Below are positions 1-64,000 of a stretch of DNA of 64,000 nucleotides, in pieces. Both the position numbers and the translations under genes were made by a program. Under the pieces are notes generated by a model. It did not search any database and was not told where the DNA came from. It saw only the letters and a list, made by a program, of their open reading frames with translations. The DNA is from Neisseria cinerea (GTDB lineage Bacteria > Pseudomonadota > Gammaproteobacteria > Burkholderiales > Neisseriaceae): NCBI RefSeq assembly GCF_900475315.1, contig NZ_LS483369.1, forward strand, positions 434,001 through 498,000. Direction: 5' to 3'. Each line of letters starts with the position of its first letter. Within the stretch, counting starts at the first letter, position 1.

Positions 1-524
1 CCGCGCAGGGAGCTGTCGAAGTCGAACCAGTATTTCGTGATCATCCACATATTGACGGCTAGGTCGTTCATGGCGGTTTGGTCGGCTTGGATGATGTTCA
101 GACCGTTGAGCTGGGTGAGCAGGTTGACCAAGAGCGGGGAGACTTTGGCTTGGGTGAAGGTATTGTGTTCGCCCAATAGTTCGGCACTGCGCGCAAGCAG
201 GGTGTTCACGTCGCTAAAGAGGAAGCGGTATTCCCACATGACGTCATAAATGCCCGCCATATAATTGATGGAGTCTTCCACATCGGACGGCAACACGGCT
301 TCATTCAGGTATGCCAGCAGGGCTTCGCTGTAACGTTTGAACAACTGGACGATGATTTCGTCTTTGTTGCGGAAGTGGTAATAGAGATTGCCCGGACTGA
401 TGCCCAAATGCGCCGCGATATGGTTGGTACTGATGTTGCGCTCGCCTTCCTCGTTGAAGAGCGCAAGGCTGGCATCGATGATGCGGGTGTAAGTATTGGT
501 TTTTGCAATGCGGGTCACGGGCAT
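1..524 (-). CDS. TetR/AcrR family transcriptional regulator (C-terminus cut by window edge)
   Basis: Reverse-strand reading frame open from the start codon to base 1, so the C-terminus is missing. The N-terminal 60 or so residues form a TetR helix-turn-helix, with the typical recognition segment LGISPGNLYYHFRNKDEI. The ligand-binding half is only partly present, and the ligand and targets are unknown. Two starts are possible. The ATG at 524 lies only one base from AGGAG, whereas a GTG at 518 has a 7-base spacing from the same Shine-Dalgarno sequence and is the better initiation site. It follows murB by 11 bases in the same direction and probably shares its transcript. Confidence 0.85.
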   Translation of the reverse strand, partial: MPVTRIAKTNTYTRIIDASLALFNEEGERNISTNHIAAHLGISPGNLYYHFRNKDEIIVQLFKRYSEALLAYLNEAVLPSDVEDSINYMAGIYDVMWEYRFLFSDVNTLLARSAELLGEHNTFTQAKVSPLLVNLLTQLNGLNIIQADQTAMNDLAVNMWMITKYWFDFDSSLR

Positions 525-535
525 ACTCCTTGGAT

Positions 536-1576
536 TTATAGGCTGAACGAAGCGGGCAGCCAATTGGGTTCGGCGTGTAATTCTACCTGAAATCGAGTAA
601 ATACTGTATTGCAGACGTGTTGCGCCAGCTTCCAGATGTCGTCTGAAGAGGCATTGTTTTTATTCACTAAAACCAAAGCCTGCCTGTCGTGTACCGCCGC
701 GCCGCCGATTTGGAAGCCTTTCAGACGGCATTGGTCGATCAGCCAGCCGGCGGCGAGTTTGACCGAACCGTCGGGCTGCGGATAGCGCGGCATATCGGGA
801 TGCTGCTGCAACAGGGAAGCGGCTTTTTCCGCGCTGACGACGGGGTTTTTAAAGAAACTGCCAACATTACCAAGTACGTTAGGATTAGGAAGCTTACTGT
901 TGCGGATTGCACACACTGCATCGGAAACATCTTTCGCCGTCGGCATTCTGCCCGCGCTCAGTTCGGCAACGGCGGCCGCCAAATCGCCGTAACCCAAATT
1001 CGGCTCGAAACGCTCTTTCAGGGCGAATACGACCGAAACAATCACATAACGCCCTTTGCCTTCCTGCTTGAACAGGCTTTCGCGGTAGGCAAAGCGGCAA
1101 TCGGCATTAGAAAGCTCGACAAAGGTTTCCGTATCCAAATCGAAGCAGCGCACGCTGTGAATCACGTCTTTTGCCTCCACGCCGTATGCGCCGATGTTCT
1201 GCACGGGCGACGCGCCGACCGTGCCCGGAATCAGGCTCAGGTTTTCCAGCCCGTTCAAGCCCAGCGCGACAGTGTGCAGGACAAAATCGTGCCAGATTTC
1301 GCCCGCCTGCGCTTCGATGTACACAAGGCCGTCTGAACGCGTAATCTCGCGTATGCCTTTGTTTTTCATATGGACGACTAGTCCGGCGTAATCCTGCATC
1401 AAAACGATGTTGCTGCCGCCGCCGAGCCATAAAACGGTATTGCGGTCGAACTCGGGCAGTCGGACGATGTCTCGCAACTCGTCGGCGTGTTCGAGCGCGA
1501 TAAAGGCTTGGGCTTGGGCGCGAAGGCCGAAAGTGTTGTAGGGGGTGAGGTCGGTTTGGTATTGGATGGGTTGCAT
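536..1576 (-). CDS. murB: UDP-N-acetylenolpyruvoylglucosamine reductase MurB
   Basis: Cytoplasmic FAD enzyme that reduces UDP-GlcNAc-enolpyruvate to UDP-MurNAc with NADPH, the second committed step of peptidoglycan precursor synthesis. The 346-residue protein is a type I MurB. The FAD-binding motif LGGGSN is at about 51-56, and a segment ending in GTVGASPVQNIGAYG lies at about 118-132. YRES at 164-167 carries the conserved Arg. GSFFKNP at 239-245 carries the catalytic Ser. A Glu in AEPNWL near residue 336 completes the active site. The gene sits between norM and a TetR gene, all leftward. A 76-base gap to norM contains a short GGGCTTCAGCCC palindrome. Confidence 0.97.
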   Translation of the reverse strand: MQPIQYQTDLTPYNTFGLRAQAQAFIALEHADELRDIVRLPEFDRNTVLWLGGGSNIVLMQDYAGLVVHMKNKGIREITRSDGLVYIEAQAGEIWHDFVLHTVALGLNGLENLSLIPGTVGASPVQNIGAYGVEAKDVIHSVRCFDLDTETFVELSNADCRFAYRESLFKQEGKGRYVIVSVVFALKERFEPNLGYGDLAAAVAELSAGRMPTAKDVSDAVCAIRNSKLPNPNVLGNVGSFFKNPVVSAEKAASLLQQHPDMPRYPQPDGSVKLAAGWLIDQCRLKGFQIGGAAVHDRQALVLVNKNNASSDDIWKLAQHVCNTVFTRFQVELHAEPNWLPASFSL

Positions 1577-1652
1577 GGGTTTAAACTTTAAAATGGGTAT
1601 TGTCAGTGGCGGGCTTCAGCCCATTGTTTCTATATTTTAATTGGCGGAGTTT

Positions 1653-3032
1653 TCAGACGGCCTTATGCGATCTGACCATCTCCCTGCTGCACAATTCCAA
1701 GCACCACACCAAGGCGACGGCTGCGATGGTGAGCGAGGCAATCAATGCCGTCCAGAAGCCGTAAATGCCCATATCGAAACGGTAGGCAAGTAGGTAGCCC
1801 GGCAGCAGGCCGCAGCCCCAGAAGGCGGCGGCGTGGATGAACATCGGCACTTTTGTGATTTTGTAGCCGCGCAGGGCATAGGACGCGATGCATTGGGTGA
1901 AGTCTGCCGGTTGGAACAAGCCGGCGAACAGCAGGACGGTGGCGGCAATGCTTAAAACCGCCGGATCATTGTTGTACATACTTACCAGCGGCGAACGGAA
2001 TAATACCAAAGAAAGCACGGTAATCACGGCGAGCATCCAGCCCAACACCAGCGACACGCCCGAAATATAACGCGCCCGCGAAAATTCGCGCCGCCCAAGC
2101 GAAAAGCCGATGCGCACCGTCCCTGCCGAGCCGACGCTTTGCGGAATCATATAGAGAATCCCCGACAAACTGATGCCGACCTGCTGCGCCGCCACATAAT
2201 CCTCGCCGAAGGGCGCGATCAAGAACACGATAAACGAAAACGCGCTGGCTTCCAAAAAATAAGACAGCCCGATGGGCGCGCCGATTTTCCAAATCTGTTT
2301 GAACACCGCCAAATCCGGCTTGCCGAATTTCGCCGTCAGTCCGAACGGGCGGAAGAATTTTTCCTTGGCGATATAAATCCACAATGCCAGCGCGCTGAAC
2401 CAAAACACCGCCATCGTCGCCAACCCGCAGCCCGCACCGCCCAAAGCGGGCATACCGAATTTGCCGTAAACGAAAATATAGTTCAGCGGCACGTTCAACA
2501 CAAACGCCGCGAAGCTGACCAACATAATCAGGCGCGGGCGGTTCAGGCTGGAAGCGTAGGCGTGCAGCGCGCGGTGCACCATTGCTGCCGGCATCGCCAG
2601 ACTGGTGAACAGCATATACTGCGCCATCGTGCCTTCGACATAATCGCTCAAGGTCAGCCAGTTGCGGAACGGCGTAATCGCCGCCCACATCAACACCATG
2701 CCGAACATCCCCAAAAACAGCCCGAACCAAATCCCCTGCCGCCCCGTTTCGCCCACTTCATCGGTTTTGCCCGCACCGTAAAGTTGGGCAATCATCGGGT
2801 TCAGCGCCGCCATAATGCCCATAAACGTAATATAAACCGTGGCAAACGCGCTGCTGCCCAAAGCCACCGCCGCCAAGTCCTCCTTACCCGCACCGCCCGC
2901 CATCACGGTATCGACGAAACCGATGCCCACCTGCGCGACCTGCGCCAACAGCATGGGCAGGGCAAGGGCGGTCAGCAGGCGGACTTCTTTCAGGAAGACG
3001 GAAAAGGAAAAGCGGTTGAGGTCGAGCAGCAT
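1653..3032 (-). CDS. norM: NorM, MATE-family multidrug efflux pump
   Basis: Twelve-segment inner-membrane antiporter of the MATE family, exporting cationic antimicrobials and fluoroquinolones by sodium or proton exchange. The chosen ATG gives 459 residues beginning MLLDLNRF, the length I recall for neisserial NorM. A TTG five codons upstream is in frame but has no Shine-Dalgarno sequence. GGA lies about 10 bases before the ATG in the context TGGA. The promoter is visible upstream (3109-3137). murB and the TetR gene follow in the same direction. Confidence 0.95.
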   Translation of the reverse strand: MLLDLNRFSFSVFLKEVRLLTALALPMLLAQVAQVGIGFVDTVMAGGAGKEDLAAVALGSSAFATVYITFMGIMAALNPMIAQLYGAGKTDEVGETGRQGIWFGLFLGMFGMVLMWAAITPFRNWLTLSDYVEGTMAQYMLFTSLAMPAAMVHRALHAYASSLNRPRLIMLVSFAAFVLNVPLNYIFVYGKFGMPALGGAGCGLATMAVFWFSALALWIYIAKEKFFRPFGLTAKFGKPDLAVFKQIWKIGAPIGLSYFLEASAFSFIVFLIAPFGEDYVAAQQVGISLSGILYMIPQSVGSAGTVRIGFSLGRREFSRARYISGVSLVLGWMLAVITVLSLVLFRSPLVSMYNNDPAVLSIAATVLLFAGLFQPADFTQCIASYALRGYKITKVPMFIHAAAFWGCGLLPGYLLAYRFDMGIYGFWTALIASLTIAAVALVWCLELCSREMVRSHKAV

Positions 3033-3108
3033 AGGATAAGCATCCAATCAACAAAGATGCCGTCTGAAGAAAAAACGGCAGTCTGGAATTATGGAAAATC
3101 ACATCAAT

Positions 3109-3137
3109 TATATAGTAAAAGGGTGCAGAGCCGTCAG
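3109..3137 (-). promoter_or_regulatory. norM promoter
   Basis: On the reverse strand a CTGACG -35 (3137-3132) is followed after 17 bases by TATATA (3114-3109), which runs on into TATAAT. The leader to the norM ATG is about 70 bases and contains one uptake sequence. The -35 matches the wild-type form that I recall from gonococcal norM studies, where a change to TTGACG raised expression. Confidence 0.6.
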
Positions 3138-4881
<1,744 letters not shown>

Positions 4882-4892
4882 GGTTTTGTAAT

Positions 4893-4936
4893 AAAAATGT
4901 CGTCTGAAGCCCTAATTGGTTTCAGACGGCATTTTT
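4893..4936 (+). terminator. purA terminator made of an uptake-sequence pair
   Basis: ATGTCGTCTGAA (one base off the consensus) and its inverted partner TTCAGACGGCAT form a hairpin followed by TTTT. Confidence 0.8.
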
Positions 4937-4953
4937 GCTGCCGTTTTATCTGA

Positions 4954-5060
4954 TATAGTGGAGTAAATTTAAATCAGGACGAGGCGACGAAGCCGCAGAC
5001 AGTACAAATAGTACGGCAAGGCGAGGCAACGCCGTACTGGTTTAAATTTAATCCACTATA
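4954..5060. repeat. Correia repeat enclosed element, 107-base form
   Basis: Inverted ends TATAGTGGAGTAAATTTAAA and its partner TTTAAATTTAATCCACTATA bound an internal segment containing the CRE-typical AGTACGGCAAGGCGAGGCAACGC stretch near 5020. The length matches the internally deleted class of this miniature element, since full copies are about 155 bases. The ends differ at one base (GGAG against GGAT). It lies between purA and htpX. Such elements can carry promoters or be cut by RNase III. Confidence 0.93.
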
Positions 5061-5171
5061 TTTTCTGTCCGGACACGATTTATTGGGATAGATCAATGCG
5101 GCGTATCCGGTACGGAAATGGATATAGTTGGTGCCGGTATGGAAACCTGATGTTTTCAGACGGCATATACG

Positions 5172-5204
5172 AAAAACCGTACTGCTTGTGCGTACGGTTT
5201 TTTT
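5172..5204. terminator. bidirectional terminator after htpX
   Basis: AAAAACCGTAC and GTACGGTTTTTTT form a stem flanked by A and T runs, so it can work on both strands. It sits 17 bases past the htpX stop. Confidence 0.8.
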
Positions 5205-5220
5205 GTCGTTTCAAATCGGC

Positions 5221-6060
5221 TCAGAGCGATTTGAGGCGGGCAATGCGGTTGTACAGTGAAGGGTGGGTGCTGAGCAGGGAGTCGCGCGTATCTCCGGCAA
5301 TGCCCATTGCGTTCATTTCTTCGGGCAGATCGACAGGATTGCCTTTAAGCCTTTGCAGGGCAGAAATCATTTTCGGTGCGCCGACCAGTTTTGCCGCCCC
5401 CGCATCGGCACGGTATTCACGTTGGCGGCTGAACCACATGACAATTAAGCTGGCAAGGAAGCCGAACAGGATTTGGAATACCATGCTGACCAAGAAATAA
5501 GTTCCCTGGGACTGGCTGCCGTCGTTGTTTCGGGCAATCAAGTTGGCAATAATGCGTGACAGGAATACGACAAAGGTATTAACCACCCCTTGAATCAGCG
5601 TCAATGTCACCATATCGCCGTTGCCGACGTGTGCCATTTCGTGCGCCAACACCGCTTCCACCTCATCGCGTGTCATGTGGTCGAGCAAACCGGTGCTGAC
5701 AGCGATCAGAGAGTTGTTTCTCGATGCGCCCGTGGCAAAGGCATTGGGTTCGGGGGAGTGGTAGATGGCGACTTCGGGCGTTTTCAGATTCCATTGCCGC
5801 GCTTGGGCTTCGACAATGTTCAGAAGCCAGGCTTCTTCTTCAGTGCGCGGTGTGTCGATAACTTCCGCGCCGACCGATTGTTTGGCGATAAATTTGGACA
5901 TCAGCAGTGAGATAATCGAACCAGTGAAGCCGACGACGGCGGAATACGCTAACAGGTTGCCCGCATCGCCCCTGCTGTTGATGCCCAGAACCGCCAAAAC
6001 AATGTTGATTACGACCAAAACAGCGATATTGGTCGCGAGAAACAGAAAAATGCGTTTCAC
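5221..6060 (-). CDS. htpX: membrane zinc protease HtpX
   Basis: M48-family inner-membrane metalloprotease that degrades misfolded membrane proteins. I place the start at the GTG at 6060, giving 279 residues that begin with [10 protein letters not shown] after the initiator. AGGAA precedes it by 5 bases. An in-frame upstream extension lacks a ribosome site. The zinc motif HEMAH is at 140-144, the third ligand is probably Glu215 in REYRAD, and there are two N-terminal plus two central membrane segments. It is transcribed divergently from adk. Confidence 0.95.
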
Positions 6061-6143
6061 GGATATTCCTTTTTGGTAAGGTTTTGTGTTTTTTTGAATT
6101 GAGGGGGAATTGTCCCAAAAAGTTGCAGCCTTGTGAATATTAA

Positions 6144-6926
<783 letters not shown>

Positions 6927-6941
6927 GTTTTGCCGAGTAGG

Positions 6942-6978
6942 AAATGCCGTCTGAAAAAATATTTTCAGACGGCATTTT
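6942..6978 (+). terminator. adk terminator
   Basis: AAATGCCGTCTGAAAA pairs with TTTTCAGACGGCATTTT. The hairpin consists of two inverted uptake sequences. Confidence 0.85.
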
Positions 6979-7032
6979 GTGTACGAAAAGCTGTTAAAAT
7001 CGAAGTTGTAACCGTTTATCCGCAGGCATTTT

Positions 7033-7773
7033 ATGAACCCCTTAATCTCCGACTTCCAAACTCCGCAACAACGCACCCCGGTCATCGTCGCCCTTGATTT
7101 TGCCAACGAAAAAGACACGCTCGGATTCGTCCGCAACCTTGATCCGGCGTTGTGCCAAATCAAAATCGGCAAAGAGCTGTTTACCGCGACGGGGCGCAGT
7201 TTGGCGGAAAGCCTGATTCATCAGGGTTTCAAACTCTTTCTCGATTTGAAATACCACGACATTCCCCACACCGTCGCGCAAGCCTGCAAAGTCGCCGCCG
7301 ATATGGGCGTTTGGATGGTCGATATGCATGCCTCAGGCGGCCGCCGTATGATGGAAGCCGCAGCAGAAGCCGTCGCTGGATACGGCACAAAGCCTCTCTT
7401 GATCGGCGTAACTGTGTTGACCAGTATGGAACAAAGCGATTTGGCGGAAATCGGTTTGAACATCCCCCCTGAAGAACAAGTCATCCGTTTGGCAAAACTG
7501 GCGCAAAGTTCGGGTTTGGATGGCGTGGTCTGTTCCGCCCAAGAAGCCGCACCATTGCGCCGTGAATTGGAGCAGGATTTTGTCTTGGTCACGCCCGGCA
7601 TCCGCTTGGACGTTGCCGGCAACAACGACGACCAGCGCCGTATTATGACACCGGCCGAAGCTTTGGCTGCCGGTTCGACCTATTTGGTAATGGGTCGTCC
7701 TGTAACCCAAGCTGCCGATCCGGTAGCCGTATTGCGCGAAGTGAACCGCGTGGCAAACCTTGAAGCAAACTGA
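7033..7773 (+). CDS. pyrF: orotidine 5'-phosphate decarboxylase PyrF
   Basis: Converts OMP to UMP, the last step of de novo pyrimidine synthesis. The 246 residues form a single TIM-barrel domain. The catalytic DLKYHD motif (Asp71, Lys73, Asp76) is intact, preceded by KIGKELF. It starts a rightward series pyrF, hldA, hldD with uptake-sequence hairpins in each gap, so the genes may be partly separate transcripts. Confidence 0.97.
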   Translation: MNPLISDFQTPQQRTPVIVALDFANEKDTLGFVRNLDPALCQIKIGKELFTATGRSLAESLIHQGFKLFLDLKYHDIPHTVAQACKVAADMGVWMVDMHASGGRRMMEAAAEAVAGYGTKPLLIGVTVLTSMEQSDLAEIGLNIPPEEQVIRLAKLAQSSGLDGVVCSAQEAAPLRRELEQDFVLVTPGIRLDVAGNNDDQRRIMTPAEALAAGSTYLVMGRPVTQAADPVAVLREVNRVANLEAN

Positions 7774-7810
7774 TTTTCAGACGGCCTTACAGGCTGAGGC
7801 CGTCTGAAAA
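7774..7810 (+). terminator. uptake-sequence hairpin after pyrF
   Basis: TTTTCAGACGGCC pairs with GGCCGTCTGAAAA, so the two uptake sequences point outward. The downstream run is A-rich rather than T-rich, so termination on this strand may be weak. Confidence 0.5.
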
Positions 7811-7827
7811 AATACAACGGAGGCAAT

Positions 7828-8790
7828 ATGTCCGCCAAGTTCCAACAAGAAACCCTCAAATCCCGTTTCGCGCAAGCCAAAGTCCTGGTTGTCGGCGACG
7901 TGATGCTCGACCGCTATTGGTTCGGCGATGTGTCCCGTATTTCGCCCGAAGCACCTGTGCCGGTGGCAAAAATCGGACGTATCGACCAACGCGCGGGTGG
8001 CGCGGCAAATGTCGCGCGCAACATCGCTTCGCTGGGCGGCAAAGCCGGGTTGTTGTCGGTAACCGGCGACGACGAAGCCGCCGACGCGCTCGATACGCTG
8101 ATGACGCAAGACGGCGTCGCCTCCTATCTGATGCGTGACAAACAAATCGCTACCACCGTCAAACTGCGCGTCGTTGCCCGCAACCAGCAGCTTATCCGCC
8201 TTGATTTTGAAGAACATCCCAACTGCGAAGTGTTGGAACAAATCAAGCAGAAATACCGTGAAATCTTGCCCGAATACGACGCAATCATTTTTTCAGACTA
8301 TGGCAAAGGCGGTCTGTCGCACATCTCCGACATGATCGATTGGGCGAAACAGGTCGGCAAAACCGTCTTAATCGACCCCAAAGGCGATGATTACGAAAAA
8401 TACGCCGGTGCCACGCTGATTACGCCCAACCGCGCCGAATTGAAAGAAGTGGTCGGCAGTTGGAAAAACGAAAATGATTTGACCGAAAAAGCACAAAACC
8501 TGCGCCGCCACCTCGACTTGACCGCTATTTTGCTGACCCGAAGCGAAGAGGGTATGACCCTGTTCAGCGAAGGCGAACCCATTTACCAGCCCACCCGCGC
8601 TCAGGAAGTTTATGACGTGTCCGGCGCAGGCGACACCGTCATTGCCGGAATGGGCTTGGGGCTGGCGGCAGGCTACACCATGCCCGAAGCCATGCACCTT
8701 GCCAATACTGCGGCTGGGGTTGTCGTGGCGAAACTTGGTACGGCGGTTTGCTCGTTTGTCGAATTGACCAAGGCATTGGAAGAGCAATAA
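7828..8790 (+). CDS. hldA: D-glycero-beta-D-manno-heptose-7-phosphate kinase HldA (RfaE kinase domain)
   Basis: PfkB-family kinase that adds phosphate at C1 of heptose 7-phosphate in synthesis of ADP-heptose for the lipooligosaccharide core. The protein is 320 residues and contains only the kinase domain. The nucleotidyltransferase half found in E. coli HldE is absent and must be a separate gene. The signature GAGDTVIAG begins at 266 with catalytic Asp269. An N-terminal GGAANVARN sugar-binding motif is present. AACGGAGG precedes the ATG. hldD follows, which supports the pathway assignment. Confidence 0.95.
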   Translation: MSAKFQQETLKSRFAQAKVLVVGDVMLDRYWFGDVSRISPEAPVPVAKIGRIDQRAGGAANVARNIASLGGKAGLLSVTGDDEAADALDTLMTQDGVASYLMRDKQIATTVKLRVVARNQQLIRLDFEEHPNCEVLEQIKQKYREILPEYDAIIFSDYGKGGLSHISDMIDWAKQVGKTVLIDPKGDDYEKYAGATLITPNRAELKEVVGSWKNENDLTEKAQNLRRHLDLTAILLTRSEEGMTLFSEGEPIYQPTRAQEVYDVSGAGDTVIAGMGLGLAAGYTMPEAMHLANTAAGVVVAKLGTAVCSFVELTKALEEQ

Positions 8791-8796
8791 TTGCTG

Positions 8797-8832
8797 TTTC
8801 AGACGGCATGATTTCTTTAAGGCCGTCTGAAA
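8797..8832 (+). terminator. uptake-sequence hairpin between hldA and hldD
   Basis: TTTCAGACGGC pairs with GCCGTCTGAAA across a 14-base loop. It is weak as a terminator because no T run follows. Confidence 0.4.
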
Positions 8833-8855
8833 AATCAAAATAAAGGAAATCCAAT

Positions 8856-9860
8856 ATGACCATCATTGTAACAGGCGCGGCCGGCTTTATCGGCAGCAAC
8901 ATCGTCAAAGCCCTCAACCAACGCGGCATTACCGACATCGTCGCCGTCGACAACCTGACCCGTGGCGAAAAATTTAAAAACCTTGCCGAGTGCGAAATCG
9001 CCCACTACCTCGACAAACATGAATTCATCCGCCAAGTACGCGGCCATCTTCTGCCTTACGAAAATATCGAAGCTGTCTTCCACCAAGGCGCGTGTTCCGA
9101 CACCATGAACCACGACGGCCTCTACATGATGGACAACAACTACCAGTACACGCTCGACCTCTTGGACTGGTGTCAGGACGAACGCATCCCCTTCCTATAC
9201 GCCTCCAGCGCCGCCGTGTATGGCAAAGGTGAAATCTTCCGCGAAGAGCGCGAACTGGAAAAACCGCTCAATGTCTACGGCTACTCCAAATTCCTGTTTG
9301 ACCAAGTATTGCGCCGCCGCATGAAAGAAGGTCTCACCGCCCAAGTCGTCGGCTTCCGCTACTTCAATGTTTACGGACAACACGAACAACACAAAGGTCG
9401 TATGGCATCGGTCGCCTTCCACCATTTTCATCAATACCGCGAACACGGTTACGTCAACCTGTTCGGTTCAAACGACGGCTACGGCAACGGAGAACAAACC
9501 CGCGACTTCGTCAGCGTCGAAGACGTTGCCAAAGTCAACCTTTACTTCTTCGACCATCCCGAACTTTCCGGCATCTACAACCTCGGAACAGGCCGCAGCC
9601 AACAGTTCAACGAACTCGCCGCCGCCACTGTCAACGCCTGCCGCGCAGCCGAAGGCAAACCTGAAATGAGCTTGAAAGAGCTGGTAGAAGAAGAATTTAT
9701 CCGCTACATCCCATTTCCCGACGCGCTCAAAGGCAAATACCAAAGCTTCACCCAAGCCGACATCACCAAATTGCGCGAAGCTGGATATAAGGAAGAATTT
9801 TTGGATGTCAAATCAGGCGTCGACCGCTACGTCAAATGGATGCTGGAAAATTTGGCTTGA
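8856..9860 (+). CDS. hldD: ADP-L-glycero-D-manno-heptose 6-epimerase HldD
   Basis: NADP-dependent epimerase of the short-chain dehydrogenase family that makes ADP-L-glycero-D-manno-heptose, the heptose donor for the inner core. It has 334 residues. The Rossmann motif GAAGFIG is at 7-13, the SSA triplet is near 117-119, and the catalytic YGYSK is at 141-145. The ATG follows AAAGGAAATCC. It completes the heptose pair with hldA upstream. Confidence 0.97.
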
Positions 9861-9937
9861 TTTGAAATGCGTATGAAAAGGTCGTCTGAAAATATTAGGC
9901 GATTTTGATTTGTTTAACTTTTATATAGATTTCAATT

Positions 9938-11479
9938 ATGACCGAAATACAACAACGCGCCCAACTGCACCGCCAAATCTGGAAAATTGCTGACGAAGTA
10001 CGCGGCGCGGTGGACGGCTGGGACTTTAAACAATACGTTCTCGGCACACTTTTCTACCGCTTTATCAGCGAAAACTTCACCGACTATATTCAGGCAGGCG
10101 ACAGCAGCATCAATTACGCCGACATGTCCGACAGCATCATCACGCCTGAAATCAAAGATGATGCCGTCAAAGTCAAAGGCTATTTCATCTACCCCAGCCA
10201 GCTTTTTTGCAATATTGCCGCCGAAGCCCATCAAAACGAAGAGCTCAACACCAAGCTGAAAGAAATTTTTACCGCGATTGAAAGCTCCGCCTCCGGCTAT
10301 CCGTCCGAACAAGACATTAAAGGCCTGTTTGACGACTTCGACACCACCAGTAGCCGGCTCGGCAGCACTGTTGCCGACAAGAACAAACGCCTTGCCGCCG
10401 TCCTCAAAGGCGTGGCGGAACTCGATTTCGGCAATTTTGAAAACCACCACATCGACCTTTTCGGCGATGCCTACGAATACCTGATTTCCAACTACGCTGC
10501 CAACGCAGGCAAATCCGGCGGCGAATTTTTCACCCCGCAAAGCGTATCCAAGCTGATTGCGCGGCTGGCGGTGCACGGACAGGAGAAAGTAAACAAAATC
10601 TACGACCCAGCTTGCGGCTCGGGCAGCCTGCTCTTGCAGGCGAAAAAACAGTTTGACGAGCACATCATCGAAGAAGGCTTCTTCGGGCAGGAAATCAACC
10701 ACACCACCTACAACCTTGCCCGCATGAACATGTTCCTGCACAACGTCAATTACAACCAATTCCATATCGAATTGGGCGACACACTGACCAGCCCCAAGCT
10801 CAAAGACAGCAAACCCTTTGATGCCATCGTTTCCAATCCGCCTTATTCCATCAACTGGATAGGCAGCGACGACCCCACCTTAATCAACGACGACCGCTTT
10901 GCCCCCGCAGGCGTACTCGCCCCGAAATCCAAAGCCGATTTTGCCTTCATCCTGCACGCACTGAACTACCTTTCTAGCAGAGGCCGCGCTGCCATCGTCT
11001 CATTCCCCGGCATTTTCTATCGCGGCGGCGCAGAGCAGAAAATCCGCCAATATCTGGTGGAGGGCAACTACGTGGAAACCGTCATCGCCCTTGCGCCCAA
11101 TCTCTTTTACGGCACCAGCATCGCCGTCAATATCCTGGTTTTGTCCAAACACAAAGACAATACCGACATCCAATTTATCGATGCAAGCAGCTTCTTTAAA
11201 AAAGAAACCAACAACAACGTCTTAACCGAAGAACACATTGCCGACATCGTCAAGCTCTTCGCCGATAAAGCCGATGTGCCGCATATCGCCCAAAACGCCG
11301 CCCAGCAAACCGTCAAAGACAACGGCTACAACCTCGCCGTCAGCAGCTATGTCGAAGCCGAAGACACCCGCGAAATTATCGATATCAAACAGCTTAACGC
11401 GGAAATCAGCGAAACCGTTGCCAAAATCGAACGGCTGCGGCGTGAAATTGACGAAGTGATTGCAGAGATAGAGGCCTAG
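9938..11479 (+). CDS. hsdM: type I DNA methyltransferase subunit HsdM
   Basis: Adenine-N6 methyltransferase subunit of a type I restriction-modification system. It forms M2S with HsdS for methylation and R2M2S for restriction. It has 513 residues. The N-terminal HsdM helical domain starts [15 protein letters not shown] motif I DPACGSGS is at 223-230 and catalytic motif IV NPPY at 300-303. The C-terminal 40 residues are a coiled coil. Family resemblance is to EcoR124 and the gonococcal NgoAV system. No strong Shine-Dalgarno sequence is visible; the leader is AT-rich with TATATA about 15 bases before the ATG. Confidence 0.95.
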
Positions 11480-11595
11480 GCAGTTGTTGCATATTTTGCA
11501 ACAACTCAACGGGAAAGAGGCCGTCTGAAAATACGGGCGGCAACCTGTAAGCAATCCTCACAAGTTCAAATCAAGAAATTTTCGGGGAAAAATAC

Positions 11596-11679
11596 ATGAC
11601 AACAGAAAACAACGCTTTTGAAAACGCCAAACACATCGGCGAAACAGGCAATGAATATTGGTCGGCGTGCACCTTGTAG
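11596..11679 (+). pseudogene. 5' remnant of a DinD/BRO-like gene
   Basis: A 27-codon frame reads MTTENNAFENAKHIGETGNE then YWSACTL and a stop. The part up to YWSA resembles the first residues of DinD and BRO-type proteins, which continue EYWSAR. The match breaks after TCGGCG, and a common neisserial repeat begins a few bases later. Small DinD, RhuM or Fic genes are often seen between hsdM and hsdS, which fits a deletion remnant. The assignment rests on a very short stretch. Confidence 0.45.
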
Positions 11680-11684
11680 ACAAA

Positions 11685-11706
11685 GTAGGGTGGGCTTCAG
11701 CCCACC
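11685..11706. repeat. neisserial intergenic palindrome GTAGGGTGGGCTTCAGCCCACC
   Basis: A GGTGGGC / GCCCACC hairpin with loop TTCA. Its core GGGCTTCAGCCCA also occurs between murB and norM at about 1606-1622 as CGGGCTTCAGCCCAT. It lies directly at the break of the DinD-like remnant. Confidence 0.6.
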
Positions 11707-11823
11707 GAGACAACGGTAAAACAACGGCAAAACAGCAAGCGGAGTGGCGAGCTGAGGCTCACCCTACGGCGAGCGGCAACCGCCCCACATCCCGCCGCAG
11801 CGGGAAAGAAACGGAAAACAACC

Positions 11824-12417
11824 ATGGATATGCAAAGCAAAGCGAAAAAATTGATTGAGATGATTCAGACGGCATCGGTGGAGTGGAAGCCGTTGGGGGA
11901 GGTTGTACCCATCTCAAGAGGTAAAAGATTGGTTCGCAGCCAGCTACAAGATAATGGCCAGTACCCTGTGTATCAAAATAGTTTGCAACCGTTAGGGTTT
12001 TACGACGACCAGAATTGCAGGGCATATATGACTTTTGTGATTGCAGCAGGAGCAGCTGGCGAAATCGGTTTTAGCGATATTGAATTTTGGGCAGCCGATG
12101 ATTGTTATTACTTTGACTGCCCCAAAGAAATATTGCATGACAAATTTTTATATTATTTTCTTCTTTCAGAAAGACACCAATTAACAAGCCAAATTAGGAA
12201 AGCAAGCGTTCCAAGGCTTGGGCGGGTCTCAATCGAAAAAATCAAAATCCCTATCCCACCCTTGGAAACCCAACAAAAAATTGTAAAAATACTTGACAAA
12301 TTTACCGAGCTGGAAGCTACGCTGGAAGCAGAATTAGCCCTGCGCAAACGTCAATACCAGTATTACCGCGACTTTCTTTTAGATTTTGACAATCAAATCG
12401 GGGGGTGGGATAGCTGA
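11824..12417 (+). CDS. hsdS: type I specificity subunit HsdS, first half (HsdS1)
   Basis: Specificity subunit fragment of 197 residues holding one target recognition domain (about 20-150). A conserved helical spacer follows, with PIPPLETQQKIVKILDKFTELEATL and RKRQYQYYRDFLL. The frame stops 12 bases after a run of six Gs. The second recognition domain lies in another frame just downstream. In the gonococcal NgoAV system a comparable half-length HsdS works as a dimer and recognises a symmetrical site (literature recollection). GGAAA lies 7 bases before the ATG. Confidence 0.9.
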   Translation: MDMQSKAKKLIEMIQTASVEWKPLGEVVPISRGKRLVRSQLQDNGQYPVYQNSLQPLGFYDDQNCRAYMTFVIAAGAAGEIGFSDIEFWAADDCYYFDCPKEILHDKFLYYFLLSERHQLTSQIRKASVPRLGRVSIEKIKIPIPPLETQQKIVKILDKFTELEATLEAELALRKRQYQYYRDFLLDFDNQIGGWDS

Positions 12418-12961
12418 TGGCTATCAATTCCGTCTGAAAGATGTGGTTTGGAAGACGTTGGGGGAAGTGGTAAACATTAAGAATGGGAAGGATTGGAAAA
12501 ATTTGAGCTCCGGCGATATTCCTGTATATGGCTCAGGCGGCGTAATGGGATATGTGGATACGTTTGCATATGATAAACCTAGTGTTTTGATTCCAAGAAA
12601 AGGGTCTATCACAAATATTTTTTATGTGGATTTCCCTTTTTGGAATGTTGATACTATCTATTACACAGAAATAGACACCAGTAAATTGAAGCCGAAATTT
12701 TTCTACTATTTTATGAGAACGATTGATTTAATGGCATTGGATACAGGCTCAGGAAGGCCAAGCCTTACACAGACAATCTTAAATAAGATTAAAATCCCCA
12801 TCCCCCCACTCCCCGAACAAGAAAAAATCGTCGCCATCCTAGACAAATTCGATACCCTGACCCACTCCGTCAGCGAAGGTCTGCCGCACGAAATCGCCCT
12901 GCGCCGCAAACAATACGAATATTACCGCGAACAGCTGCTTGCCTTCCCCAAGGCTGCCTGA
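12386..12961 (+). CDS. hsdS: type I specificity subunit HsdS, second half (HsdS2)
   Basis: Second recognition domain and distal conserved helix (PIPPLPEQEKIVAILDKFDTLTHSV, RRKQYEYYREQLLAF), overlapping the first half by 32 bases in a different frame. It could start independently at the ATG at 12386, but no Shine-Dalgarno sequence supports this, so it may be expressed only as a fusion. Removing one G (5) or adding two (8) at 12400-12405 joins the two halves into one HsdS of about 387 residues. The stop codon lies inside a foreign-type uptake sequence. Confidence 0.85.
   Translation: MTIKSGGGIADGYQFRLKDVVWKTLGEVVNIKNGKDWKNLSSGDIPVYGSGGVMGYVDTFAYDKPSVLIPRKGSITNIFYVDFPFWNVDTIYYTEIDTSKLKPKFFYYFMRTIDLMALDTGSGRPSLTQTILNKIKIPIPPLPEQEKIVAILDKFDTLTHSVSEGLPHEIALRRKQYEYYREQLLAFPKAA
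12400..12405 (+). repeat. G6 tract, putative phase-variation switch of hsdS
   Basis: Six Gs followed by TGGG near the end of the first hsdS half. At length 6 the reading ends at GWDS and a stop. At length 5 the frame continues as GGGIADGYQF into the second half. At length 7 it stops even earlier. The tract is short for rapid slippage but sits at the reported NgoAV switch position. Confidence 0.8.
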
Positions 12962-12990
12962 AAAAGCAGCCTGCACATTTTCAGGCAGCC
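12951..12990. repeat. variant (non-GCCGTCTGAA) uptake-sequence hairpin at the hsdS end
   Basis: AGGCTGCCTGAA at 12951-12962, AAGCAGCCTGCA at 12964-12975 and an inverted GGCTGCCTGAA at 12979-12989 on the other strand. The first and second match the uptake dialects that I recall for Simonsiella and Kingella. The inverted pair can form a hairpin between hsdS and hsdR. Confidence 0.65.
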
Positions 12991-13039
12991 CAATCCGAAC
13001 ATCAAACCGTTTAACACCCGACACTGCAAAGGACGACCC

Positions 13040-16000
13040 ATGAACCTCGAAACCAAACCCATTGCCGAAACGCCGAATTTCATCGTGCTCGACCAATATG
13101 AAAAAATCGAACAGTCGGGCAGCTACCAATCGGAAAACCAGTTGGAAGCGGAGTTAATCGCCGATTTGCAGAATCAGGGGTACGAATACCGCAAGGACTT
13201 GAACAGCCAAATCAGGCTGCTGGAAAACCTGCGCGCCCAGTTGCAGCGGCTGAACGATGTGGCGTTTTCAGACGGCGAATGGGCGCGTTTTTTGACGGAA
13301 TATCTGGACAGGCCGTCTGAAAACATTACCGATAAAACCCGCAAAATCCACGACGACCATATTTACGATTTCGCTTTTGATGACGGCCGTCTGAAAAACA
13401 TTTATCTGCTGGACAAGAAAAACCTTGCCCGCAACCATGTGCAGGTTATCAACCAGTTTGAGCAGACGGGCACGCATGCAAACCGTTATGACGTTACCGT
13501 GTTGGTAAACGGTCTGCCGCTGGTGCAGATTGAATTGAAAAAGCGCGGTGTGTCGGTGCGTGAAGCGTTCAATCAGGTGCACCGTTACAGCAAAGAGAGC
13601 TTCAACAGCGAAAATTCGCTGTTCAAATTCCTGCAAATCTTCGTGATTTCCAACGGCACGGACACGCGCTATTTTGCCAATACCACCAAGCGCGACAAAA
13701 ACAGCTTCGATTTCACGATGAATTGGGCGCGGTCGGACAATCATCCGATTAAGGATTTGAAAGATTTCACCGCCACGTTCCTGCAGAAAAGCGTATTGCT
13801 GAGCGTTTTGCTGCATTACAGCGTGTTCGATGCGAATGATACGCTGCTGATTATGCGGCCGTATCAGATTGCTGCTGCCGAACGCATTTTGTGGAAAATC
13901 AACAGTTCGGCGCAGGCGAAGAATTGGAGCAAGCCGGAGAGCGGTGGCTATGTTTGGCACACCACGGGCAGCGGCAAAACGCTGACCAGCTTTAAGGCGG
14001 CGCGTCTGGCGACGGAATCGGCATTTATCGACAAGGTTTTCTTCGTGGTGGACAGGAAGGATTTGGACTATCAGACGATGAAGGAATACCAACGTTTTTC
14101 GCCCGACAGCGTGAACGGTTCGGAAAGCACGGCGGGCTTGAAGCGCAATTTGGAAAAAGACGACAACAAAATCATCGTTACCACCATCCAAAAGCTGAAC
14201 AACCTGATGAAGGGTGAAGATAATCTGCCGGTTTACCATCAGCAGGTTGTATTTATTTTCGACGAATGCCACCGCTCGCAATTCGGCGAAGCACAAAAAA
14301 ACCTGAAAAAGAAATTTAAAAAATTCTGCCAGTTCGGCTTTACCGGCACGCCGATTTTTCCCGAAAACGCTTTGGGCGCGGAAACCACGGCAGGCGTGTT
14401 CGGGCGGGAGCTGCATTCTTATGTGATTACCGATGCTATCCGCGATGAAAAAGTATTGAAATTCAAAGTGGATTACAACGATGTGCGCCCGCAGTTCAAA
14501 GCCGTGGAAGCGGAACAGGACGAGAAGAAACTGAGTGCCGCCGAAAACCGCCAAGCCCTGCTGCACCCCGAACGCATCCGCGAAATCACGCAATATATCC
14601 TGAACCAGTTCAGGCAGAAAACGCACCGGCTGAACGCAGGCGGCAAAGGCTTCAACGCCATGTTTGCCGTCAGCAGCGTGGATGCGGCGAAGTGCTATTA
14701 CGAAGCGTTCAAAACACAACAGGAAGGCAGCCTGCACCCGTTGAAAGTGGCCACTATTTTTTCCTTTGCGGCCAATGAAGAGCAGAACGCCGTCGGTGAA
14801 ATTGTTGACGAGACCTTCGAACCGGAAGCGATGGACAGTAGCGCGAAAGAATTTTTGCAGGCTGCCATCAACGATTACAACGCCTGTTTCAAAACCAATT
14901 TCGGCACGGACAGCAAAGCCTTTCAGAACTACTACCGCGATTTGGCAAAACGAGTAAAAAATCAGGAAGTGGATTTGCTGATTGTGGTCGGCATGTTTTT
15001 GACGGGTTTTGACGCGCCGACGCTGAATACGCTGTTCGTCGATAAAAACCTGCGCTATCACGGCCTGATGCAGGCGTTTTCTCGCACTAACCGCATTTAT
15101 GATGCCACCAAAACCTTCGGCAACATTGTCTGCTTCCGCGATTTGGAGCAGGCAACCATTGATGCGATCACGCTCTTCGGCGATAAAAACACCAAAAATG
15201 TAGTGCTGGAAAAAAGCTACGAAGAATATATGAACGGCTATACCGACAGCCAGACCGGCGAAGCGCGGCGCGGTTATTTGGATGTGGCAAAAGAATTGCG
15301 CCAACGTTTCCCCGATCCCGACAAAATCGAAACGGAAAAAGACAAAAAAGATTTTGCCAAACTCTTCGGCGAATACCTGCGGGCGGAAAACGTATTGCAG
15401 AACTACGATGAATTTGCCGCGCTGCGTGAATTGCAGAGTGTGGATGCGGTGGACGAAGATGCGATGAAGGCGTTTCAAGAAAAATACTACTTGAGCGATG
15501 AAGACGTGCAGGAAATGCGGCAAGTGCCGATGCCGTCTGAAAGGGCAGTGCAGGACTACCGTTCCGCCTATAACGACATCCGAGACTGGCTGAGCCGCCA
15601 AAAAGCAGGCGAACAGAAAGAGCAATCAAAAATCGATTGGGACGATGTGGTTTTTGAGGTAGATTTGCTCAAATCGCAGGAAATCAATCTGGATTACATT
15701 TTGCAACTGGTTTTCGAGCATCACAAAAAAATCAAAGGCAAAGCGGAGCTGGTGGAAGAAATCCGCCGCATCATCCGCGCCAGCATCGGCCACCGCGCCA
15801 AAGAGAGCCTGATTGTGGATTTCATCAACGATACGGATTTGGATAAAGTCCCCGACGTTCCCGCCATACTGGAAACCTTCTACACCTACGCTCAAGAGGT
15901 GATGAGGAGTGAAGCTGCAGAGCTGATTGCCGCCGAAGGTTTGAATGAAACCGCCGCCGCACGCTATTTGACCGGCTCGCTCAAACGCGGCTATGCCAGC

Positions 16001-16138
16001 GAAAACGGTACGGAACTGACCGAAACCCTGCCGAAAATGAGTCCGCTCAACCCGCAATATCTGACGAAGAAACAAAGTGTTTTTCAAAAGATTGCGGCGT
16101 TTGTGGAGAAGTTTGCCGGAATAGGGACCGATATTTGA
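13040..16138 (+). CDS. hsdR: type I restriction endonuclease subunit HsdR
   Basis: Motor and nuclease subunit, 1032 residues, about the EcoR124 HsdR length. The N-terminal PD-(D/E)xK nuclease core includes IELKK near residue 165. The translocase has Walker A TTGSGKT near 310 and the DECH box near 407, with later SF2 motifs including FTGTPIF and [11 protein letters not shown]. The C-terminal helical domain binds M2S. AAAGGACG precedes the ATG. The frame is intact, so restriction should be possible if HsdS is functional. It converges on clpA. Confidence 0.95.
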
Positions 16139-16172
16139 AAAAATGCCGTCTGAAATTTCAGACGGCATTTTT
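16138..16172. terminator. shared terminator of hsdR and clpA
   Basis: AAAAATGCCGTCTGAAA directly abuts TTTCAGACGGCATTTTT. It is symmetric with A and T runs, so it serves both convergent genes. Confidence 0.85.
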
Positions 16173-16176
16173 GATT

Positions 16177-18468
16177 TTATGCGGGGGCGGTTTTTATTTT
16201 GACCTTGCTTTTCTTAAATTTCAACACGGCTTCTTCTTTTGCCGCATCCCAGTCTATCCATACGAAGCCGCCTTCGGCGAGTTTGCCGAACAGGAGTTCG
16301 TCGGCGAGCGGTTTGCGGATTTTTTCCTGAATCAGACGATTCATCGGGCGTGCGCCCATTTGCGGGTCGAAACCTTTTTCCGCCAGATATTTGCGCAAGG
16401 CCGGTGTGAATTCGGCTTCGACTTTTTTATCGAGGAGCTGGTGTTCGAGCTGGAGCAGGAATTTGTCCACGACTTTGACGATAATGGGTTCGGACAAGGG
16501 CGCAAACGGGATAATCGCATCCAAGCGGTTGCGGAACTCGGGCGTGAAGAGTTTGTTGATTGCCTGCATTTCGTCGCCGCGCTCGCGTTTGGCGGTAAAG
16601 CCGAGGCTGGGGCGGCTGAGGCTTTCCGCGCCTGCGTTGGTGGTCATAATCAGGATGACGTTGCGGAAATCGGCACTCTTGCCGTTGTTGTCGGTCAGTT
16701 TGCCTGTGTCCATGACTTGCAGGAGGACGTTGAAAATGTCGGGGTGGGCTTTTTCGATTTCGTCCAAGAGTAATACGCAGTGCGGATGTTTGTTGACGGC
16801 TTCGGTCAAAAGGCCGCCTTGTTCAAAGCCGACGTAGCCCGGAGGCGCGCCGATGAGGCGCGATACGGCGTGGCGTTCCATGTATTCAGACATATCAAAG
16901 CGTTGCAGCGGTACGCCCATCGAGTAGGCAAGCTGTTTGGCGACTTCGGTTTTGCCGACGCCGGTCGGGCCGGAGAAGAGGAAACTGCCTATCGGTTTGT
17001 CGGGCAGGGCAAGGCCGGAGCGCGACATTTTGACGGCGGCAACCAATGCATCGATGGCATTTTCTTGACCGTAAACCATGTTTTTCAAATCGCGGCCGAG
17101 GAATTGCAGGACTTGTTTGTCGTCGTGCGACACGGTTTTTTCGGGAATCCTCGCGACTTTGGCAATGACGGTTTCGATTTGCGCTTTGCCAATGACTTTT
17201 TTCTGTTTGGATTTGGGCAGAATCCGTTGTGCCGCTCCTGCTTCGTCCATTACGTCGATGGCTTTGTCGGGCAGGAAACGCTCGTTGATGTAGCGGGCGG
17301 AGAGTTCGGCGGCGGCTTCGAGTGCGCCTTGCGTGTAGCGCACTTGGTGGAAGTCTTCGAACATCGGTTTCAAGCCGCGCAGGATTTGTACGGTTTCAGA
17401 AATGGTAGGTTCGACCACGTCGATTTTTTGGAAACGGCGGCTTAAGGCGTGGTCTTTGTCGAAAATGGTGCGGTATTCGTCGTAAGTGGTTGCGCCGATG
17501 CAGCGCAGCGAGCCTTTCGCCAGCGCAGGTTTGAGCAGGTTGGACGCGTCCATCGTGCCGCCGCTGGTGCTGCCCGCGCCGATGATGGTGTGGATTTCGT
17601 CGATAAACAAAATGGCGTGCGGGATTTTTTCGAGCTGTTTCAAGACGGATTTGACCCGCGCTTCAAAGTCGCCGCGGTATTTTGTGCCCGCCAAAAGAGA
17701 ACCCATATCTAGCGCGTACACTTCGGCATCTTTAAGCGCGTCGGGAATATCGTCGTTGACGATTTGATGTGCCAAGCCTTCCGCCAGCGCGGTTTTACCC
17801 ACGCCCGCCTCACCAACCAAAAGCGGATTGTTTTTGCGGCGGCGGCATAGGATTTGCACCAGCCGTTCCATTTCGTGTTTGCGACCAATCAAAGGGTCGA
17901 TACGGCCGGCTTTGACTTCGGCGTTGAGGTTGACGGTGTAGTCCGATAAAGGGTTTTTGCTCGGTTTGGTGCGGTTCTCATTATCGTCGTCCATGCCGTC
18001 TGAAGAATAGTTGCCATCGTCTTCATCTTCATCGGGAGAGCCGTGGGCAATACAGCGCAAAACTTCAAAACGCGTAACCGATTGCAGCTTGAGGAAATAG
18101 ACGGCGTGGCTGTCGGTTTCGCTCATCAGCGCGACCAAAATGTCCAAAGGCTCGACCAAGCCTTTGCCTGCCGATTGGGTATGCACCATGGCCCGTTGGA
18201 TAACGCGTTGGAAGCCGAGCGTGGGCTGGGTTTCGACCGTGTCTAAAAGGTGGTCGGGAATCAGGGGGGTGTTTTCGGCAACGCTGGCGGCGAGTTGTTC
18301 GGACACCACTTTCAAATCCGCACCGCAGAGCTTGAGGACGTTGGGGACGGAAGCATCTTCTTCGATGAGTACCAAAAGCAGATGCTCGAGGCTGATAAAT
18401 TCATAATGAGCCTTACGCGCCTCGCGGTAAAGCTGCTGCAAAATCTGTTCCAATTCAGGGGCAAGCAT
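16177..18468 (-). CDS. clpA: ATP-dependent protease ATPase subunit ClpA
   Basis: AAA+ unfoldase that feeds substrates to ClpP. The start at 18468 (MLAPELEQIL) follows AGGAG and gives 763 residues; a longer in-frame extension runs through clpS. An N-terminal Clp repeat domain of about 140 residues is followed by an acidic linker. AAA module one has GEAGVGKTALA and LFIDEIHTIIGAG. Module two has GPTGVGKTEVAKQLA. clpS lies one base upstream, and the clpA ribosome site is inside the clpS end, so translation is probably coupled. Confidence 0.97.
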   Translation of the reverse strand: MLAPELEQILQQLYREARKAHYEFISLEHLLLVLIEEDASVPNVLKLCGADLKVVSEQLAASVAENTPLIPDHLLDTVETQPTLGFQRVIQRAMVHTQSAGKGLVEPLDILVALMSETDSHAVYFLKLQSVTRFEVLRCIAHGSPDEDEDDGNYSSDGMDDDNENRTKPSKNPLSDYTVNLNAEVKAGRIDPLIGRKHEMERLVQILCRRRKNNPLLVGEAGVGKTALAEGLAHQIVNDDIPDALKDAEVYALDMGSLLAGTKYRGDFEARVKSVLKQLEKIPHAILFIDEIHTIIGAGSTSGGTMDASNLLKPALAKGSLRCIGATTYDEYRTIFDKDHALSRRFQKIDVVEPTISETVQILRGLKPMFEDFHQVRYTQGALEAAAELSARYINERFLPDKAIDVMDEAGAAQRILPKSKQKKVIGKAQIETVIAKVARIPEKTVSHDDKQVLQFLGRDLKNMVYGQENAIDALVAAVKMSRSGLALPDKPIGSFLFSGPTGVGKTEVAKQLAYSMGVPLQRFDMSEYMERHAVSRLIGAPPGYVGFEQGGLLTEAVNKHPHCVLLLDEIEKAHPDIFNVLLQVMDTGKLTDNNGKSADFRNVILIMTTNAGAESLSRPSLGFTAKRERGDEMQAINKLFTPEFRNRLDAIIPFAPLSEPIIVKVVDKFLLQLEHQLLDKKVEAEFTPALRKYLAEKGFDPQMGARPMNRLIQEKIRKPLADELLFGKLAEGGFVWIDWDAAKEEAVLKFKKSKVKIKTAPA

Positions 18469-18469
18469 A

Positions 18470-18772
18470 TTAAATCTCCTCGACAATACATTGCAGCGGA
18501 TGCCCTTCGGCTTTTGCCCGCTGCATGACTTGTTGCTGTTTGGTTTGGGCAATATCGCGCGTGTAAGTGCCGCACAGGCCTTTGCCTTCGTGATGAACCA
18601 AGAGCATTACCGCTACCGCCTGTTCTTGTCCGAGTATGAAGATTTCGGTCAGGATTTCAACGACAAATTCCATCGTGGTGTAATCGTCGTTCAATAGGAA
18701 AACGCCGTAACGTTTCGGTGGGGCGGTTTTTTGGTCGCTTAAAAGCGTATCGGATTGGCAGTGTGTCGTCAT
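18470..18772 (-). CDS. clpS: ClpA adaptor ClpS
   Basis: A 100-residue adaptor that delivers N-end-rule substrates to ClpAP. The conserved segment YGVFLLNDDYTTMEFVVEIL and the HHEGKG and CGTYTRDIA motifs are present. It is the first gene of a two-gene operon with clpA, with one base between them. Confidence 0.95.
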   Translation of the reverse strand: MTTHCQSDTLLSDQKTAPPKRYGVFLLNDDYTTMEFVVEILTEIFILGQEQAVAVMLLVHHEGKGLCGTYTRDIAQTKQQQVMQRAKAEGHPLQCIVEEI

Positions 18773-18868
18773 AAGTTGTTTTCTATCGGGAAGAAGCCGT
18801 TTTCAGACGGCATTTCTGTTGTATTTTCGGTCTTTCCGCTTATTTTCTCACTTTTTTGGAAACATAGC

Positions 18869-18897
18869 TTGACGTTTCGGCTTAACAAATGTAAAAA
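18869..18897 (+). promoter_or_regulatory. possible cspA promoter
   Basis: TTGACG, a 17-base spacer, then TAAAAA with an upstream TG. This would give a leader of about 120 bases, typical of cold-shock genes. A second -10-like TATATAAAG lies near 18931, so the true start is uncertain. Confidence 0.35.
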
Positions 18898-19021
18898 GAC
18901 GGTTAAGCAGAAGCCGGCACTCGACCAAGTATATAAAGCTGGGGAGAAACGCTGAACGTTTAAGTTTGCTGTATGCCTTATTTTGCTGATTTTGTTAATT
19001 TTTAAGTATAGGAAGTTTCTA

Positions 19022-19225
19022 ATGGCAACCGGTATCGTAAAATGGTTTAACGACGCTAAAGGTTTTGGTTTCATCACTCCTGACGAAGGTGGCGAAGATT
19101 TGTTCGCTCACTTCTCAGCGATCAACATGGATGGTTTCAAAACCCTGAAAGAAGGTCAACGCGTATCTTTCGACGTAACCACCGGCCCTAAAGGCAAACA
19201 AGCTGCTAACATTCAGGCTGCTTAA
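19022..19225 (+). CDS. cspA: cold-shock domain protein CspA
   Basis: Single-stranded nucleic acid chaperone with one cold-shock domain, 67 residues. RNP1-like KGFGFITP and RNP2-like DLFAHFSAI are intact. The start ATG follows AGGAAG. A 13-residue in-frame upstream extension is rejected. The gene stands alone with a strong terminator behind it. Confidence 0.97.
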
Positions 19226-19254
19226 TCCCGAGTGTACGGGAAACCGTATATGTG

Positions 19255-19291
19255 AAACGGCAGGACAGACGATGTCCTGCCGTTTTGTTTT
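19255..19291 (+). terminator. cspA terminator
   Basis: ACGGCAGGACA and TGTCCTGCCGT form a perfect 11-base-pair stem with a 5-base loop, followed by TTTGTTTTG. It is not built from uptake sequences. Confidence 0.9.
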
Positions 19292-19488
19292 GCCGTTTGC
19301 AGAAACAGGGGGAATGCCGTCTGAAAAGAACAGGTGTCTTTTTATCTGCTTTATCCTTAGCCTGTGTGAATCCTGTTGTGGATATGTTTGATAGTATGCT
19401 GAGGAATAAGGGAAAATCCTATATGATTAAAAAATGTGCAGATTGTTTGTCAGGGATTTTTGCGGAAATCTAAAAGAAATGATGTATC

Positions 19489-19528
19489 AACAAAGGGCCG
19501 AACCGCTGCAGGTTCGGCCCTTTGTTTT
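19489..19528. terminator. 15-bp hairpin downstream of pmbA
   Basis: ACAAAGGGCCGAACC pairs perfectly with GGTTCGGCCCTTTGT. A T run follows on the forward strand (TTTTC); on the reverse strand it ends TTGTTGA. It probably ends pmbA and also any forward transcript from the 19300-19490 gap, in which I find no supported gene. Confidence 0.7.
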
Positions 19529-19550
19529 CAGACGGCATCCGGTTGGGGTT

Positions 19551-20882
19551 TCAGTTGCCGGCAACCGTCATGCTTCCTATCAGGATAGAACCGATTTGGT
19601 TGGACGAGCGGCGTAAGGCATCATCGGACACGCCGACGATGTTGCGGTACATATCCTGAAGGCGGCCGGCAACGGTGATTTCATGGACGGGGTAGGCAAT
19701 GATGCCGTTTTCCACCCAAAAACCCGCCGCACCGCGCGAGTAGTCGCCGGTAATGGCGTTTACGCCTTGCCCCATGAGCTCGGTTACCAACAATCCCGTG
19801 TCCATTTCTTTCAGCAGGTCTGATTGCGTTTCGTGCGTATGGTTCAAATAAAGGTTGTGCGCGCCGCCGGCGTTGCCCGTGGTCTGCATACCGAGTTTTC
19901 TCGCGCTATAACTGCTGAGGAAATAGCCTTCGACAATGCCGTCGCAGATAACGAAACGCGGCCGCGTGGCGACGCCTTCGGAATCGAAATAGGTGCTGCC
20001 GAAGGCGCGGGGAATATGCGGCTCTTCGCGCAGGCTGAGGAAATCGGGCAGAACCTGTTTGCCTATACTGTCGATCAGGAAGCTGCTTTGGCGGTAGAGC
20101 GAGCCGCCGGACAGTGCGCCGACGAGGTGTCCGATCAGACCTCCCGAAACGGTCGCATCGAATAGGACGGGGTAGCTTCCGGTCGGAATGCTGCGGCTGT
20201 TCAAACGACGTAAGGTACGTTCGGCGGCGGTTTGACCGATTTGCGCCGGGCTGTCCATGTCTTGATGGCGGCAGGAGGAATCGTACCAGTAGTCGCGCTG
20301 CATGCCGTTTTCGTCGGCGGCAACGACGCTGCATGAAATGCTGTGGCGCGTGCCTTGCTGGTGTGCGGCAAAACCGTGGGTGTTGCCGTAAACGTATTGG
20401 TAATGTCCGGTTTGTACCGCCGCCCCTTCGGAGTTTTCGATGCGCTCATCCTCGTTCAGGGCGGCTTGTTCGCATTGTTTTGCCAACTCGACGGCGGCTT
20501 CCGTGCTTAAATCCCATTCGTGGTAACGGTCGAGGTTGCCGACGTATTGCGCCATAAGCGAAGCGTCTGCCAAACCTGCGCAATCGTCTTCGGCAGTGTA
20601 GCGGGCGATGTCGATGGCGGCTTTGACGGTGTCTTGCAGGGCTTTTTCGGAGAAGTCGGCAGTACTGGCGCGGCCTTTGCGTTTGCCGACGTAAACGGTA
20701 ATGTCCAGCGACTTGTCCTGCTGGAACTCGATTTGTTCGATTTCACCCAAGCGCACGCTGACGCTTTGACCGAGCGACTCGCTGAAGTCGGCTTCGGCGG
20801 CGGTTGCGCCCGTCGCTTTTGCCAAGTCGAGCGTGCGGCGGCAGAGGTCGAGGAGTTCGGAAGCGGTGTGGTTGAACAGCAT
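19551..20882 (-). CDS. pmbA: metalloprotease-family protein PmbA (TldE)
   Basis: Partner of TldD in the TldD/E protease, known for peptide maturation (microcin B17) and CcdA turnover in E. coli. The start at 20882 (MLFNHTASEL) gives 443 residues, the usual length; the longer upstream frame lacks a ribosome site. As expected for the TldE half, no HExxxH zinc motif is present. The tldD partner is not in the window. Confidence 0.92.
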   Translation of the reverse strand: MLFNHTASELLDLCRRTLDLAKATGATAAEADFSESLGQSVSVRLGEIEQIEFQQDKSLDITVYVGKRKGRASTADFSEKALQDTVKAAIDIARYTAEDDCAGLADASLMAQYVGNLDRYHEWDLSTEAAVELAKQCEQAALNEDERIENSEGAAVQTGHYQYVYGNTHGFAAHQQGTRHSISCSVVAADENGMQRDYWYDSSCRHQDMDSPAQIGQTAAERTLRRLNSRSIPTGSYPVLFDATVSGGLIGHLVGALSGGSLYRQSSFLIDSIGKQVLPDFLSLREEPHIPRAFGSTYFDSEGVATRPRFVICDGIVEGYFLSSYSARKLGMQTTGNAGGAHNLYLNHTHETQSDLLKEMDTGLLVTELMGQGVNAITGDYSRGAAGFWVENGIIAYPVHEITVAGRLQDMYRNIVGVSDDALRRSSNQIGSILIGSMTVAGN

Positions 20883-21034
20883 AGAAATCTTTCTTGGTGG
20901 AGCGTTGCGGCATTTTAACCGTTTCGGACGGCAGGGGCAAAAGTACCAGTTAAAAGGCGCATGGGGAAAAATGCCGTCTGAACGCGGAATCATTCTGTTA
21001 AAATGCGCCTATCGGATAAAATTTGAGAACCAAG

Positions 21035-21547
21035 ATGTTTGAACAAGAAGATGAATGGGTCAGCAAAACCCAAATGAAAAAGCAGATGAACGATTTGCAG
21101 GATTTGGGCATGGCGTTGACCAAGCTCTCAAACGATACGCTGAAAAAAATCGGTTTGGATGCGGATTTGTACGAGGCGGTAACCGCCTATAAAAAAATCA
21201 CATCCAACGGTGCGCTCAAGCGGCAGGCGCAATTTATCGGCAGGCTGATGCGCGATACCGATCCCGCGCCCATCGAGGCGTTTCTTGCCAAGCTGCGCGG
21301 CGACGATGCGGCGCACAATGCCTTTTTGCAACGTGTGGAACAGGCGCGCGTACGGCTGTTGGCAGACGACGGCGCGTTGACGCAGTTTATGTCGGATTTT
21401 CCGCATGCGGACGCGGGCAAGCTGAGGACACTCATCCGCAATACCAAAAAAGAGCAGGAGCAAAACAAACCACCGAAAAATTTCCGCGCCCTGTTTCAAG
21501 AATTGAAAACCGTTATGGAAAGCCAAGGCGGAACAGGGGAAGCCTAG
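21035..21547 (+). CDS. darP: ribosome-associated protein DarP/YjgA (DUF615)
   Basis: An all-helical protein of 170 residues of the YjgA family, which binds late 50S intermediates and aids 23S peptidyl-transferase-centre maturation. The family block runs EQEDEWVSKTQMKKQMNDLQ to LRTLIRNTKKEQ. The ATG at 21035 is preferred over a TTG 12 bases earlier. It is transcribed away from pmbA. Confidence 0.88.
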   Translation: MFEQEDEWVSKTQMKKQMNDLQDLGMALTKLSNDTLKKIGLDADLYEAVTAYKKITSNGALKRQAQFIGRLMRDTDPAPIEAFLAKLRGDDAAHNAFLQRVEQARVRLLADDGALTQFMSDFPHADAGKLRTLIRNTKKEQEQNKPPKNFRALFQELKTVMESQGGTGEA

Positions 21548-21593
21548 GCATATTTTCAGACGGCATCCGCCGTTATTCGGATTGGAGGATAAA

Positions 21594-22307
21594 ATGTTGT
21601 TCCGTAAAACGACCGCCGCCGTTTTAGCGGCAGCCTTGATGTTGAACGGCTGTACGGCAATGATGTGGGGCATGAACGACCCGTTCAGCGAAACGACCGC
21701 CTATAAACACGTTGACAAAGACCAAATCCGCGCCTTCGGTGTGGTTGCCAAAGACAATGCCCAATTGGAAAAGGGCAGCCTGGTGATGATGGGCGGGAAA
21801 TACTGGTTCGTCGTCAATCCTGAAGATTCGGCGAAGCTGACGGGCATTTTGAAGATTGGGTTAGACAAACCCTTCCAAATGGTTCAGCCCAACCCACGCT
21901 TTGCCTACCAAGCCCTGCCGGTCAAACTCGAATCGCCCGGCAGCCAGAATTTCAGTACCGACGACCTTTGCCTGCGCTACGATACCGACAGACCTGCCGA
22001 CATCGCCAAGCTGAAACAGCTTGAGTTTAAAGCGGTCGAACTCGACAATCGGACCATTTACACGCGCTGCGTATCCGCAAAAGGCAAATACTACGCCACG
22101 CCGCAAAAACTGAACGCCGATTATCATTTTGAGCAAAGTGTGCCTGCCGATATTTATTACACGGTTACGGAAAAACATACCGACAAATTCAAGCTGTTTG
22201 AAAATATCTTACATACGCCCCCCTTGTTGATACTGGATGCGGCGGGCGCGGTACTGGCTTTGCCTGCGGCTGCTCTGGGCGCGGTCGTGGATGCCGCCCG
22301 CAAATAA
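21594..22307 (+). CDS. predicted lipoprotein of unknown function
   Basis: A strong GGAGG precedes the ATG at 21594. The 237-residue product has a lipoprotein signal ending LNGC, with Cys20 as the lipidation site. The central region has no motif that I recognise. The C-terminus is hydrophobic, with PPLLILDAAGAVLALPAAALGAVVDAA, so it may also touch the membrane there. It lies 46 bases after darP with an uptake sequence in the gap. It is probably a conserved neisserial protein. Confidence 0.85.
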   Translation: MLFRKTTAAVLAAALMLNGCTAMMWGMNDPFSETTAYKHVDKDQIRAFGVVAKDNAQLEKGSLVMMGGKYWFVVNPEDSAKLTGILKIGLDKPFQMVQPNPRFAYQALPVKLESPGSQNFSTDDLCLRYDTDRPADIAKLKQLEFKAVELDNRTIYTRCVSAKGKYYATPQKLNADYHFEQSVPADIYYTVTEKHTDKFKLFENILHTPPLLILDAAGAVLALPAAALGAVVDAARK

Positions 22308-22312
22308 ACAGC

Positions 22313-22343
22313 AATGCCGTCTGAAAAGCTTTCAGACGGCATT
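22313..22343 (+). terminator. uptake-sequence hairpin before recJ
   Basis: AATGCCGTCTGAAA pairs with TTTCAGACGGCATT, 3-base loop. Confidence 0.7.
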
Positions 22344-22375
22344 TCAGCCTCATCATATCTTGAAAAAACTTCGTC

Positions 22376-24076
22376 ATGTCAGCCAAAATCCAAACCCGAT
22401 CCGTCAATACCGACGTTTTTAATCATTTGCTCACCGCCGGTGCCGATCCTTTAATCGCCCGGCTTTGTGCCTCGCGCGGTGTGCAAAGTCCTGCCGAATT
22501 GGACGACAAGCTTGCTGCGCTTTTGCCGTATCAAACGCTGACAAACTGCGAAGCCGCCGCCGGCCGTTTGGCGGATGCGGTTGAGCGTCAGGAAAAAATC
22601 CTGATTGTCGCCGATTATGATGCAGACGGCGCGACGGCGTGTTCCGTCGGTATGAGCGGTTTGGCGGCGATGGGGGCGAAAGTGGATTTTCTCGTGCCCA
22701 ACCGTTTTGAACACGGCTACGGCTTAACGCCCGAGCTGGCTGAAATCGCGGCGGAGCAAAGCGTGGATTTGCTGATTACGGTCGATAACGGTATCGCCAG
22801 TATTGCAGGCGTGGCGCGTGCGCAGGAATTGGGTTTGGATGTGATTGTAACTGACCACCATCTGCCTGCCGAGACCGTACCCGACTGCATCATCGTCAAT
22901 CCGAACCAAAAAGGCTGCGGTTTTCAAAGCAAAAGCTTGGCGGGCGTGGGCGTGATTTTTTATGTACTGATGGCTTTGCGTGCCGAACTGCGCCGCCGCA
23001 ATTATTTTTCAGACGGCATGAAAGAGCCGAATCTGGGCGACCTTTTGGATTTGGTCGCACTCGGTACCGTTGCCGACGTCGTCTCCCTCGATCACAACAA
23101 CCGTATCCTCGTGTCTCAAGGTTTGAAACGGATGCGTTCGGGCAAAATGCGCCCCGGTATCCGCGCCTTGTTTGAAGTGGCGCGACGGGATTGGCGCAAG
23201 GCTCAGCCGTTTGATATGGGCTTTGCGTTGGGGCCGCGCATCAACGCCGCCGGACGGTTGGACGATATGTCGGTCGGCATTGCCTGTCTGTTGGCGCGAG
23301 ATGATGCCGAGGCGCAGGAACTGGCAGCTCAGTTAAACAATCTCAATATCGAACGTCGCGAAATCGAGCAATCTATGCTGCAAGACGCGCTGAATGATTT
23401 TCCCGAAACCCTGCCTTCAGGGCAGACAACTTTGGTGGCGTATCGCGACGACTTCCATCAAGGCGTGGTCGGCATCGTTGCCAGCCGCCTCAAAGACCGT
23501 TTTTATCGTCCGACCATCGTGTTTGCGCCTGCCGACAACGGCGAAGTGCGCGGTTCGGGACGTTCCATTCCCAATCTGCACCTGCGCGATGCTTTGGACT
23601 TGGTGTCCAAACGCCATCCCGATTTGATTTTGAAATTCGGCGGACACGCGATGGCGGCGGGTTTGAGCATACTCGAACACAATATTCCCGCGTTTCAGAC
23701 GGCCTTTGAAGAAGCCGTGCGCGAGATGGTGTGCGAAGACGATTTGTCGCAAACCTTCATCACCGACGGCAGCCTGCCTGCACGCGACATCACGTTGGAA
23801 CAGGCGCAAAACCTCGCCCGACACGTTTGGGGGCAGGGCTTCGCTCCGCCGAGTTTTACCGACGAATTTCACGTCGTCCGCCAGCAGCCGTTGGGCGCGG
23901 AGGGAAAACACAAAAAAGTCTGGCTGCAAAAAGACGGCTGCGAATTTGAAGCCATGTTTTGGCGTTGCAGCGAAGACATCCCCGAATACATCCGCACGGT
24001 GTACCGCCCCGTGGCTAACGAATGGCGCAACAATCTCGAATTGCAGCTTTATATCGACTACTGGGAAGCCGCGTAA
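22376..24076 (+). CDS. recJ: single-stranded-DNA exonuclease RecJ
   Basis: 5'-3' exonuclease acting in RecF-pathway recombination, mismatch repair and base excision repair. It has 566 residues. DHH-family motifs are intact: VADYDADGATA (Asp80, Asp82, Asp84), TVDNGI and VTDHHLP (Asp160-His162). The DHHA1 motif FGGHAMAAG lies in the C-terminal half. No Shine-Dalgarno sequence is obvious, but the ATG at 22376 matches the family start. Confidence 0.96.
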   Translation: MSAKIQTRSVNTDVFNHLLTAGADPLIARLCASRGVQSPAELDDKLAALLPYQTLTNCEAAAGRLADAVERQEKILIVADYDADGATACSVGMSGLAAMGAKVDFLVPNRFEHGYGLTPELAEIAAEQSVDLLITVDNGIASIAGVARAQELGLDVIVTDHHLPAETVPDCIIVNPNQKGCGFQSKSLAGVGVIFYVLMALRAELRRRNYFSDGMKEPNLGDLLDLVALGTVADVVSLDHNNRILVSQGLKRMRSGKMRPGIRALFEVARRDWRKAQPFDMGFALGPRINAAGRLDDMSVGIACLLARDDAEAQELAAQLNNLNIERREIEQSMLQDALNDFPETLPSGQTTLVAYRDDFHQGVVGIVASRLKDRFYRPTIVFAPADNGEVRGSGRSIPNLHLRDALDLVSKRHPDLILKFGGHAMAAGLSILEHNIPAFQTAFEEAVREMVCEDDLSQTFITDGSLPARDITLEQAQNLARHVWGQGFAPPSFTDEFHVVRQQPLGAEGKHKKVWLQKDGCEFEAMFWRCSEDIPEYIRTVYRPVANEWRNNLELQLYIDYWEAA

Positions 24077-24082
24077 GTAGTT

Positions 24083-24115
24083 GATGCCGTCTGAGAAGGG
24101 TTTTCAGACGGCATC
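24083..24115 (+). terminator. recJ terminator
   Basis: GATGCCGTCTGAGAA and TTTTCAGACGGCATC. The first copy has one mismatch to the uptake consensus. Confidence 0.6.
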
Positions 24116-24138
24116 GGGTAAACAGAGGAAAAACAAAT

Positions 24139-25062
24139 ATGGAAAACCAAAGACCTGCTTTGGGTTTTTTGTTGGCACTTTTGGCTACGGCAACTTGGGG
24201 GACGCTGCCCATTGCCGCGCAGCAGGTACTGAAATTCATTGATGCGCCGACACTGGTGTGGATACGCTTTACCGTGGCGGCATCCGTGCTGCTGTTTTTT
24301 TTGGCTGCGGCGGGGAGGCTGCCGAAGCGCCGGGATTTTTCTTGGCGGACGTTTAGGCTGTTATTGCTCGGTGTGGCCGGCATTTCGGCAAACTTTGTGC
24401 TGATAGCCCAAGGCCTGCATTATATTTCACCGACCACGACGCAGGTTTTGTGGCAGCTTTCGCCGTTTACCATGATTTTTGTCGGCGTGGTGGTGTTCAA
24501 AGACAGGATGACTGCCGCACAGAGAATCGGTTTGGTTTTGCTGTTAATCGGTTTATTTATGTTTTTCAACGATAAATTGGGAGAATTGTCGGGTTTGGGC
24601 GCGTATGCGCAAGGCGTGTTGCTGTGCGCGGCAGGCAGTACGGTTTGGGTATGCTACGGCGTGGCACAGAAGCTGTTGTCGGTACAATTCAGCTCGCAAC
24701 AGATTTTGATGCTGATTTATGCGGCAAGTGCCGCCGTGCTCCTGCCTTTTGCCGAACCGGCGAACATAGGCAGTTTGAAGGGCGTGGCGGCATGGTCATT
24801 CTTTGCCTATTGCTGCATGAATACGTTGATCGGTTACGGTTCGTTCGGCGAGGCATTGAAACACTGGGAGGCTTCCAAAGTCAGTGTGGTTACGACCCTG
24901 ATTCCTGTCTTTACCATGATGTTTTCCATACTCGGACACCATCTTATGCCTGATATTTTTTCCGCACCGGATATGAATGGTTTGGCTTATGCCGGTGCTT
25001 TCATCGTGGTAGGGGGTGCGGTCATGGCGGCAGTCGGAGACAGGCTGTTTAAGTACCGGTAA
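24139..25062 (+). CDS. DMT-superfamily permease (EamA family)
   Basis: A 307-residue membrane protein with ten predicted segments and two EamA repeats; the first is marked ATATWGTLPIAAQQVL and the second YGVAQKLL. The substrate cannot be told from sequence; relatives export amino acids or other metabolites. AGAGGAAAAAC precedes the ATG. It converges on fumC. Confidence 0.88.
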   Translation: MENQRPALGFLLALLATATWGTLPIAAQQVLKFIDAPTLVWIRFTVAASVLLFFLAAAGRLPKRRDFSWRTFRLLLLGVAGISANFVLIAQGLHYISPTTTQVLWQLSPFTMIFVGVVVFKDRMTAAQRIGLVLLLIGLFMFFNDKLGELSGLGAYAQGVLLCAAGSTVWVCYGVAQKLLSVQFSSQQILMLIYAASAAVLLPFAEPANIGSLKGVAAWSFFAYCCMNTLIGYGSFGEALKHWEASKVSVVTTLIPVFTMMFSILGHHLMPDIFSAPDMNGLAYAGAFIVVGGAVMAAVGDRLFKYR

Positions 25063-25088
25063 TGTATACGATAGTGTGCTTATCACGG

Positions 25089-25124
25089 AAAATGCCGTCT
25101 GAACGAGGTTTCAGACGGCATTTT
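25089..25124. terminator. shared terminator of the permease and fumC
   Basis: AAAATGCCGTCTGAA and TTCAGACGGCATTTT with A and T runs on both sides. Confidence 0.8.
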
Positions 25125-25138
25125 ATTTGAGGGAAAGA

Positions 25139-26527
25139 TTAGCGCGGATGAACCATATCGGCAGGAACGACCAATTCATCAAACTCTTCGCCCGTCAACA
25201 AGCCCAATTCGATGGCGGTTTCGCGCAGCGATTTGTCGTTTTTATAAGCGGTTTTGGCGACTTTGGCGGCATTTTCGTAGCCGATTTTACGGTTTAACGC
25301 AGTAACCAGCATCAGGGAATGGTGCAGGAAATAGTCGATTTTTTCCGGCACGGGTTCGATGCCGACGGCGCAGTTTTCGTTGAAGCTGTTGCACGCATCG
25401 CTCAACAGACGGATGGATTGCAAGAGGTTGTAGGCGATAACGGGCATATAGACGTTCAGCTCGAAATTGCCCGACGCGCCCGCCATGCCGATGGTAACGT
25501 CGTTGCCGAACACTTGGCAGCACACCATGGTCATTGCTTCGCATTGGGTCGGGTTGACTTTGCCCGGCATGATGGACGAACCCGGCTCGTTTTCGGGAAT
25601 TTTGATTTCGCCCAAACCGCAGCGCGGACCGCTTGCCAGCCAGCGGATGTCGTTGGCGATTTTGTTCAAGCTTGCCGCCAGCGTTTTCAATGCGCCCGAT
25701 GCGGCAACGGCGGCATCGCGTCCGCCTAAGGCTTCAAATTTGTTCGGCGCGCTGACAAACGGCAGGCCGGACAATTCGGCGAGCTTGGCGGCGGCTTTTT
25801 CGGCGTATTCGGGATGGCTGTTCAAACCTGTGCCAACTGCTGTGCCGCCTAAGGCGAGTTCGTACAAACCTTTGAGCGCGTCGTTCAGACGGCCTAAGCC
25901 GTGGTCGAGCTGGGAAACGTAGCCGGAAAATTCTTGACCCAAAGTCAGCGGCGTCGCGTCCTGCAAGTGGGTACGGCCGATTTTAACAATGGGGGCGAAG
26001 GCTTGGGCTTTTTTGTCCAATGTATCGCGCAAGGCTTTTACCGCCGGAATAAGGTGGCGGTTGATTTCAATCGCGGCGGCGACATGGATAGCAGTCGGGA
26101 ACGCGTCATTGGTCGATTGAGCGTGGTTCACATGGTCGTTGGGATGGACGGGCTGATACGCCGCCAAACCCGTACCGGCGATTTCGTTGGCACGGTTCGC
26201 CAGCACTTCGTTCATGTTCATATTGGACTGCGTGCCGGAGCCAGTCTGCCAAACCACTAAGGGGAACTGCCCGTCGAGCTTGCCGTTTAACACATCATCC
26301 GCCGCCTGCGTAATCAAATCCGCCTGTTCGGGCTTAATCCTACCGAGGGAAACATTGGTGGCGGCAGCGGCTTTTTTCACCAGCGCCAAAGCATAAATCA
26401 GCGGCTGCGGCAGGGTTTCGCCGCCGATTTTGAAATTGTTGCGGCTGCGCTGGGTCTGCGCGCCCCAATAGGCTTCGGACGGGACTTCGACATTGCCCAT
26501 GGTGTCGTGTTCGGTACGGGTGCTCAT
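25139..26527 (-). CDS. fumC: class II fumarate hydratase FumC
   Basis: Iron-free fumarase converting fumarate to malate in the TCA cycle. The start at 26527 ([11 protein letters not shown]) follows AAGGAG and gives 462 residues. The superfamily signature [11 protein letters not shown] and the [15 protein letters not shown] and [14 protein letters not shown] segments of the active site are intact. An upstream in-frame extension is rejected because the ribosome site lies inside it. Confidence 0.97.
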
Positions 26528-26620
26528 GCGTTTCTCCTTTTTAAATGTGAATAAGAGTGATTCGCAAATATTATAATGGAGATTGGTGGGATGAGAAAGC
26601 ATCATGGCAGCGAGAATATA

Positions 26621-26662
26621 AAAATGCCGTCTGAAACCCTAATTGGTTTCAGACGGCATTTG
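26621..26662. terminator. terminator between tkt and fumC
   Basis: ATGCCGTCTGAAACC and GGTTTCAGACGGCAT form a 15-base-pair stem with loop CTAATT, so the palindrome extends three bases beyond the uptake sequence. The purA terminator has nearly the same loop. Confidence 0.8.
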
Positions 26663-26675
26663 TTTAGGTGTGGGG

Positions 26676-28655
26676 TTACAGCACTGATTTCACAGTATCA
26701 ACCACATTTCCCACGGTAAAGCCGAATTCCTTAAACAGCAGTTCGGCAGGGGCGGATTCGCCGAAGCGGTTGATACCGACGACTGCGCCGTTCAGGCCGA
26801 CGTATTTGTACCAGCCGTCGGCGTGTCCGGCTTCTACGGCGATGCGCGGCAGGCTTTCCGGCAGGACGGCGGCTCGATAGGCGGCGTCTTGGCGGTCGAA
26901 GACGTTGGTGGACGGCATGGAAACAACGCGTACGGCGATGTTTTGCGCGGCGAGGGCTTTTTGCGCCTCCAAAGCCAGCTCGACTTCTGAGCCAGTGGCA
27001 ATGATGACGGCTTGGGCGTTGCCTTGGGCTTCGCTGATGACGTAGCCGCCGCGTTTGATGTCGTTCAGTTGTTGTTCGTTGCGCGCTTGGAATTTCAGGT
27101 TTTGACGGCTGAAAATCAGGCAGGACGGGTGGTCTTCGGCTTTTGCCGCTTCCGCCCATGCCACCAGCGATTCGGCGGTATCGCACGGACGCCATACGTC
27201 CATATTCGGAATCAGGCGCAGGGTGGCGATTTGCTCGATAGGTTGGTGGGTCGGGCCGTCTTCGCCCAAACCGATGGAATCGTGGGTGAACACGAACACG
27301 GGGTTGATTTTCATCAGTGCCGCCATGCGCAAGGCGTTGCGTTCGTATTCGCTGAACATCAGGAAGGTCGCGCCAAAGGGTTTCACGCCGCCGTGCAGGG
27401 TAAGGCCGTTCATGATGGCGCCCATGCCGAACTCGCGCACGCCGTAGTGGATGTAGTTGCCGCCTTTGTCGCGGGTAACGGAGACGCTGTTTGACCAGTC
27501 AGTCAGGTTGGACGGGGTAAGGTCGGCAGAACCGCCTACCAGTTCGGGCAGCGCTTTGGCGAGGATTTCGATACTGTTTTGGCTGGCTTTGCGGGTGGCG
27601 ATGGTTTCGGCTTTGGCGCACACTTCTTTCAATGCGGCTTGAACGTATGTATCGAAATTGTCCGGCAGTTTTTTATCCATGCGGCGCACGAATTCTGCGG
27701 CTTCGGCAGGATACTTGGCTTGGTATTGCGCGAACAGTTCGTTCCATTCGGCTTCCAATTTCGCGCCTTGTTCTTTCGCGCTCCATGCGTCGTAAATTTC
27801 TTGCGGGATTTCAAAGGAGGGGTAAGCCCAGCCCAAATGTTTGCGTGTGGCTTCGATTTCGTCTGCGCCCAAAGGTGCGCCGTGGGTTTTATGGCTGCCT
27901 TCTTTGTTGGCACTGCCTTTGCCGATTAAGGTTTTGCAGCAGATGATGGACGGTTTGCCGGTTTCGGCGCGGGCGGCTTCGATGGCCGTCTGAATGGCGG
28001 CGGTGTCATGACCATTTACGTTGGGAACGACGTGCCAGCCGTAGCTTTCAAAGCGTTGCGGGATGTTTTCGGTAAACCAGCCATCCACTTTGCCGTCGAT
28101 GGAAATATTGTTGTCATCATACAAAACAATCAGTTTGCCCAAGCCTAAAGTGCCGGCAAGCGAACAGGCTTCGTGCGATACGCCTTCCATCAGGCAGCCG
28201 TCGCCCATGAAAACGTAGGTGTAATGATCGACGATGTTCAAACCGTCTTTATTAAATTCGGCGGCAAGGATTTTTTCGGCTAATGCCATGCCCACTGCGT
28301 TGGCAATGCCTTGCCCCAACGGGCCGGTTGTGGTTTCCACGCCGTCGGTGTAGCCGTATTCGGGGTGGCCGGGGGTTTTGCTGTGCAGCTGGCGGAAGTT
28401 TTTCAGGTCTTCAATGCTCAGGTTGTAGCCGGTCAGGTGCAGCAGGCTGTACAACAGCATGGATGCGTGGCCGTTGGAGAGGATGAAGCGGTCGCGGTTG
28501 TAGAATTTGGGGTTGGCGGGATTGTGATGCAGGAATTTCGTCCACAATACTTCTGCCATTTCCGCCATGCCCATAGGCGCGCCGGGGTGGCCGGAATTTG
28601 CTTTTTGAACGGCATCTGCGGAGAGGAAACGGATTGCGTTTGCCAGTTGAGACAT
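26676..28655 (-). CDS. tkt: transketolase Tkt
   Basis: Thiamine-diphosphate enzyme moving two-carbon units in the pentose phosphate pathway, 659 residues. The N-terminal pyrophosphate-binding part has [13 protein letters not shown]. The central pyrimidine domain has [18 protein letters not shown]. The C-terminal domain is complete. A histidine typical of phosphate binding is in [11 protein letters not shown] near residue 23. It is transcribed leftward with fumC downstream across a hairpin. Confidence 0.97.
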
Positions 28656-28884
28656 TTTATATCTTCCTTGCTGGTGTTTTGGATAAGTGGATGGTTAGAC
28701 GGCGTTGATTATCGCCCGATTCGCATATGCTTTCAAGAAAAGGAGGGGCAGGCGGTACTGCTGTGCCGGAAGGATATATGCTCCGGGTATCGGGATGTTG
28801 GTTTCAGCCTGAATGTGAAAGGTGGTTCTATACTTTTGAAAACAAAGTGTTACAAATTATTTATTGAATAAATAGAGTTTGTTT

Positions 28885-29094
28885 ATGATGAGGGTATCGA
28901 CGTTTTTTGCAGTCATTTGCCTATTTATTTCTTACCCGTTGTTTTTTAATTATATTCAAATAAGGAAGTGTTCAGCACATATAGTTTTGTCCGTGAAGGG
29001 GCGGCGTATTTGGGGGCGGTATTGTTCGGATATTTATCTTTTTGCGTATCAAAATAAGTGCATAAAGTTGTACAATAGCAAGAATGTATTTTGA
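28885..29094 (+). CDS. possible small membrane protein, unrecognised
   Basis: A 69-residue frame starting MMRVSTFFAVICLFISYPLF, with one N-terminal hydrophobic segment and a basic, tyrosine-rich rest. There is no good ribosome site and the base composition is AT-rich compared with neighbours. The 28656-28884 stretch before it holds nothing that I can name apart from the tkt leader. It may be non-coding. Confidence 0.25.
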   Translation: MMRVSTFFAVICLFISYPLFFNYIQIRKCSAHIVLSVKGRRIWGRYCSDIYLFAYQNKCIKLYNSKNVF

Positions 29095-29218
29095 GAAAAA
29101 TATATTTTCTTAAAATATTAAAACGTAAAGATATCAAAAAAAAAAAGCAAAATGCCGTCTGAAAAGAAAACAGTAGCCATGACGGACAAACCATTAATCA
29201 AAAATCAAGGAACGTAGC

Positions 29219-30715
29219 ATGACCACGGAAAATCAAGCCGGTAATCCGGAACCCGAGCACAGCCCGTCCGAAAAAACAAAAGCTGCACCGAAAGTGAAAA
29301 AAACGTTTGATCCGCGTGCCAGCGTGATTCAAATCCATCCCGAAGGCGAACGCATCCATCCGAAAAAAGCGGAAGGGCGGTTCGCCAAATTGCGTATCGC
29401 AGCAGTGTTGGCGACGCAGTTTGTGTTTTACGTCATTCCGTGGTTCAACTGGAGTGGCCGTCAGGCGGTTTTATTCAATATCCCCGACCGTCATTTCTTC
29501 ATTTTCGGATTGTCGTTGGGCATGGGCGATTTGATTTACCTCGCTCTGCTGTTGATGATTTGCGCATTCGGATTGTTTTGGTGGACGACAATTGCCGGTC
29601 GCTTGTGGTGCGGCTATTCTTGCCCGCAAACGGTTTACACGGAAATCATGCTTTGGATTGACAACCTGGTTGAAGGCGACCGAAACAAACGTTTAAAACT
29701 GGAAAAATCGCCTTGGAATTTTACTAAAATCCGCATTAAAGCCACCAAATACCTACTGATTTTCCTTGTCTGTGCGTGGACAGGTATCACTTTTGCAGGC
29801 TGGTTTGTCCCTATCCGCCAGTTTGTTCCCGATTTATTCACCGGAGCAGCAGGTGGCGGCGCGATGTTTGCCGCGGCATTTTACGGTTTCATGACCTTCT
29901 TTTTTGCCCACATTATGCGCGAAAAAGTATGCCTGCATATGTGTCCGTATGCACGTTTCCAAAGCGCGATGTTCGACAAAGACACGCTGATTATTTCCTA
30001 TGATACGGAACGCGGAGAACCGCGCGGAGCCCGCAAGAAAACGGTTAATAAGGAAGAGGCCGGTTTGGGCGACTGTATCAACTGTGCGATGTGCGTTCAA
30101 GTCTGCCCTGTCGGCATCGATATCCGCAACGGCCTGCAATATCAATGTATCGGTTGTGCCGCATGTATCGACGCGTGTGATGAGATTATGGATAAAATGG
30201 GCTATCCGCGCGGATTAATCCGTTATACGACAGAAGGTGCATTGGAACACGAGTATTCCGAAAAAGACATTAAAAAACGGCTGCGCAGGCCGCGCGTAGC
30301 GGGTTACGGTGCGGTGTTGGCGTTAGTTATCATTGCCTTCCTGGTCGGTTTGTCCACGCGCAAAATGGTCGAAGTCGATATTCTGAAAGACCGTGGTGTA
30401 ATGGTGCGCGAAAATGCCAAAGGTTGGCTGGAAAATGCATATAGCCTGCGTATCATCAACAACAGTGAAAAAGAACAGCTGATTACCGCAAGTGTCAAAG
30501 GATTTGACGAAATAGCCCTGACCGGGCTGCCCGAAGGCGGTATAAAAGTGGCTCCGCGCGAAACGGTAACCCTTCCTGTACAAGTCTCTACCATTCCGGA
30601 ATACGCGGACAAAGGCAGTCATCCTATCGAGTTTATCTTCCAATACCGGGAAAGCGGTGCCTCAGACGGCAAGCCGGTTGTTTTGGAAGAAGACGCAACC
30701 TTCATCGGAGAATAA
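29219..30715 (+). CDS. ccoG: cytochrome c oxidase accessory protein CcoG
   Basis: Inner-membrane polyferredoxin needed for cbb3-type oxidase assembly through copper handling (FixG family), 498 residues. It has N-terminal membrane segments, then WCGYSCPQTVYTE, then two 4Fe-4S clusters in CINCAMCVQVCPVGID and CIGCAACIDACD (about 285-325). A further membrane helix follows and a C-terminal Ig-like FixG domain. AAGGAACG precedes the ATG. The next gene starts 2 bases after the stop. Confidence 0.95.
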   Translation: MTTENQAGNPEPEHSPSEKTKAAPKVKKTFDPRASVIQIHPEGERIHPKKAEGRFAKLRIAAVLATQFVFYVIPWFNWSGRQAVLFNIPDRHFFIFGLSLGMGDLIYLALLLMICAFGLFWWTTIAGRLWCGYSCPQTVYTEIMLWIDNLVEGDRNKRLKLEKSPWNFTKIRIKATKYLLIFLVCAWTGITFAGWFVPIRQFVPDLFTGAAGGGAMFAAAFYGFMTFFFAHIMREKVCLHMCPYARFQSAMFDKDTLIISYDTERGEPRGARKKTVNKEEAGLGDCINCAMCVQVCPVGIDIRNGLQYQCIGCAACIDACDEIMDKMGYPRGLIRYTTEGALEHEYSEKDIKKRLRRPRVAGYGAVLALVIIAFLVGLSTRKMVEVDILKDRGVMVRENAKGWLENAYSLRIINNSEKEQLITASVKGFDEIALTGLPEGGIKVAPRETVTLPVQVSTIPEYADKGSHPIEFIFQYRESGASDGKPVVLEEDATFIGE

Positions 30716-30717
30716 CA

Positions 30718-31266
30718 GTGTCTCAAAACAGTCGAATCAAGCCTTGGTACAAACACGTCTGGCCGTGGGTCTTGATGGCGGGTCCGATTTTTGTCGTCAT
30801 CGCCAGCGTCGCCATGTTTTTTGTCGCACAGCAGCACGCGACAGATTTGGTTACGGATGATTATTATAAGGACGGCAAAAATATCGACATCCAGCTTCAT
30901 CGGGATGAAGAGGCTGTCAGACGGCATATCCGGGTGCAGGTCCTCATTTCCCCCGATATGAATGCGGCAAAGGTGTTCGTCAGCGGTGAATTTGACGGGA
31001 ATCAACCGTTAAAGCTGCTGTTGATGCATCCGACCCGCAAGGCGGACGATCAAACCGTAAACCTTAAGCCTGTCGGCGGCGTGCAAAACGATAGGGCGGA
31101 ATATGAAGCGGTGTTTAAAACCCTTCCGCCGACCAACCACTGGTATTTGCGCGTGGAGGATGCGGCAGGGATGTGGCGCGTGGAAAACAAATGGATTACC
31201 AGCCAAGGCAATGCGGTCGATTTGACCCCGATGGATAAACTCTTCAATAATACTGAGAGCAAATAA
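30718..31266 (+). CDS. ccoH: FixH/CcoH-like cbb3 oxidase assembly protein
   Basis: A 182-residue protein with GTG start two bases after ccoG. One membrane segment (WVLMAGPIFVVIASVAMFFVA) is followed by LVTDDYYKDGKNID, the typical FixH motif, and a periplasmic beta domain. The family works with CcoG and CcoS in cbb3 oxidase assembly. The catalytic subunit operon is not in the window. Confidence 0.88.
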   Translation: MSQNSRIKPWYKHVWPWVLMAGPIFVVIASVAMFFVAQQHATDLVTDDYYKDGKNIDIQLHRDEEAVRRHIRVQVLISPDMNAAKVFVSGEFDGNQPLKLLLMHPTRKADDQTVNLKPVGGVQNDRAEYEAVFKTLPPTNHWYLRVEDAAGMWRVENKWITSQGNAVDLTPMDKLFNNTESK

Positions 31267-31269
31267 AGA

Positions 31270-31301
31270 GATGCCGTCTGAAAATTTTCAGACGGCATTT
31301 T
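31270..31301 (+). terminator. ccoGH terminator
   Basis: GATGCCGTCTGAAAA abuts TTTTCAGACGGCATTTT with no loop spacer beyond the stem ends. Confidence 0.85.
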
Positions 31302-31325
31302 GCTACGGTATCGGCTGTTTTGATA

Positions 31326-32501
31326 TCAGCGTCCTACTGTTGCAACGGGTTCGCTCCCCGTCAGCAGATATTGTATCGTCTCGCGGACGGTGCGGATGGC
31401 ATTGCCGAAGGGGAGAGGGTCTTTACCTCTGAAGAACAGGCCTTTATCCACTTCTCCACGGAATGCGGCAGCAAGCTGGATATCAATACAGAATTGCCCT
31501 GCTTTGGCAAGCCCGTCGCGCAGGCCGCAGCTGGTCAGGCAGTTTAAACCTTGGGTACAGCGGCGCGGGTCGGCTTTGGCGTTTGCCTGAAGTTTGCTTT
31601 CACGCTTGATGTAGCTGTCTAGGAATTTGGTACGTACGCCGCGCGCCGGCAAACCGGCAACAGACATAAACTCGACTACTTTTTCAGTTTCCGCACCGGC
31701 AAGCGTTTTTTTGAAGTTAAGGTGTGCATCTCCTTCTTCGGTAACGGCAAAAGCGGTACCGATTTGAACGGCGGAGGCTCCCCAGTTCTTTAGGGCGGTT
31801 TTGACTTTTTCAAAATTTGCCATGCCTCCCGCAAGAATAAGCGGGATTTTTTCGCTTTCCAGCCCTAAACTTTTGAAAACTTCAAACGTTTCCTCAATCA
31901 CGCGTTTGAAGTCGAATTTAGCATCGTTTACGCCTTCAACGGTTGATGCACCCAAATGTCCGGCCGCGTGGGCAGGATGTTCGACTACAATCGCATCGGG
32001 CAATATGCCTTTTTTCATCCAACGTTTCAAGACGATATTAATACCGCGCGATTCGGACAGAATCGGCAGCAGCGCAACATCTTTATGATAGCCCTCGGTC
32101 ATTTCTGGCAGGTCTAAAGGCAGACCGGCACCCATCACGACTGCATCCGCCCCTGATTCGCAAGCCTGGCGGACATACGCGGCGTGGTCTTTGACCGCCT
32201 TCATCACGTTGACCGCAATCAGTCCTTTTCCCTCTGAAGCACTTTTGGCTTTTTGGATTTCCCTGTCTAATGCGGTACAGTTCAAAGACGTATATTTCTC
32301 CTCGCTCGGATTGATTTGGGACTCGGCGAGCAGGTCTTCGTGAAGGTGGCGTAAATCTACACTGGCAATCGTTCCGATACCGTTTTCACGTGCCACCGCG
32401 CTGGATAAACCCGATGCGGAAACACCGACCCCCATACCGCCTTGCACGATGGGAATAAGGGATTTTCCACGAATAATCAAAGGGTCAAAAATATTCTGCA
32501 T
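31326..32501 (-). CDS. nitronate monooxygenase / 2-nitropropane dioxygenase family flavoprotein
   Basis: FMN TIM-barrel protein of 391 residues in the NMO/FabK group. The N-terminus PIVQGGMGVGVSASGLSSAVA binds flavin. EHPAHAAGHLG is the usual active-site strand, and LAGGMAN plus GASAVQIGTAFAVTEE bind phosphate. The C-terminus has a Cys group, CTQGLNCLTSCGL, not part of classic NMO. True substrate unknown; a role in nitroalkane detoxification is a family-level guess. Its promoter region holds a perfect 11-base inverted repeat. Confidence 0.85.
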   Translation of the reverse strand: MQNIFDPLIIRGKSLIPIVQGGMGVGVSASGLSSAVARENGIGTIASVDLRHLHEDLLAESQINPSEEKYTSLNCTALDREIQKAKSASEGKGLIAVNVMKAVKDHAAYVRQACESGADAVVMGAGLPLDLPEMTEGYHKDVALLPILSESRGINIVLKRWMKKGILPDAIVVEHPAHAAGHLGASTVEGVNDAKFDFKRVIEETFEVFKSLGLESEKIPLILAGGMANFEKVKTALKNWGASAVQIGTAFAVTEEGDAHLNFKKTLAGAETEKVVEFMSVAGLPARGVRTKFLDSYIKRESKLQANAKADPRRCTQGLNCLTSCGLRDGLAKAGQFCIDIQLAAAFRGEVDKGLFFRGKDPLPFGNAIRTVRETIQYLLTGSEPVATVGR

Positions 32502-32540
32502 CAGTTTCTCCGAGTATACGAATCAGTCAGGCTCATGAAA

Positions 32541-32567
32541 AATGGTTCTAACTGTTTTAGAACCATT
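32541..32567. promoter_or_regulatory. perfect inverted repeat, probable repressor operator
   Basis: AATGGTTCTAA - CTGTT - TTAGAACCATT, 11-base arms with no mismatch. It lies about 7-33 bases downstream of the predicted transcription start of the nitronate monooxygenase gene, where a bound repressor would block the polymerase. The binding protein is unknown; a MarR- or TetR-type dimer would fit its size. Confidence 0.6.
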
Positions 32568-32580
32568 GCTCAAATTTGGT

Positions 32581-32608
32581 ATTATACTCTAAATATTGCA
32601 GTGGTAAA
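32581..32608 (-). promoter_or_regulatory. promoter of the nitronate monooxygenase-like gene
   Basis: On the reverse strand TTTACC (32608-32603), a 16-base spacer, then a perfect TATAAT (32586-32581). The rest of 32609-32797 contains no supported gene. Confidence 0.55.
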
Positions 32609-32790
32609 CAGAAAAGCAGAAGGAGCTTTGGAATATGCTGTTATATCTGTACCAATCGGACAAAATATTAAACGGACACCGCATCCGGTTATGGGATATC
32701 GGTTTGCACGGCAAAGGTTTGAATATGATTCGATTACGTCTGAGATTCTGATGAAGGGGGTAGGTAAAGATATGGTAACAAGTTGCCGAG

Positions 32791-32829
32791 GCAATAAAAA
32801 ATCCCCGAGGGATAATCTCGGGGATTTGG
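32791..32829 (-). terminator. terminator of the tRNA-Arg/tRNA-Glu transcript
   Basis: On the reverse strand AAATCCCCGAG and CTCGGGGATTT form an 11-base-pair stem followed by a T6 run, 5 bases after tRNA-Glu. Confidence 0.9.
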
Positions 32830-32833
32830 AATT

Positions 32834-32908
32834 TGGCACGCCCACGGGGAATCGAACCCCGGTTACCGCCGTGAAAGGGCGATGTCCTAACCGCTAGACG
32901 ATGGGCGC
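32834..32908 (-). tRNA. tRNA-Glu (anticodon TTC)
   Basis: A cloverleaf with acceptor GCGCCCA / TGGGCGT, a D-arm region TCGTCTAGCGGTTAGGAC, anticodon loop CTTTCAC and a T-arm GGGGTTCGATTCCCC, with CCA encoded. The first acceptor pair is G-U. Confidence 0.95.
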
Positions 32909-32925
32909 ATATTGTATTTTCTTAC

Positions 32926-33002
32926 TGGCGCACCCGGAGCGATTCGAACGCCCGACCCTCTGGTTCGTAGCCAGATACTCTATCCAACTGAGCTACGGGT
33001 GC
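32926..33002 (-). tRNA. tRNA-Arg (anticodon ACG)
   Basis: A cloverleaf with acceptor GCACCCG / CGGGTGC, anticodon stem-loop TCTGGCTACGAACCAGA and a T-arm containing GTTCGAATC, with CCA encoded. It lies 17 bases ahead of tRNA-Glu on the same transcript. Confidence 0.95.
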
Positions 33003-33020
33003 GCTGCAAGAAAGATTTGA

Positions 33021-33049
33021 ATTTTAGGGTAATCATCGGATTCTGTCAA
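33021..33049 (-). promoter_or_regulatory. tRNA operon promoter
   Basis: On the reverse strand a perfect TTGACA (33049-33044), 17 bases, then TAAAAT (33026-33021), about 12 bases before the predicted start. Confidence 0.85.
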
Positions 33050-33119
33050 TTGTTTTGTTGGATGAAATGCCTTAAAAGTGTAAAATATCGGTTTGTTGTT
33101 TGAATTTAAAGAGAATAAA

Positions 33120-34505
33120 ATGATTGTTGCTTCTCGCTGGCCCTTGCTGGAAAAGGTATTTTTACGGTTTGGAATGCCTGTTGCCGTGGTTGATTTGGAA
33201 TCGACGGGCGGCAATCTATATGAAGACAGGGTAACCGAAGTGGCTTTGGTCAAGTTTGAGCAGGGAAGGGTGGTGAGGCATGAGTGGCTGGTTAATCCTC
33301 AAAAACCTATTCCGCAGTTTGTGGCGGGGCTGACGGGGATTTCAGACGGCATGGTTGCCGACGCACCTGTTTTTGCAGAGATTGCTGGCGAGTTGTTTTC
33401 GGTATTGAAGGGTTGTGTGTTGATTGCACATAACAGCCGTTTCGACTATACGTTTTTAAAGCATGAGTTTCATCGTGCGGGTATCGGATTTTCATTGCCT
33501 GCTTTGTGCAGTGTGCAGCTGTCCCGGTGTCTGTATCCGCAATTTTACAAGCACAGCCTGGACAGTATCATCGAAAGATTGGGGATTGTTGTGGAAGACA
33601 GGCATCGTGCGATGGCGGATGTATCGGCATTGTGTGATTATTTGGAATACAGCCTGTCGGAACATGGGGTTGAGGCATGGATCAGGCAGTGTTTCCGTTT
33701 GATGAATCCGAAACCGCTGCCTGTCGCGCTGCCTGAACGGTTGAGGGAACAGTTGTACGGTTTGCCTGACGGTATGGGGGTGCTGGCTTGTTTCGACGGC
33801 GGAGGAAAAGTAAATTACATCGGTACGTTTGAACGGGTATATAGCGAGGTTTCGGCTTTATTGGATTCCGGAAAAGCCCCATTTGATTGGTGCAATACGG
33901 AGGAAGTCCGTTTTTTTCCCGCATTGGGCAGCCTGCATGCATATAAGATTAAAGCGGAATTGGTCGGGCGTTATCATTCGGGTTGTTATGTATCTGCTAA
34001 AAATCTGCTTAAAACATTTACGACCGTCAGATTTGAAAAAGGTTCAGACGGCATGTTGAATGCGAAAACAGCGGCTTTGAAAAACGGTGTGACGGATAAT
34101 CCGCCTACCGGATTATTTGCCAATAAAAAGGCGGCGAGACGGGCTTTGTCGTTGTGGGCGGAAACATACGGATTGTGTCCTGCCGCAGCCGGTATCCTTC
34201 CGGACGGTTATGCAGAGGATGAGCCTTGTCCCGTATATGTTTCAGGCCGATGCGATAAGGCGTGCGGCCGTTCTGACGAACAGGTTTTGGCGTTTACACA
34301 CAAGTTGCCTGTTTTGGATTGGGGAAAAATGCATGAGGTGGAAATTACCGAAACCGATCCTTTAACGGGGGAAAAAGTCGTTCTGCATGGAATGGGCGGC
34401 GCATTGGAAATGGATGACGGGTTTTGGTATTTCGATAAAGATTTACCGGATGCGTTTAAGGCGAAGTTTAAAACGGACAGGAAAAATATTAAGGAAATCG
34501 GTTAA
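33120..34505 (+). CDS. DnaQ-type 3'-5' exonuclease with degenerate GIY-YIG-like domain
   Basis: A 461-residue protein whose N-terminal 180 residues form a DEDDh exonuclease: Asp25 and Glu27 in VDLEST, Asp109 in AHNSRFD, His162 and Asp167 in HRAMAD. Residues about 218-285 (MGVLACF... VNYIG ... ALGSLHAYKIKAELV) have the layout of a UvrC/Cho GIY-YIG domain, but GIY is replaced by GVL. Relatives are annotated as polymerase III epsilon-like proteins; a repair role is more likely than replication proofreading. The start follows AAAGAGAATAAA. Confidence 0.85.
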   Translation: MIVASRWPLLEKVFLRFGMPVAVVDLESTGGNLYEDRVTEVALVKFEQGRVVRHEWLVNPQKPIPQFVAGLTGISDGMVADAPVFAEIAGELFSVLKGCVLIAHNSRFDYTFLKHEFHRAGIGFSLPALCSVQLSRCLYPQFYKHSLDSIIERLGIVVEDRHRAMADVSALCDYLEYSLSEHGVEAWIRQCFRLMNPKPLPVALPERLREQLYGLPDGMGVLACFDGGGKVNYIGTFERVYSEVSALLDSGKAPFDWCNTEEVRFFPALGSLHAYKIKAELVGRYHSGCYVSAKNLLKTFTTVRFEKGSDGMLNAKTAALKNGVTDNPPTGLFANKKAARRALSLWAETYGLCPAAAGILPDGYAEDEPCPVYVSGRCDKACGRSDEQVLAFTHKLPVLDWGKMHEVEITETDPLTGEKVVLHGMGGALEMDDGFWYFDKDLPDAFKAKFKTDRKNIKEIG

Positions 34506-34612
34506 ATCGATACCGGTTGGTGAAAGCCGGTAAGTATGTAAACAGCCGTTCGTATTGATTGCCTAATCGGTTTGGGTTGGAATGTGTTGCCGTTTGCAGG
34601 TAATGTGTCCGA

Positions 34613-34646
34613 AGATGCCGTCTGAACTTTTTCAGACGGCATTTTT
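34613..34646. terminator. terminator between the exonuclease gene and fpr
   Basis: GATGCCGTCTGAA and TTCAGACGGCATTTTT. The remaining 34647-34715 holds nothing further. Confidence 0.75.
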
Positions 34647-34715
34647 GCCGACGCGGTTTTCGTGCCGTGTCGGTTTGCCCGTCCATCCGAAGGCATCGGA
34701 CAGGCAGGGTGGTTT

Positions 34716-35495
34716 TTAGAAGCCGTTTTCCATCATGATTTGACCGGGAATGCGGTTGCGGTGCATGGCGTAACCCATGTCGAGCAGCGTTTGGAAAGTG
34801 TCTTTGACCATTTCCGGGTTGCCGCAAATCATAAACCGTGTGGATTCCGGGGTGAACTTGGTATGTAGCGCCTGTTCGATGCTGTTGTTTTTTAAGAGTT
34901 CCGGAATGCGTTTTCCGCTTAAGCCCGAGGGGTTGGCGGCACGGGTGGTAACAGGGACGAAACGGAACGAGTGTCCGTATTCGCCTACCAGGGGATGTTC
35001 GGTCAATGCGGCGAGCCGGTCGTTGAAAATCAATTCTTCGGGAAAAGATACGGAATGTATCAGGTTGACGGTATCGAAACGTTGCCGGATTTCGGGTTGT
35101 TCGAGAATGGAAAGGAAGGGGGCGATGCCGGAGCCGGTGCAGAGCATCACCAAATCCTTGCCGTCGGGGAAGCGTTCGGGCAGGAGGAAGCCGGTGGCAT
35201 TTTTATCGAGCAGGATGGTGTCGCCCTGTTGCATTTTGGCGAAACGGGCCGACATGGGGCCGTCTTGGATGAGTACGGCAAAATATTCGAGCGTGTCGGC
35301 ATATTCTGCGGAAACGATGGAGTAGGCACGCCAAATAAAGCCTTCACCTTCGTAGAAACCGAGTCGGGAGAACTGTCCGGCTTTAAAACGGTAGGATTCG
35401 GGACGGCTGATGGCGAAAGTGATGAGTTTCGGCGTGTGGTGTTTGACCCACAAAATCTTTTCTTCGGTGAATTTTGCTTCGGGCGAGGCTGCCAT
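34716..35495 (-). CDS. fpr: ferredoxin/flavodoxin-NADP+ reductase Fpr
   Basis: FAD enzyme passing electrons between NADPH and ferredoxin or flavodoxin, used in oxidative stress defence and iron-sulfur or haem iron chemistry. The start at 35495 (MAASPEAKF) follows AAGGAC and gives 259 residues. FAD motif RAYSI and NADP motif CTGSGIAPFLS are intact. The C-terminus ends MENGF, typical of bacterial subclass I Fpr. It is divergent from the TonB receptor, with 273 bases between them. Confidence 0.93.
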   Translation of the reverse strand: MAASPEAKFTEEKILWVKHHTPKLITFAISRPESYRFKAGQFSRLGFYEGEGFIWRAYSIVSAEYADTLEYFAVLIQDGPMSARFAKMQQGDTILLDKNATGFLLPERFPDGKDLVMLCTGSGIAPFLSILEQPEIRQRFDTVNLIHSVSFPEELIFNDRLAALTEHPLVGEYGHSFRFVPVTTRAANPSGLSGKRIPELLKNNSIEQALHTKFTPESTRFMICGNPEMVKDTFQTLLDMGYAMHRNRIPGQIMMENGF

Positions 35496-35768
35496 GTTGT
35501 TGTCCTTGAGTGTATTTGTCGGGATTATAGCCAATTTGGGTGTTTTTTTCCGCATTGACGGTCTGTATTTAAATTCGGATATTTTTCAATACAATATTAT
35601 CGTTTTTTGAAATAAACGGTAAGGAGCAGTTTGTTTTTTGTCAAAATGGGAATACAATCCTATCTATAAATTTAATTGAGAATTACTTTTTTTCAATTAA
35701 TATAAAAAATCAAAACAGTTGTGAGAGCCTTTGGACGATTTGCACACTTGCATATTACAGAGGTCTCT
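35496..35768. promoter_or_regulatory. AT-rich divergent region between fpr and the TonB receptor
   Basis: Very AT-rich from about 35600 to 35715, with TTGAGAATTAC followed by T7 near 35680-35695 and TCAATTAATATAAAAAATC behind it. The AATTGAGAATTACTTTTT stretch is only loosely similar to a Fur box. I cannot assign promoter hexamers with confidence. Confidence 0.35.
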
Positions 35769-38700
35769 ATGAATCAAAATCATTTTTCACTTAAAATTCT
35801 GACCGTTATGCTGTTATCGGCTTACGGTGGTTCTTTTGCAGACGGTGTTGTGCCTGTTTCAGACGGCAATACCGTCAGTCTGGATACGGTCAATGTACGT
35901 GGCTCTCATGCTTTGTCGGGCAAGACCGAAAAGACCCGTTCTTATACGATAGATCGGATGTCCACCGCCACAGGTATGAGGATTGCGGGCAAGGATACGC
36001 CGCAGTCGGTCAGCGTCATCACGCGCAGCCGCCTTGACGATAAGGCGGTGCATACGCTTGAAGAGGCAATGAAAAATACGACGGGTGTCAACGTTGTGCG
36101 CGATTCAGGCTTGCAGACGCGGTTTTTGTCACGCGGTTTCTATATTGATCAGATTGGTGAAGACGGTATTACCGTCAATGTTGCAGGCCGTTCGGGATAT
36201 ACGGCGAAAATCGACGTGTCTCCGAGTACCGATTTGGCGGTTTATGACCATATTGAAGTTGTACGGGGTGCAACGGGGTTGACCCAATCCAATTCAGAGC
36301 CGGGCGGAACCGTCAATTTGATCCGTAAGCGACCTACCGCTTCTTTCAAACATACCGGAGAGCTGACCGTCGACCATCGTGGCAGCCGGCGTGCAGTGTT
36401 GGATGTTTCAGGCAGCCTGAATAAGGCGAATACCTTACGCGGAAGGTTGGTGGGTGCGGAAGAGTATAAAAAATCGTTTAAAGACCGCGTTTGGGGCAGG
36501 AAACATATGGTTTACGGCATTGCCGAAGCCGATGCGGGCGACAGCAGTGTGCTTACTTTGGGCGGCATGTATCAGAAGAGTAGGGAGGTTCCTGATTTTT
36601 CTGGCATTATTTTGCCCTGTGAAAATCAGAAAACTGCCCCGTTCAGTTCAACGCCTGCCTGCAACCGGCCTTTGCAACTGCCGCGCAACACTTATTTGGG
36701 GGAGGATTGGTCGCGGTTGAGTGCCGACAAATACAACCTTTTCTCAGGTTTCAAACATGTGTTTGACAACGGTTGGCAGCTCAATGCCGAAGTGTCTTAT
36801 ACCAAGAATGAATCCGATGCGAAGGTGGGGCAGTTTTTTCTGAAAAACGAACATGCGGCGGGTTTGTCGGGTGAGGATGCGGTAGGCTTTTTGACCGAAA
36901 AAAACGAAGTCATCCCGTTCGAGCCGAAAGATAAGGCATTGGAGAAACTGAAAGCATATCGTGACGAAACCGCCAAGGAATACCGGGATCGCAAAGACGA
37001 TTTTGTTAAAAACCGTTTCGATAATACTGCTTTTGAACAGTACCGCAACCGCCGTGCCGCAGAACGCAAAGCCGGTTTTGACGAGTGTATGAGTGCCCCT
37101 TTTGCGCTGGACTTTATCTGTCAAAGTTCTTGGGGGGATCCGGGCGTTGATGCCGATAAGTCGGAATTTGTCGATAAAGCCCTTGCGAAGGAGGGCATCT
37201 TTAATAATGCGGCACAACGTTTTCCAAACAGCCTGTATGACTCTTCCTTTAATCGTAAGGCTACCGCTAACCGACGATACAGTTATATGCCGTTGCGGCA
37301 TACCAAAGACGACCGCCAATGGGGAGTCAAACTTGACCTGACCGGCACATACGGGCTGTTCGGGCGGGAACATGATTTCTTTGTCGGCTATGCCTACGGC
37401 GATGAAAAGATACGTTCCGAATATCTTGAAATCTACGAACGCCGCCACAGAGTACGTCCGAATACGGGGGCAACGCACGGCGTGTATGCGGGAAGTTGTC
37501 AGGAGGAGCCGGACGGCGATTTGTCGTCTCCTTTGGTCAGGGGGCATAAAGAACCCGATTGGCAGGCGTACGATGAAAAAGGCAACCGTACCGTTTATGC
37601 CGAAGAATGCAGGAATGCCAAGAAAATAAAAACCGAGCCCAAGCTCGATGCCGAAGGCAAGCAGGTGTATTACTATGACGAATACAGCGGCAGCCGGACA
37701 CCGGTATATGTCGATGTATATGAGCTGGACGAAAAAGGTAACAAGATTCAGGAGACCAATCCCGACGGCACGCCTGCCTTTAGCGGTTTTTCCGGTACGG
37801 TGCCGGTTTGGAAAACCGTCAAAGTGGCCGACGACCATGTTCCTGCGCTGTATAACTACGCCAAATACCTCAACACCAACAAAACCCATTCGTTGACTGC
37901 CAGCACGCGTTTCAACGTAACCGGCCGACTGCACCTTTTGGGCGGGCTGCACTACACACGCTATGAGACCTCGCAAACCAAAGATATGCCTGTCCGCTAT
38001 GGACAGCCGGCAAGTGATTTTCAGACGGCATCGAGCATTAAGGCGGATCAGGACCATTACACGGCCAAGATGCAAGGTCATAAATTGACGCCCTATGCAG
38101 GCATTACCTATGATTTAACACCGCAACAGAGTATTTACGGAAGTTATACCAAAATCTTCAAACAGCAGGATAATGTCGATGTCAGCGCCAAAACCATTTT
38201 GCCGCCTTTGGTCGGCACAAACTATGAAGTAGGTTGGAAAGGCGCGTTCTTGCAAGGACGGCTGAATGCTTCGTTCGCATTGTTTTACCTCGAACAGAAA
38301 AACCGCACGGTCGTCGATTTCGGCTATGTTCCCGGAGCAAGCGGCAAGCAGGGGTCGTTCCAAACCGTTGCCAAACCGATAGGCAAAGTGGTCAGCAGGG
38401 GTGCGGAATTCGAGTTGTCGGGCGATTTGAGCGAAGATTGGAAAGTCTTTGCGGGCTATACCTACAACAAGAGCAGGTATAGGAATGCAGCCGAAGTCAA
38501 CGCCGAACGCCTTGCCAAAAATTCCAGTGCAGAGCCGTACAACTTCAGCAATTTCACACCCGTGCACATATTCCGTTTCGGAACGAGCTTCCATATACCG
38601 AATACGGGGCTGACCGTCGGCGGCGGCGTGTCCGCACAAAGCGGCACAAGCAGTCTGTATAACATCAGGCAGGGCGGCTACGGGCTGATAGACGGTTTCG

Positions 38701-38858
38701 TCCGTTACGAATTGGGCAAACACGCCAAATTGAGCCTTATCGGTACGAACTTAAACGGACGCACTTATTTTGAGAACAACTACAACCGTACGCGCGGCGC
38801 AAACAACTTCTATGGAGAGCCGCGTACTGTCAGCATGAAACTGGATTGGCAGTTTTAA
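35769..38858 (+). CDS. tdfF: TonB-dependent outer-membrane receptor, TdfF-like
   Basis: A ligand-gated iron or siderophore-type importer powered by TonB-ExbBD. The start at 35769 follows AGAGG and gives 1029 residues. Signal peptide 1-24 ends SFA. A TonB box near 36-43 (VSLDTVNV) is followed by a plug of about 70-185 with VEVVRGATGLTQSNSEPGGTV-type motif, and a barrel ending in Phe (LDWQF). Two long outer loops stand out, about 350-500 and 555-690, each with a Cys pair. TdfF has been linked to intracellular growth of gonococci (literature recollection). The frame is intact. Confidence 0.85.
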   Translation: MNQNHFSLKILTVMLLSAYGGSFADGVVPVSDGNTVSLDTVNVRGSHALSGKTEKTRSYTIDRMSTATGMRIAGKDTPQSVSVITRSRLDDKAVHTLEEAMKNTTGVNVVRDSGLQTRFLSRGFYIDQIGEDGITVNVAGRSGYTAKIDVSPSTDLAVYDHIEVVRGATGLTQSNSEPGGTVNLIRKRPTASFKHTGELTVDHRGSRRAVLDVSGSLNKANTLRGRLVGAEEYKKSFKDRVWGRKHMVYGIAEADAGDSSVLTLGGMYQKSREVPDFSGIILPCENQKTAPFSSTPACNRPLQLPRNTYLGEDWSRLSADKYNLFSGFKHVFDNGWQLNAEVSYTKNESDAKVGQFFLKNEHAAGLSGEDAVGFLTEKNEVIPFEPKDKALEKLKAYRDETAKEYRDRKDDFVKNRFDNTAFEQYRNRRAAERKAGFDECMSAPFALDFICQSSWGDPGVDADKSEFVDKALAKEGIFNNAAQRFPNSLYDSSFNRKATANRRYSYMPLRHTKDDRQWGVKLDLTGTYGLFGREHDFFVGYAYGDEKIRSEYLEIYERRHRVRPNTGATHGVYAGSCQEEPDGDLSSPLVRGHKEPDWQAYDEKGNRTVYAEECRNAKKIKTEPKLDAEGKQVYYYDEYSGSRTPVYVDVYELDEKGNKIQETNPDGTPAFSGFSGTVPVWKTVKVADDHVPALYNYAKYLNTNKTHSLTASTRFNVTGRLHLLGGLHYTRYETSQTKDMPVRYGQPASDFQTASSIKADQDHYTAKMQGHKLTPYAGITYDLTPQQSIYGSYTKIFKQQDNVDVSAKTILPPLVGTNYEVGWKGAFLQGRLNASFALFYLEQKNRTVVDFGYVPGASGKQGSFQTVAKPIGKVVSRGAEFELSGDLSEDWKVFAGYTYNKSRYRNAAEVNAERLAKNSSAEPYNFSNFTPVHIFRFGTSFHIPNTGLTVGGGVSAQSGTSSLYNIRQGGYGLIDGFVRYELGKHAKLSLIGTNLNGRTYFENNYNRTRGANNFYGEPRTVSMKLDWQF

Positions 38859-38878
38859 TTGAAAACCGTAGTTTTGCG

Positions 38879-38918
38879 GATGCCGTCTGAAACAGGGTAT
38901 GTTTCAGACGGCATTTTT
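38879..38918 (+). terminator. terminator of the TonB receptor gene
   Basis: GATGCCGTCTGAAACA and TGTTTCAGACGGCATTTTT. Confidence 0.85.
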
Positions 38919-39001
38919 ATGGAGGCAGGTCTATCGGGGCGTATATTTGGAATTTGCCCGATGCTGGCAGTAGAATATCCCTTTTATCCTCAGCAGAGCC
39001 G

Positions 39002-40060
39002 ATGTCTTCACGCAAAATCATCCACATCGACATGGACGCGTTCTACGCATCGGTAGAGCTGCGCGAACAGCCGCATTTGAAAGGGCGGCCGGTGGTCGTC
39101 GCGTGGGAGGGTGCGCGTTCGGTGATTTGCGCCGCATCGTATGAGGCACGGCAGTTCGGGCTGCATTCCGCGATGTCGGTGGCAACGGCGAAAAGGCTGT
39201 GTCCGCAAGCGGTGTATGTGCCGCCGCATTTCGATTTGTACCGTCAGGTTTCTGCGCAGATTCATACCGTATTCAGGCGTTATACCGATTTAATCGAACC
39301 CCTGTCGCTGGACGAAGCCTATCTTGACGTTACCCGTAATTTCAAAAACATCCCTTACGCCAGCGAAGTTGCCAAAGAAATCCGTGCCGCCATTTTTGCG
39401 GAAACGGGTTTGACCGCATCCGCAGGCATCGCGCCGAACAAATTTCTGGCGAAAATCGCGTCGGACTGGCGTAAGCCGAACGGGCAGTTTGTGTTGCCGC
39501 CGCACAAAGTCATGGCATTTTTGGAAACCCTGCCTTTGGGCAAAATCCCCGGAGTGGGCAAGGTAACGCTGAAAAAAATGCAGTCGCTGGGTATGCAGAC
39601 GGCGGGCGACTTGCGCCGTTTCGAGCGCGGCGAGCTCTTAAACCATTTCGGACGCTACGGCTACCGCCTCTATGATTTGGCGCGCGGTACGGACGAACGC
39701 CCCGTCAAAGCCGAACGCGAACGCCTCCAAATCTCCACAGAAATCACCCTGCCCGAAGACCTGCCGCTCGAGCAGGCTGCCGGACACCTGCCCCATCTTG
39801 CCGAAGACCTGTGGCGGCAAATCACGCGCAAAAACGTCGAAGTCCAAAGCGTTACGCTCAAGCTGAAGACCTACGATTTCCGCATCATCACGCGCACGCT
39901 GACTTATTCCTCCGTATTGCCCGACTGCGCAGCTCTGCTGCAGGCTGCGCAAATGTTGATGGCACGCGTCCCGCCGCAGACGGAAGACGCGTTCCGCCTC
40001 ATCGGTATCGGTGTCGGCCGCCTTGTGCCGAAAAACCAACAGCAGGGCTTGTGGGCGTAA
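39002..40060 (+). CDS. dinB: DNA polymerase IV DinB
   Basis: Y-family translesion polymerase, 352 residues from the ATG at 39002. Catalytic acidic residues are in IDMDAFYASVE (Asp10) and SLDEAYLD. The helix-hairpin-helix GKIPGVGK and a little-finger domain follow. A 16-codon upstream in-frame extension is not supported. I see no LexA-type box, which fits the absence of a classical SOS response in Neisseria. Confidence 0.95.
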   Translation: MSSRKIIHIDMDAFYASVELREQPHLKGRPVVVAWEGARSVICAASYEARQFGLHSAMSVATAKRLCPQAVYVPPHFDLYRQVSAQIHTVFRRYTDLIEPLSLDEAYLDVTRNFKNIPYASEVAKEIRAAIFAETGLTASAGIAPNKFLAKIASDWRKPNGQFVLPPHKVMAFLETLPLGKIPGVGKVTLKKMQSLGMQTAGDLRRFERGELLNHFGRYGYRLYDLARGTDERPVKAERERLQISTEITLPEDLPLEQAAGHLPHLAEDLWRQITRKNVEVQSVTLKLKTYDFRIITRTLTYSSVLPDCAALLQAAQMLMARVPPQTEDAFRLIGIGVGRLVPKNQQQGLWA

Positions 40061-40086
40061 ACCGATTTACCACGCCGTCCAAAAAA

Positions 40087-40117
40087 CATGCCGTCTGAAC
40101 GGTTTTCAGACGGCATG
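40087..40117. terminator. terminator between dinB and rep
   Basis: CATGCCGTCTGAA and TTCAGACGGCATG. No T run follows, so its strength is uncertain. Confidence 0.55.
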
Positions 40118-40158
40118 GCTGCTTTACATTGTCTCCGGCTTCGTTTCCCTGTCTTGGT

Positions 40159-42171
40159 TTAATCCGACGGATTGCCTTTTTTCATGCTGTCGAGCCTTCC
40201 GATTATATCGGCAAGGTTGCGTCTGCCTTCTTCCTTGCTGACAATCGGCTCGCCGCCTTTGCGCCCCAGGATTTTCAAATCTTCCTGTGGCATTTCGTCT
40301 ATGAATCGGCTGGGTTCGGGGAACTGCCATGTGCCTTGTTTTTTGCGTTTGACGCAGTGGGTCAGTGTGAGTTGGCGTTTGGCGCGGGTAATGCCGACGT
40401 ACATCAGGCGGCGTTCTTCTTCGACGTTGCCTTCTTCGATGCTGTCGTTGTGCGGCAAAACACCTTCTTCACAACCGATAAGGAAAACATACGGATACTC
40501 CAAACCTTTAGCGGCGTGTAGTGTGGATAGCGAGACGGCATCGGTTTCTTCTTCGTCTTTTCCTTCCAAAAGCGTCATCAAGGCGACGGTTTGGGCGAGT
40601 TCGATGATGTTTTTGCCGTCTTCCCCGCCTTTTCGTGCAAACCATGATACCAAATCGCCGACGTTGCGCCATTTGATTTCGCCGGCTTTGCCTTCTTCGT
40701 TTTGCATCAAATGGTTTTCATAGTCGATTTCTTCGAGCAGGCTGTTGATGAACTCGCCCGCTTCGCCGGTTTCGGCTTTGGCGCGGTAGCTGCCGAACAT
40801 ATCCATAAAGGCTTGCAGGTGCTGGCGGTTGGTATTGTTCAGCGTGGCAAGGGCTTCTTCGTTTTGCGCGGCTTCATACAGGCTGCATTCGTGTTCGTGC
40901 GCGTAAGTGTTGAGCTTGCCCAGCGTTACATCGCCGATGCCGCGTTTGGGCGTGGTAACGGCACGCAGAAAGGCGGGATCGTCGTTGGGGTTGGCAAGCA
41001 GCCGCACATAAGACAACACGTCTTTGATTTCGGCTTTGTCGAAAAAGCTTTGTCCGCCGGAGAGACGGTAGGGGATACGCGCGCCGCGTAATGCTTCCTC
41101 GAAAATCCTCGCCTGATGCTTTCCGCGGTATAACACGGCGAAATCGGCATATTGGGTTTTGTCGCCGCCGATGAGTTTTTGTTTGACGATTTGGCTGACG
41201 ACCCAGTCGGCTTCGTGCTGCTCGTTTTGACAGGCAACGACTTTGACGGGCTCGCCTTCGCCCAATTGCGACCAAAGTTTTTTGGTAAACAGCTTAGGGT
41301 TGTTTTCGATAACTTTGTTGGCGATTTTGAGAATCCGAGCGGTGGAGCGGTAGTTTTGCTCCAGTTTGATGACTTTCATCTGCGGATAGTTTTCCTGCAT
41401 TTTGCGCAGGTTTTCCATGTTCGCACCGCGCCATGCGTAGATGGACTGGTCGTCGTCGCCGACGGCGGTAAACATACCTTCCGCGCCGGTCAGCAGCTTC
41501 ATCAACGTAAATTGGCAGGTATTCGTATCTTGGCATTCGTCAACCAGCAGATAACGCAGCCGCCGCTGCCATTTGTTGCGCACTTCGCTGTTTTGCTGCA
41601 ACAGCACGGCGGGCAGGCGGATTAAGTCGTCAAAGTCCACCGCCTGATAGCTTTGTAAGGTTTCCTGATAGCTCGCATACACGCGTGCGGTTTGTTGTTC
41701 CCACGCATTAGAGGCCGTCTGAACGACATCTTCAGGCGTTTTTAAATCGTTTTTCCAAAGGGAAATTTGATGTTGCGCTTTGAATGTGGCTTCTTTGCCC
41801 GTACCGCCTAAGAGTTCGCCGATGATTTTGGCGCTGTCGGTGGAATCGAGGATGGAAAAGTTTTTTTTGTAACCGATATGGTTCGCCTCTTCGCGTAGAA
41901 TCTTCATGCCCAAAGAGTGGAACGTGCAAATCGTCAGCCCGCGCGTTTGCGATTTGGGCAGCATTTTGGCGACGCGCTCCTGCATTTCCGCAGCGGCTTT
42001 GTTGGTAAAGGTAATTGCGGCGACGGTATGCGGCAGATAGCCGACATTGACAATCAAATGCTTGATTTTTTGAGTAATCACGCCGGTTTTGCCGCTGCCT
42101 GCGCCGGCAAGGACGAGCAGGGGGCCGCCGAGGTAACGGACGGCTTCGAGCTGTTGGGGATTGAGTTTCAT
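40159..42171 (-). CDS. rep: ATP-dependent DNA helicase Rep
   Basis: SF1A 3'-5' helicase that helps replication forks pass obstacles. The start is one of two adjacent ATGs (42174 or 42171), giving 671 or 670 residues. A long upstream extension overlaps aroD and is rejected. Motif I LAGAGSGKTGV, motif II VDECQDTN, QSIYAWRGA and YVGITRAKRQL are all present. The gene lies 22 bases after aroD with an uptake sequence in the gap and no clear Shine-Dalgarno sequence. Confidence 0.95.
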   Translation of the reverse strand: MKLNPQQLEAVRYLGGPLLVLAGAGSGKTGVITQKIKHLIVNVGYLPHTVAAITFTNKAAAEMQERVAKMLPKSQTRGLTICTFHSLGMKILREEANHIGYKKNFSILDSTDSAKIIGELLGGTGKEATFKAQHQISLWKNDLKTPEDVVQTASNAWEQQTARVYASYQETLQSYQAVDFDDLIRLPAVLLQQNSEVRNKWQRRLRYLLVDECQDTNTCQFTLMKLLTGAEGMFTAVGDDDQSIYAWRGANMENLRKMQENYPQMKVIKLEQNYRSTARILKIANKVIENNPKLFTKKLWSQLGEGEPVKVVACQNEQHEADWVVSQIVKQKLIGGDKTQYADFAVLYRGKHQARIFEEALRGARIPYRLSGGQSFFDKAEIKDVLSYVRLLANPNDDPAFLRAVTTPKRGIGDVTLGKLNTYAHEHECSLYEAAQNEEALATLNNTNRQHLQAFMDMFGSYRAKAETGEAGEFINSLLEEIDYENHLMQNEEGKAGEIKWRNVGDLVSWFARKGGEDGKNIIELAQTVALMTLLEGKDEEETDAVSLSTLHAAKGLEYPYVFLIGCEEGVLPHNDSIEEGNVEEERRLMYVGITRAKRQLTLTHCVKRKKQGTWQFPEPSRFIDEMPQEDLKILGRKGGEPIVSKEEGRRNLADIIGRLDSMKKGNPSD

Positions 42172-42193
42172 CATGTTTTGATGCCGTCTGAAA

Positions 42194-42958
42194 TCAGTCT
42201 GCGCCGCTTTCGAGGCAGTCGAGTGCCGCACGGAGGGCGGATACGCCGATTTGCCCCGGCGCGGAGTTTTGCGTTCCCGAACCGAACGTGATGCTTGAGC
42301 CGAACACCTGTCCGGCAAGCCGGCTGACCGCACCCGTCTGCCCCATCGACATCGTAACAACCGGTTTGGCGACAAGCTGTTTCGCTTTGAGCGTGGCGGA
42401 AAGTAAAGTCAGCACATCTTCCGCGCTTTGCGGCATCACCGCAATTTTGCAGATGTCTGCGCCGCAGTCCTCCATCTGTTTCAGACGGCATACGATTTCT
42501 TCTTGCGGCGGCGTGCGGTGAAACTCATGATTGCAGAGCAGGGCGGCGATGCCGTTTTTTTGAGCATTCGCTACAGCGCGCCGGACGGCGGTTTCGCCGG
42601 AAAACAGCTCGATATCGATAATGTCGGGCAGGCGGCTTTCGATCAGCGCGTCGAGCAGTTCAAAATAATAATCATCCGAACACGGGAACGAGCCACCTTC
42701 GCCATGCCGTCTGAACGTAAACAGCAGCGGTTTGTCGGGCAGCGCGTCGCGGACGCTCTGCGTGTGGCGCAATACTTCGCCGATGCTGCCCGCGCATTCC
42801 AAAAAGTCGGTGCGGAACTCGACGATGTCGAAGGGCAGGTTTTTGATTTGGGGCAGTACGGCTGCAAGTTCGGCAGCAGTGCGGGCAACCAGGGGTACGG
42901 CGATTTTGGTGCGTCCGCTTCCGATAACGGTATTTTTGACGGTAAGGCTGGTGTGCAT
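42194..42958 (-). CDS. aroD: type I 3-dehydroquinate dehydratase AroD
   Basis: Third step of the shikimate pathway through a Schiff base on lysine. It has 254 residues. The conserved His is in CNHEFHRTP and the Schiff-base Lys in DICKIAVMP. The C-terminal GSGTQNSAPGQIG contacts the substrate. It leads a leftward pair with rep and is divergent from recA. Confidence 0.95.
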   Translation of the reverse strand: MHTSLTVKNTVIGSGRTKIAVPLVARTAAELAAVLPQIKNLPFDIVEFRTDFLECAGSIGEVLRHTQSVRDALPDKPLLFTFRRHGEGGSFPCSDDYYFELLDALIESRLPDIIDIELFSGETAVRRAVANAQKNGIAALLCNHEFHRTPPQEEIVCRLKQMEDCGADICKIAVMPQSAEDVLTLLSATLKAKQLVAKPVVTMSMGQTGAVSRLAGQVFGSSITFGSGTQNSAPGQIGVSALRAALDCLESGAD

Positions 42959-43069
42959 GGCGGTTCAGGCGGCTGGCGGGAAAAGTAAGGGCGCCATTAT
43001 AGCAAAGGAGGGGCAATGTTTCAGACGGCATTCGGTCTGAAGCGGATGGTAGCCCCCGAAAGGCAAACA

Positions 43070-43078
43070 TGCGATAAT
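43070..43078 (+). promoter_or_regulatory. possible recA extended -10
   Basis: TGCGATAAT about 80 bases before the recA start. The -35 is poor, so an extended -10 promoter is suggested. No LexA operator is seen. Confidence 0.35.
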
Positions 43079-43157
43079 GACCGACCGATTCATATTCCGC
43101 GCCGCAGCCCGTGCTGTGCCGCATATTACATACCGCATTTGTTCCGGAGGAACCCTC

Positions 43158-44204
43158 ATGTCAGACGATAAAAGCAAAGCCCTTGCCGCCGCCTTGGCGC
43201 AAATCGAAAAAAGTTTCGGCAAAGGCTCCATCATGAAAATGGACGGCAGCCAGCAGGAAGAAAATCTCGAAGTCATTTCCACCGGTTCATTGGGTTTGGA
43301 CCTGGCACTCGGTGTCGGCGGCCTGCCGCGCGGCCGTATCGTCGAAATCTTCGGTCCGGAGTCGTCCGGTAAAACCACCCTCTGTCTTGAGGCGGTCGCA
43401 CAGTGTCAAAAAGACGGCGGCGTGTGTGCCTTTATTGATGCGGAACATGCCTTCGATCCCGTTTACGCGCGCAAGCTCGGCGTCAAAGTAGAAGAGCTCT
43501 ACCTTTCCCAGCCCGATACCGGCGAACAGGCTTTGGAAATCTGCGATACGCTTGTGCGCTCCGGCGGTGTGGACATGGTGGTCGTCGACTCTGTCGCCGC
43601 CCTCGTCCCCAAAGCCGAAATCGAAGGCGACATGGGCGACAGCCACGTCGGACTTCATGCGCGGCTGATGAGTCAGGCTTTGCGTAAACTGACCGGACAC
43701 ATCAAAAAAACCAATACCCTGGTCGTATTCATCAACCAAATCCGCATGAAGATCGGCGTGATGTTCGGCAGCCCCGAAACCACCACCGGCGGCAACGCGC
43801 TCAAATTCTATTCTTCCGTCCGCCTCGATATCCGCCGTACGGGTCAGATTAAAAAAGGTGAGGAAGTCATCGGTAACGAAACCCGCGTTAAAGTTATCAA
43901 AAATAAAGTCGCCCCCCCGTTCCGTCAGGCAGAATTCGACATCTTGTACGGCGAAGGCGTAAGTTGGGAAGGCGAGTTGATTGATATAGGCGTGAAGAAC
44001 GACATCATCAACAAGTCCGGAGCCTGGTACAGCTATAACGGTGCGAAAATCGGTCAGGGCAAAGACAACGTCCGTGTTTGGTTGAAGGAAAATCCTGAGG
44101 TTGCCGATGAAATCGATGCGAAAATCCGTGCATTGAACGGCGTGGAAATGCACATCACCGAAGGAAAATTGGACGAAACCGACGGCGAGCGTCCCGAAGA
44201 ATAA
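43158..44204 (+). CDS. recA: recombinase RecA
   Basis: Strand-exchange ATPase of homologous recombination, needed in Neisseria for transformation and pilin antigenic variation. The start at 43158 ([13 protein letters not shown]) follows GGAGG and gives 348 residues. Walker [10 protein letters not shown], Walker [10 protein letters not shown] and the loop region [21 protein letters not shown]-type motif are intact. The C-terminus is acidic. Confidence 0.98.
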
Positions 44205-44220
44205 AATTTGAAATCCCGAT

Positions 44221-44254
44221 AAACGGTACTTCTGTTGCGAAGTACCGTTTTTTT
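44221..44254 (+). terminator. recA terminator
   Basis: AAACGGTACTTC and GAAGTACCGTTT form a perfect 12-base-pair stem with loop TGTTGC and T7. It contains no uptake sequence. Confidence 0.95.
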
Positions 44255-44367
44255 GTGCCGCCTGCCGGCTTGGTTTATTTTGTCCGGATTCGGTCGGTAT
44301 TGGTTTTCAGGCCGGATGGTGTTTGAATATGCGGGGGGTATCGGCATTGTTTGATATGGAATCCCGA

Positions 44368-45288
44368 TTAATATCGTTTCCGTTCGGCAGTGCGCGTTGC
44401 CAGCCAGCAGACGGATGAACCGAGGCAGACCATTGCCGCGCCCTGCCAAAACTCGACGGGAAGGGGCGTTTGCAGTAGGAAGGATGAAATGCAGGCAGAA
44501 AAAATCGGGATGAAATAGGATGCGCCGGCAAGAACGGTCATGTTGCCGCGCGAAATGCCGATGTTCCAAACGGCATAACCCAAACCCAGACAGGATGCGG
44601 CGGCGGTTGTGTAGAACAGTGATGCGGTATCGAAATTCAGGCTGCCTGTGCCGTCTGAAAAGTATTTTGCCCACAAGATGCATGAAACGAGCAGGAAAAA
44701 GAAGCCGACGGCGTTGCCCTGTGCTTTGATGCGTGCGGTCAGTGTGCAGTATGCCGCCCAGAACAGCGCGTCCGAAAGCGCCATGATGTAGCTTGTCGGA
44801 TTGGTGCGTATGTTGGCTATCATTCCGGAGACGGAAAATCCACCTTCTCCGCCCAATACGACTGCGATACCGGCGAAAGACAGGATAAAGCCTAAGGCAA
44901 TCCACCATTTCGCAGGCTGCCTGTTGAACAGGACGGCGCCGATAATGGTAAAGGTTGGCCATAAGTAGTTGACCATGCCGACTTCGACGGTTTGGCGCGC
45001 GTTTCGGGCGTAACCGACGGACAGCGACAGGCACAGTTCGCATCCGACGAAGAAAAGGCTTGCCCAAAACAGGTAGCTCTTGCTGAAGCGACTCAGATTC
45101 GGCCTGCCGAAAATGATAAAAATCAATACGGCAGCCATGCTGTACATCATCGCTGCACCGCCGACCGCGCCCATATGCAGGCTGACGGTGCGGATGAGTC
45201 CGATGACCGAACTCCAAAAGGCGACGGCAAGCAGCCCGACGGCGGTCGCCTGTTTGGGTGTGAGGTTTTGTTGTAATCTGGAAAGCAT
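44368..45288 (-). CDS. yddG: YddG-like aromatic amino acid exporter (DMT superfamily)
   Basis: A ten-segment inner-membrane transporter, 306 residues from the ATG at 45288. It aligns by eye with E. coli YddG along its length: GLLAVAFWSSVIGLIR, GAVGGAAMMYS, TVEVGMVNYLWPTFTI, AAYCTLTARI, FWQGAAMVCLGSSVCWLATR. YddG exports aromatic amino acids. The start lacks a strong ribosome site. Confidence 0.85.
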   Translation of the reverse strand: MLSRLQQNLTPKQATAVGLLAVAFWSSVIGLIRTVSLHMGAVGGAAMMYSMAAVLIFIIFGRPNLSRFSKSYLFWASLFFVGCELCLSLSVGYARNARQTVEVGMVNYLWPTFTIIGAVLFNRQPAKWWIALGFILSFAGIAVVLGGEGGFSVSGMIANIRTNPTSYIMALSDALFWAAYCTLTARIKAQGNAVGFFFLLVSCILWAKYFSDGTGSLNFDTASLFYTTAAASCLGLGYAVWNIGISRGNMTVLAGASYFIPIFSACISSFLLQTPLPVEFWQGAAMVCLGSSVCWLATRTAERKRY

Positions 45289-45355
45289 GGTGCTTAAAGG
45301 AAAATTTTGTTTAATATACCGACAGTATCCGCACGCGTATTCTCTGTCAAACGGA

Positions 45356-45389
45356 AAATGCCGTCTGAACAAGGTTTCAGACGGCATTT
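45356..45389. terminator. terminator between ybaB and yddG
   Basis: AAATGCCGTCTGAAC and GTTTCAGACGGCATTT, placed after ybaB on the reverse strand and ahead of yddG. Confidence 0.75.
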
Positions 45390-45412
45390 ATATTTTTGCA
45401 GCGTCAGTCGGA

Positions 45413-45748
45413 TCAGCGGAAGAAGTCTCCCATGCCTGCAGGCAGCCCTTGGGTGAAAGCGCCCATGGTTTTGCCGGTGGTTTCTTCAGCTTTGTCGGAG
45501 GCGGCATTGAACGCGGCAAGGACAAGGTCTTCGAGCATTTCTTTGTCGTCTGCGGCTTCCTGAATCAGCTCGGGGCTGATGTCGATTTTGCGGACGACAT
45601 GGGAACAGGTCATCACGACTTTAACCAAGCCGTTGCCTGCTTCGCCTTCTACTTCGGTTTCGGCAAGTTTCGCTTGCGCTTTTTTCATGTTTTCCTGCAT
45701 TTGCTGCGCCTGTTTCATCAGGCCGCCCAATCCGGCTTTTCCGAACAT
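45413..45748 (-). CDS. ybaB: nucleoid-associated protein YbaB/EbfC
   Basis: Dimeric DNA-binding protein of 111 residues; [21 protein letters not shown] and the segment [20 protein letters not shown] are typical. The start follows AGGAG. It is downstream of dnaX in the same direction, the common bacterial pairing dnaX-ybaB. Confidence 0.95.
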
Positions 45749-45829
45749 ACTGAATACTCCTGTTTGTGTTTGAATGAATGAGGGAAACGGCAATGCCGTC
45801 TGAAAGTGTTCAGGCGGCATTATATCTGT

Positions 45830-48013
45830 TTACGGTCGGTTTGCAGCCAATTCCAGAGATTCAGGTTCCCATACGGCTTCAAAAACCTGCAAAAGCCGAC
45901 GCGCGGTTTCGTCTGCTTCGAGCAAATCCTGTGCCTGCCGCCTACCTTCAAGTTGGATGCGCCGGCGGCGCATGTCCGGAGTTTCCCAGCCTGCGTCGTC
46001 GCGCCAGGGCTCGGTTTGCAACTTCAACGGCAGGCCGTAGGCTTCGGCAAGCGTGGTTCTGATTTTGTCGAGCCGCTCTTTGTTGGTCGTGGTGCGGGCT
46101 TCGTCGGTCAGCGAAAGCATCATCAGATGGCTGCCTGCATCGTATTGTGTCCATGCAGCGTGTTGCGCCAGCATTTGCGCTGCGCCGAGTTTGCGGGCGA
46201 AATGTCGGACGATTGCCGCCCAGTTTTCGGTGGAAAACTCAGGAGGTGGGGCGAATTGCGTACCGTCTTCGTCGTTGCTGCCTTCGTCGTCGTTGTTTTC
46301 TTCTTCCGCCTCTTCTTCCGCCTCTTCTTCTTCCGCATCGGCAGGGACGGCGTATTCCCAATCCGGCGGCGGGGGCATTTCTGCGCCGTCTTCTACGGGG
46401 TAGCCATCATCCGGAAAGTCGTAACTGTAGAAAGGTTCTGCAGGGGCTTCGTGCGCAAATGCTTCCGTTTCAACGGCTTCATCATTCGGTGTTGTCTGAA
46501 TGGGGTTTTCAGACGGCATTTCGGATAAGTAAGCCCCGGTTTCGTTGTCGGCTGCTTCGTTCTTGGAAACTTGATTTTCAGCCGATGTTTCGGCTTTGTT
46601 TGCGGAAGGGCGGTTTGCCTCTGTTGTTTCAGAGTTTGTTTGAATGCTTTCCGCTAACTCTTGCACGGGCACGTCCGATACGGTTTCTGCATCGTTCGGC
46701 ACATCTTCCCAAGGCAGAACATCGTTATTTCCCTGAGCGGAAGCCGATTCGGCAACCTTGTTTTCAGACGGCATTGCCGGCGTGGATGCCGTCTGAACGG
46801 ATGTTTGGGCGGTTTCTGCCTTAGAGGGAAGCGGCTTTTTTGCGGCCGCCTCCTTTTCGGCGGCTTGTGCCGATGGGGATTTTAATTCTGTATTTTCAAT
46901 CACGGCATTTGCCTCACATGAGGTTGCCGCCAACGGTGTAAACGCCAGCATACGCAGCAGGGTCATGACGAAGCCGGCGTATTCGTCGGGTGCAAGGCTC
47001 AAATCCTGTTTGCCGCGGATGGCGCATTGATAATAAAGCTGGATTTGTTCGCCGCTGAGTGTCTGGCTCAGCGGCAACAGCACACCGCGATCAGGGTCGT
47101 CGTGTGCCAAAGCGGATGACACCGCCTGTATCAAGGCTAGGTGTTGCAGCAGCATGGCCAGTTCGCCCAAGGCATTGTCAAAGCCGACGGCACACGCAGC
47201 CATTTCCTGCGCTTTTGCCAGCAGGGCTTCGCCGTCTTGGTTGATGATGCCTGTCAGCAGTTCGTACAGGTATTGTTTATCGACCGCACCGATCATTTGG
47301 CGGACGTCTTGTTCGGCAACGCTGCCCGAACCCATGGCGATGGCTTGGTCGAGCAGGCTCAGGGCGTCGCGCATCGAGCCTGCGGCGGCACGTCCCAAAA
47401 GTTGCAGGGCGGCAGGTTCGTAGGCAATTTTTTCGCTGTCGAGGACGTGGGCAAGGTGGTCGGCAACCTGCTGCGAAGTCATGTTGCGCAAGACAAATTG
47501 CAGGCAGCGGCTCAAGACGGTAACGGGAACTTTATGCGGATCGGTCGTGGCAAGGATGAATTTGACGTGTTCGGGTGGCTCTTCCAGAGTTTTGAGCATG
47601 GCGTTGAACGCGCTTTTGGAAAGCATATGCACTTCGTCGATGATATAGACTTTGTATTTGCCGGCGGTCGGTGCATATTGGGCGTTTTCCAATACTTCGC
47701 GGATGTTGTCGATGCCTGTGTTGGAGGCGGCGTCGATTTCTAGCAGATCGACGTAGCGCCCGGCATCGATCTGTGTACAGCTTTCGCATACGCCGCAAGG
47801 TTCGCCGTGTTGCGCGTTTTCGCAGTTGAGGCTTTTGGCAAGGATGCGGGCGATGGTGGTTTTACCTACGCCGCGTGTACCGGTCAGCAGGTAGGCGTGG
47901 TGCAGCCTGCCTTCGTCCAGCGCGTTGCGCAAGGCTTTGACGACGTGTTCCTGACCGACTAAGTCGGCGAAGGTTTTCGGACGCCATTTTCGTGCAAGAA
48001 CTTGATAAGCCAT
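45830..48013 (-). CDS. dnaX: DNA polymerase III subunits tau and gamma DnaX
   Basis: Clamp-loader ATPase, 727 residues for tau. AAA+ motifs TGTRGVGKTT and IDEVHMLS, plus a four-Cys zinc module CENAQHGEPCGVCESC, lie in the first 180 residues. Domain III ends near residue 360. A Pro/Ala/Glu-rich linker of about 250 residues follows with an extremely acidic stretch (EEEEAEEEAEEE), then the tau C-terminal domain that contacts the polymerase. A complete -1 frameshift cassette at residues 390-393 would yield gamma of about 397 residues. Confidence 0.97.
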   Translation of the reverse strand: MAYQVLARKWRPKTFADLVGQEHVVKALRNALDEGRLHHAYLLTGTRGVGKTTIARILAKSLNCENAQHGEPCGVCESCTQIDAGRYVDLLEIDAASNTGIDNIREVLENAQYAPTAGKYKVYIIDEVHMLSKSAFNAMLKTLEEPPEHVKFILATTDPHKVPVTVLSRCLQFVLRNMTSQQVADHLAHVLDSEKIAYEPAALQLLGRAAAGSMRDALSLLDQAIAMGSGSVAEQDVRQMIGAVDKQYLYELLTGIINQDGEALLAKAQEMAACAVGFDNALGELAMLLQHLALIQAVSSALAHDDPDRGVLLPLSQTLSGEQIQLYYQCAIRGKQDLSLAPDEYAGFVMTLLRMLAFTPLAATSCEANAVIENTELKSPSAQAAEKEAAAKKPLPSKAETAQTSVQTASTPAMPSENKVAESASAQGNNDVLPWEDVPNDAETVSDVPVQELAESIQTNSETTEANRPSANKAETSAENQVSKNEAADNETGAYLSEMPSENPIQTTPNDEAVETEAFAHEAPAEPFYSYDFPDDGYPVEDGAEMPPPPDWEYAVPADAEEEEAEEEAEEENNDDEGSNDEDGTQFAPPPEFSTENWAAIVRHFARKLGAAQMLAQHAAWTQYDAGSHLMMLSLTDEARTTTNKERLDKIRTTLAEAYGLPLKLQTEPWRDDAGWETPDMRRRRIQLEGRRQAQDLLEADETARRLLQVFEAVWEPESLELAANRP
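46821..46855 (-). promoter_or_regulatory. programmed -1 frameshift site in dnaX
   Basis: On the reverse strand AAGGAGG (46855-46849), a 7-base spacer, then the slippery heptamer A AAA AAG in frame (gcA AAA AAG, 46841-46835). In the -1 frame four codons (Ala Ala Ser Leu) precede TAA at 46823-46821. The heptamer matches E. coli dnaX. Confidence 0.85.
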
Positions 48014-48100
48014 ATTTTTCTCTTTGATTAAGCGTTTTGTCCGTTCGGGACGTATCCGGGCGCGTATTCTAGCATTTTTCGAACCGGCTCACGAAGGGGT

Positions 48101-50077
48101 TCACTGTCCGCGTAAAAACAAGGCATCCAATTCTTTTAAAGTCAGTTTGACCCATGTCGGACGGCCGTGGTTGCATTGGTTGCTACGCGGTGTGTTTTCC
48201 ATATCGCGCAGGAGCGCATTCATTTCCGGCAGGGTAAGCCGACGACCGGCGCGGACGGAGCCGTGGCAGGACATGGTGGCGAGGATGCGGTTTTCGTGTT
48301 CTTCGATGGTTTGGCTGCTGCCGACTTGGGCGAGTTCGCCCAATACATCTTTGGCCAGTGAAACGACGTCGGCTTTACCGAGCATGGCGGGAACTGCGCG
48401 GACGGCAAGGGTATTGCCGCCTATGTCGGACAATTCCAAGCCGAAGCCTACCAGTGCATCAGCATGGTCGGAGAGGGCGGCGCATTCTTCGTGGGATGCG
48501 GCAAAGGTTACGGGAATAAGCAGGCGTTGGCTTTGCAGCTTGCCGTTTTCCTGACGTTGGCGTTTCATTTTCTCGTAGTTGACGCGTTCGGCGGCGGCGT
48601 GCATGTCGATGAGCAGCAGGCTGTCTTCAGCTTGGGCAAGGATGTAGATGCCTAGTAATTGGGCAATGGCAAAACCGAGCGGCGGCAGTTCGGATTGGGA
48701 TGGGATGCCGTCTGAAAGTGGCGTATCTGTTTGGGGAGTAGGCGTTTCAGACGGCATATTGCCGAAACGTGCCTGTTCGAATTGGCTTAACTCAAGGTCG
48801 ATGTCGTCGGTTTTTTTGTAAAGCTCGGCGTAAGTATTCATGGCCGCGCGGCTTTCGCGCAGGGACAGGCTGTGTTGTTGCGGCGCACGCGCGGCTTGGT
48901 AAGGCATGGGTGCGGTTTTGCCTGATGAACCAAAGGCATTGCGTGTATCGGGTTTGTTACCTGTCGGGTAGTTAGATGCGCTATCAAACAGATTTTCACT
49001 GTCGTTTTCAGACGGCATTGGGGCAGGCGTAACGCCGGTAATGTCATGCAACACTTCGCCTGCGTTGCTGACGCTTTCGGTCAGGTCGGCGCGTGTGTCG
49101 GCAAGGGCTTTGTTGAGCGTGTGGAATACAAGTTGGTGCACCTGCTGGCTGTCGTGGAAGCGGATTTCTGTTTTGGTCGGGTGGACGTTGACATCTACGG
49201 CTTCGGGCGGCAGGTCGAGAAAGAGGACGAAAGCAGGCGTCAGTGCGTTATGCAATACGTCGCGGTATGCCTGTTTGACAGCATGGAGCATGACTTTGTC
49301 GCGCACGAAGCGGTGGTTGACGAAGCAATATTGTTTGTCGGTTTTGCCTTTGGCGAAAGTCGGCTTGGCAATCGCGCCGTAGAGCCGCAGCGCGCCGTTG
49401 CCGCTGTCTATTTCTAAGGATGCCGTCTGAAAGTCTTCGCCGACAATGGCGGCAATCCGTTCATGCAGGCTTTGGGCTGGAAGTTTGAACACTTGTTTGC
49501 CGTCGCGTTTGAGTGAGAAGGCGATGTGCGGATGCGCCAGCGCGAGGCGTTCGAACATGGTGGCGCAGTGGGCGTATTCGGTGTTTTCAGATTTGAGAAA
49601 CTTGCGCCGCGCGGGGGTATTGAAGAAGAGTTCGGCGGCTTCGATGGTGGTGCCGACGGGGTGAGCGGCGGCGGTGGGGCTGCTGAGTTTGCCGTCTTCG
49701 GCTTTGACTTGGGTCGCGTGCGCACTGCCGTCTTGGCGGCTGGTCAGTGTCAGGCGGCTGACGGAGGCGATGCTTGCCAAGCCTTCGCCGCGAAAGCCCA
49801 TGCTGGCAACGTGTTCCAAATCATTTAAGGTTTTGATTTTGCTGGTGGCGTGTCGGTGTAGCGCGAGTTCGATGTCGTCGGGGTGGATGCCGCTGCCGTT
49901 GTCGCTGATGCGAATCAGGCGGATGCCGCCGCCGGCCAGTTCAACATCAATCGCCGTTGCGCCTGCATCGATACTGTTTTCAACGATTTCTTTCAAGGCG
50001 TTGGCAGGGCGTTCGACCACTTCGCCGGCGGCGATTTGGTTGACAAGATGGTCGGGCAGGGCGGCAATTCGGGACAT
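48101..50077 (-). CDS. mutL: DNA mismatch repair protein MutL
   Basis: GHKL ATPase coordinating mismatch repair, 658 residues. N-terminal motifs EIVENSIDAGA, ISDNGSGI and MGFRGEGLASI are intact, and the central linker contains uptake sequences. The C-terminal domain has DMHAAAERVNYE, fitting the metal-dependent nicking endonuclease motif DMHA(X)2E(X)4E known from gonococcal MutL. This suits an organism without MutH. Confidence 0.96.
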   Translation of the reverse strand: MSRIAALPDHLVNQIAAGEVVERPANALKEIVENSIDAGATAIDVELAGGGIRLIRISDNGSGIHPDDIELALHRHATSKIKTLNDLEHVASMGFRGEGLASIASVSRLTLTSRQDGSAHATQVKAEDGKLSSPTAAAHPVGTTIEAAELFFNTPARRKFLKSENTEYAHCATMFERLALAHPHIAFSLKRDGKQVFKLPAQSLHERIAAIVGEDFQTASLEIDSGNGALRLYGAIAKPTFAKGKTDKQYCFVNHRFVRDKVMLHAVKQAYRDVLHNALTPAFVLFLDLPPEAVDVNVHPTKTEIRFHDSQQVHQLVFHTLNKALADTRADLTESVSNAGEVLHDITGVTPAPMPSENDSENLFDSASNYPTGNKPDTRNAFGSSGKTAPMPYQAARAPQQHSLSLRESRAAMNTYAELYKKTDDIDLELSQFEQARFGNMPSETPTPQTDTPLSDGIPSQSELPPLGFAIAQLLGIYILAQAEDSLLLIDMHAAAERVNYEKMKRQRQENGKLQSQRLLIPVTFAASHEECAALSDHADALVGFGLELSDIGGNTLAVRAVPAMLGKADVVSLAKDVLGELAQVGSSQTIEEHENRILATMSCHGSVRAGRRLTLPEMNALLRDMENTPRSNQCNHGRPTWVKLTLKELDALFLRGQ

Positions 50078-50220
50078 GGCATGGGCTTCCGTTTCAAAAA
50101 ACGCTTCATTCTATAATAAAACCCCTTACCTTTCTGCCTGTATTCTTGATAAAAGCCGTTTATCCCGTTTGGAAAATACCAGTATAATCACGCCATATTC
50201 CGTAAAATTGGAGCACAAAG

Positions 50221-50406
50221 ATGTATCACTACCAATCCGATGCCACACAATTCCTCAACCGCCTGATTGAAGAAAAACCTGAGTTGGAACAGCAGCGTTT
50301 GGAAAACAGGGGGCTTTTGTGGGATGTCGAACTCAATCCCGAAGAACAGGAAAACTTCGAGGCGGCAAAAGTAGCGAAAAAACCTTATACCTATTACCAA
50401 GACTGA
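50221..50406 (+). CDS. small DUF3460-family protein
   Basis: A 61-residue acidic protein, MYHYQSDATQFLNRLIEEKP at the start and KKPYTYYQD at the end, matching the DUF3460 pattern of beta-proteobacteria. Function unknown. GGAGCACAAAG precedes the ATG, with TATAAT about 35 bases upstream (near 50182). The O-methyltransferase gene begins 10 bases later. Confidence 0.8.
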   Translation: MYHYQSDATQFLNRLIEEKPELEQQRLENRGLLWDVELNPEEQENFEAAKVAKKPYTYYQD

Positions 50407-50416
50407 ACCCGCCGAA

Positions 50417-51085
50417 ATGACGACCAATCTGTCCAATGTCGCACCGGACCTGCAAAATTATTTGAACGCCATCGGCGAACCCGAACATCCCGTTTTGACG
50501 CGGCTGCGTGAGAAGACCGGGCATCACCGTATGGGCAAAATGGCGATTGCGCGCGAACAGGCGGCGGTTTTGGTTTGGCTGGCAAAGCTGATTCGCGCGG
50601 AAAAATATCTGGAAATCGGCGTATTTACCGGATACAGCAGCACCGCGCTTGCATTGGCACTACCCGAACACGGGCGGATTACCGCCTGCGACATCAATGT
50701 AACCTTTACCGATACGGCTCGTCAGGTTTGGAATGAGGCCGGTGTGGCGCATAAAATCAGCCTGCACCTGCAACCCGCATTGCTGACATTGGATGATTTG
50801 ATTGCACAGGGTGAAGCCGGAAGCTACGATTTGGCACTGATAGACGCAGACAAACCGCCCACGCCGCAATATTTCGAGCGTTGCCTCAAGCTTGTCCGAC
50901 AAGGCGGCATCATTGCCATCGACAATATTTTGTTGAACGGAAGGGTGATGCGCGAAGCTGCTTCCGATGCGCCGCCCAGCGTCGGCATCCTCAAAGATTT
51001 CAATCAAAACCTGCCGAACGATACGCGGATTGTCCCCATCACCCTGCCCGTCGGCGACGGTTTGACCCTGCTTCTGAAAAAATAA
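50417..51085 (+). CDS. SAM-dependent O-methyltransferase
   Basis: A 222-residue protein of the caffeoyl-CoA/catechol O-methyltransferase family. SAM motif YLEIGVFTGYSS is near 62-73. The metal-binding Asp sits in LALIDADK, and DNILLNG follows. The natural substrate is unknown. Its stop overlaps the next start by one base (TAATG), so translation is coupled. Confidence 0.9.
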   Translation: MTTNLSNVAPDLQNYLNAIGEPEHPVLTRLREKTGHHRMGKMAIAREQAAVLVWLAKLIRAEKYLEIGVFTGYSSTALALALPEHGRITACDINVTFTDTARQVWNEAGVAHKISLHLQPALLTLDDLIAQGEAGSYDLALIDADKPPTPQYFERCLKLVRQGGIIAIDNILLNGRVMREAASDAPPSVGILKDFNQNLPNDTRIVPITLPVGDGLTLLLKK

Positions 51086-51801
51086 TGAAGATCAAATTAC
51101 CGCTTTTTATCATTTGGCTGTCCGTATCCGCCGCCTGTTCTTCCCCTGTTTCCCACAATATTCAGGATGTGCGGCCCGAACCGCAGGCAGAGGCAGGCAG
51201 TTCGGACGGCATTCCCTATCCCGTTCCGACATTGCAAGACCGTTTGGATTATCTGGAAGGCAAAATCGTCCGGCTGTCGAACGAAGTGGAAACGTTAAAC
51301 GGGAAAGTCAAAGCACTGGAGCATGCGAAAACACACCCTTCCGGCAGGACATACGTCCAAAAACTCGATGACCGCAAGTTGAAAGAGCATTATCTTGATA
51401 CAGAAGGCGGCAAGGTGTCCGTGTATACCGGCCCGACTGCGCAAAGCCTCTATAATCAGGCGCTCAAACACTATCAAAACGGCAGGTTTTCTGCCGCAGC
51501 CGCCTTGTTGAAGGGGGCGGACGGCGGAGACGGCGGCAGCATCGCGCAACGCAGTATGTACCTGTTGCTGCAAAGCAGGGCGCGTATGGGGAACTGCGAA
51601 TCCGTCATCGAAATCGGGAGGCGTTACGCCAACCGTTTCAAAGGTACCCCTGCCGCACCGGACGCAATATTCAAAATCGGCGAATGCCAATACAGGTTGC
51701 AGCAGAAAGACATTGCAAGGGCGACATGGCGCGGACTGATACAGGCTTACCCGGGCAGCCCGGCGGCAAAACGCGCCGCATCAGCCATACGCAAACGATA
51801 G
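51085..51801 (+). CDS. CpoB/YbgF-like lipoprotein with TPR repeats
   Basis: The start at 51085 overlaps the methyltransferase stop. A 238-residue protein with signal peptide ending SAAC (Cys18), a coiled coil at about 60-90 ([30 protein letters not shown]) and C-terminal TPR-like repeats ([37 protein letters not shown]). This is the CpoB layout, but the Tol-Pal genes are not nearby. It may act at the periplasmic face of the envelope. Confidence 0.75.
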
Positions 51802-51848
51802 TTTTTCCATTTTTCCGCTTTTTACCCCATCCGCACCAAGGAGGATTT

Positions 51849-52334
51849 ATGATACAAATCGGCATCATCATGGGCAGCAACAGCGATTGGCCCGTTATGC
51901 GGCAGGCAGCGCAGTTTCTTGAAGAGTTCGGCGTAGAATATGAGGCGCGCGTCGTTTCCGCACACCGCACTCCGGATTTAATGTTCCAATACGCTGAAAC
52001 CGCACGGGAGCGCGGCATCAAAGCCATTATCGCGGGTGCGGGCGGCGCGGCGCACCTGCCCGGCATGGTTGCCGCCAAGACCACCGTCCCCGTTTTGGGC
52101 GTACCCGTCCCCAGCAAATACCTGCGCGGCGAAGATTCGCTTTTATCGATTGTACAAATGCCCAAAGGCGTACCCGTCGCCACATTCGCCATCGGCGAGG
52201 CAGGTGCGGCCAATGCGGCATTGTTTGCCGTTTCCATGCTGGCCAATGAAAATCCCGAACTGGCGCAAAAACTGGCAGACTTCCGAGCCAAACAGGAACA
52301 GGCTGTTTTGAATATGGAATTGGAACAGATTTAA
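51849..52334 (+). CDS. purE: N5-carboxyaminoimidazole ribonucleotide mutase PurE
   Basis: Class I PurE, 161 residues from the ATG after GGAGG at 51849. The active-site segments GSNSDWPVM and SAHRTP and the glycine-rich [11 protein letters not shown] are intact. It rearranges N5-CAIR to CAIR in purine synthesis. A longer frame reaching back into the lipoprotein gene is rejected. Confidence 0.97.
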
Positions 52335-52356
52335 AACCTGCCGTCCGCGAATACAC

Positions 52357-52401
52357 AAATGCCGTCTGAAGCCTTGTTTCGGGTTTCAGACGGCATTTTT
52401 C
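52357..52401. terminator. terminator between purE and aroA
   Basis: AAATGCCGTCTGAAGCC and GGTTTCAGACGGCATTTTT, shared by the convergent genes. Confidence 0.8.
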
Positions 52402-52405
52402 CATC

Positions 52406-53707
52406 TTATTCCGCTGTTTCGGTCAGCGATGAGAACACTTCAAAATAAGTCGGGAAGGTTTTATGGGTGCATTTCGGGTCGTTGATGACGACGGGTGTGC
52501 CCAACAGGGAAACCAGCGAGAAACACATCGCCATGCGGTGGTCGTCGTAAGTGTCGATGACGGCGTCGGGTGTCAGCGTTTCAGGCGGGGTGATGTGAAT
52601 TGCTTCGGCTTCTTCAACGACTTTTGCACCGAGTTTGCGCAACTCGTTCGCCATTGCGGCGATGCGGTCGGTTTCCTTGACGCGCCACGAACCGATGTTG
52701 CGAAGCGTGCAGGTTTGCCCTGTAGCAAGCGCGATGATGGCGAGGGTCATGGCGGCATCGGGGATATGGTTCGCATCCAAATCAAAGGATTGGACGGCAC
52801 GTTCTTTCGGGCGCGAGACTTCGACGAAGTTTTCTCCCCAAACCACGTCCGCCCCGATTTTTTCCAGCTCGCGGGCAAAGGCGACATCGCCCTGTATGCT
52901 GTTTGCGCCGATACCGGTAACGCGGATAGGCGTGGCGGCAATCAAACCGGCTGCGAGGAAGTAGGACGCGCTGGAGGCATCTCCTTCGACGTGCAAGTGT
53001 TCGGGCGCGTGGTAGTGTGCATCGACGGGAATTTTGAAGACGCAGTAGTCTTCATTGGCAACCTGTACGCCGAATTGCGCCATCAGTTTTAAAGTAATGT
53101 CGATATAGGGCTTGGAAATCAACTCGCCGACCATACGGATTTCAAATGCCTGTCCGGTCAGCGGCAGCGCCATTAAGAGGGCGGTCAGAAACTGGCTGGA
53201 CACATTGCCTTTAATCGGAATCACGCGCTCGCCGCGGTCTTGACGTTTGCCGATATGAAGCGGCGGATAGTGTTCGTTGCCGAGATATTCGACATCGGCG
53301 CCGGCAATCCGCAACGCATCGACCAAATCGCCGATGGGGCGTTCGTGCATACGAGGCACGCCGTGCAGATGATAATCGCCGCCCAAAACAGCCAGCGTGG
53401 CGGTTAGCGGACGGAACGCCGTGCCCGCATTGCCTAAAAACAAATCGGCAGTCCGATTGGGGAAACGTCCGCCTGTGCCGTGAACTTTCAGACGGCCTTC
53501 GGCAAGATATTCGATTTCAACGCCGAGTTTATCGAGCGCTTCCAACATACGGCCAGTATCGTCGGATTTGAGCAGGGAATGGATTTCACAAGTATTGTCG
53601 GACAGGGCGGCGAGCAGCAGGGTGCGGTTGCTGATGCTTTTGGATCCGGGCAGGGCGACGGTAGATGGTTTGAGCGAGGCGGCAGGGAGGCGGAGGGATT
53701 CGGTCAT
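52406..53707 (-). CDS. aroA: 5-enolpyruvylshikimate-3-phosphate synthase AroA
   Basis: Sixth step of the shikimate pathway, 433 residues from the ATG at 53707 ([13 protein letters not shown]). Phosphate-binding [22 protein letters not shown] and catalytic DDHRMAM are intact, and the class I pattern indicates glyphosate sensitivity. An upstream extension into the AT-rich gap is rejected. No strong Shine-Dalgarno sequence is seen. Confidence 0.96.
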
Positions 53708-53933
53708 AGCAAAACGTAAAACGTAAAACAGAAATAGGAAAGCAGCCATTATACTGAATACGGATGCCGTCTGAAAAACCGGGATACCGGCATTTTTAAG
53801 CAGGAAACCGGGAAACTTGGTTTTTTGTGCTGAAAATTTATTATTTGTGAATTTTTTGTTTCTAAAATTTTTTTGCCGGCATATTTTCGGCTTTTGTTGC
53901 GGACAGATGACGTTTGCGGGCGGTACGGTACGA

Positions 53934-53961
53934 TTGCCAATTTCATAGAATTTGGTAGAAT
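53934..53961 (+). promoter_or_regulatory. greA promoter
   Basis: TTGCCA (53934-53939), a 16-base spacer and TAGAAT (53956-53961). The 53708-53933 stretch before it is AT-rich and holds no gene that I can support. Confidence 0.65.
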
Positions 53962-53980
53962 AGCTGCTGTTCAACGATAG

Positions 53981-54020
53981 ACAAGCCGCCGATTTTCCGG
54001 GCGGCTTGTGTTTTTATTTT
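53981..54020 (+). terminator. leader terminator upstream of greA
   Basis: ACAAGCCGCC and GGCGGCTTGT form a perfect 10-base-pair stem with a 9-base loop, followed by GTTTTTATTTT. It begins about 13 bases after the predicted transcription start and lies 85 bases before the greA ATG, so most transcripts may stop here. Confidence 0.8.
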
Positions 54021-54104
54021 AATATCCGAACACACAAAGCAAGACGGTACGCGGGATGCTTCCTGCCGCAAACCGGTGTGCCGGAACATGGAGAATACGA
54101 TCTT

Positions 54105-54581
54105 ATGCAAAAAATCCCCCTGACCGTACGCGGTGCGGAATTGCTGAAACAGGAATTGCAGCAGCTTAAAAGCGTGGCACGCCCCGAAGTGATTGAAGCG
54201 ATTGCCGAAGCCAGATCGCACGGCGATTTGTCCGAAAACGCCGAATATGAAGCCGCCAAAGAACGCCAAGGTTTTATCGAGGGCCGCATTTCCGAGTTGG
54301 AACACAAACTTTCCGTTGCCCATATTATCAATCCGACCGAAATCCATGCCGAAGGAAAAATCGTGTTCGGTACGACGGTTACGTTGGAAGATTTGGAAAC
54401 GGAAGAACACGTTACCTATCAAATTGTCGGCGAAGACGAAGCGGATATCAAACAGGGAAAAATCTATGTCGGCTCTCCGATTGCACGCGCCCTAATCGGC
54501 AAGGAAGAAGGGGATACGGCGGAAGTTCAGGCTCCGGGCGGCGTACGCGAATACGACATTATCGAAGTCCAGTATATTTGA
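54105..54581 (+). CDS. greA: transcription elongation factor GreA
   Basis: Restarts backtracked RNA polymerase by stimulating transcript cleavage. It has 158 residues from the ATG at 54105 ([14 protein letters not shown]). The N-terminal coiled coil carries the tip acidic residues in [17 protein letters not shown], and the C-terminal FKBP-like domain ends [13 protein letters not shown]. The in-frame extension upstream passes through the leader hairpin and is rejected. Confidence 0.97.
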
Positions 54582-54590
54582 TTCGGCGGT

Positions 54591-54634
54591 AAAATGCCGT
54601 CTGAAGGCCGACCTTCGGTTTCAGACGGCATTTT
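54591..54634 (+). terminator. greA terminator
   Basis: AAAATGCCGTCTGAAGG and TTTCAGACGGCATTTT. Confidence 0.8.
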
Positions 54635-54716
54635 CCATACGGCTCCCCCTTTTCACGTTTAGGTTAAACATGCTATATTTCCGAATCTTTTAAACTGTTT
54701 TCCACGAGGTGGCGAA

Positions 54717-54860
54717 ATGAGCGAAACTGCTAAAATCAAAGTCAACGACTTGCCTGAAGATGCAGAAAAACCAAACGAAGAAGTCGAATTGCCCGTTGCC
54801 GGCGACGATAAAAAAGGCGGACACAGCGAGGGCGGCTGCTGCGGTGCGTGCGGCGGCTGA
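54717..54860 (+). CDS. 47-residue protein with C-terminal Cys motif CCGACGG
   Basis: Frame from ATG at 54717, preceded by GAGGTGGCGAA. The product is acidic and hydrophilic, rich in Glu and Asp, and ends GGHSEGGCCGACGG. It resembles the small proteins called CCGSCS-motif proteins, average about 45 residues, that end in a similar Cys cluster (recollection of a protein family). It has its own terminator (54882-54921). Function unknown; metal binding or modified-peptide precursor are guesses. Confidence 0.7.
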   Translation: MSETAKIKVNDLPEDAEKPNEEVELPVAGDDKKGGHSEGGCCGACGG

Positions 54861-54881
54861 TTCGAATCCGTCGAATCGGGG

Positions 54882-54921
54882 CATCTGAAAAGTTTTGCAA
54901 AATTTTCAGGTGTCCTTTTTT
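54882..54921 (+). terminator. terminator after the Cys-motif gene
   Basis: CATCTGAAAA and TTTTCAGGTG form the stem, followed by TCCTTTTTTAT. It resembles a decayed uptake-sequence hairpin. Confidence 0.75.
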
Positions 54922-55031
54922 ATTTCCAAAGTAAATGAATGAAATAATGCGGCTAGAAGATTTATTTGACCATGGGCTTGTGGTAGATTCGGTACCGTAT
55001 TTGATATGATTTTAACAAATCGGGAGGGGCA

Positions 55032-55214
55032 ATGTTTTGGTATGTAGTCGGCTTTTTCGCCTTTATCGTTTCGCTGCTGTCGCTGTGGGTCAATGCCAGC
55101 GCATTCGGCATGCAGGAAGACGATACCCCCCAATCGGATTATGAAAGACGTTTGGGCTTGGGTGCGAAGTTGAAAAACAAAAATACGCCGGATACGGAAG
55201 AAAAGCAGCAATAA
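55032..55214 (+). CDS. small single-pass membrane protein
   Basis: A 60-residue frame after a strong GGGAGGGGC ribosome site. One hydrophobic segment at about 3-22 (WYVVGFFAFIVSLLSLWVNA) is followed by a hydrophilic, charged tail. It has its own uptake-sequence terminator. I do not recognise the family. Confidence 0.65.
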   Translation: MFWYVVGFFAFIVSLLSLWVNASAFGMQEDDTPQSDYERRLGLGAKLKNKNTPDTEEKQQ

Positions 55215-55221
55215 AGATATG

Positions 55222-55254
55222 AAATGCCGTCTGAAAGATTTTCAGACGGCATTT
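55222..55254. terminator. terminator shared with dusC
   Basis: AAATGCCGTCTGAAA and TTTTCAGACGGCATTT. Confidence 0.75.
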
Positions 55255-55274
55255 GCTTTGAAGCATGGGAGACA

Positions 55275-56261
55275 TCAAACATTCATCTCATGCTCAAATG
55301 CGTTCAGGATTCGGCGTACTTCATCCGCATCCTTAACCGTTCGGACGCGGTCAAACAGCGTTTGCGCCGGGTCGAACGTTTTTTTCATCATGCCCAGCCA
55401 TTGCTTAAGACGGGCGATCGGGTATTTATTGTTTGCCTCTTTTGCCAGGCATAAATCGAAAAAGAGCCGTATCCATTTGGAAATTTCGGCAAAATCGGTA
55501 TCCGTAACTGGCAGGCCGCTTTCATATTGCTTGATTTGACGCGCCAAATCGGGGCGGATGACCGCGCCCCGCCCCAGCATGACGCTGTTGCAGCCGCTGA
55601 TTGTTTTGATACCGATATAGTCCTGCAGGCTGAAGACATCGCCGTTGGCGGTAACCGGGATATCGACGCTGTCTCGGATTTTCCTTATCCATTCCCAATG
55701 CGCCGGCGGTTCGTAACCCTCGGCTTTGGTACGCGCGTGTACGGTCAGTCCGCATGCGCCCCCTTCGGCAATCGCACAGGCGCATTCCAAAGCAGGGCTT
55801 TTGTCTTCATAGCCGAGCCGCATTTTCCCCGTCAGCGGAATATGTGCGGGCAAACGTTCGCGCAGCGTTTTGACGATGTGGAATATCAGTTGCGGCTCTT
55901 TTAAAAGGATTGCGCCGCCTTTGTGTTTGTTGACTGTCGGAGCGGGGCAGCCGAAGTTCAAATCGATTTTGTCCGCGCCGAAACGTACGGCTTCCAGCGC
56001 ATTCTCCGCCATATTGTCCGCATCGCTGCCCAAAAGCTGGACGGTGCAGGGCGTGCCGGAAAACGTTTTGTTTCCGTTGGCGATTTCGGGGATATATTTT
56101 AACCATGTGGCGCGGGAATGCACGGTATGGGTAATGCGTACAAATTCGCTGACGCATTCGTCGTAGCCGCCTATCCGTGTCAGCAGGTCGCGCATCACAT
56201 CATCTATCAGACCTTGCATAGGGGCTAGTACCAATCTAGTATTTTCTTTTAAATTAGTCAT
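55275..56261 (-). CDS. dusC: tRNA-dihydrouridine synthase, DusC-like
   Basis: FMN enzyme reducing uridine in the tRNA D-loop (position 16 for DusC), 328 residues. The flavin motif VLAPMQG is at about 11-17 and the catalytic Cys105 sits in LNFGCPAP. GKMRLGY and ANGDVFS follow, plus a DusC-type C-terminus. The first ten residues (MTNLKENTRL) extend beyond the usual DusC start and lie in AT-rich sequence beside the prophage integrase, so the 5' end may come from the phage. Confidence 0.92.
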   Translation of the reverse strand: MTNLKENTRLVLAPMQGLIDDVMRDLLTRIGGYDECVSEFVRITHTVHSRATWLKYIPEIANGNKTFSGTPCTVQLLGSDADNMAENALEAVRFGADKIDLNFGCPAPTVNKHKGGAILLKEPQLIFHIVKTLRERLPAHIPLTGKMRLGYEDKSPALECACAIAEGGACGLTVHARTKAEGYEPPAHWEWIRKIRDSVDIPVTANGDVFSLQDYIGIKTISGCNSVMLGRGAVIRPDLARQIKQYESGLPVTDTDFAEISKWIRLFFDLCLAKEANNKYPIARLKQWLGMMKKTFDPAQTLFDRVRTVKDADEVRRILNAFEHEMNV

Positions 56262-56302
56262 TTGTCTGTTTTATAATAATTTTTATAAAATTCTCTTGTG
56301 TA

Positions 56303-56343
56303 TTTTATCTGTTTTTATCTGTTTATTTTGTGCTTTATCTGTT
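56303..56343 (+). repeat. three phased direct repeats TTTATCTGTT
   Basis: Copies at 56304-56313, 56314-56323 and 56334-56343, with starts 10 and 20 bases apart, so all on the same face of the helix. They lie in the AT-rich gap between dusC and the integrase. They are likely arm-type or regulatory protein sites. Confidence 0.65.
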
Positions 56344-56349
56344 CTTTTG

Positions 56350-56394
56350 TTGTACCATAATTGCACCATTAAATATTTATTCCGCATGGTGCAA
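56350..56394. repeat. TTGYACCAT repeats and perfect inverted repeat before the integrase
   Basis: TTGTACCAT at 56350-56358 and TTGCACCAT at 56361-56369 are direct copies. ATGGTGCAA at 56386-56394 is the exact inverse of the second. The last copy touches the integrase start codon, so a bound protein could also block its translation or transcription. Confidence 0.65.
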
Positions 56395-56395
56395 A

Positions 56396-57583
56396 ATGGC
56401 TACTATAACAAAACGTACAAACCCTTCAGGTGATGTTGTTTACAGGGCGCAGGTGCGTGTGAAAAGGGAGGGCTATCCTCCATATTCGGAAAGCCGTACT
56501 TTTTCTAAAAAATCGCTTGCGACTGAGTGGGCAAAGCGGCGTGAATTTGAGATTGAGTCAAATCCTGACCTGCTTTTTAACGATGGCAAGCGTGAATTAT
56601 GCCCTACGCTCAGGGAGGCTGCAAAGCGGTATGTGGACGAAGTTCGGACGAGTTACAGCGAAACAAAGCTTGGGGTTATCAATTTTATTTTAAATTTTGA
56701 TATAGCCGATAAGCGGTTGGACAGGTTGACGCGTGCTGATTACTCTGCTTTTGCCTTTGCCCGGCAGAAGGGTTGCCCTGAACTTGGTATTAAGCCGGTG
56801 GTTGCTTCTACGATTAACGGCGACTTGCAGTATATGCGCTCGATTATTAAACACGCGCATTTCGTTTGGGGGCTTGATGTATCATGGGCTGAGATCGATG
56901 TGGCGATGGAAGGTTTGCGTAGGGCGCGTGTCATCGGCAAGGCGCGCCGGCGTGATCGTCTTCCCAATAATGATGAGCTTTTGAGATTAACGGTTTATTT
57001 CTTGAGGGTTTGGCGGCGTGTGGTTGTTAATCCGAAACGTCTGCCGATGCACTTGATCATGTGGTTTGCGATTTATTCCTGCCGCCGTCTTGATGAGATT
57101 GCGCGATTACGCTGGTCTGATTTTGATGAGGCAAACCGTCTTTGGCTGGTGAGGGATTTGAAAAATCCAAGAGGGAGCAAGGGCAACGACAAGGCTTTTA
57201 TGGTATCGGACGAGGCAATGGCTGTAATTAATTTGATGCGCTCTCCTGAGGTTGTGCGGCAAATGAATGTGCACGATAGCGACTTGTTTCTTGGTGGTTA
57301 TAAGGGCAGAAGTGTCGGCGCTTTGTGGCAGCGCGCGTGTCGTGAACTGAAGATTGAGGATCTGCGGTTTCATGATTTGCGCCATGAGGGTGCGACAAGG
57401 TTGGCTGAAAAGGGTTTGTCGATTCCGGTGATGCAGCAGTTCACGCTTCATGGAGATTGGGAGAGCATGAGGCGATACACCAATCTTCGGGCAAGGCCGC
57501 CAGTGCTGGAGATGATGGATGCGCTGCAAAAGGCTGATGGGATTGTTCGGGCTGAACAGCCTGACCGCTCTTTTTTCGCCTGA
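56396..57583 (+). CDS. int: phage tyrosine recombinase (integrase)
   Basis: Site-specific recombinase that would insert and excise the prophage, 395 residues from the ATG at 56396. An N-terminal arm-binding region is followed by a core-binding SAM-like domain. Catalytic residues are Arg230 in SCRRLDEI, His326 and Arg329 in HDLRHEG, His352 in LHGDW, and Tyr361 in MRRYTNL. It is divergent from dusC at 135 bases, the usual place for integrases that target dus genes. Confidence 0.93.
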   Translation: MATITKRTNPSGDVVYRAQVRVKREGYPPYSESRTFSKKSLATEWAKRREFEIESNPDLLFNDGKRELCPTLREAAKRYVDEVRTSYSETKLGVINFILNFDIADKRLDRLTRADYSAFAFARQKGCPELGIKPVVASTINGDLQYMRSIIKHAHFVWGLDVSWAEIDVAMEGLRRARVIGKARRRDRLPNNDELLRLTVYFLRVWRRVVVNPKRLPMHLIMWFAIYSCRRLDEIARLRWSDFDEANRLWLVRDLKNPRGSKGNDKAFMVSDEAMAVINLMRSPEVVRQMNVHDSDLFLGGYKGRSVGALWQRACRELKIEDLRFHDLRHEGATRLAEKGLSIPVMQQFTLHGDWESMRRYTNLRARPPVLEMMDALQKADGIVRAEQPDRSFFA

Positions 57584-57586
57584 AAA

Positions 57587-57621
57587 AAAATGCCGTCTGA
57601 AGGGCTTTCAGACGGCATTTC
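57587..57621. terminator. integrase terminator
   Basis: AAAATGCCGTCTGAA and TTCAGACGGCATTT. An uptake-sequence pair sits inside the prophage edge, shared with the convergent DUF4760 gene. Confidence 0.75.
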
Positions 57622-57641
57622 CGTTTACAGGCAGGGATGGG

Positions 57642-58136
57642 TTAAATATCTTTTTTAAGCGGCCTTTTCTGCCAACGTTTGACCAATTTTTCAAAGTCCT
57701 GAAAATTGGTTGAATGACCTTTTTCGCTATTTCGTATTGATTCGACAGTTTGACACATCCACTTCCAGTCCCGCAAAATGATATTATAATACGAACGTTT
57801 GTAAATCTCTTCGTCAATAATGCCGATGTTGATACCTACCGCGACAAATTCGCGGTAATTCAGCAAATCCAAAATCGCTTTTCTTTCGTCCGGATATTTT
57901 TCTTTATCCAAATATTGATGCAGGCTGGGAAAATCATTGCCTTTCACCAAGCCGGTGATAATATATGCCGCATCATTTAAGGTTTTGTTTTCACGCTGAC
58001 GCAGGATCAAATCCACGGTGGCCATGCGGCGGTTGTCTCTTTTGGTATTCCAAACGGACAAAGCGGTAAATCCCAATCCGATGAAAAGAATTACCGCTTG
58101 TGCAATCAAAAGGCCGTCTGACAGGCTAATTGTCAT
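57642..58136 (-). CDS. DUF4760-like membrane-anchored protein
   Basis: A 164-residue protein with one N-terminal membrane segment (GLLIAQAVILFIGLGFTALSVW) and a helical cytoplasmic part including RRMATVDLILRQRENKTLNDA and LNYREFVAVGI. This layout matches DUF4760. Function unknown. Its position next to the integrase and outside the early operon is typical of lysogen-expressed cargo. Confidence 0.65.
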   Translation of the reverse strand: MTISLSDGLLIAQAVILFIGLGFTALSVWNTKRDNRRMATVDLILRQRENKTLNDAAYIITGLVKGNDFPSLHQYLDKEKYPDERKAILDLLNYREFVAVGINIGIIDEEIYKRSYYNIILRDWKWMCQTVESIRNSEKGHSTNFQDFEKLVKRWQKRPLKKDI

Positions 58137-58185
58137 CGTACCCGTCCTGATAGGTTATCATTAAGGCAAAGCAAACGTTTTTCAT
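58126..58185 (-). CDS. possible 19-residue leader peptide overlapping the DUF4760 gene
   Basis: ATG at 58185 with AAGGA seven bases upstream; it reads MKNVCFALMITYQDGYDDN and a stop that lies just inside the next gene. The overlap suggests translational coupling. It may be non-coding. Upstream, 58186-58416 holds no supported gene. Confidence 0.35.
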   Translation of the reverse strand: MKNVCFALMITYQDGYDDN

Positions 58186-58416
58186 AGCAAATCCTTAGAA
58201 AATTACACGTTAAAAAATGTTGCTGCTTTCACCAGTCAACGCCTGTCGTGAGATATTACTCTGTCTATACTAAAGTATCACCGACCAAAAATCAACCAAT
58301 CCGTACAAACGGTTTGGTAAAATACCACATTCTAATATGTGATTAAATTTAGGGTATGTACCGCCCTTATCAAGTACCCTCTGTGTCTATCCGTGTGGAT
58401 TTTTATAGATTTATGT

Positions 58417-58457
58417 AAAAATGCCGTCTGAAGCTATGTTCAGACGGCATTTTTTAA
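58417..58457 (-). terminator. terminator of the prophage leftward operon
   Basis: AAAAATGCCGTCTGAA and TTCAGACGGCATTTTTT, at the end of the PrtN-like gene. Confidence 0.8.
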
Positions 58458-58717
58458 TTTCGTACCCTTGCCCATTCGTCTTTCGCCTTGCTTTCGATTT
58501 GGTCGAGCCATTCAGCTAAGGCTGATACGCTTACAAATTTGGGGCTTTTCTTGTTTCCATCTGCTGAGATTACCGGCCACGGCAAGCTTTGTGCACTTGC
58601 TTTTCTTCGTGCCACTTCGGGGCTGAGGTTCAAATATTCTTTTGCCACGGTTTCCAGGGGGATGTGGGTATTGCCGTGTATCAGCATTAATCTGGTTTCT
58701 GTCGGCATTTTTGACAT
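58454..58717 (-). CDS. PrtN-like phage regulator
   Basis: An 87-residue protein resembling the pyocin activator PrtN family: HIPLETVAKEYLNLSPEVARRKA is a helix-turn-helix-like segment and VSVSALAEWLDQIE follows. In Pseudomonas PrtN turns on pyocin genes; in prophages of Neisseria relatives the role is unproven. AGGACAG precedes the ATG. It is the last gene of the leftward cluster. Confidence 0.7.
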   Translation of the reverse strand: MSKMPTETRLMLIHGNTHIPLETVAKEYLNLSPEVARRKASAQSLPWPVISADGNKKSPKFVSVSALAEWLDQIESKAKDEWARVRN

Positions 58718-58781
58718 TTTCTCTGTCCTTGGTTGATTCTGATTTGTCTGAGTTTCTGCTTTTTTTACGGCCTGAAGATAT

Positions 58782-59729
58782 TCAGCCGGCCGCCCCTCCG
58801 AAAAGAGGCAGGCTGCAAGGGAAGTAGTGTTTTTTTCCGTATTTCTCTGCCTGTATCAGGTTGCACAGGCGGTCGCAAAAGCCGTCAAATTCGGTATGTG
58901 GCCAGCCTTCTATTTCGTTGACCATTTTGCTGAACCTCAATTCCCCGGCAATACGCTTTGCCACCGCGTCACGGCATTCGTGTTCCAAGAGGACGGGGTC
59001 TTCCTTTTCCTTTGGCGGTGCGGGCTTTTGAACGGTTTGCCACGAGTCGGCTTCAATCTGCCAAGTGTCGGCGGAGAGCAGGGTGTCTGTTTTGCAGTCG
59101 TACAATTCGCGGATGCAGCCGCTGTCGGTTTTGTCTTTGTCGATAACCAGTAAAAGCACTTCGATCGGCGTGTCTTCAAACGCGTTTTGTATGCGGTTGA
59201 GTTCTGCCAGCCGGTTACCGATGATTTCGCGGAATCGCTGTTCGCTTTTGCGGTAGGCGATGCCGGGGAACAGGATGAAGAATCCGAAGCGGCGGGCGTT
59301 TTCCAATCCTTTTAAAACGAAGATTTCATCGACTACGCCCGATTTCTTCCACGGGTATTCCTGTGCGATGCGGCTTTTTTCGTCTTCGCTCAAATCCTTT
59401 AGCTTGATGGAAAACGGCGGATTCATGACGGCGCAGTCTTGCGGTTCACTGTTGGGATAAAGGAAAAGGCTTGTGTTGCGCACGCTTGCCGATGGGTAGT
59501 TTTGCAGTAAGGCGGAACAGGCTTCGGCCTGTATCTCCACGGCGTGAAATTCAGACGGCCTAATATACTGTTCCAGCTGCCCGCTTCCTGCCGCGCCGTC
59601 AAATACGCTCGGGTGTTCGCCACAGTATTGGCGGACTTTGGCGGCAACCAGCCGTCTCAAGCTGTCGCCTGTGATATATTCGGCGTAGCCGTCGGCTTTT
59701 TTACGGTTGTTGTGTTCTTGAAACGTCAT
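58782..59729 (-). CDS. phage SAM-dependent DNA methyltransferase
   Basis: A 315-residue protein. SAM motif FDGAAGSG at 43-50 and catalytic NPPF at 103-106 mark an adenine-N6-type methyltransferase. No restriction partner is visible, so it is an orphan enzyme, possibly protecting phage DNA. The start at 59729 lies inside the previous gene with a 29-base overlap. The C-terminal region is specific to phage relatives and has no motif that I recognise. Confidence 0.8.
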   Translation of the reverse strand: MTFQEHNNRKKADGYAEYITGDSLRRLVAAKVRQYCGEHPSVFDGAAGSGQLEQYIRPSEFHAVEIQAEACSALLQNYPSASVRNTSLFLYPNSEPQDCAVMNPPFSIKLKDLSEDEKSRIAQEYPWKKSGVVDEIFVLKGLENARRFGFFILFPGIAYRKSEQRFREIIGNRLAELNRIQNAFEDTPIEVLLLVIDKDKTDSGCIRELYDCKTDTLLSADTWQIEADSWQTVQKPAPPKEKEDPVLLEHECRDAVAKRIAGELRFSKMVNEIEGWPHTEFDGFCDRLCNLIQAEKYGKKHYFPCSLPLFGGAAG

Positions 59730-59931
59730 GGGTTTTCGTCCATTCTTTGGCTTGTTCGGGTGTGGCAAAGCGTTTGCGGATTCGGTGTGTGCGGTGCAGT
59801 TTTCCGTCTTCGCCGCGCTGAAAAACGCTTATTTCGCCGCGCCAGCAGTCGTGCCGTTTGTGTTTGATGCCGTGTTTGAAACCTTTTGTGCTGGAGTCGT
59901 GATACACGCAGGTTCGAATGTGTGTTCTCAT
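59701..59931 (-). CDS. small basic phage protein, unrecognised
   Basis: A 76-residue protein rich in His, Lys and Arg, with CVYHDSSTKGFKHGIKHKRHDCWRGEI and later EQAKEWTKTH. Its start overlaps the upstream stop by four bases (ATGA). Function unknown. Confidence 0.6.
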   Translation of the reverse strand: MRTHIRTCVYHDSSTKGFKHGIKHKRHDCWRGEISVFQRGEDGKLHRTHRIRKRFATPEQAKEWTKTHDVSRTQQP

Positions 59932-60131
59932 GCCGCCGCTTCCCGGTGCATTAGGCTAATCAGGTTTGCTGCCCGCTTGAAATGTTTCGTCCAATTAAAG
60001 CAGCTAAAGCCCGTGCCGTTGTCGCAATGTCGGATGATATTTTCTGAATCCTTGACAGCTTGAACCAACGCGCCGCCTTTCTTAGCGGCAAGCATCTGTT
60101 TTGCCGTCGGTCTTGTTGCTACTGATTGCAT
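59928..60131 (-). CDS. small phage protein, unrecognised
   Basis: A 67-residue frame from the ATG at 60131 (MQSVATRPTAKQML), which is coupled to the next gene by an ATGA overlap. A 14-codon longer start is possible but lacks a ribosome site. No recognised domain. Confidence 0.6.
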   Translation of the reverse strand: MQSVATRPTAKQMLAAKKGGALVQAVKDSENIIRHCDNGTGFSCFNWTKHFKRAANLISLMHREAAA

Positions 60132-60173
60132 TTTGTTTTCTCGATGTTTTGATGCCGTTCTCTCAATGCCCAA

Positions 60174-60224
60174 TCATAAGGCTGTATCTCTCACGCGGTC
60201 GCCGAATTTAAATTGATTGGTCAT
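60174..60224 (-). CDS. 16-residue frame, probably remnant of a phage gene
   Basis: AAAGGAAAAG precedes an ATG that overlaps the stop of the upstream gene (ATGA). The frame reads MTNQFKFGDRVRDTAL and then stops. FKFGDRVRD looks like the start of a longer phage protein, so truncation is likely. Confidence 0.35.
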   Translation of the reverse strand: MTNQFKFGDRVRDTAL

Positions 60225-60859
60225 GATTCTTTTCCTTTATGAGTATCTTGCCATTTTCCAAACAGGTAATCCCATTCGTACTTTGGAATTGGGCGGCATC
60301 CAGGCAAGAGGTTTTGCCAGTCAAAGTCGGCAGGTGGTTCCATTAAGTATCCGGTTCTGATTTTTTCAGCACCTTTTTGAAGTTCGCTTTCATAGTTTGG
60401 CGTCACGACGCCTTTTGGTGCATCGTCATCCAATCCCGCCCAAATAAACTGAACAGGAATGAAAGGGCCTATATGCCATGACGCAAAAATCTTGCCGTTA
60501 CTGTCTTTTTCAGTAATCATTGTCGGAACGTCTATTCCAACTTCCTTTAGATGCTCTTTTTCGGTTTTCAAAGCCTCATCTTTAGGCATCGTTTTTAGGA
60601 TTGGATTCTTCGCTAGAGGCCAACATAAGCCATTCTTGTTTGGTTTTTTCCATCCTTTAGGAATGTCAGACGGGAAGCAAAAACCGGCTATTCTTCCGTC
60701 TGTCCACTCTCGCAAAATTGTGTCATGCGGTAAGTTTTCATCCTTCCATTTAAGCCATGTTCTACGTTTTTCCTCTCTTTCCTTCCAAGAGTTTCGCAAT
60801 GCTTGTGCGACTGGGCTGTTGTTATCCTCGATTAGATAAATTGTCATATCTGTTGTCAT
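60221..60859 (-). CDS. phage hypothetical protein
   Basis: A 212-residue, Trp- and Lys-rich protein with no domain that I can name. It has segments REWTDGRIAGFCFPSDIPKGW and FIPVQFIWAGLDDDAPKGVV. GAGGAACC precedes the ATG at 60859; a second ATG four codons later is possible. It lies in the leftward early cluster. Confidence 0.65.
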   Translation of the reverse strand: MTTDMTIYLIEDNNSPVAQALRNSWKEREEKRRTWLKWKDENLPHDTILREWTDGRIAGFCFPSDIPKGWKKPNKNGLCWPLAKNPILKTMPKDEALKTEKEHLKEVGIDVPTMITEKDSNGKIFASWHIGPFIPVQFIWAGLDDDAPKGVVTPNYESELQKGAEKIRTGYLMEPPADFDWQNLLPGCRPIPKYEWDYLFGKWQDTHKGKES

Positions 60860-60876
60860 GGTTGGTTCCTCTTAAT

Positions 60877-60981
60877 TCAGAATTGGATGTCGTTTGATTC
60901 ATCATCAGCGGGCGCGGAAGGTGCTGCCGGTGCTTGTCGGCACGGCTGCTCAGGCGGTGATACGGTGTTCGGGATGGAAGC
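60877..60981 (-). pseudogene. ssb: 3' remnant of a phage ssb gene
   Basis: A 34-codon stretch rich in Pro, Ala and Gln ends ADDESNDIQF and a stop. This matches the flexible linker and acidic tip (DDDIPF type) of single-stranded-DNA-binding proteins. The OB-fold part is missing. The tail is in frame with the preceding 86-codon gene, whose stop precedes it directly. Confidence 0.5.
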
Positions 60982-61242
60982 TCATTCCTTACCATCCAAT
61001 ACTTCCGCGTCGCCGTGTATCCATCGGTAGTCTTTCAATTCTTCGGCTTCGCGTTGTCTGATTTCGGCGGCGATTTGGGCGTTCAACTCGTCAATCTCTG
61101 CCTGTTTGTCAGCGATGGCTAAGCGCATAGCGGTCAGGCTGTTTTCAGCCTTGACTTGCACTGCGGCTTCTGATTGCGGTTGGCAGGCGTAGATGCCGGC
61201 GGCTGCGACTGCGAGTAAGGCGGTGCGGATCAAGTATTTCAT
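60982..61242 (-). CDS. small predicted lipoprotein of the prophage
   Basis: An 86-residue protein with signal MKYLIRTALLAVAAAGIYAC (lipid Cys20) and a coiled coil (LAIADKQAEIDELNAQIAAEIRQREAEE). It could sit in the envelope as a superinfection-exclusion or lysis accessory protein; this is a guess. It joins directly to the ssb remnant. Confidence 0.65.
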   Translation of the reverse strand: MKYLIRTALLAVAAAGIYACQPQSEAAVQVKAENSLTAMRLAIADKQAEIDELNAQIAAEIRQREAEELKDYRWIHGDAEVLDGKE

Positions 61243-61276
61243 TTTGATTCCTCATTATTGGGGTAACGGCTTAATA

Positions 61277-61492
61277 TCAGGCAGCGTTTTTGAGGTTGTC
61301 TTTTGTCAGACAGATGAGCGCCTTTCTGACGGCGGCAAAGGGGGTTTTGTACTCTGGCTCTATGCCGACAAGTAGCTCCCCGTCTGTGTTGATGATGTCG
61401 CATCCGTAGCGTTCTGTGGGGTAGCCGTAGTCGTTTTTCCCCTGTTCTGCGGTTACGCGGATGTCTATGCTGTACTCTTCGATGATGTTCAT
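61277..61492 (-). CDS. small phage protein, unrecognised
   Basis: A 71-residue protein preceded by GGGAAC. Sequence ERYGCDIINTDGELLVGIEP and a helical C-terminus FAAVRKALICLTKDNLKNAA suggest a compact alpha/beta domain. No family recognised. Confidence 0.6.
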   Translation of the reverse strand: MNIIEEYSIDIRVTAEQGKNDYGYPTERYGCDIINTDGELLVGIEPEYKTPFAAVRKALICLTKDNLKNAA

Positions 61493-61596
61493 ATGTGTTC
61501 CCTGGTCGTGCTGGTTTGCTATTAGTAGCCTTGTTGCTTCGGGCGGTTTTAAAGTTTAGCCGCCGCCGTTGCCGCCGCCTGTGCGACGGCGGGGTA

Positions 61597-61812
61597 TCAA
61601 ATCGGGCTGATGAAGTGCCATGTGTCGGCGTTCAGGGCGATGCGGCAGGCATCTTGGTAGTTGCCTTCCACTTCTTTGAGCATCGGGCTGCCTACCCACT
61701 CTATCCATGCCCGTTTCTTTTGGCCCCTGCTTTCTTCCATAATTCGGCCTACGGTGCTTTCTTGCTTGGTGTTCCAGTCGTTGAACCGCATGATATTTGC
61801 TAGATGTTTCAT
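61597..61812 (-). CDS. small phage protein, first gene after the leftward promoter
   Basis: A 71-residue protein starting MKHLANIMRFNDWNTKQES after AAAGGAAAC. A longer in-frame start would overlap the promoter and operators. No family recognised. It is the first gene read from the early leftward promoter. Confidence 0.6.
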   Translation of the reverse strand: MKHLANIMRFNDWNTKQESTVGRIMEESRGQKKRAWIEWVGSPMLKEVEGNYQDACRIALNADTWHFISPI

Positions 61813-61850
61813 TTTGTTTCCTTTGAGTTGTTGTTTGTTTCGATGGGCGA

Positions 61851-61878
61851 AGTATAGCAAAGCTAAACAATAAATCAA
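61851..61878 (-). promoter_or_regulatory. early leftward promoter with two operators
   Basis: On the reverse strand TTGATT (61878-61873), 16 bases, TATACT (61856-61851). TAGCAAAGCTA at 61855-61865 overlaps the -10, and a second copy at 61879-61889 abuts the -35. This is the expected layout for CI/Cro control. Confidence 0.7.
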
Positions 61879-61959
61879 TAGCAAAGCTATACTCATTTTG
61901 CTATATTTTGCTATATTTTTGATTATTAAAAGAATTTATTTTTGAAATTTCGCAGGCAC

Positions 61960-61990
61960 AAAAAAACCGCCTATCAAGGCGGCTTTGTCG
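61960..61990 (-). terminator. second terminator after the repressor operon
   Basis: On the reverse strand GCCGCC TTGATA GGCGG followed by TTTTTTTG. Confidence 0.85.
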
Positions 61991-62022
61991 GTTTTGTGTT
62001 GTTTTCAGGTTTGGCAGGGGCG

Positions 62023-62046
62023 TGAAAAGCCCGCATAATGCGGGCA
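62023..62046 (-). terminator. first terminator after the repressor operon
   Basis: On the reverse strand GCCCGCAT and ATGCGGGC with a one-base loop, followed by TTTTC. It begins about 7 bases after the 174-residue gene. Confidence 0.8.
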
Positions 62047-62052
62047 GGTTGT

Positions 62053-62577
62053 TTAATCTGTGGGGCTGTATGCCACCTCAACTATCAGCTTCGTTTTCCT
62101 TAGGTGTTGGTTGATAGTATAAATTTCGTGCCATGCCTTGCTTAGATAATACTGCCGAAGCATCGGGATTTTAGATAGCCGGTGTGGCATTGGGATATTT
62201 CGTGCGCACCATAGCCGCAACAGAGTGTCTTCGTCATCGATTTGGATATGTTTTAAGATTAAGCCGCTTGAACCGACGGGCAATAGATACCTTGCGTCAG
62301 GGTTGGCAAAATGCTTACCGGAACCATCAAAGTCATACAATACATTTGGCTTGAGGTCTTTGTAGTCCTCTTTTCTGCGAGGCGCAGATACTTCGCCAAG
62401 CCACTCAAAGCACAGGGTTGCTGTTCTGTGATGCAACTCGTGAACCTTCAACTCTCCTTGTACGCCAAGGAAATTCATACCGGCATCGTACTCACCAGGC
62501 CACCAAGGGGAATCAAAACGCCTATTTTTGACAATCTTGAAAGCCCTATCAATATTATCTCGTCGTAATAGCAACAT
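62053..62577 (-). CDS. unrecognised protein co-transcribed with the phage repressor
   Basis: A 174-residue protein, basic and Trp/His-rich, starting 3 bases after the repressor stop and followed by two terminators. It should therefore be made in the lysogen. Segments RFDSPWWPGEYDAGMNF and LHHRTATLCFEWLGEV are notable, but no domain is recognised. Genes in this slot often confer immunity or exclusion of other phages; here that is inference from place only. Confidence 0.7.
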   Translation of the reverse strand: MLLLRRDNIDRAFKIVKNRRFDSPWWPGEYDAGMNFLGVQGELKVHELHHRTATLCFEWLGEVSAPRRKEDYKDLKPNVLYDFDGSGKHFANPDARYLLPVGSSGLILKHIQIDDEDTLLRLWCARNIPMPHRLSKIPMLRQYYLSKAWHEIYTINQHLRKTKLIVEVAYSPTD

Positions 62578-62580
62578 TTT

Positions 62581-63279
62581 TCAATCCAGCACGCTCCACC
62601 AAAATACCCTACCTATAACGGTCAGGCTATCTAAAGGGGCAGTTTCGTCTTTGTATTCCGGGTTGTAGCTTTTGATGCGTACTTGGTTATCAGGCAGCTT
62701 TTGCAAGATTTTTGTACGCAACAGCCCACCGTGGTTGATGGCATAGATTTTGCCGTCTTTAATTATTTTATCGGCGGTATTAATGCCTAGTGTAGCCCCA
62801 TCGGGGAATACCGGCTCCATACTGTCTCCGTCGGCAGATACGCAGACAACATCATCGGGGCTTATCCCATGCCGTCTTAAGGTCGATTTCGAGAAGCGCA
62901 GTTTATAGCCGTTATGGTCTTCAATGTCATCTGAAAAACCGTTACCGGCTGACAAACAAACGTCTTTATAAAATGGAACTTCGCAATCATCGTCAGATAA
63001 CGGTGTTTTGCTATCCCAAGCGTCAACAGTGCCGATAACGGTGGCGTTTGATTTGATGGAATCAACAGGGGTGCCCGGATCATCTTTTCCATCCATCCAT
63101 CCGCGCGGCAATCCAAGCGCGGTTTCAATTTGTGTGGCTACGCCGTCCCCAATATTCCTGTATCCATTAAGCCATTGGTTTATTTGTGCCGGCGCCTTGT
63201 TGATTGCCCGGGAAAACTCAGCTTGATTGCCGTTAAACCTGCCAGCTATCAGATTTTTAATTCTATCTACTCGGTTCAT
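62581..63279 (-). CDS. CI-type phage repressor, S24 self-cleaving
   Basis: A 232-residue protein. The N-terminal helix-turn-helix (about 18-60) has NQAEFSRAINKAPAQINQWLNGYR. The C-terminal S24 peptidase has catalytic Ser153 in GDSMEP and Lys190 in LLRTK. An Ala111-Gly112 pair in SAGNGFS is the probable self-cleavage site. GGAGGGATG precedes the start. It should hold the prophage silent until RecA-stimulated cleavage. Confidence 0.92.
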   Translation of the reverse strand: MNRVDRIKNLIAGRFNGNQAEFSRAINKAPAQINQWLNGYRNIGDGVATQIETALGLPRGWMDGKDDPGTPVDSIKSNATVIGTVDAWDSKTPLSDDDCEVPFYKDVCLSAGNGFSDDIEDHNGYKLRFSKSTLRRHGISPDDVVCVSADGDSMEPVFPDGATLGINTADKIIKDGKIYAINHGGLLRTKILQKLPDNQVRIKSYNPEYKDETAPLDSLTVIGRVFWWSVLD

Positions 63280-63302
63280 GTCATCCCTCCGTCAAATGAA
63301 TA

Positions 63303-63331
63303 TAAATATAAAGCATAGCTATATTTATCAA
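63303..63331 (-). promoter_or_regulatory. repressor maintenance promoter
   Basis: On the reverse strand TTGATA (63331-63326), a 17-base spacer and TATTTA (63308-63303). An operator-like AAGCATAGCTA at 63311-63321 lies between them. Confidence 0.5.
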
Positions 63332-63348
63332 TGCTACTATTTTATATT

Positions 63349-63363
63349 TAGCTATGCTATACT
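63349..63363 (+). promoter_or_regulatory. operator and -10 of the rightward promoter
   Basis: TAGCTATGCTA at 63349-63359 fits the TAGC-N3-GCTA pattern and overlaps a TATACT -10 at 63358-63363. The -35 is poorly matched. Confidence 0.55.
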
Positions 63364-63392
63364 AACGCTAAATTGATTTAACAGAGGTCGGA

Positions 63393-63623
63393 ATGAATTT
63401 AAGAGATTATTGCGCAATACGCGGCAATCAGTCTGATTTGGCAAGAAAAACAGGAATTTCCCCGTCTTTTATCTATCAGATTGCCAAAGGATTGAAGCCC
63501 GTCCCTATTCAGTCAGCAGCGTTGATTGAAAAGTCAACAAACGGCAGGGTAACACGAAAAGAGATGTTTCCTGATACCTGGCATTTAATCTGGCCAGAAT
63601 TGGCAGGCGACCAAACCAAATAA
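63393..63623 (+). CDS. Cro-like repressor (YdaS family)
   Basis: A 76-residue helix-turn-helix protein. GNQSDLARKTGISPSFIYQIAKGLKP is the DNA-binding part, and NGRVTRKEMFPDTW is the usual YdaS/Cro tail. AGAGG precedes the ATG. It is divergent from the CI-type gene across the operator region, the standard arrangement of an immunity switch. Confidence 0.85.
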   Translation: MNLRDYCAIRGNQSDLARKTGISPSFIYQIAKGLKPVPIQSAALIEKSTNGRVTRKEMFPDTWHLIWPELAGDQTK

Positions 63624-63648
63624 AAAAGCCCGTCGGGGATGACGGGCG
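63622..63648 (-). terminator. reverse-facing terminator after cro
   Basis: On the reverse strand GCCCGTC and GACGGGC flank a 6-base loop and lead into TTTTTT. It would stop leftward transcripts entering the immunity region from the right. Confidence 0.65.
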
Positions 63649-63684
63649 AAGGTGGCTGTTCTAAACCACGTTAAAGGATTTTGA

Positions 63685-63807
63685 ATGATGACAGATTTAA
63701 AAGAAACGCGCAAGGTCGTGGAAGACTCGCTGTGGGCTGGGGAAGCCGCATTGATGACGATAATTTTTAATATTGGAGTTCTCGATGAATCGAACAAAAA
63801 TGTGTAA
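63685..63807 (+). CDS. small early phage protein, unrecognised
   Basis: A 40-residue frame starting MMTDLKETRKVVEDSLWAGE after AAAGGATTTTG. The last third (AALMTIIFNIGVL) is hydrophobic. It overlaps the next start by 23 bases. Function unknown. Confidence 0.5.
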   Translation: MMTDLKETRKVVEDSLWAGEAALMTIIFNIGVLDESNKNV

Positions 63808-64000
63808 GGAGTGCGGAGAGATTAAGCCGATAACGGCGTTTCCGAAAAACGGCTTTGACAGAAAAACCGGGCTGCAAAAATACGCGCTCCGATGCCGCCG
63901 ATGCCACAACGTCTATCAGCAAGATTTGCTGTACAAGCGCCGTGAAAAAGAATTTGAGCAAAAGCAGGCAGTCATGGCGGCATTGATGGACGCCGAGCGC
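63785..64000 (+). CDS. zinc-ribbon phage protein, HNH-like (cut by window edge)
   Basis: A frame of 72 codons open to the window end, after GGAG. Two CxxC knuckles, CKECG and CRRCH, enclose EIKPITAFPKNGFDRKTGLQKYALR, the pattern at the start of HNH / endonuclease VII-like phage proteins. A charged helix follows. The catalytic part lies outside the window. Confidence 0.6.
   Translation, partial: MNRTKMCKECGEIKPITAFPKNGFDRKTGLQKYALRCRRCHNVYQQDLLYKRREKEFEQKQAVMAALMDAER

Follow-up and report, generated by a model that had tools for sequence, protein, structure and literature searches.

A very probable -1 frameshift site in dnaX, maintained at the nucleotide level in Neisseria, and a candidate reversed arrangement in a sister genus

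Does dnaX of Neisseria encode one clamp-loader protein or two and, if two, which parts of the signal that would divide ribosomes between them are conserved? We addressed this question from a window of 64,000 nucleotides of the Neisseria cinerea genome (contig NZ_LS483369.1, positions 434,001 to 498,000), whose dnaX features are collected in Table 1. The gene is 2184 nt long, and its product matches NF006429 'DNA polymerase III subunits gamma and tau' at 1308.8 bits as well as the domain families PF13177, PF22608, PF12169 and PF12170, with clamp-loader domains I-III at about residues 1-358 (matches span 20-358) and tau domain V at about residues 596-719. Just after domain III, at gene nucleotide 1173 (zero-based position 2 mod 3; codon 391), AAAAAAG is read as gcA AAA AAG, a heptamer of the X_XXY_YYZ form in the zero frame. 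It is the only in-frame A_AAA_AAG among the 17,521 codons of the window's 45 long open reading frames, and on this count we reject window-wide chance as its source. The -1 frame runs from the heptamer into a TAA at 46823-46821, predicting a product that ends in KKAASL, and the position of the site after domain III would make this predicted gamma a clean clamp-loader subunit. A preliminary description of the window had placed the heptamer in the zero frame, an AAGGAGG seven bases upstream and a TAA four codons into the -1 frame, and had proposed a gamma-like protein of about 397 residues; the placements are correct to the base and the length agrees with our prediction. From the sequence and its conservation, we consider it very likely that the heptamer is where dnaX undergoes programmed -1 ribosomal frameshifting. 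Frameshifting in Neisseria dnaX is itself already known, from the Rfam family RF01843, from a published logo that includes Neisseria and from Recode-2, as cited in PMC3711429.

Table 1 Features of dnaX in the window
Feature	Position in the window	Strand	Remark
dnaX, DNA polymerase III subunit tau, zero-frame product of 727 aa	45830..48013	minus	profile and domain matches
AAGGAGG, Shine-Dalgarno-like	46849..46855	minus	duplex with 16S tail, -12.2 kcal/mol
Slippery heptamer A_AAA_AAG, zero frame	46835..46841	minus	invariant in 40/45 Neisseria genomes
-1 frame extension GCC GCT TCC CTC TAA (AASL stop)	46821..46835	minus	ends predicted 397-aa gamma
Sub-threshold match to RF01843 neisseria_FSE	46788..46827	minus	29.1 bits, gathering score 50
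Inverted DNA uptake sequence pair TTCAGACGGC / GCCGTCTGAA, 12-bp hairpin	46763..46797	minus	inside dnaX coding sequence

Comparison of dnaX over 45 Neisseria genomes with a usable gene, the window genome included, places A_AAA_AAG in frame at codon 381-395 in 40 of them. The heptamer is missing from the remaining five, N. elongata among them (L026/L086), so the genus can do without gamma made in this way. Where the heptamer is present, its slippery bases are conserved more strictly than the amino acids. The residue before the Lys-Lys is Ala in 24 genomes, Glu in 8, Pro in 5, Val in 2 and Leu in 1, and its codon (GCA, GAA, CCA, GTA or CTA) ends in A in all 40; GCA, CCA and CTA are minority codons in these genes, CCA making up 5% and CTA 1% of their own classes. 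Taken by themselves, the A endings of these codons have a naive probability of 10^-27, a figure that is too extreme because it takes no account of shared ancestry. The Lys-Lys itself is AAA AAG in 40/40 genomes, compared with 4/17 at other places in these genes, and the heptamer lies in 37 distinct contexts among the 40. Every one of these genomes also has an early -1 stop, 1-13 codons past the heptamer (median 5, compared with 14 for other positions in the same linkers), which would give a gamma-like product. The preliminary description had reckoned with the case that relatives keep the amino acids and lose the slippery bases; the outcome is the opposite, with bases kept and neighbouring residues changing in 40 of 45 genomes. 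We conclude that in Neisseria the slip site of dnaX is kept for its nucleotides, independently of the protein.

These patterns bear directly on other ways of explaining the run of adenines. If the Lys-Lys were kept for the sake of the protein, in a linker that tolerates lysine and in genes where 85% of lysine codons are AAA, the run would be a by-product of codon use, and slippage on it would be accidental and low. Such an origin is very improbable, given that the second codon is invariantly AAG although AAG accounts for only 14.5% of lysine codons in these genes, that the third-position A persists in five different preceding codons, and that the preceding residue varies between A, E, P, V and L. 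The run might instead act through slippage of RNA polymerase, of the type described for the A9 run of Thermus thermophilus dnaX. Similar runs do occur in relatives: A8-A11 runs lie in the same dnaX linker outside Neisseria (L050, L051, L082 and L083), in 13 of the 73 dnaX loci sampled across the order's other families (L241-L315) the linker contains a run of at least eight A or T, and L049, a Neisseria that lacks the heptamer, carries A10 there, so that transcriptional slippage is probably used nearby. The window gene, unlike that of Thermus, has only six A and then a G, too short a run where homopolymers of eight or longer are usually required, according to PMC3711429. A G also closes the run in all 40 heptamer genomes, which suits ribosomal and not polymerase slippage. 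We regard polymerase slippage as the source of gamma in the window genome as extremely improbable.

An unlikely reading, though one to be taken more seriously, accepts the frameshifting as real and gives it a regulatory or adventitious role, the shorter product going unused and not serving as gamma. The five Neisseria genomes without the heptamer speak for it, as do most other genera of the family, which have no such site. Its difficulty lies in the closeness at which the -1 stop is kept and in the location of the site just past domain III, from which a clean clamp-loader subunit would result; moreover, other devices at the same place in sister genera would yield the same two products. Programmed frameshifting that yields gamma thus stays our preferred account of the site.

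The Shine-Dalgarno-like element upstream is conserved only in part. In the window gene, the duplex of AAGGAGG with the 16S tail (-12.2 kcal/mol) ranks among the top 0.3% of in-phase positions along dnaX. Its spacer to the heptamer is 7 nt from the last G, or 9 nt when counted from the GGA core; E. coli dnaX has AGGGAG, 10 nt and then the same heptamer, or 11 nt from the shared GGA core. The heptamer identical to that of E. coli and the closer upstream element that had been described are therefore both borne out, by either way of counting. Stimulation of -1 shifts by such elements has been associated with spacings of 9-14 nt (PMC5009743), so the strong pairing here sits at or below the lower end of that range. 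Among the 40 heptamer genomes, the complete AAGGAGG is restricted to the window genome and L009, and what is conserved across the genus is a GG core that precedes the heptamer by 11-12 nt, with G at -11 in 39/40 and at -12 in 30/40. Pairing to the 16S tail ranks high, the median genome falling in the best 5% of in-phase windows and 27/40 in the best 10%.

Downstream of the heptamer, we found no well-placed structure in the window. The Rfam family RF01843 (neisseria_FSE) describes the same gene and the same place just past the heptamer, and models only 40 nt of stem, leaving out the heptamer. The window match lies at the same position as passing members and stays below the gathering score of 50 bits, with 6/13 pairs of the stem non-standard; four close relatives pass the threshold (L012, 71.4 bits; L025, 65.8; L011, 62.4; L009, 55.1). 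Over nine relatives, the pairs form in 64% of cells, and in 38% for the inner helix, and most measures of pairing show no excess over shuffles. The Rfam stem is accordingly unsupported as a conserved stimulator, kept neither in the window genome nor across the genus, and the heptamer is the truly conserved part. In the window, folding of the first 60 nt past the heptamer is no stronger than that of shuffles (z +0.32), a measure by which the proven dnaX element of E. coli also scores z of about 0. No stem-loop begins 5-8 nt past the heptamer in the window, where the sole strong hairpin starts 37 nt downstream and is formed by the inverted pair of DNA uptake sequences. Most species that have such a pair carry it 37-40 nt past the heptamer, and many have none; a paired arm at 8-20 nt occurs only in L015, L017, L018, L021 and L029. 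At 37 nt the hairpin is too distant to push against ribosomes positioned on the heptamer, and its presence is probably incidental. Since the RF01843 stem is broken, no fold exceeds shuffles and the uptake-sequence hairpin is too far away, the signal in the window consists of the heptamer and the Shine-Dalgarno-like site, and is not the three-part signal of E. coli.

E. coli and its relatives (RF00382) share with the window gene the heptamer, the Shine-Dalgarno-like upstream sequence, the nearby -1 stop and a shorter gamma made by frameshifting, and differ in their 10 nt spacing and in an 11-bp stem-loop 5-6 nt downstream, for which the window gene has no well-placed counterpart. By the same logic, ribosomes decoding AAA AAG here would re-pair one base back onto AAA AAA, a step that a tRNA-Lys with anticodon UUU, the sole kind found, would favour through its preference for AAA over AAG. 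Some ribosomes would then read AASL and stop, releasing a 397-residue gamma that has the clamp-loader domains and lacks the C-terminal domains through which tau binds helicase and polymerase alpha; the remaining ribosomes would read through to the 727-residue tau. Sequence, frame, -1 stop and slippery-base conservation are read directly from the genomes, and from them we infer that slippage occurs, at some efficiency, and that gamma is used. The efficiency of the E. coli dnaX frameshift is 50%. That of the window site is probably lower, as it has no well-placed stem-loop and its upstream element lies close to the heptamer. Counting against strong slippage here, A_AAA_AAG without stimulators shifts only about 0.3% of the time in E. 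coli (PMC4066793). A meningococcal proteomics study reports DnaX, in passages that make no mention of isoforms (PMC5679670). The preliminary description, which called the cassette complete, was right in kind and overstated on this point: AAGGAGG occurs only here and in L009, its 7-nt spacing is at or below the stimulatory range, and there is no nearby downstream stem-loop. Of the three elements whose conservation it proposed to check, heptamer and -1 stop are kept across the heptamer genomes and AAGGAGG survives as its GG core.

The accepted account of slippage at A_AAA_AAG rests on lysine tRNA (PMC5009743). We searched 83 genomes for tRNA-Lys genes by pattern and blastn, with ARAGORN run on a sample of the matches. 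A tRNA-Lys with UUU anticodon is present in the window genome (L233), and the heptamer-bearing genomes are without a dedicated tRNA-Lys(CUU) in this search, from which weak or divergent CUU genes could escape. The presence of UUU and the missing CUU fit the accepted account. Within the family, the 83-genome search found tRNA-Lys(CUU) only in g6, part of g8, g10 and the genome G048, and this distribution may have to do with the choice of frameshift device. Lysine-tRNA content is no more than suggestive as a cause of the switch between devices, because the search found no CUU in G064 and G062, both of which have the reversed arrangement described below, and because g10 is one clade.

On the question of origin, the preliminary description had left it open whether the arrangement shared with E. 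coli was kept or arose again; our comparisons favour the latter. The E. coli heptamer lies at about codon 428, and the distance from the conserved LAFxP motif at the end of domain III to the site is about 67 residues there and about 31 here, so that the slip sites sit about 36 residues apart in the linker, at non-homologous positions. Nearly all sampled loci of other families are without the site: A_AAA_AAG occurs in the linker of 3/73, two of these within A9/A10 runs. On a family tree with quick support values only, the heptamer is confined to Neisseria, and the simplest reading is that it was gained within the Neisseriaceae with some losses, that in N. elongata among them; many forks are weakly supported, and the tree gives no firm count of gains and losses. 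The homopolymer runs have a distribution of their own. A9-A11 runs in L049, L050, L051, L082 and L083 lie at or near the same position and would suit transcriptional slippage as in Thermus, and the runs among the 73 loci of other families often have a -1 stop within a few codons; dnaX transcriptional slippage may be common in the order. Two further frame breaks came to light. In four genomes of family f19 of this order (L269-L272), the zero frame of dnaX closes at codon 441-460 and a long frame runs on in +1, with GES(T/D/E)APV conserved in 3/4; the +1 frame gave no match to the profile of tau domain V built from Neisseria, and the break may be a site of +1 recoding or a split of the gene. The break in L070 (G076), one missing C in a run of C without a slip site, is probably a sequencing error or a mutation.

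In six genomes of the sister genus g8 (L076-L081), the arrangement is reversed. The zero frame of dnaX ends at codon 377-381, right after C_CCA_AAA (with UAA following directly, or one codon later in L081), at about gene nt 1122-1200, and reading goes on in the -1 frame. That frame encodes tau domain V, as detected by an HMM built from Neisseria C-termini (E 1.9e-17 to 1.9e-26), with a sub-cutoff match to PF12170 (E 9e-5). The heptamer is identical in 6/6 loci and is followed at 4-6 nt by a GC-rich hairpin in all six (z -2.1 to -5.0), whose base pairs differ among three lineages; in E. coli, the motif C_CC.A_AA.A is prone to shifting (PMC4066793). DNA uptake sequences of the Kingella/Simonsiella dialect are present in 5/6 of the loci. 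Expression of the tau C terminus from an internal start in the -1 frame is a rival to frameshifting in g8: a GTG lies 18-24 nt past the heptamer in four loci, but the -1 frame of L077 has its first start codon only 363 nt downstream. Taking the family together, we think it likely that Neisseria makes gamma by a -1 shift at A_AAA_AAG, that g8 makes gamma in the zero frame and tau by a -1 shift stimulated by the hairpin, and that others have A9-A11 runs suited to transcriptional slippage, the gamma/tau device having been rebuilt several times, even inverted, within one family.

Genes that make tau by frameshifting are known from a limited number of bacteria and mainly have poly-A runs (PMC3711429, PMC5009743); 17 such genes of 12 genera are counted in PMC3711429, and Chlorobium phaeobacteroides is named in PMC5009743. 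The g8 genes share this architecture, using C_CCA_AAA, then UAA and a GC-rich hairpin in place of poly-A, whereas Neisseria dnaX follows the E. coli type of logic. We found no report of the reversed logic with C_CCA_AAA or in Neisseriaceae, the supplementary list of 17 genes in PMC3711429 lying outside the part of that paper on which this statement is based, and the arrangement appears new as far as we have found. The reversed g8 cassette is the part worth following, the window feature itself being of low to moderate interest.

For Neisseria, comparison of 45 genomes alters the picture of a catalogued element: unlike the heptamer and the GG core, the RF01843 stem and the perfect Shine-Dalgarno sequence are not conserved, and the Rfam model probably covers the wrong part of the element. 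For the family, A_AAA_AAG, the reversed C_CCA_AAA-UAA, A9-A11 runs and genes with none of these form a compact natural series, which makes it possible to ask whether there is selection for the gamma:tau pair, whatever the mechanism, and whether the choice of mechanism is decided by lysine-tRNA content.
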